Source: Actinomycetota bacterium (GTDB taxonomy: Bacteria; Actinomycetota; Acidimicrobiia; Acidimicrobiales; RAAP-2). Taken from it: DNA of 52,465 nt. The DNA lies in assembly GCA_021324355.1 (NCBI GenBank), contig JAJPJD010000019.1, forward strand, positions 1 through 52,465, written 5' to 3'. Of this stretch, positions 1 to 52,465 are shown in pieces (position 1 is the first letter of the stretch; each line of letters opens with the position of its first letter). A model generated the notes under the pieces. The model worked only from the letters and a program-made list of their open reading frames with translations. It was not told the origin of the DNA and ran no database searches. The position numbers and the translations under genes were made by a program.

Positions 1-606
1 CAGGCGCTCCAAGAACAGCACCCGGTTGGGCAGCCCGGTCAGCGCGTCGTGGAGGGCCTGGTGGGCCAGGCGGCTCTGCTCCTCCTCCAGCTGGGCCTGG
101 AGGAGGTCGCGGTGGCCGTCGAACACCTTGGCCACCCGGACCAAGGCGGCGTCGGAGCCGGCCCGGGTCGCGACCACCGCCAGCTCCAGCGCGGCCGGCT
201 CGGTGCCCAGCCGGGCCGCCTCCTCGGCCATCACCGTCGTGACCACGTCCCGCCAGTACAGGTGCATCTTGACCAGGTCGGCCAGGGAGACCGACTGGTT
301 GGCCGCCGCCCGCCCCGGCGCCGCCTGGCGGCTGGTCTCCTCGCGCGAGGCCACCTCGCCCGAGATGAGGTAGCGGGTGGTCTGCTCGACCCCGTTGCGA
401 CAGAACCGCCGGACGTCGTCACGGATCTGGTCGGTCACCGGGGCCGGGCCGGACCGGCCGGCCTCCCAGCGGGTCAGCACCTCCTCGGCGATCTCCTCGG
501 TGCGAGCTCGCACTGCCAGACCCAGGCGACGGGCGTCGGCGCTGGGCGGTGACGGCCGCCCGGAGCGCAGCAGCGAGCGCCGCCTGGGCACCGCGGCACC
601 GCTCAC
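1..606 (-). CDS. Diguanylate cyclase, N-terminal part (GGDEF, truncated by window edge)
   Basis: This is the amino-terminal 202 residues of a protein that continues past base 1. The last visible stretch reads HDALTGLPNRVLFLERL (about residues 186-202), the conserved opening of a GGDEF domain, which makes cyclic di-GMP from two GTP. Before it lies an all-helical region of about 150 residues (rich in RWEAGR, RRFCRNGVEQ, LVKMHLYWRD) that looks like a cytoplasmic input domain, then a Gln/Glu-rich linker. No membrane segment is visible. The GTG at 606 was chosen because AGGGGA lies just upstream. The GGDEF active-site loop is outside the window, so activity cannot be judged. Bases 607-786 separate it from the next gene and show nothing convincing. 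Confidence 0.8.
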   Translation of the reverse strand, partial: MSGAAVPRRRSLLRSGRPSPPSADARRLGLAVRARTEEIAEEVLTRWEAGRSGPAPVTDQIRDDVRRFCRNGVEQTTRYLISGEVASREETSRQAAPGRAAANQSVSLADLVKMHLYWRDVVTTVMAEEAARLGTEPAALELAVVATRAGSDAALVRVAKVFDGHRDLLQAQLEEEQSRLAHQALHDALTGLPNRVLFLERL

Positions 607-786
607 CGGGCGTCCCCTCCCGCCGCCCGGGCCCCCCGACCCGTCGAGCTTCTCGCAGCGGCCATACGACCTCGGGTTCTTCGTGGGCCGACCAGCCTCC
701 GGTCGACCCAGCAGCCGAGCCTGTTGTACCAGCTCCGGGGGCCCGAACGGTGGACTCGGCCCTCCAGGGGGCGGCCCCGATCGCCG

Positions 787-1608
787 CTACGCCCGCCGAT
801 AGGCGCGCACCGCCAGCGGGACGAACACCAGCGCGATGCCGGCCAGCCAGAGCGCGCTCTGCCAGGCGTGCAGCTGGAGCGGGCCACCCAGGGCGAGCGC
901 CCGCAGCTCGTCGATGACAATGGTGACCGGCTGGTTCTTGGCGAACGCCTGGAGCCAGCCGGGCATCGAGGTCACCGGCACGAAGGCCGAGCTCACGAAG
1001 GTGAGCGGGAACAGCCAGACCAGGCCGAAGGAGCCCACCGCCTCCTCATCGCGGATCCGCAGCCCGACGAAGCCGCTCACCGTGCAGATGACCGCCCCGA
1101 AGGCCACCGCCAGCACGACCAGGAGCAACGCCGGGACGATCCCGTTGTGGAACCGGAAGCCGACCGCGTACCCCACGCCGAGCAGGAGCACCACGGTGAC
1201 CACCAGGCGAGCGGTGTCGGCGGCCAGCCGCCCGAGCAGCACCGCCGAGCGGGCGATGGGCATGGCCCGGAGCCGATCGATCATCCCCAGCTGGACCTGC
1301 CGGGCCAGCGCGATGGCGGTCCCGAACGAGGCGAACGCGCTGGTCTGGGCGATGATCCCGGGCATGAGGAAGTCCACGTAGCCCCCCGGCACCCTGACCG
1401 GGATGGCCCCACCGAACACGTAGCGGAACAACAGGACGAACATCACCGGCTGCACGAAGGTGAAGAAGATGAGCGACGGGTTCCTGAGCCACACCAGCAG
1501 CTCCCGCCGGGTGAGGGTGGCCACGTCGGCCAGGGCCGAGCGCGCCGCGGTGGCGACCGAGGGCGCCCTGACCACCGGCGGCAGCGGATCGACCTCGGCT
1601 CGCACCAC
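787..1608 (-). CDS. ABC-2 type transporter permease (DrrB-like)
   Basis: Membrane subunit of an ABC exporter, 273 residues, the usual size for DrrB-like permeases. After a short cytoplasmic leader it contains LTRRELLVWLRNPSLIFFTF, typical of the ABC-2 fold entry, then about six hydrophobic segments. The region PVTSMPGWLQAFAKNQPVT is the characteristic pre-C-terminal loop of daunorubicin-type exporters. The GTG at 1608 lies four bases after the stop of the ATPase gene, so the two genes form an operon. The substrate is unknown: drug, lipid or glycolipid export are all possible. The nearby hopanoid operon makes lipid export tempting, but nothing in the sequence shows this. Confidence 0.9.
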   Translation of the reverse strand: MVRAEVDPLPPVVRAPSVATAARSALADVATLTRRELLVWLRNPSLIFFTFVQPVMFVLLFRYVFGGAIPVRVPGGYVDFLMPGIIAQTSAFASFGTAIALARQVQLGMIDRLRAMPIARSAVLLGRLAADTARLVVTVVLLLGVGYAVGFRFHNGIVPALLLVVLAVAFGAVICTVSGFVGLRIRDEEAVGSFGLVWLFPLTFVSSAFVPVTSMPGWLQAFAKNQPVTIVIDELRALALGGPLQLHAWQSALWLAGIALVFVPLAVRAYRRA

Positions 1609-1612
1609 GCGC

Positions 1613-2716
1613 TCAGTGGCCCCGGCCCCACCGGGGCCGGGTGGGGGTCGGGGGCCCGTCGCTCGAGGCCGCGCCGTGGCCGGTCAGCGCGAGGAACACG
1701 TCGTCGAGGGAGGGCCGGCGCACCGCCAACCCCTCGGTCGCGATGCCCGCGGCGTCCAGCCGCCGGACCGTCTCGACCAGGGAGCTCGAGCCCCGCTCGC
1801 CGACCGCCAGCCGGACGTGGGCGGCCTCGGGGTCCACCGAGGGCTCGTGCGCTGAGAGACCGGCCAGCGCGGCCGCGGCCCGCTCCAGCTGGGTCCGGTC
1901 GAGGACCTGGAATTCGATCACCTCCCCGCCGACCCGGCCCTTGAGCTCGGCCGCAGTGCCCTCGGCGATCACCCGGCCTTGGTCGACCACCACGATCCGG
2001 TCGGCCAGCTCGTCGGCTTCCTCCAAGTACTGGGTGGTGAGGAGCAGCGTGGTGCCGGCCGCCACCAGCTCTCGGATCACCGCCCACATGGCCAGCCGGC
2101 TGCGGGGGTCCAAGCCGGTGGTCGGCTCGTCCAAGAACAGGACCGCCGGGCGGGACAGCAGACTGAGCGCGAGGTCCAGGCGGCGCTGCATCCCGCCCGA
2201 GTAGCCCTTGGCCGGCCGATCGGCGGCGTCGGCCAGCTCGAGCCGCTCGAGCAGCTCCTCGGCCCGCCGCCGTCTGGTCTTCGGGTCGAGGTGGTACAGC
2301 CGTCCCACGATGTCGAGGTTCTCGCGGCCGGTGAGCTCCTCTTGGATGGCGGTTGCCTGACCGGCCAGGCCGATCAGCTCCCGGACCGCGGCCGGGGAGC
2401 GCGCCACATCGTGCCCTGCCACCAGGGCTCGGCCGCCGTCCGGGACGACCAGGGTGGTGAGGATCCTGACCGCGGTGGTCTTGCCGGCCCCGTTGGGCCC
2501 GAGCAGGCCGAGCACCTGGCCCTGCCCGACCTCGAAGTCGACTCCCCGCAGGGCCCGGACCGCGCCGTAGGACTTGCGAAGGTCCTCGACCACCACCGCC
2601 GGGCCCTCCCACCGGGGCGGGCTCGTGGCTGCCGGACCGGCCCGGCCCGCCCAACCGGGCCGGGCCGGACGTGCGAGGGTGCCTCGGTGCCCGGATCCTC
2701 GGTCCCTCGCCGGCAT
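1613..2716 (-). CDS. ABC transporter ATP-binding protein (DrrA-like)
   Basis: ATPase subunit of the exporter, 367 residues. Walker A is GPNGAGKTT (73-81), the signature is YSGGMQ (172-177), and Walker B is LFLDEP (193-198) followed by TTGLDP. The C-terminal 100 residues carry the DrrA-type regulatory region ending near SLDDVFLALTG. The ATG at 2716 is preceded by a strong GGGAGGAGGAGCG ribosome site. The same frame stays open upstream into dxs, but that extension is a shadow. The first 38 residues are Pro/Arg/Gly-rich and unlike the family, so translation could also begin somewhat later. It is co-transcribed with the permease and divergent from a small HTH gene that may regulate it. Confidence 0.92.
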   Translation of the reverse strand: MPARDRGSGHRGTLARPARPGWAGRAGPAATSPPRWEGPAVVVEDLRKSYGAVRALRGVDFEVGQGQVLGLLGPNGAGKTTAVRILTTLVVPDGGRALVAGHDVARSPAAVRELIGLAGQATAIQEELTGRENLDIVGRLYHLDPKTRRRRAEELLERLELADAADRPAKGYSGGMQRRLDLALSLLSRPAVLFLDEPTTGLDPRSRLAMWAVIRELVAAGTTLLLTTQYLEEADELADRIVVVDQGRVIAEGTAAELKGRVGGEVIEFQVLDRTQLERAAAALAGLSAHEPSVDPEAAHVRLAVGERGSSSLVETVRRLDAAGIATEGLAVRRPSLDDVFLALTGHGAASSDGPPTPTRPRWGRGH

Positions 2717-2746
2717 CGCTCCTCCTCCCGGCGCCCCACCCGCCGG

Positions 2747-2800
2747 CTTGTCAGGTGCAGCTTGACACAAGCGGTGATTGCAAGCAAAACTTGACAGGTG
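2747..2800. repeat. Three CTTGACA-type elements, candidate operator
   Basis: The intergenic region holds CTTGTCAGGTG (2747-2757), CTTGACACAAG (2761-2771) and CTTGACAGGTG (2790-2800). The first and last differ by one base and lie 43 bases apart. The middle one starts 14 bases after the first and shares its first five bases in inverted form. They sit between the ABC transporter start and the divergent HTH gene, and the last overlaps the GTG start of the HTH gene. This is a plausible binding region for that HTH protein; the function is inferred. Confidence 0.45.
2762..2790 (+). promoter_or_regulatory. Candidate promoter of the small HTH gene
   Basis: A perfect TTGACA (2762-2767) is followed after 17 bases by CAAAAC (2785-2790), a weak -10 match. 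The GTG start at 2798 lies 7 bases further on, so transcription from here would give a leaderless mRNA. An in-frame TGA at 2792-2794 rules out a longer protein. The repeats described for 2747-2800 overlap this promoter, which fits autoregulation. Confidence 0.35.
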
Positions 2801-3160
2801 CCGCCACAGGGTGGGCCCCGGAGGGTTCCGGCGCTGCTCCAGGCCACCTGGGAGTGCGCCGTCTCGGACCCCGATCCGCTGGTCGCGTTGGGCGCGACCC
2901 GGGCCCTGGTCGGGCACCTGTCGACCTGGGAAGCCAAGCTCGCGGCCGAGGCAGTCGCAGCCGGGGCCACCTGGGAGATGATCGGGAACTCGGTCGGGGT
3001 GAGCCGGCAGGCAGCGTGGGAGCGCTTCCACCAAGACGTGGCCGACCTCCGCCGCCAGCTCCGCCAAGAGGCTCGGGCCCTGCGGGAGCGCCACCGCCAG
3101 GAGCTGCGGGAGTGGCGCGAGGCGGTCGCGCAGCGAGCCAGGGAGCGCTGGCCGGGCTGA
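2798..3160 (+). CDS. Small helix-turn-helix protein with coiled-coil tail
   Basis: A 120-residue protein with a clear HTH: GATWEMIGNSVGVSRQAAWE (56-75), a pattern found in small actinobacterial proteins of the form 'ATW..IG..LGVSRQAA..RF'. Residues 78-118 are Arg/Glu/Gln-rich with heptad-like spacing and probably form a coiled coil for dimerisation. The N-terminal 50 residues are helical with no clear sensor. It is divergent from the ABC exporter and its end lies 10 bases from the end of dxs. The most likely role is local repression of the exporter genes and itself. No ribosome site precedes GTG 2798, and an in-frame stop lies just upstream, so a leaderless start is likely. Confidence 0.7.
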   Translation: MPPQGGPRRVPALLQATWECAVSDPDPLVALGATRALVGHLSTWEAKLAAEAVAAGATWEMIGNSVGVSRQAAWERFHQDVADLRRQLRQEARALRERHRQELREWREAVAQRARERWPG

Positions 3161-3170
3161 CCGGTGCCGC

Positions 3171-4988
3171 TCAGCCGGCCCGGTCGACGGCCAGCCGGCC
3201 GCGACGGCCCACGAGCTGCCGGCGGACCCGGCGGGCGATCCCGGGACCGTCCAGCTCCAGGTGGGCCAGGATGTCGGCCGGACGGCCGTGGGGCACGTAG
3301 GCCACCGGCACCCCGGCACACAGGACCCGATCGGGCCGCTGGCCGTCCCGCCCCAACAACGCGCTCGCAACGAGGGAGCCCACGCCCCCCGCCTCGACTC
3401 CGTCCTCGGCCACCAGCACCAGGCGATGCCCGGCTGCGTCGTCGAGCATCCGCGGATCGAGCGGCTGGACCGCTCGGGGGTCCCACACCGTCGCCGCCAC
3501 CCCATCGGCAGCCAACAGGCCGGCCGCCTCCTCGCAGGCCGCCAGCAGCTTGCCCACGCCGATGAGGCAGACCTCCCGGCCGGAGGACACCAGGCGCGCG
3601 GCCAGGCCCTGGCCGGGCGGGCCAGCCCACCTGGCCTCGGTCTTCGGCCATCGCAGGGCGACCGGGCCAGCCGACTCGGTGCAGGCCCACCGCAGCATGG
3701 TGCAGAGCTCCTCGGCTGAGGACGGCGCGAGCACGGTCATGCCCGGCACCTTGGTGAGCAGCGCAAGATCGGCCACCCCGTGGTGGCTCGGCCCGTCGTC
3801 GCCGGTGATCCCGGCTCGGTCGAGGCAGAAGACGACCGGGAGCCGGTGGAGGCCGACGTCGTAGTACAGCTGGTCCCAGGCCCGGTTCAAGAAGGTGGAG
3901 TAGATCGCGACCACCGGCCGCAGGCCGGCCATGGCCATTCCGGCCGCCGCGGTGACCGCGTGCTGCTCGGCGATGCCGACGTCGAAACAGCGGGTTGGGT
4001 GGCGCTCCCGGAAGGCGCTCAGGCCGGTCGGCCCTTCCATGGCCGCGGTCAGCGCCACCAGCTCGGGCACCTGGTCGGCGAGCCCCACGATGGCCCGGGA
4101 GAACACCTCGGTGTAGGTGGGCCCGTTGCGCCGTGCCGCGAGGCCGGTCTCGGGGTCGAAAGGACCGACGTCGTGGAGGTGCTTGGTCTGGTCGGCCTCG
4201 GCGAAGTGGTAGCCGCGGCCCTTGGCGGTGTGCACGTGCAGGACGACCGGGCCGCCGCGTGCGGCTGCGGCCAGGAGCCCCGCCTCGAGCGCCTCGATGT
4301 CGTGGCCGTCGACCGGGCCCAGGTACTCGAACCCCAGGCACTCGAAGAACCCGGCCGGTGCCCTGGGATCGGCCACCCGCCCGGCGGTGGAGAGGGCCGA
4401 GACCGTCGGCGCGTACGAGCGCCCGTTGTCGTTCACCACCACCACCACCGGCAGCCGGGCCGCGCCGATGTTGTTCAGCGCCTCGTAGGCCAGGCCGCCG
4501 GTCAGCGCGCCGTCGCCCACCACCGCCACCACCCGGCCGGCACCGTGCCCGAGGGATTCGGCCACCGCCAGGCCGTAGGCATACGACAACGCGGTCGAGG
4601 CGTGGCTGTTCTCCACCAGGTCGTGGGGGGACTCCGCCCGGCTCGGGTACCCCGACAGCCCGCCGGCCTGACGGAGGCGGGCAAAGCCGGCCGCCCGGCC
4701 AGTGACCAGCTTGTGCACGTAGGCCTGGTGACCGGTGTCCCACACCAGGCGGTCCTGGGGCGAGCGGAACACCCGGTGCAAGGCCAAGGTGAGCTCGACC
4801 ACCCCCAGGTTGGACCCCAGATGGCCGCCGGTGCGAGCCACCGATCGCACCAGGAACTCCCGGATCTCGGCCGCCAGGGCCTCGAGCTGGGGGCGGTCCA
4901 GCCGGCGAAGTCGCTCGGGGGTGAGCCCGTCCAGGGCGGCCGGTACCGCCGGCGCGCCGGTGGCGGGAGGCGGCACCAGGGTGGTCAA
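3171..4988 (-). CDS. dxs: 1-deoxy-D-xylulose-5-phosphate synthase
   Basis: First enzyme of the MEP isoprenoid pathway: condenses pyruvate and glyceraldehyde 3-phosphate using thiamine diphosphate. The protein has ARTGGHLGSNLGVVELTLAL (51-70), DTGHQAYVHK (84-93), the thiamine-binding GDG (158-160) with NN at 172-173, and the conserved DRAGITGDDGPSHHG in the second domain. With 605 residues it is slightly shorter than the usual 620-640. The start is uncertain. TTG at 4988 overlaps the hpnH stop, matching the tight coupling of the operon; GTG at 4976 is the alternative. It is the last gene of the hopanoid operon, where it would raise precursor supply. It may be a second copy beside a housekeeping dxs elsewhere. 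Confidence 0.93.
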   Translation of the reverse strand: MTTLVPPPATGAPAVPAALDGLTPERLRRLDRPQLEALAAEIREFLVRSVARTGGHLGSNLGVVELTLALHRVFRSPQDRLVWDTGHQAYVHKLVTGRAAGFARLRQAGGLSGYPSRAESPHDLVENSHASTALSYAYGLAVAESLGHGAGRVVAVVGDGALTGGLAYEALNNIGAARLPVVVVVNDNGRSYAPTVSALSTAGRVADPRAPAGFFECLGFEYLGPVDGHDIEALEAGLLAAAARGGPVVLHVHTAKGRGYHFAEADQTKHLHDVGPFDPETGLAARRNGPTYTEVFSRAIVGLADQVPELVALTAAMEGPTGLSAFRERHPTRCFDVGIAEQHAVTAAAGMAMAGLRPVVAIYSTFLNRAWDQLYYDVGLHRLPVVFCLDRAGITGDDGPSHHGVADLALLTKVPGMTVLAPSSAEELCTMLRWACTESAGPVALRWPKTEARWAGPPGQGLAARLVSSGREVCLIGVGKLLAACEEAAGLLAADGVAATVWDPRAVQPLDPRMLDDAAGHRLVLVAEDGVEAGGVGSLVASALLGRDGQRPDRVLCAGVPVAYVPHGRPADILAHLELDGPGIARRVRRQLVGRRGRLAVDRAG

Positions 4989-5992
4989 TGGGTGCTCACC
5001 AGGGCCCGCAGGGACTGGCGGAGCGAGCTCATCGAGGCGATGACCGCCGACGGCTCGTAGCCGCAGTGGGCCATGCAGTTGTCGCAGCGCGGGTCGCGGC
5101 CCCGGCCGTAGCGGGTCCAGTCGGTGGTCTCGACCAGCTCGCGGTAGGAGCTGGCGTACCCGTCGGCCATGAGGTAGCACGGCCGCTGCCAGCCCAGCAC
5201 CGAGAAGCTGGGGATCCCCCACGCGGTGCAGGCGAAGTCGACCTTGCCCTCCAAGAAGTCGAGGAACAGCGGCGAGTGGTTGAGACGCCAGCGCCGGCGC
5301 CGACCCTCTGCGAACGCCTCGGCGAACAGGCGGCGGGTCTGCTCCACCCCCATGAAGTGGTCCTGGTCCGGGGCCTTCTCGTAGGCGTAGGCGGGCGAGA
5401 TCATCATCGCGTCCACCCCGAGGTCGTCATTGAGGAAGTCGAGCAGGTCGCGGACGGTCTTGGGCGAGTCGGTGTTGAAGAACGTCGAGTTGGTGGTGAC
5501 CCGAAAGCCGCGAGCCTTGGCTTCTCGCACCGCGGCCACCACCTCGTCGAACACCCCGGCCCGGTCCACCGCGGCGTCGTGGCGCTCGCCCAGGCCGTCG
5601 ACGTGGACCACCCAGGAGAAGAAGCGCGATGGGGTGAAGCGGTCGAGGCGGCGCCGCAGCAGCACCGCGTTGGTGCACAGGTAGACGTAGACCTTGCGTT
5701 CCACCAGGGCGGCGACCATCTCGTCGATCTCAGGGTGCAGCAACGGCTCGCCGCCAGCGATCGAGACCATCGGGGTCCCGCTCTCTTCCACCGCGCCGAC
5801 CACGTCTTGGACGCTGAGGCGGCGGCGGAGGATCTCGGTCGGGTGCTGGATCTTCCCGCAGCCTGGGCAGGAGAGGTTGCAGGCGAACAGCGGCTCGATC
5901 TCGACGATGAAGGGGTAATAGGGCCGCTTGCGGAGCTTGTTGGCCAACAGGTGGGCCCCGATCCGAAGGTTCTGTCGCAAGGGAATAGGCAT
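4985..5992 (-). CDS. hpnH: Adenosyl-hopene transferase HpnH (radical SAM)
   Basis: Radical SAM enzyme that joins a 5'-deoxyadenosyl group to hopene (diploptene), the first step of the extended C35 hopanoid side chain. It is 335 residues, the normal length. The iron-sulfur motif is CNLSCPGC with Cys 38, 42 and 45, preceded by FIVEIEPLFA as in known HpnH proteins. Further family marks are SIAGGEPLLHPEI and, near the end, a Cys-rich region with CDNCMAHCGYEP. ATG 5992 shares one base with the stop of the upstream fusion gene (TGATG), and its own stop overlaps dxs, so translation is coupled on both sides. Confidence 0.93.
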   Translation of the reverse strand: MPIPLRQNLRIGAHLLANKLRKRPYYPFIVEIEPLFACNLSCPGCGKIQHPTEILRRRLSVQDVVGAVEESGTPMVSIAGGEPLLHPEIDEMVAALVERKVYVYLCTNAVLLRRRLDRFTPSRFFSWVVHVDGLGERHDAAVDRAGVFDEVVAAVREAKARGFRVTTNSTFFNTDSPKTVRDLLDFLNDDLGVDAMMISPAYAYEKAPDQDHFMGVEQTRRLFAEAFAEGRRRRWRLNHSPLFLDFLEGKVDFACTAWGIPSFSVLGWQRPCYLMADGYASSYRELVETTDWTRYGRGRDPRCDNCMAHCGYEPSAVIASMSSLRQSLRALVSTH

Positions 5993-7461
5993 CAGCGCAC
6001 CTGCAGGGGGAGGGAGAAGCGCACAGACTCCTCGATGGTTCGGTGTTCGTGGACCTCGGTCGTCCCGAGGCCCGACAGCTGCTCGACCAGGTCCACGACG
6101 ACGGACTCGGGGGCCGAAGCCCCGGCGGTGACCCCGATCGTGGACACCCCGTCCAGCCACGACAAATCCAGGTGGCCGGCGTCCTCGATCAGCTCGGCAC
6201 GAGCTCCCTCCCGACGGGCCACCTCGACCAAACGGGCCGAGTTGGAGGAGTTCGCCGAGCCGACGACCAGCACCAGCTGGCAGCGTGCCGCCACCGCCCG
6301 CACCGCGTCCTGGCGGTTCTGGCTGGCGTAGCAGATGTCGTCGGCACTGGGCCCGACCAGGTCGCTGAAGCGGTCCCGCAGGGCGGACAGCACTTCGGCC
6401 GTCTCGTCGACCGCCAGCGTGGTCTGGGTCAGATACGCGACCGGGGTGTCGGGGCCATAGGGCAGACGCACCACGTCCTCGGGCCGCTCGACCAGGTCGA
6501 TCGCCTCGGGCACCTCGCCCATCGTCCCCACCACCTCCTCGTGGTCGGCGTGGCCGACCAGCACGATCCGCCGGCCCTGGGCCGCGAAGCGCCGAGCCTC
6601 GTGGTGGACCTTGGCCACCAGCGGACAGGTGGCGTCGATGACCGACAGATCGCCTCGCGCCGCCGCCTGGGCCCGGACCGCCGGCGCCACCCCGTGGGCG
6701 GCCAGCACCACGGTGGCCCCGGTGGGCACCTCGTCGAGCTCCTGGACGAAGACCGCCCCCCGGCGCTCGAGACCGGCGACCACGTGGGCGTTGTGCACGA
6801 TCTGGCGGCGGACGTAGACCGGGGCGCCGAAGCGCTCCAGGGCTCGCTCGACGATCTCGATCGCCCGCTCGACCCCGGCGCAGAACGAGCGGGGCGCGGC
6901 CAGCTCGACCCGGCGGGGGCCGAGGGCTCGTGCCCACGCCTCGAGCGCCGGGCGGACCCGACGCAGCGCGTGGAGGGCCCGCAGCCCGCCGCCCACCGGG
7001 CCGCTGTCGAGCGAGTCGGCCACCGCCCGGACCACGACCAACGGGACGTCGCGACCGAGCGCGTCGGCCAGGAATCCCGACTCCATGTCGGCCGCCACCG
7101 CGTCGCCGAGACCGAGCTCGCGCAAGCGGGCCGGCCGCAGGAGGCGAGGCACCGAGACCACCGGCCCGGCCCGGACCGACAGACCGGACCGAGCCAGCTG
7201 GGCCGCGACCAGGCGGGCCCCGGGCACCGGCCGGGCCCGGCCGTCCAGGGTGCGCAGCTCGGTCGCGACCACCAGATCCCCTGGCGCCATCCCGGGCAAA
7301 AGCCCGGCGGCCACGCCCACCATCGCGGCACCCACCGGCCCCGGCGCCGGCCGCAGCACCGCGGTGGCCGCCCGGCGGGGACCCATGCCGACCACCTGGA
7401 CCGGTCCACCGACCGCCAGAGCTTCGACGCGCAGCGCGCTCAGCACCCGGAGCTCAGCCAC
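5992..7461 (-). CDS. ispH: HpnG-like phosphorylase fused to IspH (HMBPP reductase)
   Basis: One 489-residue reading frame carries two enzymes. Residues 1 to about 182 resemble the purine nucleoside phosphorylase superfamily: VVGMGPRRAAT near the start, GLLPGMAPGDLVVATEL, and DMESG (125-129), which corresponds to the family's 'MES' motif. HpnG cleaves adenine from adenosylhopane. Residues about 183-489 are a complete IspH, which makes IPP and DMAPP from HMBPP. It has all three cluster cysteines in context: SFCAGVERAI (Cys 194), IDATCPLVAKVH and ICYASQNRQ, plus GSANSSNS and GVTAGASAPE near the end. No stop or frameshift separates the domains. GTG 7461 overlaps the shc stop by 8 bases. The HpnG assignment rests on context and the DMES motif and is less sure than IspH. 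Confidence 0.88.
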   Translation of the reverse strand: MAELRVLSALRVEALAVGGPVQVVGMGPRRAATAVLRPAPGPVGAAMVGVAAGLLPGMAPGDLVVATELRTLDGRARPVPGARLVAAQLARSGLSVRAGPVVSVPRLLRPARLRELGLGDAVAADMESGFLADALGRDVPLVVVRAVADSLDSGPVGGGLRALHALRRVRPALEAWARALGPRRVELAAPRSFCAGVERAIEIVERALERFGAPVYVRRQIVHNAHVVAGLERRGAVFVQELDEVPTGATVVLAAHGVAPAVRAQAAARGDLSVIDATCPLVAKVHHEARRFAAQGRRIVLVGHADHEEVVGTMGEVPEAIDLVERPEDVVRLPYGPDTPVAYLTQTTLAVDETAEVLSALRDRFSDLVGPSADDICYASQNRQDAVRAVAARCQLVLVVGSANSSNSARLVEVARREGARAELIEDAGHLDLSWLDGVSTIGVTAGASAPESVVVDLVEQLSGLGTTEVHEHRTIEESVRFSLPLQVR

Positions 7462-9310
7462 GGCCGTCCTCGCTCGCCAGGTACCGGCCGAGGGCCGACA
7501 GCGGGAACACCAACCGGTAGAGGTGGTAGTTGATGTAGAACGCGCCGGGAAATCCGGTCCCGGTGTACCACGGCTCGTCCCAGGTTCCGTCGTCGCGCTG
7601 GGTGCGGGCCAGCCAGGCCACCCCCCGGCCGGCGGCCTCCCGCTCGCCCGCCGCGAGCAGCCCCTGGACCGCCCAGCCGGTCTGCGACGCGGTGGACGGG
7701 CCACGACCGATCCACGACGGGTCGTCGTAGGAGCGCAGATCCTCGCCCCACCCGCCGTCCTCGTTCTGGTGGGACACCAGCCACGCCACGCCCCGGGCGA
7801 CTGGCGGCTCGGAGGGCTCCACCCCCGCCGCCACCAGCGCGACCAGGGCCGCCGCAGTCCCGTAGACATGGTTCGCACCCCAGCGCCCGAACCACGACCC
7901 GTCGGCCTCCTGAGCCCGAAGCAGCCAGGCCACCCCCCGGTTGAGCGCCTCGGAGTGCCGCCCGGTGGTCGCCAACATCTCCACCACGTGCGCGGTCACG
8001 TCGGCGCTCGGCGGGTCGATGAGCTCGCCGAAGTCACAGAACGGGTGCTCCCGGCACAGGGTCCGGGTGTTGTCGACGTCGAAGGCGGCCCAGCCGCCGT
8101 CCCGGCACTGCATGCCCAGGACCCAGGCCACCGCCCGTTGCACCGCCGGGTGCAGCGCGGCCTCGGTGCGCGCCAGCGCCAGGACCACCTCGGCGGTGTC
8201 GTCGATGTCCGGGTACCAGTCGTTCTCGAACTCAAACGCCCAGCCCCCCGGGGCCAGCGTGGGCCGGCGGACGCTCCAGTCGCCCCGCCGGGTCACCTCC
8301 TCTGAGAGGATCCACTCGGCCGCCCGCACGAGGACCGGGTCGTCGGGCTTCACCCCGGCGTCGGCCAGCGCGATCATCGCCAGCACGGTGTCCCACACCG
8401 GCGACTGGCAGGCCTCCAGGCGTCGGCCCCGCTCGTCGGAGATGGTAAAGCCGTCGAGGCCCTCGAGGCCGACCCGCATGACCGGGTGACCCAGGTCGTA
8501 GCCCCGCAGGTGCAGGGCGATGAGGGAGTACACCCACGGCGGTTGGATCCCGCCCCACGAGCCGTCGTTCTCCTGGTGGGCCACGACCCAGCGCTCGGCC
8601 CGGGCCAGCGCGACCCTGCGCAGGAACCGCAGTGGGCGGCGCTCGTAGCGGTGGAGCACCCGGTCGAGCAGGGTCAACCGGCCTGCCCAGGTGCGCAGCG
8701 AGCCGGCCGGGGGGTGGAACCGGCCGGTGCGCAGCTCGTCGATCGTGACCCCGATCGGCCGAACGGGCCGGTAGTGGGAGACGATCGACAGTGCGACCAC
8801 GGTCTGGCGGGCCCAGCACGCGAAGTCGTAGATGTTGAGCGGGAACCACGGCGGGAGCAGGACGATCTCAGGTGGCAGGACCGGGAGGTCCTCCCAGCGC
8901 CACAAGCCGAACAGGGCGAGCCAGATCCTGGTGAACACCCGGGTCGCCTCCACGCCGCCGGCCTCGCGCACGTAGGCCGCGGCCCGGGTCATGTGCGCCG
9001 CCTCGGGTGGGTCGCCGGCCAGCCGCAGGGCGAGGTAGGCCTCGACCGTGGTCGACAGCTCGGGTGGGCCGCCGTAGAAGTTGGCCCAGGTCCCGTCGTC
9101 GCGCTGATTGGCCCGGATCCACCGGGCACTGGCCTCGGTCTGCTCCGGGGTGCGGATGCCCAGGAACTGGCGGAGGAGCAGGTCCTCGGCGTCCATGCTC
9201 ACGTTGGTCTCGAGCTCGCCCTTCCAGTAGCCGCGCTCGTGCTGGAGGGCGACCAACGCGTCCCGGGCCGCCGCCATCGCCTCCTCGACGCTTCGTCCGG
9301 CCGGGCTCAT
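7454..9310 (-). CDS. shc: Squalene-hopene cyclase
   Basis: Cyclises squalene to hop-22(29)-ene and diplopterol at the membrane surface. At 618 residues it is slightly short for the family (about 630-680). The catalytic acid motif is DIDDTA at about residues 368-373, matching the DxDDTA of known cyclases. Several QW repeats are visible, for example HQENDGSWGG, CRDGGWAAFD, EADGSWFGRW and NEDGGWGED. The segment QSPVWDTVLAMIAL is also diagnostic. ATG 9310 overlaps the stop of the prenyl synthase by four bases (ATGA), and its own stop overlaps the HpnG-IspH gene. Position between prenyl synthase and hpnG/hpnH is the usual hopanoid arrangement; the gene is also called hpnF. Confidence 0.96.
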   Translation of the reverse strand: MSPAGRSVEEAMAAARDALVALQHERGYWKGELETNVSMDAEDLLLRQFLGIRTPEQTEASARWIRANQRDDGTWANFYGGPPELSTTVEAYLALRLAGDPPEAAHMTRAAAYVREAGGVEATRVFTRIWLALFGLWRWEDLPVLPPEIVLLPPWFPLNIYDFACWARQTVVALSIVSHYRPVRPIGVTIDELRTGRFHPPAGSLRTWAGRLTLLDRVLHRYERRPLRFLRRVALARAERWVVAHQENDGSWGGIQPPWVYSLIALHLRGYDLGHPVMRVGLEGLDGFTISDERGRRLEACQSPVWDTVLAMIALADAGVKPDDPVLVRAAEWILSEEVTRRGDWSVRRPTLAPGGWAFEFENDWYPDIDDTAEVVLALARTEAALHPAVQRAVAWVLGMQCRDGGWAAFDVDNTRTLCREHPFCDFGELIDPPSADVTAHVVEMLATTGRHSEALNRGVAWLLRAQEADGSWFGRWGANHVYGTAAALVALVAAGVEPSEPPVARGVAWLVSHQNEDGGWGEDLRSYDDPSWIGRGPSTASQTGWAVQGLLAAGEREAAGRGVAWLARTQRDDGTWDEPWYTGTGFPGAFYINYHLYRLVFPLSALGRYLASEDGRG

Positions 9311-10272
9311 CGATCTCGCTCCGTCACGAACCGGGCAATCGCAGCCAGCTCCTCTCGGGGCCCGGCCTGGAGCGGCACCGACCCCAGCGCCGCCATCGCC
9401 TCCTCGTAGGCGCGATCGGCAATGGCCATCGCCTCCTCGCGGGCCCCGGTGGCCTCGATCCGTGCGGTGGCTGCCCCGAGGTCCTCGGGGGCAATGGGGT
9501 CGGCCAGGAGTGCCTCGAGCTCGGGGCCACCGCGGGCCAGCGCGATCGCCACCGGCAGGCTCTTTTTGTGGGCGAGCAGGTCGCTGCCGACCGGCTTGCC
9601 GGTCCTGGCGGTCTCGCCCCAGATGCCGAGCACGTCGTCGACGGCCTGGAAGGCCAGCCCCAGCCGCTGGCCGAAGTGCTCGAGGGCCTTCACCACGTCG
9701 TCGGCCGCGCCGGCCAGCACCGCGCCGATGGCGCCCGCGCACCCCAACAGCGCCCCGGTCTTGCCCTCGGCCATCCGGAGGCACTCCTCCACCCCCACCT
9801 GGCGGCGGCCCTCGAACGCCATGTCCTGGGCCTGGCCGCCGATCATGAGCCCGGTGGCCTCGGTGAGCACCTGGGCCGCGTGCAGCTTGGTCGGGGAGTC
9901 GGCCTCCAGCAGGACCGAGAGCGCCAGGTTGGCCAGCGCGTCGCCGGCCACGATGGCCCAGGGGACCCCGAAGACCGCCCAGACGCTGGGGCGGTGCCGC
10001 CGCTCCTCGTCACCGTCGATCACGTCGTCGTGGACCAGCGAGTAGTTGTGGACCAGCTCGACCGCCACCGCACCGGGAACCCCGTCTGTCTCGGTCCCGC
10101 CGGCGGCCGCCGCGCCGATCACCGCCAGCGCGCCCCGCAGCCCCTTGCCCCCGCCGGCCAGGTGGTGCTCCACCGGCCCCCGCAGCTCGGGGGCCAGCCG
10201 TCCCACCGCGTCGCGCAGCGCCGGTCCGACCAGCTCGCTGGCGCGGGCGATGGCCGCCTCGGCCCCGCTCAC
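9307..10272 (-). CDS. Polyprenyl diphosphate synthase (probably farnesyl diphosphate synthase)
   Basis: Trans-prenyltransferase of 321 residues that condenses IPP with allylic diphosphates. The first aspartate-rich motif is DDVID (82-86) in LVHDDVIDGDEERRHRPSVW, and the second is DDVLG (212-216) followed by GKPVGSDLLAHKKSLP, the standard conserved block. In this operon the expected product is farnesyl diphosphate for HpnD, but product chain length cannot be fixed from the motifs alone. GTG 10272 overlaps the hpnE stop (GTGA) and the gene's stop overlaps shc (ATGA). Confidence 0.93.
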   Translation of the reverse strand: MSGAEAAIARASELVGPALRDAVGRLAPELRGPVEHHLAGGGKGLRGALAVIGAAAAGGTETDGVPGAVAVELVHNYSLVHDDVIDGDEERRHRPSVWAVFGVPWAIVAGDALANLALSVLLEADSPTKLHAAQVLTEATGLMIGGQAQDMAFEGRRQVGVEECLRMAEGKTGALLGCAGAIGAVLAGAADDVVKALEHFGQRLGLAFQAVDDVLGIWGETARTGKPVGSDLLAHKKSLPVAIALARGGPELEALLADPIAPEDLGAATARIEATGAREEAMAIADRAYEEAMAALGSVPLQAGPREELAAIARFVTERDR

Positions 10273-11636
10273 CCGCCCACCGCCGCCAGCTCGGCCACCC
10301 GGCCGTCCGCCAACCGGCGCAAGGCGGCGGCCGCGGCTGCGGCGCCGCTGCGGACCGCGCCCTCCATGGTCGCCGGCCACCCGGTCGCGCACCAGGCTCC
10401 AGCGACGAACACCCGGTCGAGGGCGGTGAGCGGGCCGGGCCGCAGGGCGGCGGTCCCAGGCACCCCTCGGAAGGTGGCCGCCCGCTCCCGGGTGACCACT
10501 GCGTCGAGGAGTCGGGCCGATCGCACCGCCGGGAGGAGCGCGGCCAGGGCCTCGGTGTAGGTGGCGATCAACGCCTCGGGGCGGCGGCCGACATCGGCAT
10601 CGGCCCCCGACAGCGACAGGGACAGGCACTGCTCGTCCGTCGGCACCTCGCCGCCAAAGTGCGCCGCCTCGGTCCGGTCGAAGACGAACTGCACCGGCGA
10701 GTCCAGCGCCGCGAACAGTGGCAGCTCGGTGACCGGCCGATCGAAGACCAGGTGGACGTTCACGATGGGCGAGGTGCCGAGCCGCTCGACCGGCCCCAGG
10801 GCCTCCTCGCCCAGGAGTCCCTGGGCGGCCTCGGTGCCAGTGGCGACCACCACCGCGTCGGCCTCGATCCGCCCGCTGTCCGTGGTGAGCGCCCAGCGCC
10901 CCCCGGCCGCCGCCTCGAGCCGCTGCACCGCCGAGGAAAGCTGGACCTCGACGCCGGCGTCGGCCAGGGCCGCCGCCGCGTGCTCGCCGTGGAGCACTTC
11001 GAGCGGGACCGCCGACCAGCCGATATCGCCGGCATCGGCATGCTCCAGCAGCCCGGTCCGAAACACCATCGCGCCCAGGGCCAGCGACGCCTCCTCGGCG
11101 GACACGTTGAGGGTGGCCAACGCGATCAGGTTCCACAGCCGCTCGACTGCCTCGGGGCGCTGACCCCGGGCGGACAGCCACGCACCGAGGGTCACCCGGT
11201 CCAGGGCCGGGTCGTCGAGGTCGAGGCGGCGCAGGGCCAGGGCGGCCCGGCCGAGCCGCACCCGATCGAGCGGCGACAGGTGCCGGTAGCGGGCCAGCGA
11301 TGGCGCCAGGTGGAGCGGCGCCGGCAGCCCGGACCGCCCGATGTCGGCCCGCCGGCCCCCCGGCGCCAGCACCGGCAGCCAGAGCCGCTCCTGGAGCCGC
11401 ACCAGGGAGGAGGCGCCGATCCGCTCGAGGAGCGCCCGGTACTCGGTGCAGCACCGCAGGAAGACGTGCTGGCCGTTGTCGAACCACCGCCCTCGCCGGC
11501 GGAACGACCAGGTGAGCCCGCCCAGTCGACCCCGGCGCTCGAGGAGCGTCACCGCGGCCCCGCCGTCGGCGGCCGCGACCGCGGCCGCCACCCCGGCCAG
11601 CCCCCCGCCCACCACCACCACCGAGGACCGGGTCAC
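10269..11636 (-). CDS. hpnE: Hydroxysqualene dehydroxylase HpnE
   Basis: FAD-dependent amine-oxidase-fold enzyme that reduces hydroxysqualene to squalene, last step of the HpnCDE route. The dinucleotide-binding motif VVVVGGGLAGVAAAVAAADG stands at the N-terminus, followed by LLERRGRLGGLTWSF and FDNGQHVFLRCCTEY, both characteristic of HpnE. The C-terminus has VFVAGAWCATGWPATMEGAV, the FAD-binding end motif. GTG 11636 was chosen because it overlaps the hpnD stop as GTGA, the pattern of this operon; GTG 11645 would add three residues. Length is 455 residues. Confidence 0.93.
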   Translation of the reverse strand: MTRSSVVVVGGGLAGVAAAVAAADGGAAVTLLERRGRLGGLTWSFRRRGRWFDNGQHVFLRCCTEYRALLERIGASSLVRLQERLWLPVLAPGGRRADIGRSGLPAPLHLAPSLARYRHLSPLDRVRLGRAALALRRLDLDDPALDRVTLGAWLSARGQRPEAVERLWNLIALATLNVSAEEASLALGAMVFRTGLLEHADAGDIGWSAVPLEVLHGEHAAAALADAGVEVQLSSAVQRLEAAAGGRWALTTDSGRIEADAVVVATGTEAAQGLLGEEALGPVERLGTSPIVNVHLVFDRPVTELPLFAALDSPVQFVFDRTEAAHFGGEVPTDEQCLSLSLSGADADVGRRPEALIATYTEALAALLPAVRSARLLDAVVTRERAATFRGVPGTAALRPGPLTALDRVFVAGAWCATGWPATMEGAVRSGAAAAAAALRRLADGRVAELAAVGG

Positions 11637-12469
11637 CGGACCCACCCCCCGAGGGCCCGGCCCGCCACCCCCAGTTTCTCCCCGGTGGACAAGGACAGCC
11701 GGCCCCGGAGCACGACGGCCGGCTCAGCCTCGATGCGCTGGAGCAGCCGTCGGTAGATGCCAGCCATCGCGCCCACACAGGCCCGAGAGCGCCAGTCGAG
11801 CAGCTCGAGCAGGCGAAGCCCCCGGGCGAACCACTCCCGGGCTCGGGTGCACTCGAACGCGACCAGCTCGGCCACCGCCTCGGCCGGGCCGGTGAGGTCG
11901 GGGTCGCACCCGTGCTCGGCGGCGTCGTCCGCCGGCAGGTAGACCCGCCCCATGGCCCGGTCCTCCAGGACGTCCCGCAGGATGTTGGTGAGCTGCAACG
12001 CCACCCCCAGGTCGTCGGCGAGCGCCGCCGCGCCCGGGCGGCCCTGCGCGCCGAACACGGCCAGCGAGAGCCGACCGACCGTGCCGGCGACCCGGCGGCA
12101 GTAGCCGACCAGGTCGTCGAAGGTCTGGTAGCGGGTGCCGCAGACGTCCATCTCGCAGCCGTCGATCAGCTCGCCGAAGCACTCGAGCGGCAGCTGGTAG
12201 CGCTCGGCGGCGTCGGCCAGCGCGACCAGGACCGGGTCCTCCGTCGGCACCAGGTGCTCGATGTCCTTGCGGACCTGGCGGAGGCCGGCGAGCTTGTCCA
12301 CGTCGCTGCCGGTGCCATCCCCGATGTCGTCGATCCGACGGGCCAGGGCGTAGACCGCCGAGAGCGCCCGGCGCTCGGGCGGCCGGAGCAGGCGGATGCC
12401 GTAGGAGAAGTTCTTCGCTTCCCGCCGAGTGATCTCCTCGCACGCTTGGTACGCCGCCTCGACCTTCAC
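11633..12469 (-). CDS. hpnD: Presqualene diphosphate synthase HpnD
   Basis: Member of the squalene/phytoene synthase family, 278 residues, joining two farnesyl diphosphates into presqualene diphosphate. The first Asp motif is RRIDDIGD (44-51) and the second NILRDVLED (162-170), followed by GRVYLPADD as in HpnD. The N-terminal CEEITRREAKNFSYGIRLL is also typical. GTG 12469 overlaps the hpnC stop by four bases and the stop overlaps hpnE. Phytoene synthase is the alternative reading from sequence alone, but the directly adjacent hpnC and hpnE and the shc gene make HpnD by far the better call. Confidence 0.93.
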   Translation of the reverse strand: MKVEAAYQACEEITRREAKNFSYGIRLLRPPERRALSAVYALARRIDDIGDGTGSDVDKLAGLRQVRKDIEHLVPTEDPVLVALADAAERYQLPLECFGELIDGCEMDVCGTRYQTFDDLVGYCRRVAGTVGRLSLAVFGAQGRPGAAALADDLGVALQLTNILRDVLEDRAMGRVYLPADDAAEHGCDPDLTGPAEAVAELVAFECTRAREWFARGLRLLELLDWRSRACVGAMAGIYRRLLQRIEAEPAVVLRGRLSLSTGEKLGVAGRALGGWVR

Positions 12470-13341
12470 GAGGACACCTGGCCTCGGGCCCGAACGGTCT
12501 CGAGCAGCCGACGAGCCAGATCCGCTGGCCGCGGCCGGCAGCGGGTCGCAACCACGTCGCAGCCGCAGCGCTCGATCGCGTCCAGGGCCGCCGCGCCACC
12601 GGCGCTGAACGCGGCGACCGCCAGCCTGGGCCGCAGCGGGAGGGACCGGGACAATGGGGCTCCCGCGGCCAGCAACGCACGCGCCCGACCGACCTCCTCG
12701 GCGACCACCGCCACCAGGGCGGGGCGCTGGTCCGCCTCGAGCAGGCGCTCGGGGTCGCACCCGTGGGCGGCCACGTCCCTGAGCGGCAGGTAGATCCGCC
12801 CGGCTGCCCAGTCTTCGGCCACGTCCTGGAGGTGCTCGACCAGCTGGAGGCCGATGCAGACCTGGTCGGCCCGGGCAATCCGCTCCGCCGTGTCCAGCCC
12901 CAGGACCGCCAGCACCAGCCGTCCGACCGGGACCGCCGAGAGGTGGCAGTACGCGGTGAGGTCCTCGAAGGTGGCGTAGCGGTGCACCAGTTGGTCCTGG
13001 CGGTTGGCAGCGATCAGGTCCTTGAAGGGCTGCAGCGACAGGCCGAAGGTCCGGATCGTCGGGGTGAGGGCGCAGAACACCGGGTGCTCGGCCCGGCCGA
13101 CGGCCGCCCGCCCCAGCTCGGCCTCGGCCCAGTCGAGCAGGGCGAGCCGGTCGCCCGGGGCTTCGTCCCCCAGGTCGTCGACCAGGCGGCAGAACCCGTA
13201 GAGGGCGAGGAGGTGGGACCGGGTGGCTCGGGGGAGGACCCAGGAGGCGACCGGGAAGTTCTCCGCTTCGGCCTTGGCCATGACCGCGTCGCGCCCCGGA
13301 GGGATCCGGGACGGCCGTTGCCCTGTCGCTGGTGATGCCAC
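12466..13341 (-). CDS. hpnC: Hydroxysqualene synthase HpnC
   Basis: Paralogue of HpnD that converts presqualene diphosphate to hydroxysqualene. It is 291 residues with the family start AENFPVASWVLP (26-37), first Asp motif VDDLGDE (54-60) and second EHLQDVAEDW (169-178) followed by GRIYLPLRDVAAHGCD. It is the first gene of the hopanoid operon. GTG 13341 has GAGGAG about ten bases upstream; a shorter start at ATG 13281 (MAKAEAENFP) is possible and closer to the usual family length. A promoter with TTGACG and TATAAC lies 50-75 bases upstream, flanked by palindromes. Confidence 0.93.
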   Translation of the reverse strand: MASPATGQRPSRIPPGRDAVMAKAEAENFPVASWVLPRATRSHLLALYGFCRLVDDLGDEAPGDRLALLDWAEAELGRAAVGRAEHPVFCALTPTIRTFGLSLQPFKDLIAANRQDQLVHRYATFEDLTAYCHLSAVPVGRLVLAVLGLDTAERIARADQVCIGLQLVEHLQDVAEDWAAGRIYLPLRDVAAHGCDPERLLEADQRPALVAVVAEEVGRARALLAAGAPLSRSLPLRPRLAVAAFSAGGAAALDAIERCGCDVVATRCRPRPADLARRLLETVRARGQVSS

Positions 13342-13354
13342 CCCCGAAGCTCCT

Positions 13355-13398
13355 CACGTATAGCGCCAGTGACCGGTGGTCCACCCTTGTTATACGTG
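13355..13398. repeat. Inverted repeat CACGTATA / TATACGTG spanning the hopanoid promoter
   Basis: CACGTATA (13355-13362) and TATACGTG (13391-13398) are perfect 8-base inverted copies 28 bases apart. The second copy overlaps the -10 element of the hpnC promoter on the minus strand. AT-containing octamers of this kind are uncommon in the surrounding GC-rich DNA. A candidate operator for the two-domain regulator encoded next door; this is inference. Confidence 0.5.
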
Positions 13399-13416
13399 CG
13401 GGAGCGCCCCGTCAAG
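13389..13416 (-). promoter_or_regulatory. Promoter of the hopanoid operon
   Basis: Read on the minus strand, TTGACG (13415-13410) is followed after 15 bases by TATAAC (13394-13389); taking CTTGAC as the -35 gives a 16-base spacer. The element lies about 48 bases upstream of the GTG of hpnC, leaving room for a leader with a GAGGAG ribosome site. It is the best promoter match in the window. The eight downstream genes overlap one another, so this is probably the main promoter for all of them. Confidence 0.6.
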
Positions 13417-13418
13417 GA

Positions 13419-13431
13419 GCGCCACTGGCGC
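13419..13431. promoter_or_regulatory. 13-base palindrome upstream of the hopanoid -35
   Basis: GCGCCACTGGCGC is a perfect inverted repeat around a central C, ending three bases from the -35 element of hpnC. A half-site-like copy, GCGCCAGT, occurs at 13363-13370 on the other side of the promoter. TetR- and MerR-type regulators bind palindromes of this kind; which protein binds here is unknown. Confidence 0.45.
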
Positions 13432-13451
13432 GCCGCTCGGGTCGGGGCGGC

Positions 13452-14240
13452 TCAGTACTGGGAGCGGAGGCCGAGCGCCGGACGAACCAGGCCCATGAGC
13501 ACGGCCTCCACCACCCTGCGGGCAGCCGGGACGGCCCGGGTGCCTGGTGGCCGCAGCCTCGGCCCCAGCCTGGTCGTGAGCCCCTGGGCCACCGAGGCGA
13601 CGATCCCCGCCGAGCGCGGCTCGTCGCGCAGCTCCCGGGTTGCCGCCTCGAGCAGGAGCGGAGCCAAGGGCGCGAGCAGCGTCTCGAGCTCGCCACGGGC
13701 CTCTCGTTCGGACAGGGTCCCGCCACGGCGGTCGAGCTCCTGGCCCACCGCGTCGACCGTGGACCGGGCGGCAGCGACGAACACCGCGTCCTTGGAGTCG
13801 AAGTACCGGTAGAAGGTGCCCTTGGCCACCCCGGCGGCGTCGCAGATCTCCCCGACCGAGACCCCGTCGTAGCCGTGCCGGGCGAAGGCATCCCGGGCCA
13901 CCTCCAGGAGGCGGCCAGCCACCGGGTCGGCGGTCGACCCGTCGGCGACCAACGCGGCCCAGCCCTCCTCGGTGAGCCCGTCGAGGGGGTGCTCGAGGAC
14001 AGCCGGCAGGATCCGCCGCACCCGGTCGAGCGGGACCTGGTGGGCTCGGAGCGCCCGGATGGCTCCCAGCGCGGCCACGTGACGCTCGTCGTAGGCGAAC
14101 CGCTTGCCGGAGCGCTGGCGGGGCGGGGGCAGAAGTCCCAGCTTGCGGTAGTGGTGAATGGTCGGCACCGGTACCCCGCTGCGAGCCGCGAGCTCCGAGA
14201 CCCCGAAGCCCCCTCCAGGCTCGTGCACCACCGCCGTCAT
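13452..14240 (-). CDS. MerR-TetR two-headed transcriptional regulator
   Basis: A 262-residue protein with two different DNA-binding domains. Residues 12-80 are a MerR-type winged HTH: VSELAARSGVPVPTIHHYRK, then GLLPPPRQRSGKRFAYDERH and the helix ending LDRVRRILPAV. Residues 111-155 are a TetR HTH: RLLEVARDAFARHGYDGVSV followed by AAGVAKGTFYRYFDSKDAV. The remaining 100 residues are helical and correspond to a TetR ligand domain. ATG 14240 is preceded by AGGGGCC. The gene lies 110 bases upstream of hpnC in the same direction, and palindromes occur in both its own promoter and that of hpnC, so control of hopanoid synthesis and itself is likely. The joined architecture is clear from the sequence; the target is inferred. 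Confidence 0.88.
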   Translation of the reverse strand: MTAVVHEPGGGFGVSELAARSGVPVPTIHHYRKLGLLPPPRQRSGKRFAYDERHVAALGAIRALRAHQVPLDRVRRILPAVLEHPLDGLTEEGWAALVADGSTADPVAGRLLEVARDAFARHGYDGVSVGEICDAAGVAKGTFYRYFDSKDAVFVAAARSTVDAVGQELDRRGGTLSEREARGELETLLAPLAPLLLEAATRELRDEPRSAGIVASVAQGLTTRLGPRLRPPGTRAVPAARRVVEAVLMGLVRPALGLRSQY

Positions 14241-14247
14241 GGCCCCT

Positions 14248-14268
14248 GTTCTACCACCCGAACGTTCG
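14248..14268 (-). promoter_or_regulatory. Promoter and palindromic operator of the MerR-TetR gene
   Basis: On the minus strand TAGAAC (14253-14248) lies 7 bases before the ATG at 14240, so it can serve as a -10 for a very short or leaderless transcript. Just upstream, CGAACGTTCG (14259-14268) is a perfect 10-base palindrome placed between the -10 and the expected -35 position, where a bound repressor would block polymerase. Autoregulation is the simplest reading. Confidence 0.45.
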
Positions 14269-14345
14269 CTTGAGCTGGCCAGGCCGGCGGCGGGCGAGCG
14301 CGTGGGTCCACCCGCACGACCGGGCCGCCCGGCCAAGCTGGCGAG

Positions 14346-16007
14346 GTGCGCCGACGCGCCGCCCCGACCCCAGCCGCTGCGACGCCTTCAGCGCCGCCGG
14401 CCCCAGCCCCTGCGGCAACCGGGCGCGGCCGGCCGGTGTTCGACCGGCGCCAATTCCTGCGCGGCGCCGGGGCCCTCGGGGCGTCGGTCTGCTCGGCCGC
14501 ACTGTCGGGGACACTCGGCGGCTGTGGCGGGCCGACGAGGGGCACCACCGCCACGACCGCCACCCCGGCCACCACCCTGCCAGTCGGCCCGCCGGACTAC
14601 GCCGGGCTGGCCAAGCAGCTCACCGGTGCGTTGGTGCGGCCGGGCGACCCCGCCTACGACTCGGCCCGCCTCTTGTACAACGAGCGCTTCGACTCGGTGT
14701 CGGCCCCGGCTGCGATCGCCCGCTGTGCGACCCCGAGCGACGTGCAGCGCTGCGTCGACTTCGCCCGGCGCACCGGCGTCCCCCTCGCGGCGCGCTCGGG
14801 CGGCCACAGCTACGGCGGCTACTCGACCGGCCCCGGCCTGGTCGTGGACGTGAGCCCGCTTGCGACCGTGGCGCCACACCCGAACGGGTCGGGTGCGACC
14901 ATCGGCGCCGGTGCCCAGTTGATCGACGTCTACCAGGCACTCGGCAGCCACGGGGCGCTGCTGCCGGCCGGCTCGTGTCCCACTGTGGGGATCGCCGGGC
15001 TCACGCTGGGCGGCGGAATCGGCGTGCTCGACCGCCTCTACGGCCTGACCTGCGACAACCTGTCGTCGGTCACGCTGGTCACTGCCGATGGACGCCTGGT
15101 CGTCGCCGACCCGACCACCCATGCCGAGCTGTTCTGGGCCTGCCGGGGTGGTGGCGGGGGGAACTTCGGCATTGCCACGTCGTTCGAGTTCACCACCCAC
15201 CCGGTGCCCGACGATCTGGCGCTGTTCACCCTGGACTGGCCGGTGTCGGCCGCACCCGAGGTCCTGGGGGCGTGGCAGGGCTGGCTTCCCGGCCTCCCCG
15301 ACGAGCTGTGGTCGAACTGCCAGCTGCTGGCGGGCGGCGGCAGCGCCGTGGTCCGAGTGAGCGGGGTGCTGGTCGGCACCACCACCACGCTCGACGCACT
15401 CCTCGCCCCCCTGCTCACGTCGGCCGGCGCACCCGCCAGCCGCTTTGTCGGCTCTGCCGGCTACGTGGAGGCCATGTTCATCGAGGCCGGGTGCCAGGGG
15501 CTGTCGCCGGCCGCCTGCCACCTGACGACGACGCCCGGCGGGACGCTGCCTCGCTCGGCCTTCGCCGCCAAGTCCACCTTCGTCACCCAACCGTTCGGGT
15601 CGGCTGCGCTGTCGGCTGCCGCCGAGGCGCTGCACGCCGCCGCCGACCTGGCTCCCGGCCTCGGGGTGGCCCTCCTGTTCGATGCCTACGGCGGCGCGAT
15701 CAACCGGGTCCCGCCGGAGGCCACCGCGTTCGTCCACCGGGACGCGCTCTGTGGCATCCAGATGAGCGCCAGTTGGGGGTCCGGGCCGGAGCCACCCGGT
15801 GCGTCGGCGTGGCTGGCGTCCGCCGCAGCCGCCCTCGCTCCGTTCACCACCGGCGCCTACCAGAACTACATCGACCCGACGCTCACCGACTGGGCCCGGG
15901 CGTACTACGGCGCCAACCTCGAGCGGCTCGTCGCGGTCAAGCGCGCGGTCGACCCCGACGATCTGTTCCACTTCGCCCAGTCCATCCCGAGCGCGCTCCC
16001 GGCGTGA
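14346..16007 (+). CDS. Exported FAD-linked oxidase, berberine-bridge-enzyme type
   Basis: FAD-binding oxidoreductase of up to 553 residues. A twin-arginine signal DRRQFLRGAGALGASV (33-48) ends in a lipobox-like LGGC with Cys 60, so the protein is probably a Tat-exported lipoprotein. The FAD domain contains ARSGGHSYGGYS, in which His 154 is the usual covalent FAD site, and TVGIAGLTLGGGIGVLDRLYG. The C-terminal YQNYIDPTLTDWARAYYGAN and VDPDDLFHFAQSIP are typical of the BBE domain. The first 30 residues are Pro/Ala low complexity, and GTG 14436, just before the twin arginine, may be the true start. The gene overlaps the following methylase as GTGA. Substrate unknown; sugars or polyphenols are usual for the family. 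Confidence 0.87.
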   Translation: MRRRAAPTPAAATPSAPPAPAPAATGRGRPVFDRRQFLRGAGALGASVCSAALSGTLGGCGGPTRGTTATTATPATTLPVGPPDYAGLAKQLTGALVRPGDPAYDSARLLYNERFDSVSAPAAIARCATPSDVQRCVDFARRTGVPLAARSGGHSYGGYSTGPGLVVDVSPLATVAPHPNGSGATIGAGAQLIDVYQALGSHGALLPAGSCPTVGIAGLTLGGGIGVLDRLYGLTCDNLSSVTLVTADGRLVVADPTTHAELFWACRGGGGGNFGIATSFEFTTHPVPDDLALFTLDWPVSAAPEVLGAWQGWLPGLPDELWSNCQLLAGGGSAVVRVSGVLVGTTTTLDALLAPLLTSAGAPASRFVGSAGYVEAMFIEAGCQGLSPAACHLTTTPGGTLPRSAFAAKSTFVTQPFGSAALSAAAEALHAAADLAPGLGVALLFDAYGGAINRVPPEATAFVHRDALCGIQMSASWGSGPEPPGASAWLASAAAALAPFTTGAYQNYIDPTLTDWARAYYGANLERLVAVKRAVDPDDLFHFAQSIPSALPA

Positions 16008-17203
16008 TCAAGTACCTGGGCTCCAAGCGACGCCTCGTGCCGGTGATCGGCCGCATGGTCGAGGCGGTGGGGGCGGGCCGAACCCTCGACCTGTTCACCG
16101 GGACCACCAGGGTGGCCCAAGCGTGCAAGGCCCTCGGGGCCGAGGTCACCGCGGTCGACCTGGCTCGCTACTCCGAGGTGTTCGCCCGGTGCTACATCGA
16201 GACCGATGCCCGAGCGATCGACCCAGGCGAGCTGGCCGAGGTGGTGGCCGACCTCGACGCCCGGCCGGGCCGGCCAGGGTACGTGACCGAGACCTTCTGC
16301 CACCGGGCCCGCTACTTCCAGCCGTTCAACGGCGAGCGAATCGACGCCATCCGAGAGGCCATCGAGATCGAGTTGGCCGACAGCCCCCTCTACCCGATCC
16401 TGCTCACCAGCCTGATCGAGGCTGCTGACCGGGTCGACTCGACCACCGGCGTCCAGATGGCGTACGTGAAGGACTGGGCTCCCCGCTCGTTCAACCGGCT
16501 CGAGCTGCGGGTCCCGAAGCTGCTCGAGGGAACGGGCCGAGCGCTGCGAGGCGAAGCCACCGAGCTCGCCGGACGGCTCGGCCACTTCGACGTCGCCTAC
16601 CTCGACCCCCCCTACAACCAGCACCGCTACTTCACCAACTACCACGTGTGGGAGACCCTGGTCGCCTGGGACGCTCCCGAGCACTACGGGATCGCCTGCA
16701 AGCGCGTCGACGCCCGGGACCCCAGCACCAAGAGCATCTTCAACTCCAAACGAACCATGCCGACGGCCTTGGCCACGGTGGTGGCTGAGGTCGACTGCGA
16801 GCTGCTGATCCTCTCGTACAACGACGAGTCCTGGGTGCACCTCGACCAGCTGGTGGCGATGTGCGGCCAGCGCGAGGCGGTGCAGGTCCTCAGCTTCGAC
16901 TCCCCCCGCTACGTCGGCGCACGCATCGGCATCTACAACCCGAGGGGCGAGCGGGTCGGCACCGTCTCCCGCCTCCGCAATGTCGAACACCTGGTGGTGG
17001 CCGGGTCGGCCGACGCGGTCGAACGGGCCGTCGAGGCAGGGCTGGCCACCGCCGCCGAGCAAGGGATCGCCGGAGAGGCCGTGCGGGGCAGCCGGGTCGT
17101 CGACCGAGCGCATGGCGAGGCCCGTCGCGGATCGGTTCGTCAGGGTCCGGTCGAACGGATGGTGGCGCCCCGCACGGTGCTGCAGGCACGGGGCAGCGCG
17201 TGA
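16004..17203 (+). CDS. DNA adenine methyltransferase, D12 class
   Basis: N6-adenine DNA methyltransferase of 399 residues. It starts IKYLGSKRRLVPVI, the usual D12 opening, has the SAM-binding motif LDLFTGTTRVAQ (28-39) and the catalytic DPPY (201-204) in YLDPPYNQHRYFTNYHVWET. RYFQPFNGERIDAIRE is a further family mark. The final 80 residues are Arg/Ala-rich and not recognised. No restriction endonuclease or specificity gene is adjacent, so it is probably an orphan methylase. GTG 16004 overlaps the stop of the FAD oxidase by four bases, an odd coupling of a DNA enzyme to an exported oxidase. The target sequence cannot be predicted. Confidence 0.9.
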   Translation: MIKYLGSKRRLVPVIGRMVEAVGAGRTLDLFTGTTRVAQACKALGAEVTAVDLARYSEVFARCYIETDARAIDPGELAEVVADLDARPGRPGYVTETFCHRARYFQPFNGERIDAIREAIEIELADSPLYPILLTSLIEAADRVDSTTGVQMAYVKDWAPRSFNRLELRVPKLLEGTGRALRGEATELAGRLGHFDVAYLDPPYNQHRYFTNYHVWETLVAWDAPEHYGIACKRVDARDPSTKSIFNSKRTMPTALATVVAEVDCELLILSYNDESWVHLDQLVAMCGQREAVQVLSFDSPRYVGARIGIYNPRGERVGTVSRLRNVEHLVVAGSADAVERAVEAGLATAAEQGIAGEAVRGSRVVDRAHGEARRGSVRQGPVERMVAPRTVLQARGSA

Positions 17204-17281
17204 GGCGACGTGGAACCGGCGCGCCAGGGCCCTCTCGGATCCCTGGCCCTCTCAGGGTGCCGGGCGTGCGCTCCGGAGGGC

Positions 17282-17321
17282 CACGGGCGCCCGACGCGCC
17301 CATCGGGACGCGCCGCCCGTG
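17282..17321. terminator. Hairpin between convergent genes, possible bidirectional terminator
   Basis: CACGGGCG (17282-17289) pairs perfectly with CGCCCGTG (17314-17321), with further partial pairing inside the loop. It lies in the 139-base gap between the methylase end and the oppositely oriented amidohydrolase end. There is no T-run on either side, so it would be an actinobacterial-type hairpin terminator at best. Confidence 0.4.
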
Positions 17322-17342
17322 CCCGACTCCGATGGGGAAACC

Positions 17343-19043
17343 TCAGGCCGGAGCGGGCTGCGGTCCGCGGACCAGGCGGCCCGGGAGCGCGCCGGTGTGC
17401 TCCCCGTCGCAGTAGGTCTCCACGCCCGAGACGAAGGTGTGCAGATAGCCCTCGGCCCGCTGGAGGAGCCGCTTGCCCCCGGCCGGCAGGTCGAACGCCA
17501 TGGTCGGGGCCCGCAGCCTGAGGCGGTCGAGGTCGATCACATTGAGGTCGGCCTTGAAGCCGGGGCGCAGCACGCCACGGTCGCCGAGACCGGCCATCGC
17601 CGCGGTCATCGAGGTCTGCTTGGCCACTGCCTGGCTGAGCTCGAGCCGCTGCCCCCGGTCACGGTCCCGCACCCAGTGGGTGAGCATGGTGGTCTGGAAG
17701 CTGGCGTCGCAGATGGTCCCGACATGGGCCCCTCCGTCGCCCAGGCCGAGCACCGAGTGCTCGTCGGCGAGCATGCAGGCGACGGCGTCGAGGTTCCCCT
17801 CTGCGTAGTTGAGGAACGGCACGTAGAGGAACCCCCGCCCCTCCCCGGACACGAGGTGCTCCAGGGCGAGCACTTCGGGTGCCACCCCGGCGCGCTCGGC
17901 CATGGCGGCCAGCGAGTCCTCCGGCGGCGGCTCGTAGTTCGGGGGATCGCCGAGGACGAAGACCTTGTCCCAACGGAACGGCGCTCTGGCTGCCGCCATC
18001 TCGGCCGCCACCTGGGCGCGCACGTCGGGGTCGCGCAGCCGCGCCACCCGCTCCTCGAGCGGACGGCCGGCGAGGGCGCGCCCAATCGCTGAGGTCCGGG
18101 TCGGGTCGATGGTGGCCTGGAGGCCGAGCAGGAGGCCGACCGGCCGGGACGCCACCTGGGCGGTCACCTGAAGGCCCCGGCCGTTGGCGTCGGCGATGGC
18201 CCGCAGGATGCGTCGCCAGTCGTCGGGCCGGTGATCGTTCTGAGCCAGCGAGATGGACAACGGTCGGCCCGAGGACGCCGCCATCGAGAGCACGGTGGCC
18301 ATCTCCTCCTCGAACTGCGCGAAGTCCGAGACAACCTGGAGGACGCCGCGACCGGAGGCGGCCATTGCGGCCGCGATCCCGGCCAGCTCGTCGCCGGCCG
18401 CGGTGAGGGTCGGGGTCCACTCCCCTCTCGACGTCCGGTGATTGCGGGTCCTCGAGGTGCTGAACCCGAACGCGCCGGCTTCGACAGCCTCCCGGGCCAG
18501 CCTTCCCATCTGCTCGATGTCGTCGTCGGTCGCGTCCTGTCGAGCCGCGCCCCGCTCGCCCATGACATAGAGCCGGAGCGCCCCATGGGGCACCTGAGCC
18601 CCGACGTCGACGTCCCAGCGGTGACGCTCGAGCACGGCGAGGTACTCCGGGAAGCTCTCCCACTCCCACGTCAGGCCCTCGTGCAGGGCAGTGCCCGGGA
18701 TGTCCTCCACGCCCTCCATGAGCTCGACCAGCCGCTCGCGGTCGCCCGGTCGCACCGGTGCGAAGCCCACGCCGCAGTTGCCCATGATCACGGTGGTCAC
18801 CCCGTGCCACGACGACGGCGTCATTCGGCTCTCCCAGGTCGCCTGGCCGTCGTAGTGGCAGTGGACGTCGACGAAGCCGGGCGTCACGATGGCACCGTCG
18901 GCATCGACGGTCCGACGGGCCTGGCCGTCGACCGTCCCGACGGCGGCGATACGACCCTCGTCCAGTGCGACGTCGCCGGTGCGCGGTGGCGACCCGGACC
19001 CATCCACGATGGTGCCGCCCCGAATGACCAGGTCGTAGGCCAT
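17343..19043 (-). CDS. Amidohydrolase, N-acyl-D-amino-acid deacylase family
   Basis: Metal-dependent amidohydrolase of 566 residues. The N-terminus MAYDLVIRGGTIVDGSGSPP and PGFVDVHCHYDGQATWE are diagnostic, with metal ligands His 61 and His 63. The segment VIMGNCGVGFAPVRP is shared with D-aminoacylases, and GLGDGGAHVGTICDASF near residue 430 carries the conserved Asp/His region. The C-terminus GVLRPGFKADLNVIDLDRLR closes the composite beta domain. ATG 19043 follows GGGAGGGACC. Substrate is uncertain: the family includes D-aminoacylases and many uncharacterised members. It may share a transcript with the thioesterase gene that begins upstream of it. Confidence 0.9.
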   Translation of the reverse strand: MAYDLVIRGGTIVDGSGSPPRTGDVALDEGRIAAVGTVDGQARRTVDADGAIVTPGFVDVHCHYDGQATWESRMTPSSWHGVTTVIMGNCGVGFAPVRPGDRERLVELMEGVEDIPGTALHEGLTWEWESFPEYLAVLERHRWDVDVGAQVPHGALRLYVMGERGAARQDATDDDIEQMGRLAREAVEAGAFGFSTSRTRNHRTSRGEWTPTLTAAGDELAGIAAAMAASGRGVLQVVSDFAQFEEEMATVLSMAASSGRPLSISLAQNDHRPDDWRRILRAIADANGRGLQVTAQVASRPVGLLLGLQATIDPTRTSAIGRALAGRPLEERVARLRDPDVRAQVAAEMAAARAPFRWDKVFVLGDPPNYEPPPEDSLAAMAERAGVAPEVLALEHLVSGEGRGFLYVPFLNYAEGNLDAVACMLADEHSVLGLGDGGAHVGTICDASFQTTMLTHWVRDRDRGQRLELSQAVAKQTSMTAAMAGLGDRGVLRPGFKADLNVIDLDRLRLRAPTMAFDLPAGGKRLLQRAEGYLHTFVSGVETYCDGEHTGALPGRLVRGPQPAPA

Positions 19044-19119
19044 GGTCCCTCCCTTGGCTCTCCCCTCCCCGATCCTGCCAGGACTGGGCGCTGGCCGCTC
19101 GGCAGCGCGGCGGTTCGGC

Positions 19120-19533
19120 TCAGGGCCGCAGCACGAGCTGGGTCTGGGTGACCTTGGCCACCAGCCGGTCCTCGGCATCGCGCAGCTCGGTCTCGACCAC
19201 GATGACGGTCCGGCCCACATGGAGGGGCCGGGAGGTGGCCACCACGTGGCGGTCCCGCACAGCACGCAGGAAGTTGGTCTTGGACTCAACGGTGGTGGTG
19301 CCCGACGCATCCGGCGGCAGGTGCAACGACGCACACATCCCGCCGGTCGAGTCGGCCAGGGCCATCAGCGCCCCGCCATGGAGCACCCCACCCGCGGTGC
19401 AGCGGTCCTCCGACCATCCCAGCCGGGCCTGGACCTCCTCGCCGGACGCGCCGAGCAGCTCGATCCCCAAGGCCCGAGCGAAGGGCATGGAGCGATAGAA
19501 GGTGGCCGCAAGGTTCGCTGGTGCTGTGCTCAC
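19120..19533 (-). CDS. PaaI-type hotdog-fold thioesterase
   Basis: A 137-residue hotdog thioesterase. The key motif is GGVLHGGALMALADSTGG, the PaaI-family 'HGG.....D' signature, followed by ESKTNFLRAVRDRHVVATS and a strand-rich C-terminus ending VAKVTQTQLVLRP. Such enzymes hydrolyse acyl-CoA or aryl-CoA esters in the cytosol. GTG 19533 is the only start that gives the expected length; the ribosome site is poor. It lies 76 bases upstream of the amidohydrolase in the same direction. Substrate not predictable. Confidence 0.87.
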   Translation of the reverse strand: MSTAPANLAATFYRSMPFARALGIELLGASGEEVQARLGWSEDRCTAGGVLHGGALMALADSTGGMCASLHLPPDASGTTTVESKTNFLRAVRDRHVVATSRPLHVGRTVIVVETELRDAEDRLVAKVTQTQLVLRP

Positions 19534-19603
19534 GGTGCGAGCATCGCAGATCCCCCGTCCCCCGACCGGGGCAAGCGCGCCCCGCGTCGCCTCGCTCGGT
19601 GGA

Positions 19604-20179
19604 TCAGAGGGGCGCGAGCTCGGCGTAGGCAGCCCGGTCCAAGGGACCCGAACGGATCCGCCCCGAGGAGGTGGGGACCTGAGCCGGCTGGCCCCCGACC
19701 CGGATCGACACCCGGTCGATGCCGGGGAACTGGGTGAGGGTGTAGACGAGCTGCGCCGCCGCGAGGATCTGTTCCTTGCCGCCCAGCTGCGAGAACGAGG
19801 CCGCGACGTCGACCACAGCGGTGGAGCCGTCGACCGCCTCGAGGGTGAGGGGGGTCGCGGTGGAGATCGGGCTCTCCAGGTTGGCGGCCGCCTCGGCGCC
19901 GGTGGTCCCCCGGCCGAGCGCCCGGAGCGCGCTGGCAAGGGTCCCAGGAGCCGGGACCGCCCGGTTCACCGTCACCAGGTGCTCGCCCAGGACCAGATAG
20001 ACGGTGATCCCCACGGTGGCCGACGCCGGGACGGTCGTGCTCGGTGCCGCCCGCAGGAGGCCGAAGGGTACCTGGTGGTCGTCGATGAGCTGCGGGGAGC
20101 GCTGCGCGCCGATCGAGCACCCGGCGGCCGCCAGCCCGGCCGCGACCACCGCCGCCAGCGCCCCGAGCCGACGCCTCAC
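19604..20179 (-). CDS. GerMN-domain lipoprotein in the LpqB position
   Basis: A 191-residue lipoprotein. The signal peptide runs from Met 1 to the lipobox AAGC with Cys 21. The rest matches a GerMN domain: ITVYLVLGEHLVTVNRAVPA, a central region with LTLEAVDGSTAVVDVAASF, and LAAAQLVYTLTQFPGIDRVS. GTG 20179 overlaps the stop of the histidine kinase (GTGA), so it is the third gene of an mtrA-mtrB-lpqB-type operon. LpqB of other actinobacteria is about 580 residues with an added beta-propeller; this one has only the GerMN part. In that system the lipoprotein modulates the kinase, and the same role is plausible here. Confidence 0.85.
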   Translation of the reverse strand: MRRRLGALAAVVAAGLAAAGCSIGAQRSPQLIDDHQVPFGLLRAAPSTTVPASATVGITVYLVLGEHLVTVNRAVPAPGTLASALRALGRGTTGAEAAANLESPISTATPLTLEAVDGSTAVVDVAASFSQLGGKEQILAAAQLVYTLTQFPGIDRVSIRVGGQPAQVPTSSGRIRSGPLDRAAYAELAPL

Positions 20180-21570
20180 TGGGTCACCACCGGCAGGGTC
20201 ACCACGAAGCGGGAGCCGCCCCCGGGGGCCGGCTCCACCCGAACGGAGCCCTGGTGGGCCCGGACGTGCTCGGCCACCAAGGCGAGCCCGAGCCCCGATC
20301 CGGCCACCGCCGAGCGTCGTCCAGCCGCCTTGCCGCGGTAGAAGCGCTCGAAGATCAGCTCGGCCTCGGCCGGATCGACTCCGGGCCCATGGTCTTCGAC
20401 CGCGATCTCGACCGCCCCGTCCCGACGGTCGACCCAGACCAACGACGATCCGCCGGCGTGCACCTGGGCGTTGTCCAGCAGGTTGACGAGGACCCGCTGC
20501 AGCCGGCGCTTGTCGCCCAACACGACGGAGCCTGCGGCGGCCGGCTGGACCCGGACCGCCACCGGGCTCGGATGGGCGGCGGCGGTGTGCTCGACCAGTT
20601 CGCCGATCAGGACCGGGTCGAGCTCGACCGGCTCGGCTCCGGCATCGACCCGGGAGATCTCGAGGAGGTCCTGGACCATGTCCGAGAACCGGTCGATCTC
20701 GGCCTTCAGCAGATCGACTGCCGTGCGACCGTCGGCCGGGAGGGCCTGACGGTAGGCATCGACCAGCTCGACCGAGGCACCGACGGTGGTGAGCGGCGAG
20801 CGGAGCTCGTGGCTCAGGTCGGCGGCGAAGCGAGCATCCCGCTCGATCCGCTCCTGGAGCCGGGCGACCATGTCGTTGAACGCGTCGACCAGCGGGCCCA
20901 GGTCGGCATCGGGGGGCAAGCGCTGGTCGAGCCGGCCGGCGGCGATCTCGCCGGCCACCCGCGCGGTGGCCGCGAGTGGGCGGACCAGCCTGCGGCTGGC
21001 CCCCAGCCCGAGCAGGGTCCCGCCCACCGTCGCGGCCGCCGCCGCCGCCGCCAGCACGATGGCCAGGGTCTCCAAGGTCGAGCGGAGCTCGGCCAACGAG
21101 TGGATCTCGAAGTAGTACGCGTTCACCGACGGGATCGGGATCCCGACCGCGAAGGCTGGCATGCCCTGCAGGTAGATGCGCTGGTCGGCCGGGTGGCCGG
21201 CCAGCACGGCCGACACGAGCGAGGCCGGCAGAGAAGCCGAGCCGACCAGGGCCGAGGTGGAGAACCACAGCCGGTCCCGGTTGACCAGCACCTGGACGCC
21301 GTTGGCTCGAGCCAGCGAGGACAGCACGTCCTCGAGCCTGGCCTCGGGCGAGGCCAGCTCCTCCTTGAACAACCGGGCGTCGACGTAGGTCTGCCGGAGG
21401 CTGCTGTTCTGGCGCTGGCTCAGCAGCTCGTGGTCGGCCAGGGCGTAGGTGATCAGCGCCACCGCCGTCGACACCAGGGCCGCGCCGAGCCCGAAGGTGA
21501 GCGCCGTCCGGGTCCGCAAGCTCGGCCGGCTCCGCCGAGATCGCCCGCCGGCCCTTGGCCACGGCCTCAT
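20176..21570 (-). CDS. Sensor histidine kinase, MtrB-like
   Basis: Membrane histidine kinase of 464 residues. A transmembrane helix at about 23-45 and a second at about 165-188 frame an extracytoplasmic sensor of roughly 120 residues. A HAMP domain follows, then the H-box FAADLSHELRSPLTTV with the phosphorylated His 254, the N-box VNLLDNAQVHAGG, and ATP-lid motifs EDHGPGVDP and GSGLGLALVAEHV. ATG 21570 overlaps the regulator's stop by four bases. Its neighbours, an OmpR-type regulator upstream and a GerMN lipoprotein downstream, point to the MtrAB-LpqB system that links cell-wall state and cell division; the assignment is by arrangement more than by sequence detail. Confidence 0.9.
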   Translation of the reverse strand: MRPWPRAGGRSRRSRPSLRTRTALTFGLGAALVSTAVALITYALADHELLSQRQNSSLRQTYVDARLFKEELASPEARLEDVLSSLARANGVQVLVNRDRLWFSTSALVGSASLPASLVSAVLAGHPADQRIYLQGMPAFAVGIPIPSVNAYYFEIHSLAELRSTLETLAIVLAAAAAAATVGGTLLGLGASRRLVRPLAATARVAGEIAAGRLDQRLPPDADLGPLVDAFNDMVARLQERIERDARFAADLSHELRSPLTTVGASVELVDAYRQALPADGRTAVDLLKAEIDRFSDMVQDLLEISRVDAGAEPVELDPVLIGELVEHTAAAHPSPVAVRVQPAAAGSVVLGDKRRLQRVLVNLLDNAQVHAGGSSLVWVDRRDGAVEIAVEDHGPGVDPAEAELIFERFYRGKAAGRRSAVAGSGLGLALVAEHVRAHQGSVRVEPAPGGGSRFVVTLPVVTQ

Positions 21571-22247
21571 GTCGCCAGCTTGTACCCTGCGCCCCGGACC
21601 GTCACGATCAGCTCGGGCTTGGACGGGTCACGCTCCACCTTGGACCGAAGCCGGCCGATGTGGGTGTCGACCAGCCGCTCGTCGCCGAAGTAGTCGTACT
21701 CCCATACCTGCTCGAGGAGCTGGGTCCGGGTGAGCACCCAACCGGGATGCTCGGCCAGCGCGCACAGCACCTTGTACTCGGTCCGAGTGAGGGGGAGCTC
21801 GATCCCGTCCCGCACGACCACGTTGGCCTCCCGGTGGATCTCGAGGTCTCCCACCCGGACCACCGTGGTCGTCTGCTCGCCGACCGAGACTCGCCGCAGG
21901 AGGGCTCGGACCCGGGCGGCGAGCACCTTGGCCACCACCGGCTTCACGACGTAGTCGTCGGCACCTGCCTCCAGCCCGGCCACCACGTCGTGCGAATCGC
22001 CATGCGCGGTGACGATGATGATCGGGACGTTGCTCGCCCGGCGCAGGGCCCGGGTGACCTCGAAGCCGTCGATCCCGGGCAGCCGGAGGTCGACCAGGAC
22101 CACGTCGGGCGGCCGGGCCTCGAACGCCGCCAACCCCTCCTCCCCGCTGCCGGCCTCGGCTACCGCGAAGCCGTCGCGCTGGAGCGAGAGCGAGAGCACG
22201 GTCCGGATCCGTTCGTCGTCCTCGATGAACAGGATCAGCGGTGCCAT
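21567..22247 (-). CDS. Response regulator, OmpR family, MtrA-like
   Basis: A 226-residue response regulator. The receiver domain has acidic Asp 10 and Asp 11, phosphoacceptor Asp 53 in VVLVDLRLPGIDGFE, and the conserved Lys in DDYVVKPV. The C-terminal winged helix shows LTRTEYKVLCALAEHPGWVL and VDTHIGRLRSKVERDPSKPE ending VRGAGYKLAT, as in OmpR/PhoB proteins. ATG 22247 follows GAGGAGGGCG. It is the first gene of the operon with the kinase and GerMN lipoprotein. A direct GTnAC repeat about 1.1 kb away could be one of its targets. Confidence 0.92.
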   Translation of the reverse strand: MAPLILFIEDDERIRTVLSLSLQRDGFAVAEAGSGEEGLAAFEARPPDVVLVDLRLPGIDGFEVTRALRRASNVPIIIVTAHGDSHDVVAGLEAGADDYVVKPVVAKVLAARVRALLRRVSVGEQTTTVVRVGDLEIHREANVVVRDGIELPLTRTEYKVLCALAEHPGWVLTRTQLLEQVWEYDYFGDERLVDTHIGRLRSKVERDPSKPELIVTVRGAGYKLAT

Positions 22248-22367
22248 CGCCCTCCTCGCGGGGAGTTCGGGCGGCGACGCCTGGCCCAGTCGACGGCGCG
22301 CATCCCGAGCCCGGCGGCCGCTCTGCCCCAGATCACCACCTGATCGTGCCGGCGTCGACGACGCTCG

Positions 22368-22955
22368 CTAGGGCGTCCCGCACATCACGAACGGGCGCAT
22401 GGTCATCGCGTTGCCCTTGCCCAGGGGCTTCATGACCATCCCGACGGTGAGCCAGGTGGTCGAGCTGAGCGGGTAGGAGGAACGCAGGATGACGTTGCGG
22501 TCGGCCGGCCCCGGGGCGGCCACCTCGGCCCCGCCGGAGAGCAGCACCTCGCCCTTGGGGCACGAGGTGCGGGCCACCAGCACCGTGCCGACCGGCGGGT
22601 CGGCCACGCTGGTCATGACGCTGGCCGCGATGCGCTTGGCCGCAAGGATGGTCCCCGCCGGTCCCGGCTGGCCGGTTGCCCCCCGCGGCCCCGGGGCCCC
22701 CTGCGGCCCGACCGCGCCCTGGGGACCAGCCGGGCCCTGCGGCCCGACCGCGCCCTGGGGACCAGCCGGGCCCTGCGCCGGTTGGGCGGCCAACGACCAG
22801 GCACCCACCCCCAGGCCGGCCAGCCCGACGAGCAGCGCGACCACGATCCCGGCCACCACCAGCGGGCCCCCCGACGAAGGCCCGGCCGACTGGGTGCCGC
22901 CGATGGCTCGAAGCCGTCCGAACGTCGGGTGCCCGACCTCGGTTCGTTCGTCCAT
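22368..22955 (-). CDS. Membrane protein with collagen-like Gly-X-Y repeats
   Basis: A 195-residue protein with a short cytoplasmic N-terminus, one membrane helix (about 33-57), and an external part. The external part opens with 13 Gly-X-Y triplets ([12 protein letters not shown] type, about 62-100), long enough for a short collagen-like triple helix, and ends in a compact domain of about 95 residues with two cysteines ([13 protein letters not shown] and MCGTP) that may form a disulfide. ATG 22955 was chosen because AGGAG sits five bases upstream; GTG 22961 would overlap that site. Function unknown. It may be co-transcribed with the small membrane protein gene 62 bases upstream. Confidence 0.8.
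22705..22776. repeat. Exact tandem duplication of a 36-base unit in the collagen-like gene
   Basis: Bases 22705-22740 and 22741-22776 are identical. Each unit encodes 12 residues, four Gly-X-Y triplets. Exact identity at DNA level suggests recent slippage and that repeat number may vary between strains. Confidence 0.9.
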
Positions 22956-23017
22956 GATCACTCCTTCTCTCTCTTGCCTCTCATCTCGGCCGCAGCCGTT
23001 CGGCGAGGCCGGTCAGT

Positions 23018-23263
23018 TCAGCCACCGGCGCCTGCGGCGCCTCGCAGGAGCGGCCAGCCATGGGCCCCGGCGTGCCCCCCGACCGCCAGCGCCACCATGG
23101 CGGCCAGGGCCAGCGCCGCCGCGGTGACGAGGGCGACCACCACCAAGCGTCGGAGGCTCGGGCCCGACACCGTGCCCCAGGGCCACAGCTCGACGGCACG
23201 GAGCGCCACCGGCCGTCGTGGCCCCCCGCTCCTGTGAACCGGGTGGCTCGCCTGCGCTTCCAT
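23018..23263 (-). CDS. Small single-pass membrane protein
   Basis: An 81-residue protein, not recognised as a known family. About 38 polar residues ([20 protein letters not shown] at the start) precede one strongly hydrophobic helix, [20 protein letters not shown], and a Gly/Ala-rich tail. The start is well supported: ATG 23263 has GAGGAGG five to six bases upstream. A longer overlapping frame on the same strand (22981-23556) has no such start and is Arg/Trp-rich, so it was dropped. The gene lies just upstream of the collagen-like gene and below a palindromic GTnAC repeat, close to the MtrAB-like genes, which hints at envelope-related expression. Confidence 0.6.
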
Positions 23264-23351
23264 GCCCACCTCCTCGATCGGGCGGCGGTGCCCCCGCGGG
23301 CACGGTGCCGTCGATCCAAGCATTGGCACCGAATCTGACCGCAGGACCCAG

Positions 23352-23372
23352 GAATTGTTACAATTCTGTCAC
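23352..23372. promoter_or_regulatory. Palindrome and GTnAC direct repeat, MtrA-box-like
   Basis: GAATTGTTACAATTC (23352-23366) is a perfect 15-base inverted repeat around a central T. Overlapping it, GTTAC (23357-23361) and GTCAC (23368-23372) form a direct repeat with six bases between, seen on the minus strand as GTGAC-N6-GTAAC. Direct GTnAC repeats of about this spacing are, from memory, the binding pattern of actinobacterial MtrA. The element lies in the 209-base gap between divergent genes and could serve either. Confidence 0.5.
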
Positions 23373-23472
23373 ATTCCGGCCGCCGGCACGCCGCCGCTGA
23401 CACCGAGAGGTCGAGCCGGCCCGGACCGTCACGCTCCCTCGGGGCTGGACACCTGCGAGAGCGGTCGGGTCG

Positions 23473-24462
23473 GTGCAAGAGTTGTCCGCTGTGACCAGCA
23501 CCGACCATCTTCGCCACGGGATCACCGTCCCCTTCGACGTCCCGCTCCACCAGCACCGGCGGTGGTTCGAGCTCCTCGTGGAGCTGGGGTACACCGACAT
23601 CTGGTCCATGGAGGTCGACGGGGCGGACGGGTTCACCCCGCTGGCGCTGGCGGCCGCGTGGACCCCGGGGCTCAGGCTCGGGGTCGCCATCGCGCCGGTC
23701 TACACCCGCGGGCCGGCGCTGCTCGCCCAGACCGCGGCCGCGATGGCCGACGCCGCCCCGGGGCGGTTCGCCCTGGGCATCGGGACCTCGTCCGAAGCGA
23801 TCGTCAGCCGGTGGAACGGGATGGCGTTCGAGGAGCCCTACCGCCGGGCGCGCGATGTCCTGCGGTTCCTCAAACTCGCCCTGGCCGGCGAGCGGGTCGA
23901 CGCCCAGTTCGCCACCTTCACCATCCGCGGCTTCCGGCTGTCACGGCGACCCGAGCAGCGTCCGCCGATCTACCTCGCGGCCCTCCGACCCGGCATGCTC
24001 TCCCTCGCCGGGCGGGAGGCCGACGGGGCAATCCTCAACTGGCTGTCGGCGGACGACGTGAAGAAGGCGGTCGCCGAGATCGGCGGGGACGGCCGCAAAG
24101 AGGTGGTGGCCCGGATCTTCACCATCCCGACCGAGGATGCCGCCACTGCCCGCGCCATCGGGCGCCGAATGATCGCCGCGTACATGAACGTCGAGGCCTA
24201 CGCCCAGTTCCAGCGCTGGCTGGGCCGGGGCGAGCTGCTCTCGCCGATGTGGGAGCGCTGGTCGGCAGGCGACCGGCGGGGCGCGCTCGAAGCGATCCCC
24301 GACGAGGTCGTCGACGACCTCATCGTGCACGGCTCCTTCGAGCAGTGTCGGGCCCGGATCGCCCGCTACGTCGACAACGGGGTGACGATCCCGGCCCCGA
24401 TGATCATCCCGGCCGGCGTCGACCTCGAGGACGCGGTGCGCGGCCTCGCACCGTCGAGCTAG
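23473..24462 (+). CDS. LLM-class flavin/F420-dependent oxidoreductase
   Basis: A luciferase-like TIM-barrel protein of 329 residues, cytosolic. Family marks are ELGYTDIWSMEVDGADGF, LRLGVAIAPVYTRGPALLAQ, APGRFALGIGTSSEAIVSRW (coenzyme phosphate-binding area) and PPIYLAALRPGMLSLAGREA. This class in actinobacteria often uses coenzyme F420; a second F420-type protein at 46591 shows the cofactor is likely present. GTG 23473 is used; GTG 23491 would remove six residues, and neither has a clear ribosome site. Substrate unknown. It stands alone, with a hairpin just downstream. Confidence 0.87.
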   Translation: MQELSAVTSTDHLRHGITVPFDVPLHQHRRWFELLVELGYTDIWSMEVDGADGFTPLALAAAWTPGLRLGVAIAPVYTRGPALLAQTAAAMADAAPGRFALGIGTSSEAIVSRWNGMAFEEPYRRARDVLRFLKLALAGERVDAQFATFTIRGFRLSRRPEQRPPIYLAALRPGMLSLAGREADGAILNWLSADDVKKAVAEIGGDGRKEVVARIFTIPTEDAATARAIGRRMIAAYMNVEAYAQFQRWLGRGELLSPMWERWSAGDRRGALEAIPDEVVDDLIVHGSFEQCRARIARYVDNGVTIPAPMIIPAGVDLEDAVRGLAPSS

Positions 24463-24528
24463 CGGCGCAGCCTCGCGGCGATGCTCGCGCCGCCACCGGA
24501 CGTCACCGTGATTCGCCGGCGGAGCCGT

Positions 24529-24552
24529 GCTCGGCCTCGCTGGGGGCCGAGC
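24529..24552 (+). terminator. Hairpin downstream of the LLM oxidoreductase gene
   Basis: GCTCGGCC (24529-24536) pairs perfectly with GGCCGAGC (24545-24552) across an 8-base loop, 66 bases after the stop codon. No T-run follows. Plausible GC-rich terminator in the gap before the next gene. Confidence 0.4.
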
Positions 24553-24600
24553 GCCTGACGGCGTTCGCCGGCCGCCGGTGACCCGCGACGCCACCCACCC

Positions 24601-25854
24601 ATGATCGGGCGAGCCGCCCCGGAACGGGTGGTCGAACCCGAGCTGGACCGCCTCCTCTCGGTGGCGGCCGCAGTCCTGCTGGCCGGACCGCCGGCCACTG
24701 GGAAGACAACGATCGCCCGACAGCGGGCCTCGGTCGTCGTCGGTCTGCCGGAGGCGGGCGCGACCGCCGGGGCCACCGCGGACTGGACCCGTGCGCTCGG
24801 CGGTCGGTCGCCGGTGCTGGTCGACGACTGGCACCGCCACCCCGGAGCCCTGGAGGCGGTGGCGGCCGCGGTGCGCGACGACCCGAGGCCGGGACGGTTC
24901 CTGCTCACCGGCGCGACCCCCGAGCTGCCGGCAGGGCCGGGCATCGCGCTGGTCCGGGTCCGGCCGCTCAGCCTGGCCGAGCGAGGGCTCGCCGTCCCGG
25001 TGGTCAGCCTGGCCTCGCTGCTGCGAGGGGACCGTCCTGAACTGGACGGACGCTGTCCGCTCACCGGGGATCGGTACCTGGGCGAGGTGCTTGCCTCCGG
25101 CTTGCCGGGGATCCGCCCGCTCGAGGAGCCGGCCCGTCGCCGGGCGCTCGACCGCTACCTGGAGCGGCTCGTGGCCGCGGTTCCGGCCGAGCTCGGTCGG
25201 CCGGTCCGCGACCCTGGCAGCCTCCGGCGCCGGCTCGCCGCCTACGCCGCGGCCACCGCGACCACCGTGCCCGAGTCGACCATCGCAGAGGTCGCTGACC
25301 AACACCGGCCGGTCCGGCTGCCCCCAGACGCCGCCGCAGCGTACCGGCGCCTCCTCGAACGGCTCGGCATCGTGGACGACCTCCCGGCCTTCGCCCCGAG
25401 GCGCCGGCTCGGCCGGCTGGCCGAGGAGCCAAAGCGGCACCTCGCCGACCCGGCCCTGGCAGCCCGGCTGTTGGGCCTCGACCCGGCGCTGCTGCGCCGC
25501 AGCGGGGTGGGCGCGGCCGGACGGGCCGTCTTCGCCGACGCGCTGTTCGAATCCCTGGTCACCCAGTCGGTGCGGACGTACGCGCAAGCCTGCGGTGCTT
25601 CGGTCTCGCACCTGCGCACCTACCGGAGCCACCGTCAGCTCGACCTGATCGTCGAGGGCGAGCGCGGCGAGCTGGTCGCGTTCGACGTGCGGCTCACGAC
25701 CGACGTCGCCGAGCGGGACGTCGCTCACCTCCGGTGGCTGCGCCGGCGGCTCGGCGACGAGTTGGTCGAGGGAGCGGTGCTCAACGCAGGCGAGCGCTGC
25801 TACCGCAGACCCGACGGCTTCGCAGTGGTGCCGGCTGCACTCCTGGGCCCGTGA
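24601..25854 (+). CDS. AAA ATPase with DUF4143 domain
   Basis: A 417-residue protein of the AAA_14/DUF4143 type. Walker A is LLAGPPATGKTTIARQ near residue 27 and the Walker B-like segment is PVLVDDWHRHPGALEA. The C-terminal domain has the family pattern LRTYRSHRQLDLIVEGERGE followed by VAFDVRLTTDVAERD, which resembles a nuclease-like core, then HLRWLRRRLGDE. These proteins are widespread solitary ATPases with unclear function, sometimes thought to be mobile or toxin-antitoxin related. No partner gene is adjacent. ATG 24601 lacks a clear ribosome site. The length matches the family. Confidence 0.85.
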   Translation: MIGRAAPERVVEPELDRLLSVAAAVLLAGPPATGKTTIARQRASVVVGLPEAGATAGATADWTRALGGRSPVLVDDWHRHPGALEAVAAAVRDDPRPGRFLLTGATPELPAGPGIALVRVRPLSLAERGLAVPVVSLASLLRGDRPELDGRCPLTGDRYLGEVLASGLPGIRPLEEPARRRALDRYLERLVAAVPAELGRPVRDPGSLRRRLAAYAAATATTVPESTIAEVADQHRPVRLPPDAAAAYRRLLERLGIVDDLPAFAPRRRLGRLAEEPKRHLADPALAARLLGLDPALLRRSGVGAAGRAVFADALFESLVTQSVRTYAQACGASVSHLRTYRSHRQLDLIVEGERGELVAFDVRLTTDVAERDVAHLRWLRRRLGDELVEGAVLNAGERCYRRPDGFAVVPAALLGP

Positions 25855-25894
25855 TCGCCGACCTGCGATGGCCGCCCCGGCCGGCCCAGGCGCC

Positions 25895-25900
25895 TAGCGT
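25895..25900 (+). promoter_or_regulatory. -10 element TAGCGT of the secreted phosphoesterase
   Basis: TAGCGT lies 8 bases before the ATG at 25909, with no ribosome site between, which suggests a leaderless mRNA. The same spacing recurs at several genes in this window. Confidence 0.45.
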
Positions 25901-25908
25901 GCCACCCC

Positions 25909-27447
25909 ATGACGACACGGCTCTCCCGGATGCTGCGGGCCGCCGGACCCGGCGCCCTGGCGGCGGTCACCGCCGCGACCACCCTCGTTGCGCCGCTGGC
26001 CGCTCCGGCGTCGGGGGCCGCACCCCCCCTCGGCATCCACAAGATCCGCCACGTCATCATCGTGATGCAAGAGAACCGCTCGTTCGACAGCTACTTCGGG
26101 ACGTTTCCGGGGGCCGACGGCATCCCGATGCACGACGGCGTTCCCACCGTCTGCGTCCCCAACCCGCTCACCTCGGCCTGCGACGCCCCGTTCCACGACG
26201 TGAACGACGTGAACGGCGGCGGTCCGCACGGCCACCCGAGCGCGGTCGCCGACATCGACGGCGGCAAGATGGATGGGTTCATCGCGTCCGCCGAGCAGGC
26301 GTCACGGGGCTGCACCAACCCCGACAATCCGGTGTGCTCAGCCTCCAAGACCCCGGTGCCCGACGTGATGGGCTACCACACCAGCAAAGAGATCCCCAAC
26401 TACTGGACGTACGCCCGAGACTTCGTCCTCCAGGACCACATGTTCGAACCGGTGAGCTCGTGGTCCCTCCCCGATCACCTGTTCTTGGTGTCGGGGTGGT
26501 CGGCTCGCTGCGCCAACCGTTCGCCAATGAGCTGCGTCAACGACATCATGGGCCCCTACGGGGTCCGGCAGTTCGACCAGGCCGTGACCCAGGAGCTGAC
26601 CACCGGGACCACGTCGATCGACTTGGCCTGGACCGACCTCACCTGGCTCCTCTATCGCCACCACGTGAGCTGGGCCTACTACGTCCAGACCGGGACCCAG
26701 CCCGACTGCGCGAACGACCAGGCGGTCACCTGCCCGCCCGTCGCACAGTCGGCCCGCACCCCGGGAATCTGGAACCCCCTCCCGTTGTTCGAAGACGTCC
26801 GCCACGACCACCAGCTGGGCAACATCAAACCGCTCGACGCCTACTTCCGCGCCGCCGCCCGGGGCACGCTGCCCCAGGTCTCCTGGCTCGCCCCCTCCCA
26901 GGCCGACAGCGAGCACCCGCCGGCCAGCGTCCACCAAGGGCAGGCGTACGTGACCGCGGTGATCAACGCTGCCATGGAGAGCCCGGACTGGTCCTCCACC
27001 GCGATCTTCCTGAGCTGGGACGACTGGGGGGGCTTCTACGACGGGGTCCGGCCGCCCGCAGTCGACCAGAACGGCTACGGCCTGCGGGTCCCTGGTCTGG
27101 TGATCTCTCCCTATGCCCGCCGGGGCTACATCGACCACCAGGTCCTGAGCAGCGACGCCTACCTCAAGTTCATCGAGGACGACTTCATGGGCGGTGCCCG
27201 GCTCAACCCCAAGACCGATGGCCGGCCCGACCCCCGACCCGACGTCCGGGAGAACGCCCGGATCCTGGGCAACGTCGTCCGGGACTTCGACTTCTCCCAG
27301 GCGCCCCGGCCACCGGTTCTCCTCCCGACCAACCCACCCACCGACTCGCCGTCGATCCCGGCCTACTTCGTGGGCCGGGGTCCCTGCGTGGGCTGCACCA
27401 CGACGCCCCCCAGCGTCGCCCCCACCCGGTCCCAGCGAGCGGCCTGA
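25909..27447 (+). CDS. Secreted phosphoesterase, phospholipase C/acid phosphatase superfamily
   Basis: A 512-residue exported protein. Residues 1-36 form a Sec-type signal peptide ending near APASGAAPP. The mature protein begins with [20 protein letters not shown] followed by FPGADGIP, the diagnostic metal-binding entry of the phosphoesterase family that includes bacterial phospholipase C and AcpA. Later motifs are [32 protein letters not shown] and [19 protein letters not shown], the conserved C-terminal metal-site region. There is no twin-arginine motif, unlike mycobacterial PlcA-D. The substrate may be a phospholipid or a phosphomonoester. Its 3' end coincides with the break point of a truncated pseudogene on the other strand. 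Confidence 0.9.
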
Positions 27448-27976
27448 CCAGTGAAGTAGGCGATCCCCTCGGGCGTGATGATGAACTCGTGCAGGTCGGC
27501 CGGCAGGCCTCGCTGAGCCTTGACCGTCATCACCTCGCGGTAGGAGCCGTCGAGCAGCACGTACCCCCCGAGATGCCCACCCCGTAGTGGGCGATCCTCC
27601 CCTGCCACCAGGTGAGGACCGGCTCTCCACGCCATTGCTGCACCCGCAGGTTGGTCGACTGGAAGGGCACTGACCGCACCCACACCACCTCGCCGACAGC
27701 GGCCTCATGGTGAGGTCGGTCGGACAGACGCGGCGCGCGCAAATCGGGCCGGGACCGGAAACGCTCGACCGCTCAGCCGAGCGGCCGATTGAGTCGGACC
27801 CGAGAGGCCGACAGCGCGCTCGCCCCAAACACACCGGCGCCGGCCACGAGGAACTGGCGTCTGGTCAGGTGACGACCGCGACCGACCAGCCGGCCAGACA
27901 CCGTCACCACCGTCCCGCCAGGGCGGCGTCGGAGCAGGCCGGTGTGGGACAGACCATGGCACCGACAGCTTGCCAC
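27448..27976 (-). pseudogene. Decayed arylsulfotransferase-like gene
   Basis: Three joined pieces on the minus strand resemble an arylsulfotransferase (ASST) N-terminal half. A Tat signal LTRRQFLVAGAGVFGASALS is followed by an in-frame TGA (27775-27773). The same frame continues with FRSRPDLRAPRL and VRSVPFQSTNLRVQQWRGEP then VLTWWQG. At a C6 run (27564-27569) the reading shifts to another frame giving GYVLLDGSYREVMTVKAQRG and [20 protein letters not shown]. Homology stops at about 27448, exactly where the opposite phosphoesterase gene ends, so the C-terminal half is missing. About 25 residues also seem deleted after FRSRPDLR. A nonsense codon, a frameshift and truncation together mark a dead gene. 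Confidence 0.75.
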
Positions 27977-28034
27977 CCAGGCAGCCCGGCGAGGGGCGTC
28001 GACGGGGCCGGCGTCGTCGTGCTAGCTCACTGCC

Positions 28035-29444
28035 ATGGACATCGACTTTCGAACCACCTCCGTCGTCGACCTGGCTGCACGGGTCCGGCGTCGGGAAGTG
28101 TCGGCCCGGGAGCTGGCTCAGGCGGCCCTGGATCGGATCGAGCGGCTCAACCCCCAGGTGAACGCATTCGTCGCGCTGGACGGCGAGCGGGCGCTGGAGC
28201 AGGCGGCGGCGGTCGACCACAAGGTGGCGAGCGGGGCCGACCCGGGTCCGCTGGCCGGGGTCCCGATCGGAGTCAAGGATCTCGAGGACGCGGCCGGCTT
28301 CCGGACCACCAACGGCTCGCCCCGATGGGCCCACGACCCGCCGGCCGAGCACGACTCGGTCCTCGTGTCCCGGTTGCGGGCGGCCGGGTGCGTGGTGGTC
28401 GGCAAGACCAACACCCCCGAGTTCGGTTGGACCGCCATGACCGACAACCGGCTGTTCGGGGCGACCCGGAACCCCTGGGCCCTGGACCACTCGGCCGGAG
28501 GCTCCTCAGGAGGGACGGCTGCCGCCCTGGCTGCCGGCATGGTCCCGCTGGCCACCGGGTCCGATGGCGGCGGGTCGATCCGGATCCCGGCATCGTGTTG
28601 CGGGCTGACGGGCATCAAGACCTCCATGGGACGGGTCCCGAGCGGCGGACCCACCCCGCCCGGCTGGCCCGGGCTGTCGGTGAAGGGCCCCATGACCCGC
28701 CGGGTCGCTGACGCCGTCGTCGCGCTGGACGCAGTGGTGGCCCCCGAACCGACCGACCTGCGCTCGCTGCCCCGGCCGGAGGCGTCTTGGCTGGCAGCAC
28801 TGGAGCAGCCCCGGGTCCCGGCCCGGGTGCTGTGGTCGCCCACCCTCGGGTACGCGACCGTGGACGCCGAGGTGCACTCGCTGTGCGAGCGGGCGGTGTC
28901 GGTGCTCGAGTCCCTGGGCGCCGAGGTGGAGGAGGTCGACCCGGTGTTCGATGCCGACCCGGTCAGCGACTGGCTCATCCTGACCGGGGTGTTCCTCCTG
29001 CGGACTCTGGCGCCGCGCTACGAGGGTCACTTCGACGAGCTCCACCCGTCGCTGGCCTCCCTGGTCGAGCGGGCCAAATCAATCACCGGGCGCCAGGTGG
29101 CCGAGGCGCTCGACGCCTGCCACCGCGTGAACTGGCGCCTGGTCCAGCTGTTCGGCGACGCCCGCATCCTGGTCACCCCGACCTGCGCCGGCCCCCCGCC
29201 CCCGATCTCGATGGGGATCCAGGGGTTGGTGAACGGCCAGCCCACCGACAGCTGGGTGTCGTTCACCTATCCGTTCAACATGAGCGGTTCGCCAGCAGCC
29301 ACCGTATGCGCCGGACTGACCGAGGCCGGGTTGCCGGTGGGGCTGCAGATGATCGGGCCGGCCCACGGCGACTTGGTGGTGATCCGGACCGCCGCCGCCC
29401 TGGAGGAGGCGCTGGGGTTCGACCGACTGGCACCGCTCGGTTGA
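28035..29444 (+). CDS. Amidase, amidase-signature family
   Basis: A 469-residue cytosolic amidase. The Ser-cisSer-Lys triad is visible: Lys 81 in GVPIGVKDLEDA, the Ser pair in AGGSSGG (157-158), and nucleophile Ser 181 in GSDGGGSIRIPAS. KTNTPEFGWTAMTDNRLFG is typical of the subgroup often annotated as acylamidase or amidase. The C-terminus PFNMSGSPAATVCAGLTEAG with LPVGLQMIGP is complete. ATG 28035 lies 6 bases after TAGCTC, a possible weak -10, so it may be leaderless. It is not beside gatB or gatC, so a GatA role is unlikely. Substrate not predictable. Confidence 0.9.
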   Translation: MDIDFRTTSVVDLAARVRRREVSARELAQAALDRIERLNPQVNAFVALDGERALEQAAAVDHKVASGADPGPLAGVPIGVKDLEDAAGFRTTNGSPRWAHDPPAEHDSVLVSRLRAAGCVVVGKTNTPEFGWTAMTDNRLFGATRNPWALDHSAGGSSGGTAAALAAGMVPLATGSDGGGSIRIPASCCGLTGIKTSMGRVPSGGPTPPGWPGLSVKGPMTRRVADAVVALDAVVAPEPTDLRSLPRPEASWLAALEQPRVPARVLWSPTLGYATVDAEVHSLCERAVSVLESLGAEVEEVDPVFDADPVSDWLILTGVFLLRTLAPRYEGHFDELHPSLASLVERAKSITGRQVAEALDACHRVNWRLVQLFGDARILVTPTCAGPPPPISMGIQGLVNGQPTDSWVSFTYPFNMSGSPAATVCAGLTEAGLPVGLQMIGPAHGDLVVIRTAAALEEALGFDRLAPLG

Positions 29445-29463
29445 GCGCGCCGTGGCGAGCGGG

Positions 29464-30456
29464 TCAGGACAGGTCGTCTGCGGTCACGACGTTGCGCATC
29501 GGCTCGCCGCGCCGGAACCGACCCAAGTTGTCGGTGAACAGCTCGAACTGACGGAGGACCCGCCGATCGCTGTTCGCCGAGTCGTGCGGGGTCACCGTGA
29601 CCTTGGGATGGCTCCACAGCGGGCTGTCCGCCGGGAGCGGCTCGGTCTCGAAGACGTCGAGCACCGCCGCTGCCAGCTTGCCGGCGTCGAGCGCGGCCAC
29701 CAGCGCGCCCTCGTCAACCACTGAGCCGCGACCGATGTTGATCAGCAGCGCGCTGGGCTGCATCACCTCGAAGAACGCCAGGTCGGCCAGATGTGACGTC
29801 GTCGGGTTGGCCGGGGCGCACAGGACCACGACGTCGGCGTGTGGCAGAACCTGGGCGAGCTCGTCAGTGGTCACCATCTTGTCTGCCTCTTCGGTGCCCG
29901 ACGGCCGCCGCCGAACCCCGACGACCCGAGCCCCGAAGGCGCGGGCCCGACGGGCGATCTCGGTCCCGATCGAGCCGAACCCGACGATCACCCACGTGCT
30001 GCCCCACAGCTCGCAAAACTCGTGGCCCTCCCAGCGCCGCTCGGCCTGCGCGGCGGCCCAACGACCGGGCTGCTGGACGTGGTCGAGTGCGGCTCGCAGC
30101 ACGTACTCGGCGATCGGGATGCTGTGGACGTCGGACCTGGTGAACAAGACGCCCTTGGTGATCAGCTCGGCGAAGATGGGGGCGTCGTAGCCAGCCGCCG
30201 CCGACTGGAACCAGCGGAGGGTCTCGCTCCGGCGGACCAAGCCAAAGAACGGCCGGACCAGGGCTCGGTCCTGGCGGTAGAGGTCGGTGGTGGCCCAGGC
30301 CACCTCCACCCCGGCGGCCTCACGGTCCACCGCAGCCCCGTCGGTCGTGCGCAGGGCCCCTCCTTCGCCCATGGCGACCAGTTCGATGCCGGGATGATCT
30401 GCGACCAGCCGCGGACCGAAGGCCCGGGCAGCCCCGTCGGTGAGCAGGACCCGCAC
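29464..30456 (-). CDS. D-2-hydroxyacid dehydrogenase, NAD(P)-dependent
   Basis: A 330-residue oxidoreductase interconverting a 2-hydroxy acid and a 2-oxo acid. The nucleotide-binding motif is VIVGFGSIGTEIARRA (GxGxxG at 159-164). The catalytic set is present: Arg in LINIGRGSVVDEGAL, Glu in DVFETEPLP and His in VTPHDSA. The N-terminal catalytic half lacks features that would separate glyoxylate, phosphoglycerate or other substrates. GTG 30456 begins four bases after the stop of the acyl-CoA dehydrogenase gene, so the two are co-transcribed. Confidence 0.9.
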   Translation of the reverse strand: MRVLLTDGAARAFGPRLVADHPGIELVAMGEGGALRTTDGAAVDREAAGVEVAWATTDLYRQDRALVRPFFGLVRRSETLRWFQSAAAGYDAPIFAELITKGVLFTRSDVHSIPIAEYVLRAALDHVQQPGRWAAAQAERRWEGHEFCELWGSTWVIVGFGSIGTEIARRARAFGARVVGVRRRPSGTEEADKMVTTDELAQVLPHADVVVLCAPANPTTSHLADLAFFEVMQPSALLINIGRGSVVDEGALVAALDAGKLAAAVLDVFETEPLPADSPLWSHPKVTVTPHDSANSDRRVLRQFELFTDNLGRFRRGEPMRNVVTADDLS

Positions 30457-30460
30457 TCGG

Positions 30461-31762
30461 CTACAGGTTGGCGGTCGCCTCGTCGAGCAGGTGAGCGAAC
30501 CGCTGCTTGGCCGCTTCCCTGCGAGTCGGGATGTGCTCGCTCGGCACGTCGTGCGGCGTGTAGTTGCTCAGGGTGCGCCGGGCCACCGTCTGGCGGTGGA
30601 CCTCGTCAGGGCCGTCATAGATCCTGGCCGCTCTCGCAGCACGGTACATGTGCTCCAAGGGAAGGTCGCACGAGAACCCGAGAGCCCCGTGGACCTGGAT
30701 CGCCCGATCGATCACGTTGAACAGCACCGAGGCGCCGTAGTACTTGATCATTGCGATCTCGAGGCGGGCCGCCGAGGCTCCCTCCCGGTCCATCTTCCAC
30801 GCCGCGTGCAGAGTCATCAGCCTGGCGGCGTGCATCTCGGCCATCGAATCGGCAACCCAGTTCTGGACCGTCTGCTTCTCGGCCAGCAGGGATCCGTGGG
30901 CCCGCCGGGAGACGGCCCGCTCGCACAGCATGTCAAAGGCCCGTCGCGACTGGCCGAGCCAGCGCATGCAGTGGTGGATCCGCCCGGGGCCGAGCCGCTT
31001 CTGGGCTAGGACGAAGCCTTCGCCCTCGCGGCCAATCAGGTTGGCCACCGGCACCCGGACGTCCCGGTAGTAGATCTCGGCGTGGTTGCCGAAACGCCCG
31101 AAGCTCTGCTCGGGGTGGGCCATGGTGGCCACGTCCCGGACGATCTCGACGCCGGGCGTGTCCGCCGGAACCAGGATCATCGACGAGCCCTGGTAGGGGT
31201 GGACGTCGGGATTGGTCACCGCCATCACGATGAGGAAATCGGCAATCGAACCGTTGGAAGAGAACCACTTGTGCCCGTTGATGACGTACTCGTCGCCGTC
31301 GCGCACAGCACGGGTCTGCAACAGTGTTGGGTCGGACCCCGCGGTCTCCGGCTCGGTCATGGAGAACGCGCTGCGAAGCTTGCCGTCCAGCAGCGGCTGG
31401 AGCCAGTGCTCGCGCTGATCCTCGCGGCCAGTCGCCTCGATCCCGACCGCCAGCAGCTCAGCGTTGCCCGAGTCGGGTGCGTTGTTCCCGAACACCACCG
31501 GTCCCAGCGGGCTCTGGCCAAGGATCTCGTGCATGAGGCCCAAGCGGACTTGGCCGAAGCCCATCCCGCCGAGCTCGGGGGGCAGGTGGGCAGCCCACAG
31601 CCCACGCTTCTTCACCTCCTCCTGGAGGGGGGCGATCACCCGCAGCAACTGGTCGTGCTCCAAGTCCAGGGTCTCGAGAGGGAAGATCTCCTCTCTCATC
31701 AGATCGCGCATCCAGGCCAGCTGTGTTTCGAACTCGGGTTCGGTCTCGAAGTCCCACGCCAT
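30461..31762 (-). CDS. Acyl-CoA dehydrogenase family protein
   Basis: FAD-dependent dehydrogenase of 433 residues. Marks include ELGGMGFGQVRLGLMHEILG, AFSMTEPETAGSDPTLLQTR (FAD/substrate region), VINGHKWFSSNGSIADFLIV and, near the C-terminus, ALGFSCDLPLEHMYRAARAA then RIYDGPDEVHRQTVAR. The overall pattern fits the ACAD10/11-like group of about 400-430 residues. ATG 31762 has GAGGAGGCC just upstream, better than a GTG 13 codons earlier. It is followed by a hydroxyacid dehydrogenase gene four bases later. Preferred acyl chain unknown. Confidence 0.9.
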   Translation of the reverse strand: MAWDFETEPEFETQLAWMRDLMREEIFPLETLDLEHDQLLRVIAPLQEEVKKRGLWAAHLPPELGGMGFGQVRLGLMHEILGQSPLGPVVFGNNAPDSGNAELLAVGIEATGREDQREHWLQPLLDGKLRSAFSMTEPETAGSDPTLLQTRAVRDGDEYVINGHKWFSSNGSIADFLIVMAVTNPDVHPYQGSSMILVPADTPGVEIVRDVATMAHPEQSFGRFGNHAEIYYRDVRVPVANLIGREGEGFVLAQKRLGPGRIHHCMRWLGQSRRAFDMLCERAVSRRAHGSLLAEKQTVQNWVADSMAEMHAARLMTLHAAWKMDREGASAARLEIAMIKYYGASVLFNVIDRAIQVHGALGFSCDLPLEHMYRAARAARIYDGPDEVHRQTVARRTLSNYTPHDVPSEHIPTRREAAKQRFAHLLDEATANL

Positions 31763-31945
31763 CTCGGCCTCCTCTACTCGGTCGCCACGAGACCCGGCCA
31801 CCCCGACACGTGGTCAACCGGGAACACCGTGACCCCTCCACGCGTAGCACCGTCGCCAGCGCTGGGCCAGAATGACCAGGCCTTGAGCCGCCCCCGGCCA
31901 CCGCCTGGGTGGCCACCGCACCTCGCTGCCGCCGGCCTCACTCGC

Positions 31946-31951
31946 TACGGT
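31946..31951 (+). promoter_or_regulatory. -10 element TACGGT of bioB
   Basis: TACGGT lies 8 bases before the ATG of bioB at 31960 with no ribosome site between, consistent with leaderless transcription. No clear biotin-regulator palindrome was seen nearby. Confidence 0.4.
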
Positions 31952-31959
31952 GGCCGGCC

Positions 31960-33018
31960 ATGAACGAGCCAGAACTCAGCGCGAGCGCGGTGACCATCCG
32001 CCACGGCGCCGATCAGGCCCTGGCCGACGCCGCCCTGCGCCGAGCCGAGATGGCACTGCTCGAGGAACGCCGGCAGCTCACCGATGCCGAGCTGCGGTCC
32101 CTCGCCCAGATCCCCGACGACCAGGTGGTTGCCCTGGCCGCGCTGGCCCACCGGGTCCGCCTGAGCTGGCGAGGACCGACCGTCGAGGTCGAGGGCATCC
32201 TGTCGGCCAAGACCGGCGGCTGCCCCGAAGACTGCCACTTCTGCTCCCAGTCGTCCCGGTTCGACAGCCCGGTCAAGGCGACCCCGTTCCTCTCCACCGC
32301 CGAGGTCCTCGACGCAGCCCGTGAGACGGCTGCGCTGGGGGCGAGCGAGTTTTGCATCGTGCTCGCGGTGCGCGGTCCGGACGACCGGACGCTGCGGCGG
32401 CTGTGCGAGCTGGTGCCGGTCGTCCGGGCCGAGACCGGCCTGAACGTGGCGGTCAGCGCCGGGATCCTGACCGACCGTCAAGCTGGTCAGCTGGCCGCCG
32501 CCGGTGTGCACCGCTACAACCACAACCTGGAGACGGCTCGGTCGTTCTTCGGCTCGGTGGTCACCACGCACACCTGGGAGGAGCGAGCCGAAACCTGCCG
32601 GCTGGTCAAGGCCCACGGCATGGAGCTGTGCTGCGGCGTGCTGCTCGGAATGGGCGAGACCGACGATCACCGGCTCGAGCTGCTCGCCCAGCTCCGAGCG
32701 TTGGCGCCCGACGAGGTGCCGGTCAACTTCCTCAACCCCCGTCCCGGCACCCCGTTGGGCGGCCGCCAACCAGTGCAGCCGTGGGAGGCCATCCGCTGGA
32801 TCGCGTTGTTCCGACTGGGGCTCCCCGGGGTCATCCTGCGCTACGCCGGCGGGCGGGAGATCACCCTGCGCGAGCTGCAAGCACTGGGGATGACCGCCGG
32901 AATCAATGCCCTCATCGTCGGCAACTACCTGACCACGCTCGGCCGCTCGCCAGCGGAGGACCTCCAGATGCTGGAGGACCTCCGGATGCCGATCGGTGCC
33001 CTCTCGGCCGCCATCTGA
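31960..33018 (+). CDS. bioB: Biotin synthase
   Basis: Radical SAM enzyme of 352 residues that inserts sulfur into dethiobiotin. The cluster motif is CPEDCHFCSQSSRF with Cys 88, 92 and 95. Further family signatures are VHRYNHNLETARSFF, NFLNPRPGTPLGG and GVILRYAGGREI, the last containing the Arg near the second (2Fe-2S) cluster. An open frame extends 17 codons upstream, but ATG 31960 fits the family and the nearby -10. No bioA, bioD or bioF is adjacent, so biotin synthesis is split in this genome or partly dependent on uptake. A small Cys-rich gene overlaps its 3' end. Confidence 0.95.
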   Translation: MNEPELSASAVTIRHGADQALADAALRRAEMALLEERRQLTDAELRSLAQIPDDQVVALAALAHRVRLSWRGPTVEVEGILSAKTGGCPEDCHFCSQSSRFDSPVKATPFLSTAEVLDAARETAALGASEFCIVLAVRGPDDRTLRRLCELVPVVRAETGLNVAVSAGILTDRQAGQLAAAGVHRYNHNLETARSFFGSVVTTHTWEERAETCRLVKAHGMELCCGVLLGMGETDDHRLELLAQLRALAPDEVPVNFLNPRPGTPLGGRQPVQPWEAIRWIALFRLGLPGVILRYAGGREITLRELQALGMTAGINALIVGNYLTTLGRSPAEDLQMLEDLRMPIGALSAAI

Positions 33019-33253
33019 CCCGGACCCCTCGGCCGACTTCTGCACCGGCTGCGGGCGCCCCAGCCGGGTGTGCAGCGGCTGCCGGGCCCCCCTCGACCCG
33101 CCGCGCTTCTGTCCGGCCTGCGGCCGGCGGCTGGCGGTGATCGTCACCCCTGCGTCGTGGCGAGCCCGTTGTCCTGCCCACGGATCCCTGGTGGAAGACA
33201 GCTGGAACCGGGGGGCCGACGGCGGTCCCGACCTGCCGGGCGACCAGCAATGA
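32996..33253 (+). CDS. bsaP: Small Cys-rich protein, probable biotin synthase auxiliary protein
   Basis: An 85-residue protein with seven cysteines, six in CxxC pairs: FCTGCGRP (16/19), VCSGCRAP (26/29) and FCPACGRR (39/42), plus RCPAHG (Cys 59, His 62). This suggests zinc or iron-sulfur binding. GTG 32996 lies inside bioB, so the genes overlap by 23 bases in different frames. In mycobacteria a small protein encoded next to bioB (BsaP) is needed for biotin synthase activity, and the pattern FCPACGRRLAVIV...SWRARCPAHG agrees with what I recall of that family. Position and cysteine pattern support the call; direct similarity could not be tested. Confidence 0.65.
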   Translation: MPSRPPSDPDPSADFCTGCGRPSRVCSGCRAPLDPPRFCPACGRRLAVIVTPASWRARCPAHGSLVEDSWNRGADGGPDLPGDQQ

Positions 33254-33268
33254 TGCGAGAATCCGGCG

Positions 33269-33745
33269 GTGGACGTGATCGGCGTGGTCGACACCATGTT
33301 CGCCCGCTACAACATGGGGGCTGAGGCCCTGGCCGAGCTGGCCGAGTGCCCGGGATATGGCGAGCGATTCACCACTGTCCGCCGCACCGTGCCCGGGTTC
33401 AAAGACCTGGCCGTGGCAGCCAAGCAGCTCATCGAACGCGACGGCTGCCGGATCGTGCTGGCCTTGGGCATGCCCGGTTCGGCCCCCATCGACAAGACCT
33501 GCGCGCACGAGGCCTCCCAGGGAATCATGCTCGCCCAGCTGCTGACCTCCACCCCGATCCTGGAGGTCTTCGTGCACGAGGACGAGGCCGACGACCCAGC
33601 CGTCCTGGCCACGGTGTTCCGGGAGCGCTGCCGCAAGCACGCTCGCAACGCCTACTGGATGCTCTACGAGCCCGAGCAGCTGATCGCTCGAGCCGGCCAG
33701 GGGATTCGCCAGGGCTTCGACGACGCCGGCCCGCTCGGGGCCTGA
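33269..33745 (+). CDS. ribC: Riboflavin synthase, archaeal type
   Basis: A 158-residue protein resembling archaeal riboflavin synthases, which share the lumazine synthase fold and are unrelated to bacterial RibE. Conserved stretches include VVDTMFARYNMGAEALAELA, RRTVPGFKDLAVAAKQLIER, ALGMPGSAPIDKTCAHEASQ, GIMLAQLL, EVFVHEDEADDP and LIARAGQGIRQGFDD. The enzyme dismutates two 6,7-dimethyl-8-ribityllumazines to riboflavin and the diaminopyrimidine. GTG 33269 begins 16 bases after the small Cys-rich gene, in the same direction. Finding this type in an actinobacterium suggests transfer from archaea or replacement of the usual enzyme. No other riboflavin gene is adjacent. Confidence 0.87.
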   Translation: MDVIGVVDTMFARYNMGAEALAELAECPGYGERFTTVRRTVPGFKDLAVAAKQLIERDGCRIVLALGMPGSAPIDKTCAHEASQGIMLAQLLTSTPILEVFVHEDEADDPAVLATVFRERCRKHARNAYWMLYEPEQLIARAGQGIRQGFDDAGPLGA

Positions 33746-33772
33746 GCAGGGCGCCAGCGACCTCGTCGCGAC

Positions 33773-35509
33773 GTGACCGTTCCCGAGGACCCTGGTCAGA
33801 CTCCGGCCGGCCCGGGCGACGCCGGCCGCACGCCACTCGGCCGGCCAGCGCCCGGTGCGGCCGGGCCCCGCCACGCCGCCCCCCGGGGCAGCCGCCGGGA
33901 GCGCCGCCGGGCCAGAGTCCGGGCCCGACGCCACTGGCGGCTCCGGCGGGGGTTGCTGGTGGCCGGGGTGGTGGTGGTGCTCCTCGCCGGAGCGGTCGGC
34001 GGCTACGCCTGGTACCTCGACGCCCAGGTCCGAAGGGTCGCGGTCCACCACCTCAAGCCCGCCCCGACCCGGGGCCCGGACCTCGGGACCGAGAACATCC
34101 TCATGGTCGGGTCGACCTCGCGCTGCGCGCTCAAAGTGCAGAACCCGGCCTTCGGCCTGTGCTCGCAAGGGGTCAACGGGGTCAACAGCGACGCCATCAT
34201 GATCCTGCACCTCAACCCGGCCAAGAAGCTGGTGAGCGTGCTCTCGATCCCCCGCGACCTGTTTGTCCCCAACGCCCGGGTCGAGGGGGCGAACAAGATT
34301 GACGCCGCCCTCTACGAGGGACCAAGCCAGCTGGTCGCGGCAATCGAGGAGGACTTCGGGATCCCGATCCAGCACTACGTGGAGCTCAACTTTGACACCT
34401 TCGCCAGCGTCGTCGACGCCCTGGGTGGCGTGAACATGTACTTCCCGATGCCGGTGTACGACGCCTACTCCGGCCTCAACGTGCAGACCCCCGGCTGCCT
34501 TCATCTCGACGGGTTCCAGGCGCTGCAGGTGGTCCGGGCCCGCCATCTGCAGTACAAGGGGCCGGGAGTCACCAGCACCGACCCGGCCGACTGGCCCCAG
34601 GAGACCGAGTCGGACCTGGCCCGGATCCGACGGGACCACGAGTTCCTCCGGGTGTTGGCAGCCGCGGTCGCCTCCAAGGGGCTCGGGAACCCCATCACCG
34701 ACGCCAACCTGGTCTCGAGCGTGGTCGGCGACCTCACGGTGGACAGCGGGTTCTCCGCCGCCCAGATGGTCAACCTGGTCCTCACCTACCACGGGGTCAA
34801 CCCGTTCGCCGCCCCCGAGGAGACCCTCCCGGTCATGGTGAGCGACATCAACCAGTATCTCTACAAGGGCGGCGCCTACGGCAACGTCGAGTTCCCCATC
34901 GAGCCACAAGACCAACAGGTCATCGACCAGTTCCTGGGAGTGGGACCTGGCATCGACACCATCGGCGGCGGCCCGCTCCCCGCGCCGGCCTCGGTCAGCG
35001 TGTCGATCCTCGATGGCTCCGGGACCTCCGAGGCCGGCGTGACCGCACAGCAGGGGTTGGCTGCCCTGGGCTTCAACGTGCTCGGAGTCTCCTCGGCGCC
35101 CCCGGTCGGGGCCCAAGCCGAGACGGTCGTCGAGTTCTCCCCCGACACCCCGGCCGAGGTGGCGGCGGCCGAAGCGGTGGCCTCCTCGCTCTCCGGCCAG
35201 GTGATCATGGCCCTGGCCCCTACTGCGCCCGGCTCGACCGGCGGCTTCTCCTCGGGCGCCCAGGTGACCGTCGTCACCGGCACCGACTTCAGCGTGAACC
35301 CGCCGGCGCCGCCGCCGACCACGACCACCACCGTGGCCCGCAGCCACCACCAGCGCGCCACGACCACGACCACCACGACGACCACCACCGTCGCACCGAC
35401 CACGACGACCACCACCGTCCCTGACTTTGCGCCACCGACCGCCCCGGTCCAGGCGCTCGCGCCGTGGGACCCGCGGTCGTGCACCGCGACCGGTGGCGAG
35501 GGTCCGTAA
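33773..35509 (+). CDS. LytR-CpsA-Psr family protein with LytR_C domain
   Basis: A 578-residue membrane-anchored LCP protein that would transfer lipid-linked glycan to the cell wall. An Arg-rich cytoplasmic tail is followed by a membrane helix (61-81). The LCP core shows NILMVGSTSR, NSDAIMILHLN, LSIPRDLFVPNARVEGANKI and a later LQVVRARHLQYKG with RIRRDHEFLRVLAAA. The usual Asp of 'GxDxR' and the Arg of 'RSDT' are replaced by Thr and Asn, and a Cys-bearing insert lies between them. A LytR_C domain (VSVSILDGSGTSEAG...) follows, then a Thr-rich tail encoded by a degenerate ACC/ACG run (about 35320-35425). GTG 33773 has no good ribosome site. Next to sortase and glycosyltransferase genes, an envelope role is likely. 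Confidence 0.88.
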   Translation: MTVPEDPGQTPAGPGDAGRTPLGRPAPGAAGPRHAAPRGSRRERRRARVRARRHWRLRRGLLVAGVVVVLLAGAVGGYAWYLDAQVRRVAVHHLKPAPTRGPDLGTENILMVGSTSRCALKVQNPAFGLCSQGVNGVNSDAIMILHLNPAKKLVSVLSIPRDLFVPNARVEGANKIDAALYEGPSQLVAAIEEDFGIPIQHYVELNFDTFASVVDALGGVNMYFPMPVYDAYSGLNVQTPGCLHLDGFQALQVVRARHLQYKGPGVTSTDPADWPQETESDLARIRRDHEFLRVLAAAVASKGLGNPITDANLVSSVVGDLTVDSGFSAAQMVNLVLTYHGVNPFAAPEETLPVMVSDINQYLYKGGAYGNVEFPIEPQDQQVIDQFLGVGPGIDTIGGGPLPAPASVSVSILDGSGTSEAGVTAQQGLAALGFNVLGVSSAPPVGAQAETVVEFSPDTPAEVAAAEAVASSLSGQVIMALAPTAPGSTGGFSSGAQVTVVTGTDFSVNPPAPPPTTTTTVARSHHQRATTTTTTTTTTVAPTTTTTTVPDFAPPTAPVQALAPWDPRSCTATGGEGP

Positions 35510-35570
35510 GCATTCCCCCCGAGCAGAACCCACGCCGCCCCGAGCCCACCCCGACGCCAACGGCGACCGT

Positions 35571-35576
35571 TACGAT
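35571..35576 (+). promoter_or_regulatory. -10 element TACGAT of the class E sortase gene
   Basis: TACGAT lies five bases before the GTG at 35582 and no ribosome site intervenes. It fits the leaderless pattern of this window, with the shortest spacing of the set. Confidence 0.35.
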
Positions 35577-35581
35577 GCGTC

Positions 35582-36475
35582 GTGTCCTGGAGCCACCTGG
35601 CCCGCTGGGCTGGCGGGCTGGCCGTCGCCAGCGGCGTCCTCGTGCTGTTGTTCGTGGCCTACGAACTGTGGGGCACCTCGATCACCACCCAGCTCCACCA
35701 GGACGCGCTCCGACGACAGTTCGACCATGAGCTCGCGGCGCGGACAACCCACCCAACCCGGCCGGCCAGCCCCGGTGCCAGTACCTCGGTCACCGCCCAA
35801 CCCCCGGACGGGCAACCGATCGGCACGCTCGACATCCCCGAGATCGGCGTCGACGACGTCGTCGTGCAGGGGACGACCTCGAGTGACCTCGAGCTCGGCC
35901 CGGGCCACTACCCCGGCACGCCGCTTCCGGGTCAACCGGGCAACGCGGCCATCGCCGGCCACCGCACGACCTACCTCCACCCGTTCTTCAACCTCGGCCA
36001 GCTGGTGCCGGGTGACCCGATCGTGGTCACCACCACCGCTGGGCGTTTCGTCTACGAGGTGACCTCGCTGCACACCGTCCAACCGACCGACCTGGCGGTC
36101 CTGGCACCGACTGCCGTCCCGACCTTGACCCTCACCACCTGCACCCCGCCGTACAGCGCGGCCCAGCGTCTGGTCGTGCAGGCCACACTGGTCAGTCCTG
36201 CGACGCCGACCGCGAGTCAAGGCACGGTCCCTCGTGCTCGGCGACCGCCACCCACCACGGCAGGACTGCGCCCCTCGAGCGTCGACCGGTCGATCTGGCC
36301 GGTGCTCGGATGGGGCGGGGCAGTCGCCGGCTGCACCGCCGTCTGGTGGCGCCTCGGGCGACGCCGTCGGTGGTTCATCAAGGCGCCCATCGCCGTTGTC
36401 GCCACCGTGGCGACGGCGGTCTTGCTGTTCGAGTTCTTCCAGTCGATCGCCGCCTGGCTGCCGACCAGCTTCTGA
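35582..36475 (+). CDS. srtE: Class E-type sortase
   Basis: Membrane transpeptidase of 297 residues. One N-terminal membrane helix (about 10-28), the sortase barrel, and two C-terminal helices (about 232-250 and 262-285). The catalytic triad is clear: His 127 in AIAGHRTTY, Cys 187 in LTLTTCTP and Arg 196 in SAAQRLVV. The two extra C-terminal helices and the GTLDIPEIGVDDVVVQGTT entry are like class E enzymes of actinobacteria, which cut LAxTG-type signals. The next gene encodes a surface protein with an AAVTG tail. GTG 35582 begins shortly after a TACGAT -10 element. Confidence 0.9.
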   Translation: MSWSHLARWAGGLAVASGVLVLLFVAYELWGTSITTQLHQDALRRQFDHELAARTTHPTRPASPGASTSVTAQPPDGQPIGTLDIPEIGVDDVVVQGTTSSDLELGPGHYPGTPLPGQPGNAAIAGHRTTYLHPFFNLGQLVPGDPIVVTTTAGRFVYEVTSLHTVQPTDLAVLAPTAVPTLTLTTCTPPYSAAQRLVVQATLVSPATPTASQGTVPRARRPPPTTAGLRPSSVDRSIWPVLGWGGAVAGCTAVWWRLGRRRRWFIKAPIAVVATVATAVLLFEFFQSIAAWLPTSF

Positions 36476-36641
36476 GACGCCGACGGACACCGCCGCGGCC
36501 GACTGCTGGCGGCAGCCACCACCACGGGTCGTGGCCATCTGGCCAGGTTCGATCACCGTCCGTCACCGCCGGTTCTGTCCGATGCATCGGCCCTGCGCAC
36601 CCGCTGAGCAGGGCACGCCCAAGACCGGGATCCGCGAATTC

Positions 36642-36662
36642 GGAGCCTCGGGCTCCTACCAT
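36642..36662 (+). promoter_or_regulatory. Promoter of the surface protein gene with inverted repeat
   Basis: TACCAT (36657-36662) looks like a -10 element about 60 bases before the ATG at 36723. Directly upstream is GGAGCC-TCG-GGCTCC (36642-36656), a perfect 6-base inverted repeat in the spacer, placed where a repressor would act. The remaining 36476-36641 shows nothing else. Confidence 0.35.
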
Positions 36663-36722
36663 CGTGGGTCGAACCGGTGCGCAGGGATGTCGCCACCGGG
36701 ACCAGGGAGACAGGAGACATCC

Positions 36723-37412
36723 ATGAGAAGGCTGAGATTGATCGGGCTCATGGTCGGGGCTGCGAGCGCGCTGAGCGTGGTCGGCGCCTCCCTGGCGCCG
36801 GGAACGGCCTTGGCCGCCGGCAGCGGGTACACACCGGGGGGCACCGGGCCAGGCGGCTCGGCGACCGGCCTGCCCGGCACGGTGATCTCGACCAGCACGA
36901 TCCAGCCCAGCGGGGGCTCGGGCTCGGGCACGATCGGGGGGTCCTCGATCACGGTCAACGTCCCGCCGGGAACCTTCCCGAACCCGGTCCAGCTGGTCTT
37001 GACCGACGCCAGCAGCTCGACCATCACGCCGTCAGGTGGCGGGAGCGTGGTCGTGGTCTTCGGCGTCGGCTTCTACGAGAACGGCACCAAGGTGACCGGG
37101 ACCTTCCCCCCGGTCACGGTGACGGTGACCTCGAGCTCGATCACCGCCGGCTCCACGGTGTACCTCATCGTGGGTGGACAACTGGTGGCGGCGAGCGGCG
37201 CATCGGTGACCAACGGCTCGGCGACCTTCACCATCACCAGCGACCCGACGGTCGAGATCGTTGCGGCCCCAGCCGCGACCACCAGCATCTCGGGTGCCAC
37301 TGCCGCCGTGACCGGTGAACCGTTCAGGTTCGAGGAGATCGCGGCCGCCAGCCTGGTCGCGCTGGGTGGCCTTGGGTTGCTCCTGGTCCGGCGGCGTCAC
37401 CGCGCCGCCTAG
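36723..37412 (+). CDS. Surface protein with C-terminal sorting signal, probable sortase substrate
   Basis: A 229-residue exported protein, family not recognised. Signal peptide 1-32 ends with TALAAGS. The mature part is Gly/Ser/Thr/Val-rich with two beta-type segments (SSITVNVPPGTFPNPVQLVL, about 75-94; VTVTVTSSSITAGSTVYLIV, about 131-150), resembling a ZU5 or Ig-like fold. The C-terminus has AAVTG (194-198), a hydrophobic helix (206-222) and a basic RRRHR tail, the layout of a cell-wall sorting signal. AAVTG differs from the class E consensus LAxTG only at the first position. ATG 36723 has AGGAG nearby. The sortase gene directly upstream is the obvious partner. Confidence 0.78.
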   Translation: MRRLRLIGLMVGAASALSVVGASLAPGTALAAGSGYTPGGTGPGGSATGLPGTVISTSTIQPSGGSGSGTIGGSSITVNVPPGTFPNPVQLVLTDASSSTITPSGGGSVVVVFGVGFYENGTKVTGTFPPVTVTVTSSSITAGSTVYLIVGGQLVAASGASVTNGSATFTITSDPTVEIVAAPAATTSISGATAAVTGEPFRFEEIAAASLVALGGLGLLLVRRRHRAA

Positions 37413-37416
37413 CAGG

Positions 37417-38349
37417 TTGGGGCGCCGCCCTCGGTCAAGCAGCTGGCGCCTGGTCATCAGCGCCGCGGCCGCAGTCGTCGCCGGGGGCGCGCTCCTCTCG
37501 GCCTGCACCAGTGGCGGCTCGTCGAGCGTCGCCCCGAACACAGGATCGCAGCACGCTCGGGGAACCAGACCGCTGGCCACCGTGGCCGGACCGGCCGGCC
37601 TCATCGCTGGTGGGCAGCCACAGCCCAACGGGTCCATGTGGGTCCTCGACCGGACCAACGGCGTCGCCAACATCCAGCAGGTCGACCTGGTCTCGGGCAA
37701 GGTAACCGAGATCGTGCCGGTCTCGGCCAACGCCGACTCGCTCTCCCAGTCCAGCTCCGGCATCCTGGGGGTCGGCATCGGCACCGGCACCGCCGGGGCG
37801 CTCGAACTGCGCAACGGCACCTCCGGCGCGTTGATCGCCACCGTCCCGGTGGGCGCCTCGGTCAAGGACGTCTTCGCTGGCGCTGATGGGTCCACGTTCT
37901 ACGTGCTGAACGGCAACGCCAGCTCGAGCAGCGTCACCCTGGTCAACACCACGACCCACCAACCATCGGTCTCGGTCCCGGTGCCCCTCGACACCATCGC
38001 CATCGCAGTCGACCCCTCGGGGGCCAATCTCTTCGCCCTGCAAGCCGCCGGCACAGTCGACCAGATCACCATCGGGACCGGCCAAGTGGCCGGGATCTTC
38101 ACCGTCGGGCGCCATCCGGTGGCGGTGGCAGTCGCCCCCCAAGGCGGCACGATCTACGTCCTCAAGCACGCCGGCCCCAGCGTCATGAACGTGGGTGTCA
38201 TCGACGTCAACACCGAGCGCCAACTCCGGGTCATCCCGGCTCCGTCCAACGCCGTCGACATCCAACTGGGCCTGGACGGGCGGAGCATCTACGACTTGGT
38301 CGGGACCACCTCGTACGGGAACATCCAGGTGTTCCCACTCCCCGGGTAG
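37417..38349 (+). CDS. Lipoprotein with beta-propeller (YVTN-like) repeats
   Basis: A 310-residue predicted lipoprotein: a basic start, a hydrophobic stretch ISAAAAVVAGGALLSAC and a lipobox LSAC. The rest consists of repeats such as MWVLDRTNGVANIQQVDLVS, VFAGADGSTFYVLNGNASSS, AIAVDPSGANLFALQAAGTV and VAVAPQGGTIYVLKHAG, typical of a YVTN/PQQ-like beta-propeller. TTG 37417 lies four bases after the surface protein gene's end; the frame is open further upstream and a GTG within that gene is possible, but TTG gives the cleanest signal peptide. Probably a binding or scaffold protein on the membrane's outer face. Function unknown. Confidence 0.75.
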   Translation: MGRRPRSSSWRLVISAAAAVVAGGALLSACTSGGSSSVAPNTGSQHARGTRPLATVAGPAGLIAGGQPQPNGSMWVLDRTNGVANIQQVDLVSGKVTEIVPVSANADSLSQSSSGILGVGIGTGTAGALELRNGTSGALIATVPVGASVKDVFAGADGSTFYVLNGNASSSSVTLVNTTTHQPSVSVPVPLDTIAIAVDPSGANLFALQAAGTVDQITIGTGQVAGIFTVGRHPVAVAVAPQGGTIYVLKHAGPSVMNVGVIDVNTERQLRVIPAPSNAVDIQLGLDGRSIYDLVGTTSYGNIQVFPLPG

Positions 38350-38361
38350 TCGCCGGGACCG

Positions 38362-40467
38362 ATGGCCCTCCTCGAGGCGCCGGTCGCCCCCGCACGGCTG
38401 CGCCCGATCGCCACCACCAGCGCTCCGCTGCGGCGGGCCAATCCGCTGAGCCCGGCCGGACGGGCGTGGTGGTCGGTCGCCGGCCTGACCGTGCTCATGT
38501 GGGGGTTTCGGCTGTTCGGCTACGTCGACATGTACCCAATGCTCTCGGTGGCGGCAGTGGTGCTCGCCCTGTGGGGGCTCGGCACGGTCGTGGCGGTCTG
38601 GCTCCCCCGCGCCGTCGACCCCCGAGTGGCGCGGGTCTTCGCCGGGGTCACCCTGCTCCTCGCGGTCGGCGGGTTCGTCCTGTGGAGCTACCTGCAGGTC
38701 GTCACCAGCCCCTCGTATGGGACCGACGAGATCGCCTTCGACCAGTACGCGGCCCAGCTGTTCCTGCACGGGGTGAACCCCTACACCCACTCGATGGCGC
38801 CGGCGTTCTCGCTCTTCCACGTCTCGCCCGATGGCTACACCTTCCACTTGGACGGCCGGCCGGTGACCTCGCTCTCCTACCCGGCGCTGTCCTTCCTCTT
38901 CTACGTGCCCCTGCTCGCCTTGGGCTGGTCGACCCAGATGGCGGTGGCGGTCAACGTGCTGGCGTGGGTGGTCGCGATGGTGCTGGCGTTCGTGCTCCTG
39001 CCCCGATGGCTCCGGCCGCTCGCCATCGTGGTCGGAAGCTTCTCGGTGTACATCGCCTACGCGGTCGGCGGGGTCACCGACGCCCTGTTCGTCCCTTTGG
39101 TCATCGGGGCCGTCTACCGCTGGGACCGCTTCGCGACCGAGCGCGGCCCGGCCGCCTGGCGCGGCCCGCTGCTGCTGGGCCTGGCCATGGCGGTGAAGCA
39201 GACCCCATGGCTGGTGGCCCCGTTCCTGGCGAGCGGGGTGGGGATCGAGGCCTACCACCTGGGCGGGGCCGGGCGGGCAGCCCGGACCCTGGCCCGCTAC
39301 GTGGGGCTGGCCGCCCTGGCCTTCGCCGCCCCGAACCTGCCGTTCGTGGTCATGGCCCCCCACGCCTGGTTGACCGGCATCCTCACCCCGATCGCCAGCC
39401 ACACGGTGCCGGCCGGCCAGGGCCTGGTCGGGCTGACCCTGTTCCTCGGCGCCGGCGGCGGGTCGCTCTTGACCTACACGATCGCCCTGGTGGTGGTCTT
39501 CGTCTCGTTGTGGGCCCTCTACCTCGTCACCTACCCGTCGCTCAAGGGGTGGGCGGTGGCCATCCCGGCCCTGGTGCTGTTCTTCTCGGCCCGATCCTTC
39601 GGCAGCTACCTGGTCACCTTGCTCCCGGCGGCGCTGGTCGGCGTGTACACGATCCGGGCCGGGTCGGTGAGCGCTGGCCACGGCCGGCCGGTCCAGCCCT
39701 GGCGCCACTGGCGGTGGCTGGCCGCCGGCGGCATCGTCCTGTCGGCCATCGGCATCGCCGCCATCTTCACCGCCACCGCCCCGCTGCGAGTCCAGATCAC
39801 CTCGGTGCGGACCACCGGCCAGCTGGCCACCGTGGTCCAAGTCGGGGTCCAGGTGACCAACGACACCGACCGCGCCCAACGGCCGGCGTTCACCCTGGAG
39901 AGCGGCGGCCAGATCACCGCGTTCTGGCTGGCCCGAGGAGGGCCGGCCACCCTTCTGCCCGGGAGCCAGGCCCACTACACGCTGCTCGCACCCAACTTCT
40001 TCGCCCAGCCCCCGATCACCGGCGGGTTCCAGGTGCTGGCCTTCACCTCGACCCCGGGCACCGTCTCGGTGAGCACCGCCTACCTGCCCACCACCTTGCA
40101 CCTCAGCCTGGAGCCCAGCGCGGTGAGCCGGATCGTCCCGATCGGCCAGCCGGTGGTCCTGCGAGCCGAGATCCTCGACCAGCTCGACCGGCCGGTCCGC
40201 CTGGCCGGCGAGCCGGTCTACCTGGGCCAGGTCATCTACGGCCAGCAGGGGTTGATCTTCGGCGAGGCCAAGATCAACCAGGGCCAGGTCGGCCAGACCC
40301 CGGTGGTCGCCTACACCAACGGCCAGGGGGTGGCCACCTTCACCATCCGGGGCACCCAGGCCTCGACCGACCCGGTCTACTTCGAGGCCAACCTGGTGAA
40401 CGCCCGCCAGTTCTACCCGTTCGGGTACTCCGAGATCGTCCCCATCCGTTTCGGTTCCGGCCAATGA
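38362..40467 (+). CDS. GT-C-type membrane glycosyltransferase (DUF2029/GT87-like) with C-terminal beta domain
   Basis: A 701-residue polytopic protein. About ten membrane helices occupy residues 35-470. The first large external loop has YGTDEIAFDQYAAQLFLHGV followed by NPYTHS, with an acidic pair and the 'GxNPY' pattern of polyprenyl-phosphate-dependent mannosyl- and glucosyltransferases such as PimE. The last 220 residues, after FTATAPLRVQITSVRTTGQ, are soluble and beta-rich (two Ig-like units), outside the membrane. ATG 38362 lies 12 bases after the lipoprotein gene, and the stop overlaps the next gene (ATGA). Acceptor could be a protein or an envelope glycan. Confidence 0.75.
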   Translation: MALLEAPVAPARLRPIATTSAPLRRANPLSPAGRAWWSVAGLTVLMWGFRLFGYVDMYPMLSVAAVVLALWGLGTVVAVWLPRAVDPRVARVFAGVTLLLAVGGFVLWSYLQVVTSPSYGTDEIAFDQYAAQLFLHGVNPYTHSMAPAFSLFHVSPDGYTFHLDGRPVTSLSYPALSFLFYVPLLALGWSTQMAVAVNVLAWVVAMVLAFVLLPRWLRPLAIVVGSFSVYIAYAVGGVTDALFVPLVIGAVYRWDRFATERGPAAWRGPLLLGLAMAVKQTPWLVAPFLASGVGIEAYHLGGAGRAARTLARYVGLAALAFAAPNLPFVVMAPHAWLTGILTPIASHTVPAGQGLVGLTLFLGAGGGSLLTYTIALVVVFVSLWALYLVTYPSLKGWAVAIPALVLFFSARSFGSYLVTLLPAALVGVYTIRAGSVSAGHGRPVQPWRHWRWLAAGGIVLSAIGIAAIFTATAPLRVQITSVRTTGQLATVVQVGVQVTNDTDRAQRPAFTLESGGQITAFWLARGGPATLLPGSQAHYTLLAPNFFAQPPITGGFQVLAFTSTPGTVSVSTAYLPTTLHLSLEPSAVSRIVPIGQPVVLRAEILDQLDRPVRLAGEPVYLGQVIYGQQGLIFGEAKINQGQVGQTPVVAYTNGQGVATFTIRGTQASTDPVYFEANLVNARQFYPFGYSEIVPIRFGSGQ

Positions 40468-42449
40468 GCGTCGCCACCCTCCGGCCGACCAGCTCCCGGG
40501 CCGCCACGTCGCCGGTCACCCGGACCCTCGGAGTCAGCCTCGACACGCTGCGCCACCTCGGCTTGGGCCTCCTCGGCCTCCAGGCGGTGGCGCTGGCGGC
40601 GTGGAGCGCGCTCGAGGCCGGCCGCTCCGCTCTCAGCCGGGACTTCTCCATCTACTACCAAGCGTTCTGGCTGATCGGCCACGGCCACCTCACCCCCTTC
40701 GACACCCCCGACGGCTTCTCGTTCTGGGCCAGCCACGGTGAGCTGCTCTTCTGGCCCCTGGCTCTCGCGGGCCGGCTGTGGCCCCACCCGGTAACCCTGC
40801 TGTGGCTCCAGGACGCGGCCCTAGTGGGGGCGGAGACGGTCGCCCTGGGCTGGACCTGCGACGTCGCGGCGACCAGTGCCCGGGAGCGGCCCGGCTCCCG
40901 GCTCCCGGCGCTGCTGGTCGGCCTGGCGATCGTGCTCCTGGTCGCCGACCCCTGGGTCTACTGGACTGCCGCCTTCGACTTCCACTTCGAGGTGGTCGGG
41001 CTTCTGTTCGTCCTCTTGGCCGCCCGGGAGCTGTGGCGAGACCCGACCAGCAGGCGGCTGTGGCTGTGGGCCGCGCTGGCGCTGGCGAGCGGCGACGTCG
41101 TCACCACCTACCTGTTCGTCGTGGCCCTGGGCGGCGCGCTGGCCGGGGCCCGGTGGCGCCGGCGCGGCCTCGAGCTGGCCGGCCTCGCCCTGGCCTGGGA
41201 GATCCTCCTGGCCGCGGCGGGGGCCGACAAGGGGTCGGGGCTCATCGGCGGCTACGCCTACCTGGCCCTGGGGGCCCAGGTCCCCCCGACCACCTTCGGG
41301 CTGACCCAGCTGGTCAAGGGAGTAGCGGCCCACCCCGGCAACGTGGCCCGGGCGCTGTGGACCCGCCGCCTCGACATCTACGCCGCCCTGGCCGCGCCGG
41401 GGCTCCTCGGGGTGGCCAGCCGCTGGATCGCGCTGCCGGCGTTGGCGGTCGTTTTGGAAAACGCCCTCAATCGAAGCTTGAACTTCCTCGTTCCGGGGTT
41501 CCAGGACCTGCTGGTGTACCTGTGGGTCCCGGTGGGGACGGTGGTGGTCCTGGCCGCCCTGGGCCGGCGCCGGGCCCGGCTGGCAGCCGCCCTGGCGGTG
41601 GCGGTCGGCCTCGCCACCTTGGGGTGGGCGGCGGTGTGGCTGCCCCGGACCCCCGGCCACTGGCTCCGGGTGTCGGCCGGGACCTCCTCGGTGCTGGCGA
41701 CGGCCGAGCGGCGGGTCCCGGCGGCCGACGAGGTGGTGGCCTCCCAAGGGGTAGCCGGGGCGTTCGGCGGCCGGCGGTGGATCTACCCGGTCATGGGCCC
41801 CGGCACCCTCCCGGTCCGCACCCCGGTGGTGTGGGTGGTGGTCGCCCCGGCCCAGGGGATCGAGACCGACCCGGTCCGCTCGGCCATCGCGCTGGCTGCC
41901 GAGCTGGCCGGGCCGCTACGGGCCCGCCTGGTGCTCGACGGCGACGGGGTGTGGGTCTTCCGTTGGGTTCCCCGCCCCGGCACCCGGAGCCTCATCGTCC
42001 CGGGGGCCGTGCCCACGGTCGCCGGGTGGAGCTCGACCGGGACCGCCGGCACCCCGGTCACCGACGGTCCGTCGGCCAACTGGCGGGCCGAGGCCACCGG
42101 GCGCCCGGGCTACGTGGTCGACGGCGACTACTGGCAGGCCCGACCGGGCACCTACCAGGCCACGGTGGCCCTGGCCACAACGGTCCCGGTCAACGTCGAG
42201 GCCTGGGACGCCACGACCGACACCCTGCTCGCCCGGCGCGCCATCCCCCCGACCGACGGGCCGCGGGTGGTCACCATGCCGGTGGTCCTGCGCACCACCC
42301 CCGGGCCGACTCCCTTCGGCGGGTTCGGCCCGTTCCGGATCCAGCCCGTCCCCCCGCCCCCCGGGGACCAGCTCGAGCTGCGGGTGTGGAGCCCCGGTGG
42401 TGGCGAGGTGAGCGTGGCCTCGTTGGAGCTGGTCAAAAGCGGCCGCTGA
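40464..42449 (+). CDS. DUF2079 membrane protein, putative glycosyltransferase
   Basis: A 661-residue polytopic protein. After the first helix it has SRDFSIYYQAFWLIGHGHLT, then PFDTPDGFSFWASHGELLFW and a HP-rich loop, the conserved opening of DUF2079 proteins, a GT-C-like family with an acidic residue in the first external loop. About nine to ten helices follow, then a 250-residue soluble C-terminal region with a beta-type end (VNVEAWDATTDTLLARRAIP). ATG 40464 overlaps the previous gene's stop by four bases, so the two likely act as a pair. The gene ends 24 bases from the end of the convergent sortase gene. Confidence 0.75.
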   Translation: MSVATLRPTSSRAATSPVTRTLGVSLDTLRHLGLGLLGLQAVALAAWSALEAGRSALSRDFSIYYQAFWLIGHGHLTPFDTPDGFSFWASHGELLFWPLALAGRLWPHPVTLLWLQDAALVGAETVALGWTCDVAATSARERPGSRLPALLVGLAIVLLVADPWVYWTAAFDFHFEVVGLLFVLLAARELWRDPTSRRLWLWAALALASGDVVTTYLFVVALGGALAGARWRRRGLELAGLALAWEILLAAAGADKGSGLIGGYAYLALGAQVPPTTFGLTQLVKGVAAHPGNVARALWTRRLDIYAALAAPGLLGVASRWIALPALAVVLENALNRSLNFLVPGFQDLLVYLWVPVGTVVVLAALGRRRARLAAALAVAVGLATLGWAAVWLPRTPGHWLRVSAGTSSVLATAERRVPAADEVVASQGVAGAFGGRRWIYPVMGPGTLPVRTPVVWVVVAPAQGIETDPVRSAIALAAELAGPLRARLVLDGDGVWVFRWVPRPGTRSLIVPGAVPTVAGWSSTGTAGTPVTDGPSANWRAEATGRPGYVVDGDYWQARPGTYQATVALATTVPVNVEAWDATTDTLLARRAIPPTDGPRVVTMPVVLRTTPGPTPFGGFGPFRIQPVPPPPGDQLELRVWSPGGGEVSVASLELVKSGR

Positions 42450-42473
42450 GCCGGCGCCGCCCACGAGGACCGG

Positions 42474-43703
42474 TCAGCCGACCGGGGCCATGTTCCACCC
42501 GGTGACCACCAGCTGGCCACCTGTGACTCCAGCCAGCATCTGGACCCGGTAGGTCCCGGCCGCCCGGCCGCCCGCAAGCACCGGCTCGGTGGTCAGGGAA
42601 GCACCGGTCAGCTGGCCGCCGTCCACCACCAGCACCGGGTCGAACAGGGCGTCGTTGCGAACCACGGTCGCCCCGGCCAAAGGGGCGGCGGCGGTGAACG
42701 GGACGGTCGGGGCCAGCTGGGCCCACCAGGCCGCCTGGCCCTGCTCGGCCGACCGCAGGGCGGCGAAGTACAGCTCGAGCACCGCTCCCTCGTCGTCCAG
42801 CGGCGCCGTGCTCTGCTCCCAGGCCGGGCTGGGGGTCCCGGTCAGGCTGAGAGAGCCAAGCGGGGCCGGGTTGTGGGCCAGGTCCAGCCCCTGGGCCGCC
42901 AGGGGGACCGGTGCTGGGACCACCGGCGGCGCGACGCTCACCGGGCCCGAGGCGCTAGTGCCGACATAGACGATCTTGGACAGAGTGGCCTCGACCACGT
43001 AGCGCTCGGAGGTGAGGAACAGGGCGTTGAGCGGGTAGCAGGTCACAAGGACCAGGCGCGGCGCCACGGTCTGGTCGATCGGGGTGCCCGCCACCACCAC
43101 CCGGTGGTCGGTGACCCGGTAGAGGTAGGTCCGGCAGGGAGTGGCGAGGACCAGCGGCGAACCGACTGCCAGCTGGTCGACGTGGCTGAACCAGGTGACG
43201 TCGTGGGCCGCCAGCACCACGGTCCCCGAGGTCCCGGGCCACGAGCTGGCCGGGACGTGGCCGACCGCCACGCTCAGCACCGAGGCCGAGGTCCCCTCGG
43301 CCACCGGTGCTTCGAGCCCGATCGACGGGGCACGCAGGAGCGCCTCGACCTTCGGGGACTGGCCCTGCGAGCTCTGGTCCTGGGCATCGGCCGCCAGCCC
43401 GGACCCGAGCGCCCCGTCGATGGCACCGCTCGAGCCGCCGGTGCTTTGGGGCTGGGCGCACCGTCCGCTGTCCTGGGCCGCTCGCAGCGCGCCTTGCTCC
43501 TGGTGGATCAGCGCCGCCCCGGTGCCCTCGGAGTTCCAGTAGAAGAGGTAGACGTGGGCGGCCAGGGCCACGCCGGCCACGATCGAGGCCACCGCGGCCC
43601 AGAACCCGACGCGCCGCGGCCAGCTCGCCCGCCCGGCCGACGGGCCTCGGGCGTGGCTGCCCCAGCGCCTGCCGGCCCCCGATCGCCCGTCGTCGTAGCC
43701 CAA
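42474..43703 (-). CDS. Sortase with additional C-terminal domain
   Basis: A 409-residue membrane protein with one helix (about 33-53) and a sortase domain (about 118-245). The triad is His 167 in VVLAAHDVTWF, Cys 222 in LVLVTCYP and Arg 234 in TSERYVVEA. The context RAPSIGLEAPVAEGTSASVL with GHVPASSWPG and LVTCYP is closer to class D/F-type enzymes than to the class E gene at 35582. Residues 250-409 form an extra extracytoplasmic region ending AGTYRVQMLAGVTGGQLVVT, not part of ordinary sortases and possibly NTF2-like. TTG 43703 is used because GGAG lies seven bases upstream. It is the last gene of the group starting with phosphomannomutase. Confidence 0.83.
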   Translation of the reverse strand: MGYDDGRSGAGRRWGSHARGPSAGRASWPRRVGFWAAVASIVAGVALAAHVYLFYWNSEGTGAALIHQEQGALRAAQDSGRCAQPQSTGGSSGAIDGALGSGLAADAQDQSSQGQSPKVEALLRAPSIGLEAPVAEGTSASVLSVAVGHVPASSWPGTSGTVVLAAHDVTWFSHVDQLAVGSPLVLATPCRTYLYRVTDHRVVVAGTPIDQTVAPRLVLVTCYPLNALFLTSERYVVEATLSKIVYVGTSASGPVSVAPPVVPAPVPLAAQGLDLAHNPAPLGSLSLTGTPSPAWEQSTAPLDDEGAVLELYFAALRSAEQGQAAWWAQLAPTVPFTAAAPLAGATVVRNDALFDPVLVVDGGQLTGASLTTEPVLAGGRAAGTYRVQMLAGVTGGQLVVTGWNMAPVG

Positions 43704-43797
43704 GGGAGCGCTCCAGGATCCGACCGCTCCCAGTGTGGCCCGCCCACAGCTCCGGGCCGCGGCTTTTCGTTGCCGGCGGGGTCGGGCGAGCGAGCGG

Positions 43798-44862
43798 CTA
43801 CTCCGCCCGCAGGTGGCGCTTCAGGTCCTGGAGCACCGGCACCGGACCCGGGTCGATCCCCTCCCGGCCGGCCAGGTGGAGCGAGACGAAGTCTCCCACC
43901 AGGACCAGGTCGAAGAAGCGGGCGATGGGGCTGTCGCCCTGCGCCCACACCGTGACGACCTCGGCCACCACCTCGAGGAGGAGCTCGGACACCCAGGCGA
44001 ACCGCCTCGCGACCTGGGGGTGTTCGTCGGCCGTGCGCAGCTCGATGGCAGTGAGGACCTGGCGGGTCATGTCCCCGTACTGGCCCCACCCGGCGATCTC
44101 GTTGTGGCACAGCTCGGGCTGGGCCGACCAGAAGGCCGGCGCCTTGGCGTTCTCGTTGACCTGGGTCTTCCAGCGGGACGCGGCCACCGCCCCCAGGCCG
44201 TGGGCGCCGTGGATGAGGGGGATGGTGCGACCGATCCGCCGGGCCACCTCCTTGGCCGGGCTGTCCGATCCCACCAGCTGGTCTCGGCGACGGGCCAGGT
44301 GGTCGAAGGAGGCAGCCAGCTGGTCCTGCATCCCGGGCAGCAGCCCGAGGCGATCGGCCATCACCAACAGGGGGACGGCCATGGCCCCGATGGCTGCCCG
44401 GGGCTGGGGGATGGTCGAAGGGACCGGCACCACCGGCGCCCCGTGCTCGGCGGCCAGCCGGGCCAGTGCCCCGCCCCCGGTCACCGCGACCAGCGAAGCT
44501 CCGGCAGCCACGGCCGCCTCGGTGGCCGACAGGGTCTCCTCGGTGTCCCCCGAGCACGAGACGCTGAAGACGAGCGAGCGCGGTCCGACCCAGCGCGGCA
44601 GCTCGTAGGTCTTGACCGGGACCACCGGCACCGGACAGGTCCCGCTGGCTGCGGCGGCCAGGACGTCGCCAGAGATCCCGCTGCCGCCCATGCCAACCAC
44701 CGCCACCGAGTCGATCCGGTCCCCATCGGGGAGGTCCCCCACGGCGCGCCCGGCGTCGAACCCGGCCACGATCTGCTCGGGGAGACCGGCGGCCAGGCTC
44801 CACATGGCCAGCGAGTCGACGGCCAGCGGCGAGGCGGACGGCCCGGCCGGAGTCACGGTCAT
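43798..44862 (-). CDS. SIS-domain phosphoglucose/phosphomannose isomerase
   Basis: A 354-residue sugar isomerase of the bifunctional PGI/PMI type. The first SIS domain carries SVAVVGMGGSGISGDVLAAA and VFSVSCSGDTEETLSATEAA, the sugar-phosphate-binding Ser/Thr loops. The second has IPLIHGAHGLGAVAASRWKT followed by QVNENAKAPAFWSAQPELCH, with the conserved Glu and His. It interconverts fructose 6-phosphate with glucose 6-phosphate or mannose 6-phosphate. ATG 44862 overlaps the stop of the small gene upstream. Together with phosphomannomutase it can supply GDP-mannose for envelope glycans. Confidence 0.9.
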   Translation of the reverse strand: MTVTPAGPSASPLAVDSLAMWSLAAGLPEQIVAGFDAGRAVGDLPDGDRIDSVAVVGMGGSGISGDVLAAAASGTCPVPVVPVKTYELPRWVGPRSLVFSVSCSGDTEETLSATEAAVAAGASLVAVTGGGALARLAAEHGAPVVPVPSTIPQPRAAIGAMAVPLLVMADRLGLLPGMQDQLAASFDHLARRRDQLVGSDSPAKEVARRIGRTIPLIHGAHGLGAVAASRWKTQVNENAKAPAFWSAQPELCHNEIAGWGQYGDMTRQVLTAIELRTADEHPQVARRFAWVSELLLEVVAEVVTVWAQGDSPIARFFDLVLVGDFVSLHLAGREGIDPGPVPVLQDLKRHLRAE

Positions 44863-45110
44863 CCCCCGCTCGGTGCCGGCGTGCCGGTCTCGGTGGCCCC
44901 CCCGGCCTCGGCCTTGGCCACCAGGCGCTGGTGCTCGGCCTCGTCAACCGAGACCGCCTCGTCGATCAACATGACCGGGATCGAGTCGACGATCTTGTAG
45001 GCCCGGTGAAGGCGGGGGTTGTACAAGATGTCCTCGTCGTCGAAGTACCACAGCGGCCCCTTGTCCTCGGGGCACGCCAACAGCTCGATCAACAACGGAT
45101 CCAGGGGCAT
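44859..45110 (-). CDS. Trm112-like small protein
   Basis: An 83-residue protein starting MPLDPLLIELLACPEDKGPL, then YFDDEDILYNPRLHRAYKIV and DSIPVMLIDEA, the Trm112/YcaR fold pattern. Only one cysteine (Cys 13) remains, so the zinc site of classical Trm112 is absent, as in many bacterial members. The C-terminus is acidic and then Gly/Thr-rich. Genes of this kind often sit between phosphomannomutase and the isomerase in actinobacteria, as here. ATG 45110 has GAGGAC upstream; the stop overlaps the isomerase start. Its role is unclear, perhaps a chaperone or activator. Confidence 0.8.
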   Translation of the reverse strand: MPLDPLLIELLACPEDKGPLWYFDDEDILYNPRLHRAYKIVDSIPVMLIDEAVSVDEAEHQRLVAKAEAGGATETGTPAPSGG

Positions 45111-45148
45111 CGCAGTCCTCTTCGCCAGCTCTTCGGTTCGTCCGGTTG

Positions 45149-46507
45149 CTACTCGCCCAACTCGGCCACCAAGGCCAGGACCTCCGCCACGTGACGAGCG
45201 CACTCCTCCTCGGAGTGGGCCTCCACGTTGAGACGGAGCAGCGGCTCGGTGTTCGACGGCCGCAGGTTGTACCACCAGTCGCCGTAGTCCACGGTCAGCC
45301 CGTCCAGGCGGTCGATGGTGACGCCCTCGGCCGCGACCCGCTGGGCGACTCGTTCGACCATCCGGGCCGGGTCCTTCACCTCGGTGTTGATCTCGCCGGA
45401 GCTCGCATAGCGGCGATAGGGGGCGAGGAGGGCCGACAGCGGTCGGCCGGCCTTGCTCATGAGCTCGAGCACCACCATTGCGGCGATGATCCCCGAGTCG
45501 GCCCGGAAGTTGTCGGCGAAGTAGTAGTGCCCGGAGTGCTCGCCGCCGAAGACCGCTCCGGTCTCGGCCATGACCGCCTTGATGTAGGAGTGACCGACCC
45601 GGGTCCTCACCCCGACCCCGCCCAGCTCGGCGATGGTCTCGGGCACCACCTTGGAGCAGATGAGGTTGTACAGAATGGTCGCCCCGGGGTGCTTCTCGAG
45701 CATGGCGGCGGCCACCAGGGCGGTGGTGAGCGAACCGGAGACTGTCTGGCCCTGCTCGTCGACCAAGAACACCCGGTCGGCGTCCCCGTCGAAGGCCAGG
45801 CCGACGTCGGCTCCCAGCTCGGCCACCGCCCGCTTCAGGTCGGCCTGGTTCTCCTCCTGGATCGGATCGGCCGGGTGGTTGGGGAAGGTGCCGTCGAGCT
45901 CGGGGTACAGCACGGTGAGCTCGAAGGGCAATGGCCCGAACACGAGCGGGGCCACCAAGCCGCCCATGCCGTTGGCGGTGTCGGCGACCACCCTGAGGGG
46001 CCGAAGCTCGGCACAGTCCACGAACGACCGGACGTGGACGGCGTAGGCCTCCAACAGGTCCAGCTGCTCGGGCTCGGGGCCCGGCGGACCCGCCGGCGGT
46101 TCCTCCAGGTAGCCGACCGCCAGCCGCTGCACCTCGAGCAAGCCGGTGTCCCGACCGATCGGCCGAGCCCCAGCGTGGCAGAGCTTGATCCCGTTGTAGT
46201 TGGCCGGGTTGTGGGAGGCGGTGAACATGGCCCCCGGGGCATCGAGCGTGCCCGAGGCGAAGTACAAGAAGTCGGTGGAGGCCATCCCCAGGTCACAGAC
46301 GGCCGCCCCGGCGGCCCGGGCCCCTTCGGCGAAGGCGGCAGCGAGCTCGACCCCTGAGGGCCGCATGTCCCGGACGACCAGCATCCGTCCGGTCCCGCAG
46401 TAGGTGGCCATGGCCGAGCCGATGGCCCGGCACAGCTCGGCGTCCAGCTGGTCCGGGTAGGTGCCGCGGACGTCGTAGGCCTTGAACACGCCGGCTGGAT
46501 CGCCCAT
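45149..46507 (-). CDS. manB: Phosphomannomutase/phosphoglucomutase
   Basis: Alpha-D-phosphohexomutase of 452 residues converting mannose 6-phosphate and mannose 1-phosphate (or the glucose pair). It starts FKAYDVRGTYPDQL. The phosphoserine loop is TASHNP with Ser 98, the metal loop DGDADR (240-245), the sugar loop GGEHSGHYYF and the phosphate-binding loop RPSNTEP. All four signatures are intact. ATG 46507 has a TACGCT -10-like element nine bases upstream. It heads an apparent four-gene group: mutase, Trm112-like, isomerase, sortase. Confidence 0.94.
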   Translation of the reverse strand: MGDPAGVFKAYDVRGTYPDQLDAELCRAIGSAMATYCGTGRMLVVRDMRPSGVELAAAFAEGARAAGAAVCDLGMASTDFLYFASGTLDAPGAMFTASHNPANYNGIKLCHAGARPIGRDTGLLEVQRLAVGYLEEPPAGPPGPEPEQLDLLEAYAVHVRSFVDCAELRPLRVVADTANGMGGLVAPLVFGPLPFELTVLYPELDGTFPNHPADPIQEENQADLKRAVAELGADVGLAFDGDADRVFLVDEQGQTVSGSLTTALVAAAMLEKHPGATILYNLICSKVVPETIAELGGVGVRTRVGHSYIKAVMAETGAVFGGEHSGHYYFADNFRADSGIIAAMVVLELMSKAGRPLSALLAPYRRYASSGEINTEVKDPARMVERVAQRVAAEGVTIDRLDGLTVDYGDWWYNLRPSNTEPLLRLNVEAHSEEECARHVAEVLALVAELGE

Positions 46508-46516
46508 GGCGCGCCC

Positions 46517-46522
46517 AGCGTA
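46517..46522 (-). promoter_or_regulatory. -10 element TACGCT of the phosphomannomutase gene
   Basis: On the minus strand TACGCT lies nine bases before the ATG at 46507. It belongs to the recurring TAnnnT-near-start pattern in this window, here in an 83-base divergent gap. Confidence 0.4.
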
Positions 46523-46578
46523 ACCGAGGTCGGCCGGCTCGCCGAGGCCCGCGGGGATCCGGGGCCCGACCCGCTCGC

Positions 46579-46584
46579 TAGCGT
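46579..46584 (+). promoter_or_regulatory. -10 element TAGCGT of the PPOX-type gene
   Basis: TAGCGT lies exactly six bases before the ATG at 46591. No ribosome site is present, so the transcript is probably leaderless. Confidence 0.5.
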
Positions 46585-46590
46585 GCAGCC

Positions 46591-46974
46591 ATGCTGCACG
46601 ATGCCACCAAAGCGCTGGCCCGGGGCAAGAGCTTCGCGGCCCTCACCACCTTGTTCGAGGACGGCAGCCCCCAGACCAACTTGATGTGGGTGGACGCTGA
46701 CGACGATCACGTCCTCATCAACACCGAGGTCCATCGCCAGAAGTACCGCAACCTCACCCGAGACCCCCGGGTCACGGTGGCCATCTTCGACCCGGTCAAC
46801 CCCTACCACTACGTCGAGGTGCGGGGCCGGGTGGTCGGGGAGGTACGCGGCGAGCAGGCCAGGGCTCACATCGACCAGCTGAGCACCAAGTACACCGGCG
46901 GGCCCTACGCGATGCCGATCACCAGCGAGCGGGTCATCGTGAAGATCGCCCCGGAGCGAGAACGCTCGCAGTAG
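46591..46974 (+). CDS. PPOX-class F420-dependent oxidoreductase
   Basis: A 127-residue split-barrel flavin-reductase-fold protein. The pattern SFAALTTLFEDGSPQTNLMW, then VLINTEVHRQKYRNLTRDPR and VTVAIFDPVNPYHYVEVRGR followed by STKYTG matches the PPOX-class F420-binding proteins of actinobacteria, with the Arg/Lys cluster (HRQKYRN) expected to bind the deazaflavin phosphate. It probably reduces small aromatic or unsaturated substrates using F420H2; the true substrate is unknown. ATG 46591 lacks a ribosome site but has a well-placed -10. A strong hairpin follows 11 bases after the stop. Confidence 0.88.
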   Translation: MLHDATKALARGKSFAALTTLFEDGSPQTNLMWVDADDDHVLINTEVHRQKYRNLTRDPRVTVAIFDPVNPYHYVEVRGRVVGEVRGEQARAHIDQLSTKYTGGPYAMPITSERVIVKIAPERERSQ

Positions 46975-46985
46975 CGAGGGCTGCA

Positions 46986-47024
46986 AGCCACCTCCCCGGC
47001 CCCGTGGAGTCGGGGGAGGTGGCT
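46986..47024 (+). terminator. Strong hairpin terminator
   Basis: AGCCACCTCCCC (46986-46997) pairs perfectly with GGGGAGGTGGCT (47013-47024), a 12-base GC-rich stem with a 15-base loop, beginning 11 bases after the PPOX gene stop. No T-run follows. It is the best terminator candidate in the window. Confidence 0.7.
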
Positions 47025-47166
47025 CCCGCAGTCGACCCGGCGCAGTCCGGTACCCGAAACCGACTCGTCACGACCCCGCCCTTGTTGCGCCGGCCGGCGC
47101 ACGGGACACTGGCAGGTGCCGGAGATCCGGCGGGTGGCACCCGCCCGGTCCGTGGAGGAGGTTGCC

Positions 47167-47559
47167 GTGCCGACCTACATCTCACTCATCAACTTCACCC
47201 ACCAGGGAGTGACCTCGGTCAAGGAGTCGCCGGCCAGGCTGGAGGCCGCCCGGGAGGCGGTCCGTCCGTTCGGTGCCGAGATCCGAGACGTCTTCCTCAC
47301 GCTCGGCCGCTACGACCTGGTCGCGGTGGTGGAGGCCCCCGACGACACCGCGGCGGCCAAGGCGGTGCTGGCCATCGCCTCGGGCGGCAACGTGACCAGT
47401 GAGACCCTGCGAGCCTTCCGAGAGGACGAGTACCGAGACATCGTGGGCGCGATCCAGCCGGCGGCCGAGCACCCGGCCTTTGCCGCGGTCGAAGCGGTCC
47501 GCCAGAAGCTGGTCGAGTCACTCGAGGAGCTGCAGCGGGCCCTGCTCAGGCGGGACTGA
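47167..47559 (+). CDS. GYD-domain protein
   Basis: A 130-residue protein whose first 95 residues match the GYD family: PTYISLINFTHQGVTSVKES, a helix, then EIRDVFLTLGRYDLVAVVEA and GGNVTSETLRAF. These are small alpha-beta barrel-like cytosolic proteins of unknown function, with 'GxYD' (here GRYD) as the signature. GTG 47167 has GGAGG five bases upstream, better than a longer in-frame start at 47116. The last 42 bases overlap the end of the oppositely oriented membrane-protein gene. Confidence 0.85.
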   Translation: MPTYISLINFTHQGVTSVKESPARLEAAREAVRPFGAEIRDVFLTLGRYDLVAVVEAPDDTAAAKAVLAIASGGNVTSETLRAFREDEYRDIVGAIQPAAEHPAFAAVEAVRQKLVESLEELQRALLRRD

Positions 47560-49944
47560 GTCGGGCCGGCCGGCTCCGGCCCACCGTGGTGCTCGGCTCG
47601 GCCGGAGGCGTCGGCGGAGCACGGCGGCCAGGCCCAGGGCCAGCCCGCCGAGGGTCACCCCCAGGCCCAGCCGGCCGGCTGGCCCTTGGCCGTAGGTGAG
47701 GGTCACCTGGCGGCGGGTCGGCACCACCACCATGAGGTTGGGAGTCACCCGCCAGGGACCCTCGGCCCCCGACGCCACCCAGTTCGGGAAGTACGAGGTC
47801 TTCACCAGCACCGGTGTCCCGATGCGGTCGACGTGGAAGCTGATGGTGCTGGTCCCCTCCACGATGCGCGACACCGTGGCCGGGGGAACCGGGACCCTGG
47901 GCGGCCGCTCCCCGGCCACCACCCGGGGCCAGCTGGGCGGACCGCCGGCCGCCAGCTCGACCGCCCAACGGGCCGGGTCGAGGAACCAGGACTCAGAGAC
48001 CGGGAGCCAGCCCGGCTGGGCCTGGCTCACCCCGGTGAGTACCGCCGGGAGGTTGTGGAGGGCGACGACCGGGGCCGAGTCGGCGACCCGGAAGACGTCC
48101 CAGGTGATCGACAACGCCTGGCCGTCGTAGAAGGAGCGCCAAGGACCGGTGGTCGCAACCAGGTGCAGGGCGGGATCTGCCTCGCAGGCTGCCACGATCG
48201 AGGGGCTGTCGACCATCAGGTAGCGCACGCCCAGCAACTGGAGGTGCGCAACCCCGAGGGGCACGTCCACCGGTCCGTAGTCCAGACCGACCATGGGCTC
48301 GGAGGGAGCCGGGGAGAACTCGGCCTGGTCCAAGAAGTGGTACGGGGTGGTGGCCGAAGACTCGAACAGCAGCCCCTCCATGGAGTCGATGCAGCCACCG
48401 GTGAAGTAGGGCAGGTCCATGAGGGCCTCAGGGGTGCCGAAGCGGTTCTCGTTGGCGTCGTACTCCCACATGGCCCGCCCGCACCCGTCCCGACGACCGA
48501 CCCGGGCCATGGTGGCCATGAGGGCCCGGAACTCCGGGTAGGCGGGAGCTCCCTCGAAGCCCCGGTAGTTCCAGCTGGCCCAGTTGGTCACCTGGTTGGC
48601 GCCCGGGGTGACCGGGAGGGCGCTGGCCGGGAGCACGAACGGCGGGACCACCGCGACCAGGGCGCCGACCAGCACAGCGAGCGGCCCGCCGACCGCACCT
48701 GGGGCGAGACGGCGGAGGCGCTGACCTGGGGCCCCGAGTGCCGGCCGCCAGTCACGCCACAGCCGCGCCACCGCCCGGATCACCGCCGAGGCAAGCCAGC
48801 CGGCCATCAGGTAGACGCAGAGGAACCACAGCGGAAGCAGCCGGACGTTGTAGAGCGCGCCCTGGGGATCGAAGCGGACCCCGAGGGCCGCGCACCCGCC
48901 CAGGATGGCGAAGGTCACCCCGAAGCGGCTCCTCGACCACAACGCCACCACCACCGCCAGCCCGGCCAGCACCAGCGCCCACAGGTCGGCGTGGGGGAAG
49001 AGCACGCCCACGTAGGTGGTGACATTCTCGTAGCCCATCTGGGTCATGTAGTCGTGGTCCAGCACGAACGGGGCGAGCCACCAGGCCGACCACAACACGC
49101 CCAGACAAACGGTCGACCCAGCCCACCACCAGGTGGCGAGCCGCCAGCGGCCGGTGCGCTCGGGCCGCGGCGCGCCCCCGTCGACCAGGCCCCCAACGAG
49201 CTCCAGCACCACCAGGACCGCGGCGCCGCCCAAGGCGAGCAGCGCCGGCACGACGTGGGTGAGGATGCACAGGGCCAGCGCGGCGGCGGCCCAGCCGCGG
49301 CCACGCCCAGTGCGCAACCCTCGGGCGAACAGGCCCAGGAACACGAGAGCGAGCGGGACCGCGAGGGAAAAGGCGTACTCGCCGGCCAAGGTGGAGAACA
49401 GGTTCCCCCCGTAGATGGTCCAGGTGGGATCGAACAGGAACGGCAGTGTCGCCGCCGCCAGGGCGGCCGGGCCGGGGGGACGCAGGCCGAACAGCCGCCC
49501 GCAGGCCCAGGCGCCCAGCGGCGTGAGCACCGAGCCGAGCACCGTCATGAGCTTGAACGCCACGCCGCAGGGGATGAGATAGCTGGCGACCGCGGCGATC
49601 AGGTCGGGGACGACGAAGTAGAAGGTGTAGATGGGATAGCCGGCGTACCAACCCGGGTCCCACCCGGTGAGCCGTCCGTGCGGGAGCAGCTGGCTCTTCA
49701 AGAACGCCGGCATGATGAAGTGGGCACCGGTGTCGCCGCCGGTGGTGGTGGTGTCGGCGAACAGCAGGCTCGGGTGGAGCTGCCACAGCACGACCGCGAC
49801 CACCCCGAGGATCACGACCGCGTCGGCCGCCCCCGGGAGCCAGCTGGCGCCACGGGTCCGAGGAACAGGAAGCGGCACCGGGGGTTCGGCAGCCGGGAGG
49901 ACTGACGGCTCCTCCCCCCCGAGCCGGGTCGTCCCGGTGTCCAT
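47518..49944 (-). CDS. Large polytopic membrane protein, YfhO/GT-C-like
   Basis: An 808-residue protein with a short N-terminus, about 12 membrane helices to residue 430, a soluble external domain of about 330 residues and a final helix with a basic tail. The first external loop has TTTTGGDTGAHFIMPAFLKS then GWDPGWYAGYPIYTFYFVVP, the acidic-His-Tyr pattern of YfhO or 6-pyruvoyl-tetrahydropterin-synthase-related membrane proteins, presumed glycosyltransferases. The domain at about 560-750 includes QLLGVRYLMVDSPSIVAACE and FYDGQALSITWDVFRV, also seen in that group. ATG 49944 shares one base with the protease gene's stop (TGATG). The 3' end overlaps the GYD gene. Confidence 0.75.
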   Translation of the reverse strand: MDTGTTRLGGEEPSVLPAAEPPVPLPVPRTRGASWLPGAADAVVILGVVAVVLWQLHPSLLFADTTTTGGDTGAHFIMPAFLKSQLLPHGRLTGWDPGWYAGYPIYTFYFVVPDLIAAVASYLIPCGVAFKLMTVLGSVLTPLGAWACGRLFGLRPPGPAALAAATLPFLFDPTWTIYGGNLFSTLAGEYAFSLAVPLALVFLGLFARGLRTGRGRGWAAAALALCILTHVVPALLALGGAAVLVVLELVGGLVDGGAPRPERTGRWRLATWWWAGSTVCLGVLWSAWWLAPFVLDHDYMTQMGYENVTTYVGVLFPHADLWALVLAGLAVVVALWSRSRFGVTFAILGGCAALGVRFDPQGALYNVRLLPLWFLCVYLMAGWLASAVIRAVARLWRDWRPALGAPGQRLRRLAPGAVGGPLAVLVGALVAVVPPFVLPASALPVTPGANQVTNWASWNYRGFEGAPAYPEFRALMATMARVGRRDGCGRAMWEYDANENRFGTPEALMDLPYFTGGCIDSMEGLLFESSATTPYHFLDQAEFSPAPSEPMVGLDYGPVDVPLGVAHLQLLGVRYLMVDSPSIVAACEADPALHLVATTGPWRSFYDGQALSITWDVFRVADSAPVVALHNLPAVLTGVSQAQPGWLPVSESWFLDPARWAVELAAGGPPSWPRVVAGERPPRVPVPPATVSRIVEGTSTISFHVDRIGTPVLVKTSYFPNWVASGAEGPWRVTPNLMVVVPTRRQVTLTYGQGPAGRLGLGVTLGGLALGLAAVLRRRLRPSRAPRWAGAGRPDSVPPEQGPLQLLE

Positions 49945-50831
49945 CAGTGGCCGGCTCGGTTCGCCGCGATCGCGATCACTGCCACCAGGTTGAACGACGC
50001 GTGGGCAACCATGTTCATCCCGAGGCGTCCGGTCCGCAGCGCGACGACCGCGAGGATGCAGCCGAACAGGGCGAGGCCCGCCAGCTGCTCGACCTCGGCA
50101 TGGGCCAGACCGAAGAGGAGCCCGTCGAGCACCACCGCCGCGACCACCGCCACCACCCGGCTCCCGGCTGAGCCCAGACGCCTGGCGGTGGCACCGAGGA
50201 CCCCGAGCAGCCCCTTGAACAGCAGCCCTCGAAAGAACAGCTCCTCGAAGAACGGCGCACCGAGGACCGTGAGGACGGCGATGATCGCGAAGGAACCGCC
50301 GTGCGCGCCGCCGGTGAGCTTGGTGGTGGGTGCCTCGAAGTTCTTGAGGTGCGAGACGAACGGCAGGTAGAGCAGCGTCACCAGGAGCTGGCCACCGACC
50401 CCGATGGCAACCCCCCACACATCGATTGGGCGGAACGCGACGCCGAGGTCGGCGAGCAGGTGCCCGGTGCCACGTGCCCGAGCGGCCAGGACCGGCCCCA
50501 GGAAGAACCCGACCCACAATCCGACCAGCCCCGAGCCGATGTACCAGGCCGGCGGCGCGACAAGCTGCGAGATGGCACCCAGGCGAGCGCCGTTGCCGGT
50601 GGCCGACGCCGCCAGGTCCACCGCGACCAGGGCGACCAGCTGGCCGACGACGAACCCGATGGCAGCGAACACCACCCACCAGCCGGCATCGGCTCGAGTG
50701 GCCGGCACCCCTGCGGTCGGGCCGGGGTGCCACCAGGCTCGGCCGGCCGGGACCGGGCCAGGGACCCAGCGCGGCAGGCCTTGGGAGCGGCCGGGGTCGA
50801 CGTCGCGCTCCTCGTGGTCGGAGGAGGCCAT
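49944..50831 (-). CDS. CPBP-family intramembrane metalloprotease
   Basis: A 295-residue membrane protein of the CAAX-protease/bacteriocin-processing family. After a Pro/Gly-rich cytoplasmic leader of 50 residues it has about seven helices. The conserved motifs are EELFFRG (Glu 196, Glu 197, Arg 201), GLAHAE (His 244) and NMVAHASFN (His 277, Asn 281), all needed for metal binding and catalysis. The substrate is unknown. ATG 50831 lies six bases after a TATCGT -10 element and lacks a ribosome site. It is the first gene of a pair with the large membrane protein. Confidence 0.9.
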   Translation of the reverse strand: MASSDHEERDVDPGRSQGLPRWVPGPVPAGRAWWHPGPTAGVPATRADAGWWVVFAAIGFVVGQLVALVAVDLAASATGNGARLGAISQLVAPPAWYIGSGLVGLWVGFFLGPVLAARARGTGHLLADLGVAFRPIDVWGVAIGVGGQLLVTLLYLPFVSHLKNFEAPTTKLTGGAHGGSFAIIAVLTVLGAPFFEELFFRGLLFKGLLGVLGATARRLGSAGSRVVAVVAAVVLDGLLFGLAHAEVEQLAGLALFGCILAVVALRTGRLGMNMVAHASFNLVAVIAIAANRAGH

Positions 50832-50837
50832 CGAGCC

Positions 50838-50843
50838 ACGATA
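50838..50843 (-). promoter_or_regulatory. -10 element TATCGT of the CPBP protease gene
   Basis: On the minus strand TATCGT is exactly six bases before the ATG at 50831, with no ribosome site, consistent with a leaderless transcript. The 169-base gap to ftsH carries promoters for both directions. Confidence 0.5.
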
Positions 50844-50988
50844 CTGCCGAGGTCCTCAGCGCTCGCCGCGCCAGGGACCCGGCGCAGACCGCTCGCGCCG
50901 CATCGGGCCAGCGTGGAGGGGTGACCGCCACACGCGACCGGTCGCCGACCCTCGCACCCCTCGGTACCAAGCCGGCGACCCCGGCGCA

Positions 50989-50994
50989 TAGCAT
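50989..50994 (+). promoter_or_regulatory. -10 element TAGCAT of ftsH
   Basis: TAGCAT lies six bases before the GTG of ftsH at 51001. An ATG within it (50993) is followed by a stop after two codons, so the GTG is the start and the mRNA is probably leaderless. Confidence 0.5.
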
Positions 50995-51000
50995 GGCCTG

Positions 51001-52465
51001 GTGAGCCCATCACGGCCGGAGCGGCCGAACCGCCTGCCAACCCCTGGCGGCGGGAGCAACCCCAACCCGAGCGGCAACGACCAGAGCTGGCGCTGGATCT
51101 GGACCATCCTCATCGTTGCCGTCCTCGCCGTGCTGGTGGTGCCGTCGCTGCTGCCGCACTCCTCGGCGACCTCGGTCAGCTACGCCAACTACCTGCAGCA
51201 GGTGAAGGCCCACCACGTCCGGACGGCCACGATCGACAACGCCACCGGGGTCATCACCGGCAAGCTCAGCGACGGAACGAGCTACACCACCCAGGGCCCC
51301 AACCCCTACAGCCAGACCGACGTCAACACCATGCGCAAGGACGGGGTGGCGGTGAACTTCTCCCAGCCTTCCTCGAGCATCCTGTCGGCGATCCTCCCGT
51401 ACGTCGTCTTGGTCGCGCTGTTCGCCGGGATCATGTGGCTCATGACCCGCCAGGCCCGCGGCCAGATGTCGGGGATCATGTCCATCGGGCGCTCGCGCGC
51501 CCGCCTGTACACCTCAGAGCGGCCCTCGACCACCTTCAACGACGTGGCCGGCTACGCCGGGGTGAAGCAGGAGATCTCCGAGGTGGTCCACTTCTTGAAG
51601 ACGCCGGCCCGGTTCAAAGAGATCGGGGCCAAGATCCCCAAGGGCGTCCTGCTGGTCGGCCCTCCGGGGACCGGCAAGACCCTCTTGGCCCGGGCGGTGG
51701 CCGGCGAGGCCGGCGTCCCCTTCTTGTCGGTCTCGGGTTCGGACTTCATGGAGATGTTCGTGGGGGTGGGTGCCTCGAGGGTGCGGGACCTGTTCCAGAC
51801 CGCCCGCAAACAGGCCCCGGCCATCGTCTTCGTGGACGAGATCGACTCCATCGGCCGCAAGCGGGGCGCCGGCTTGGGTGGCGGGCACGACGAGCGGGAG
51901 CAGACGCTGAACCAGATGCTCTCGGAGATGGACGGCTTCGACCCGGCCGAGGGCGTGGTCATGATCGCGGCGACCAACCGGCCGGACATCTTGGACCCGG
52001 CGTTGTTGCGCCCGGGGCGCTTCGACCGCCAGATCGTGGTCCCGCTCCCCGACCTGGAGGAGCGGCTGCCGATCCTGCAGGTGCACTGCCGGGACAAGCG
52101 GATGAGCCCCGACGTCGACCTCGAGCTGGTGGCCCGGGGCACCCCGGGGATGAGCGGGGCCGACCTGGCCAACCTGGTGAACGAGGCCGCGCTCCACGCG
52201 GTCCGCCGGGGCTCGGCGTCGATCTCGATGGTCGACTTCGAGTCGGCCCGTGACCGGGTGCTCATGGGCCAGCGCCGCGAGTCGCTGATCCTCTCAGAAG
52301 AGGAGAAGGAACGGGTTGCCTACCACGAGGGGGGCCACGCCGTGCTGGCCTACGTGCTCGAGCACGCCGACCCGGTCCACAAAGTGACGATCTTCCCGAC
52401 CGGGATGGCCCTCGGGGTGACCCAGCAGCTCCCGATGGAGGAGCGTCACATCCACCCCCGGAGCC
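51001..52465 (+). CDS. ftsH: ATP-dependent zinc metalloprotease FtsH (3' end outside window)
   Basis: The first 488 residues of FtsH, a membrane AAA protease that degrades misfolded and regulatory proteins. Helix one is at about 31-51, the periplasmic-type domain follows, and helix two is [18 protein letters not shown]. The AAA domain has Walker A GPPGTGKT (about 220-227), Walker B IVFVDEID, the second region of homology [20 protein letters not shown], and pore loop [12 protein letters not shown]. The protease motif HEGGH (442-446) is present just before the window ends. The N-terminal 30 residues are Pro/Asn-rich. GTG 51001 is the only sensible start. Confidence 0.96.

Follow-up and report, generated by a model that had tools for sequence, protein, structure and literature searches.

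Could the enzyme of the last MEP pathway step and an enzyme of hopanoid side-chain processing be produced as one protein? This question is raised by a gene in the window, which here means the whole stretch of actinobacterial DNA that was analysed, 52,465 nucleotides long. An earlier note had described, at positions 5992-7461, one uninterrupted frame that joins a phosphorylase-type domain to a complete IspH, with the first domain in the slot where hpnG is expected. These coordinates are correct, and the strand, which had been left unstated, is the minus strand. The frame runs from a GTG at 7461 to a stop codon at 5992-5994 (489 codons), shares 8 bases with the end of shc and 1 base with the start of hpnH, and is faced by a plus strand that is likewise stop-free across 5992-7461.

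The fused gene and its two halves

Based on profile searches, the order of the operon is hpnC-hpnD-hpnE-polyprenyl synthase-shc-(HpnG-like:IspH)-hpnH-dxs, in which the position of the first domain between shc and hpnH can be seen directly. The features are as follows.

3171..4976, minus: dxs, one of two copies in the genome (the other is on contig C21), profile match
4985..5992, minus: hpnH, adenosylhopane synthase (TIGR03470, 497.5 bits)
5992..7461, minus: fused gene, HpnG-like phosphorylase domain plus IspH, 489 aa, GTG start, profile matches
5992..6915, minus: IspH domain, residues 183-489, cluster cysteines C194, C279 and C377; substrate residues H223, H256, H307, E309, Q346, T347, T348, S405, N407 and S449
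6922..7461, minus: HpnG-like domain, residues 1-180, conserved E13, D125, E127, S128, R145 and D149
7454..9310, minus: shc, squalene-hopene cyclase (TIGR01507, 733.4 bits), its stop overlapping the fusion start
9307..10272, minus: polyprenyl diphosphate synthase (NCBIfam ranks the family 2 encapsulin cargo transferase first, at 342.6 bits, short of the cut-off of 450)
10269..11645, minus: hpnE, hydroxysqualene dehydroxylase (TIGR03467, 399.7 bits)
11633..12475, minus: hpnD-like, presqualene diphosphate synthase (TIGR03465, 273.3 bits, just below the cut-off of 278.6)
12466..13341, minus: hpnC, squalene synthase (TIGR03464, 290.8 bits)

The C-terminal half is a complete IspH, in which all the cluster and substrate residues checked are kept. 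Pfam LYTB (PF02401) covers residues 185-462 with an E-value of 1.8e-88 (296.7 bits, cut-off 24.5), and TIGR00216 (IspH) gives 296.4 bits, above its curated cut-off of 187.85. Residues 183-489 of the AlphaFold2 model match E. coli IspH with a Z of 38 over 306-308 residues, with 51% identity in the structural alignment. IspH is an oxygen-sensitive iron-sulfur enzyme, and the three conserved cysteines are presumably the ligands of its cluster. Alignment with the E. coli enzyme confirms the residue positions, and all the 13 cluster and HMBPP-site residues checked (E. coli C12, C96, C197, H41, H74, H124, E126, Q166, T167, T168, S225, N227 and S269) are identical in the window and in 80/80 relatives; the ten substrate-site residues among them are named for HMBPP binding and catalysis in the available excerpt of one study (PMC8837944). 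The checked letters (13-14) are also present in 35/35 stand-alone, 4/4 encapsulin and 3/3 unfused cluster copies, as well as in 36/37 fused rows, where the exception (L145) has an alignment gap at the first cysteine.

For the N-terminal half, HpnG is the best NCBIfam phosphorylase match, as it is for 8/8 non-degenerate actinobacterial domains scanned (two of them unfused). The model TIGR03468 (HpnG) covers residues 20-154 with 48.4 bits, well below its curated cut-off of 187.1, and therefore the domain is called HpnG-like here and is not filed under TIGR03468. It should be noted that in another actinobacterial genus the unfused HpnG encoded next to shc and hpnH scores 74-77 bits, also below 187.1. 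PNP_UDP_1 (PF01048) matches residues 24-153 with 22.8 bits by hmmscan (cut-off 25.1), and by genome search with 23.3 bits, or 27.1 bits counting neighbours in the frame. The residues E13, D125, E127, S128, R145 and D149 are invariant in 29/29 rows, which were picked for a recognisable domain, and all six letters are present in 64/80 loci. E127 and D149 align with the 'mE' and 'RA.sD' letters of MTA nucleosidases (MTANs), and the catalytic Glu/Asp of the nucleoside-phosphorylase/MTAN superfamily, E13, E127 and D149, are kept in the window; we take their counterparts to be the catalytic residues of MTAN, with which the entries of Glu12 and Asp197 mutants among the structure matches agree.

The AlphaFold2 model, for which 34 fused rows were aligned, has high confidence along its whole length (pLDDT 91.4, pTM 0.87). 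Its last N-domain helix ends at residue 179 and the first IspH strand begins at 183; consequently, there is hardly any linker between the halves.

Spread of the fusion among actinobacteria

The fusion is real and widespread among actinobacteria. A genome_contigs scan gave 321 relatives, the best 80 of which, ranked by similarity to the full fusion, were kept. The HpnG-like part is read in the same frame as IspH, uninterrupted by a stop, in 69 of these best 80 at E <= 1e-4 and in 75 at E <= 1; since they were picked by similarity to the full fusion, such counts establish its reality and wide occurrence and do not measure its frequency. Downstream hpnH is found in the stretch fetched for 79/80, with L109 as the exception. 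The record labels comprise Acidimicrobiaceae, Solirubrobacterales, Thermoleophilia, Pseudonocardia, Amycolatopsis, Actinoplanes, Plantactinospora, Jatrophihabitans, Frankiales and others, and in clusters of the Thermoleophilia type the fusion is separated from shc by hpnC, hpnD and hpnE. Because both domains share one frame in 69 of the best 80 relatives, a sequencing error behind the joint is ruled out. Together with the profiles, the residues and the fold, this recurrence argues against the three objections that the earlier note had raised against itself, that is, a lost stop, a mere extension of IspH and an unrelated nucleosidase.

Separate translation of IspH from an inner start was considered too. 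The only in-frame ATG, GTG or TTG within 30 codons before the IspH core of the window is a GTG 27 codons off, without a Shine-Dalgarno-like 4-mer. Such an inner start codon is present in 56/75 loci and a matching 4-mer in 4/75, so separate translation is not the rule and may be possible in a few.

Among 148 relatives of the window genome, HpnH is found in 38, and a cluster-type IspH lies directly before hpnH in 32 of the 38. One of the 32, G135 (L280), is without the HpnG part, and G027 and G110 are cut by the contig end. Five others of the 38 (G119, G123, G138, G139 and G144) have an unfused HpnG and no IspH there, and G017 (1/38) is not decidable. Of 396 genomes drawn broadly from the phylum, 33 have HpnH; the N-domain was found at E <= 1e-25 in 16/396, all 16 within these 33. 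Five of the 16 are fused, the window included, and the other 11 belong to one genus with genomes of 6-10 Mb, where a free HpnG lies between shc and hpnH. The statement that HpnG and IspH are separate proteins elsewhere is thus borne out by 11/11 inspected genomes of this genus and by five genomes of the window's order, where HpnG is unfused and IspH is absent from the interval between shc and hpnH.

Ten of the other 17 HpnH-bearing genomes of the broad draw were inspected near hpnH. In four (L125-L128), a more remote HpnG-like match adjoins hpnH (69.5-81.6 bits), with no IspH detected in about 3.5 kb. There is a free cluster-type IspH in G538, with no HpnG detected near hpnH, and in G480 IspH follows an HpnG-like gene (25.8 bits) as a gene of its own, while neither HpnG nor IspH was detected in the stretch read near hpnH in G280, G190, G368 and G315.

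Second copies, decay and the encapsulin connection

The window genome contains a second IspH on contig C60, 47% identical, and the second dxs on contig C21. Therefore, the hopanoid operon has private copies of the first and last enzymes of the MEP pathway, and with the fusion it owns both ends of it. Two or three IspHs are present in 24/24 other genomes searched, and two IspH matches in 8/13 genomes of genus g4. For three drafts of this genus that are 89-91% complete (G009, G053 and G067), the fused copy is the only IspH found, which may be due to assembly gaps; if it is real, the reading as a second copy would fail there and the fusion would seem to be essential.

A tree of 77 IspHs puts 37 fused copies and four copies from encapsulin operons into one group (97/97), apart from the housekeeping copies. 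The unfused L276, L280 and L283 were added in a second tree, from which 14 housekeeping IspHs of the window's order and A. ferrireducens, present in the first tree, were dropped. There, L280 stands beside the fused L112 (100/92), the deeper branching is unsettled, as are the places of L276 and L283, and a clade made up solely of fused rows is rejected (p-AU 1.5e-8). The fused rows are not one clade, since L280 and the encapsulin copies fall among them. The history that best fits the remnants is a single fusion followed by losses, and repeated fusion is a possible alternative. As a separate observation, the join of the dropped housekeeping IspHs with E. coli in the first tree is possibly a long-branch effect.

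Judged by its sequences, the HpnG half is under looser constraint than the IspH half. The Glu at 127 is missing in 12/80 loci (L043, L046, L047, L048, L049, L050, L052, L055, L080, L091, L096 and L105); as for the remaining 4 of the 16 incomplete loci, three (L064, L107 and L112) have a change at a single other position, and the fourth, L109, is an encapsulin copy. Two of the most degenerate N-domains have no NCBIfam match at E <= 0.01. Glu 127 is kept in 17/29 relatives of the window with an uncut fusion, a set that overlaps with the 80, and the other 12 come from genus g4 (11 genomes) and g8 (one), several of them showing only a Glu-to-Asp change. The loss in g4 looks like decay in progress in one lineage.

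Where the Glu is lost, is another HpnG available? Another HpnG-like gene occurs elsewhere in 10/11 genomes with a Glu-lost fusion examined (the genome of L047 is outside the 11). TIGR03468 is the best NCBIfam match for nine of these ten genes, with 51-90 bits, all below the cut-off; seven of the nine extend to the end of the HpnG model (one of them truncated where its contig stops), and two belong to the fusion type. The tenth was found only with the A2 profile (66 bits), and G554, with a Glu-lost fusion, has nothing above 17.5 bits. The controls are weak: TIGR03468 matches, none over the cut-off, occur in 12/14 control genomes, with a second match of 47 bits in G170, whose fusion is intact, and of 60 bits in the near-intact G560. 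Consequently, a dead N-domain tends to go with a second HpnG, but this is no rule.

A further state of the gene is found in encapsulin operons. Four cluster-type IspHs (Amycolatopsis L171-L173 and Streptosporangium L175) adjoin a polyprenyl transferase, which in L175 scores 484.6 bits with the family 2 encapsulin cargo model, above the cut-off of 450. Two family 2B shell genes lie upstream in L175 and one also upstream in L171, and by coordinates two shell genes are close to the cluster-type IspH in all four genomes. Family 2B shells over the cut-off occur in 18/36 genomes searched, and among the ten of these 18 that were also searched for IspH, only the genomes of L171-L173 and L175 have IspH beside the shell. 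An HpnG-like remnant that matches the middle of the profile precedes IspH, in frame in L171, L172 and L175 (23.9-27.5 bits) and in another frame in L173 (20.9 bits), compared with 11.2 bits for the best shuffle (575 scored of 600 made). No hopanoid gene was detected beside these IspHs in the stretches read, and their recurrence there with a polyprenyl transferase fits a role in precursor supply. In a tree of polyprenyl synthases (38 of 67 extracted sequences), the four encapsulin-operon copies stand together among the hopanoid-cluster copies, a nesting that depends on the midpoint root, as there is no outside root. With this dependence on the root, the tree suggests that a hopanoid-cluster block was taken into an encapsulin operon, where IspH and the transferase were kept while shc and most of HpnG were dropped; such a transfer favours precursor supply as the job of this IspH.

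Could the N-terminal half be a scaffold or docking part, then, and not an enzyme, which places the oxygen-sensitive IspH at a hopanoid or prenyl-synthase assembly? The N-part of 153-235 residues is kept in frame in 12/12 Glu-lost loci, another HpnG-like gene is present in 10/11 genomes of that kind examined, and an eroded remnant persists on IspH in the encapsulin operons. However, the six catalytic positions are complete in most of the 80 copies, the cluster IspH occurs without the N-part in two genomes, and decay without loss can also be passive, so we regard this reading as unlikely. It is similarly doubtful that the half serves, at least in some lineages, to tie IspH to the lipid-making machinery and that the remnant, carried with the polyprenyl synthase into family 2B encapsulin operons, could help load IspH into the shell; if so, there would be a nanocompartment holding both the building-block maker and the prenyl-chain maker.

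Probable roles of the two halves

The reading that we prefer, with a probability of about three in four, is a bifunctional fusion of two operon neighbours that was selected for co-production. The C-terminal half would be a working second IspH that forms IPP and DMAPP by reduction of HMBPP; together with the operon's dxs, likewise a second copy, it would give hopanoid synthesis its own precursor supply. The N-terminal half would be an HpnG-type phosphorylase, which would release adenine from the adenosylhopane made by HpnH, encoded just downstream. Fusion would fix the co-production of both enzymes from one translation unit overlapping shc. Both activities and this reason for the fusion are what we infer, beyond the observed fusion, its spread, the intact residues and the duplicate ispH and dxs. 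Since the two reactions are many steps apart, no intermediate would be passed between the halves, and channelling is unlikely. Bifunctionality is not universal, since some genomes drop the HpnG half or its catalytic Glu. The role of IspH is separable, as IspH stays intact where the HpnG part has lost the Glu, is missing or is an encapsulin-operon remnant; on this ground, the functional coupling of precursor supply to side-chain processing, which the earlier note had suggested, finds no support in that form.

It is very improbable that the N-terminal half is an ordinary MTA/SAH nucleosidase that recycles the by-products of SAM enzymes. Residues 1-180 of the model do have the MTA-nucleosidase fold (Z about 21 to solved MTANs), and the domain weakly matches the MTA/SAH nucleosidase model NF004079 (22.6 bits, far from the cut-off of 169). 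The N-domain rows of VIA-align and Foldseek are MTANs, futalosine hydrolase and a purine nucleoside phosphorylase, none of them called HpnG. Nevertheless, HpnG is the better match, the domain occupies the slot of hpnG between shc and hpnH and has about 50 residues fewer than MTAN, and TIGR01704 is absent among the window matches at E <= 0.1. HpnG itself is called a putative phosphorylase in the available excerpt of a study of hopanoids (PMC12583986).

The fusion is a poor candidate for the bacteriohopanetetrol-forming enzyme, given that all the HMBPP-site residues checked are unchanged in 80/80 loci, that relatives of this IspH occur next to polyprenyl transferases in encapsulin operons, where the stretches read showed no hopanoid gene, and that clusters with HpnG and HpnH but no IspH exist (11/11 and 5 genomes). 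Moreover, IspH chemistry is reductive dehydroxylation, not aldehyde reduction. It is thus extremely improbable that the IspH half reduces ribosylhopane to bacteriohopanetetrol as the enzyme acting next after HpnG, instead of serving the MEP pathway, although a reductase is fused to the presumed ribosylhopane maker beside hpnH, another IspH exists in 24/24 genomes searched, and the enzyme for this conversion 'has not yet been established' according to the same excerpt (PMC12583986).

How does the bifunctional fusion compare with known systems? It is a new architecture of known enzymes. With IspH/LytB (TIGR00216, PF02401) it shares the whole domain, the fold, the three cluster cysteines and the substrate residues tested, but the window copy is fused behind an HpnG-like domain and groups with the cluster-type, not the housekeeping, IspHs. 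With HpnG (TIGR03468) it shares the best phosphorylase match, the slot and the catalytic positions, whereas the window domain reaches 48 bits against a cut-off of 187 and is fused to IspH. The window protein passes the NCBIfam models TIGR00216 and NF002190, which name it simply IspH, so that a count of hopanoid genes by name can overlook the HpnG half. Gene-name surveys predict extended hopanoids from the presence of hpnG.

The IspH-ribosomal protein S1 fusion (NCBIfam NF000907) is also a two-domain protein with IspH, but there, as compared by model name and match range alone, IspH is N-terminal and the partner is unrelated. IspDF, whose fusions are called common in the available part of PMC13001223, likewise joins enzymes of non-consecutive steps, but its halves share one pathway, whereas the window halves belong to precursor supply and late lipid tailoring. 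The fused HpnCD of Acidobacteria and some Actinobacteria is a fusion inside hopanoid clusters as well (PMC5462960, excerpt), but it joins two consecutive enzymes of squalene synthesis. The family 2B encapsulin polyprenyl-transferase operons share a relative of the window IspH with an HpnG remnant (4 genomes), but lack detected hopanoid genes beside it; by term counts, neither 'IspH' nor 'LytB' occurs in the main text of PMC8346489. For Acidobacteria, the excerpt of PMC5462960 has hpnG clustered with hpnA, and shc and hpnH clustered with 'ispH' in one sentence and 'ispA' in another. No description of an HpnG-IspH fusion was found in the literature searched, outside which most subscription papers fell.

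The natural states of the gene, namely separate, fused, with an N-domain without the Glu, with a lost N-domain, and as an encapsulin-associated remnant, form a ready test series. According to the available part of a proteomic study of Frankia alni (PMC10252897), FRAAL1433, which is named IspH, and FRAAL1432, a squalene-hopene cyclase, are 5.12 fold and 4.23 fold more abundant, respectively, in propionate-fed than in fumarate-fed nitrogen-fixing cells.

Degeneration of the HpnG-like half

The glutamate at the catalytic position of the HpnG-like half of the fusion, Glu 127, is absent in all of the uncut fusions of genus g4 (11/11), as well as in one fusion of genus g8 (loci L018-L029, in genomes related to that of the window). 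In several of these g4 and g8 fusions, a replacement of Glu by Asp is the sole change behind the loss. The N-domain of the fusion is also degenerate in Aciditerrimonas ferrireducens, and the genome of this species carries an HpnG-like gene apart from the fusion (L236), which scores 66 bits against the profile of the fusion N-domain.

Unfused and encapsulin-associated IspH

At L283 (genome G480), hpnH is followed by an HpnG-like gene and then by IspH, the latter two being separate genes, and this unfused order is possibly the arrangement that preceded the fusion. Two hopanoid clusters from the taxonomic order to which the window belongs carry a free IspH immediately 3' of shc (L276:5227-6168 and L280:4447-5388), and no HpnG was found in either cluster.

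Family 2B encapsulin shell genes and a polyprenyl transferase gene adjoin a cluster-type IspH (related to the IspH half of the fusion) accompanied by an HpnG remnant in Streptosporangium (L175:6196-11731) and Amycolatopsis (L171, L172 and L173).

Genes on either side of the hopanoid operon

In the window, the following genes lie on either side of the operon:
787-1608, minus strand, encoding an ABC-2 type transporter membrane protein and lying 3' of dxs
13452-14336, minus strand, regulator joining a MerR-type helix-turn-helix (residues 46-112) and TetR_N (143-189) in a single frame, upstream of hpnC
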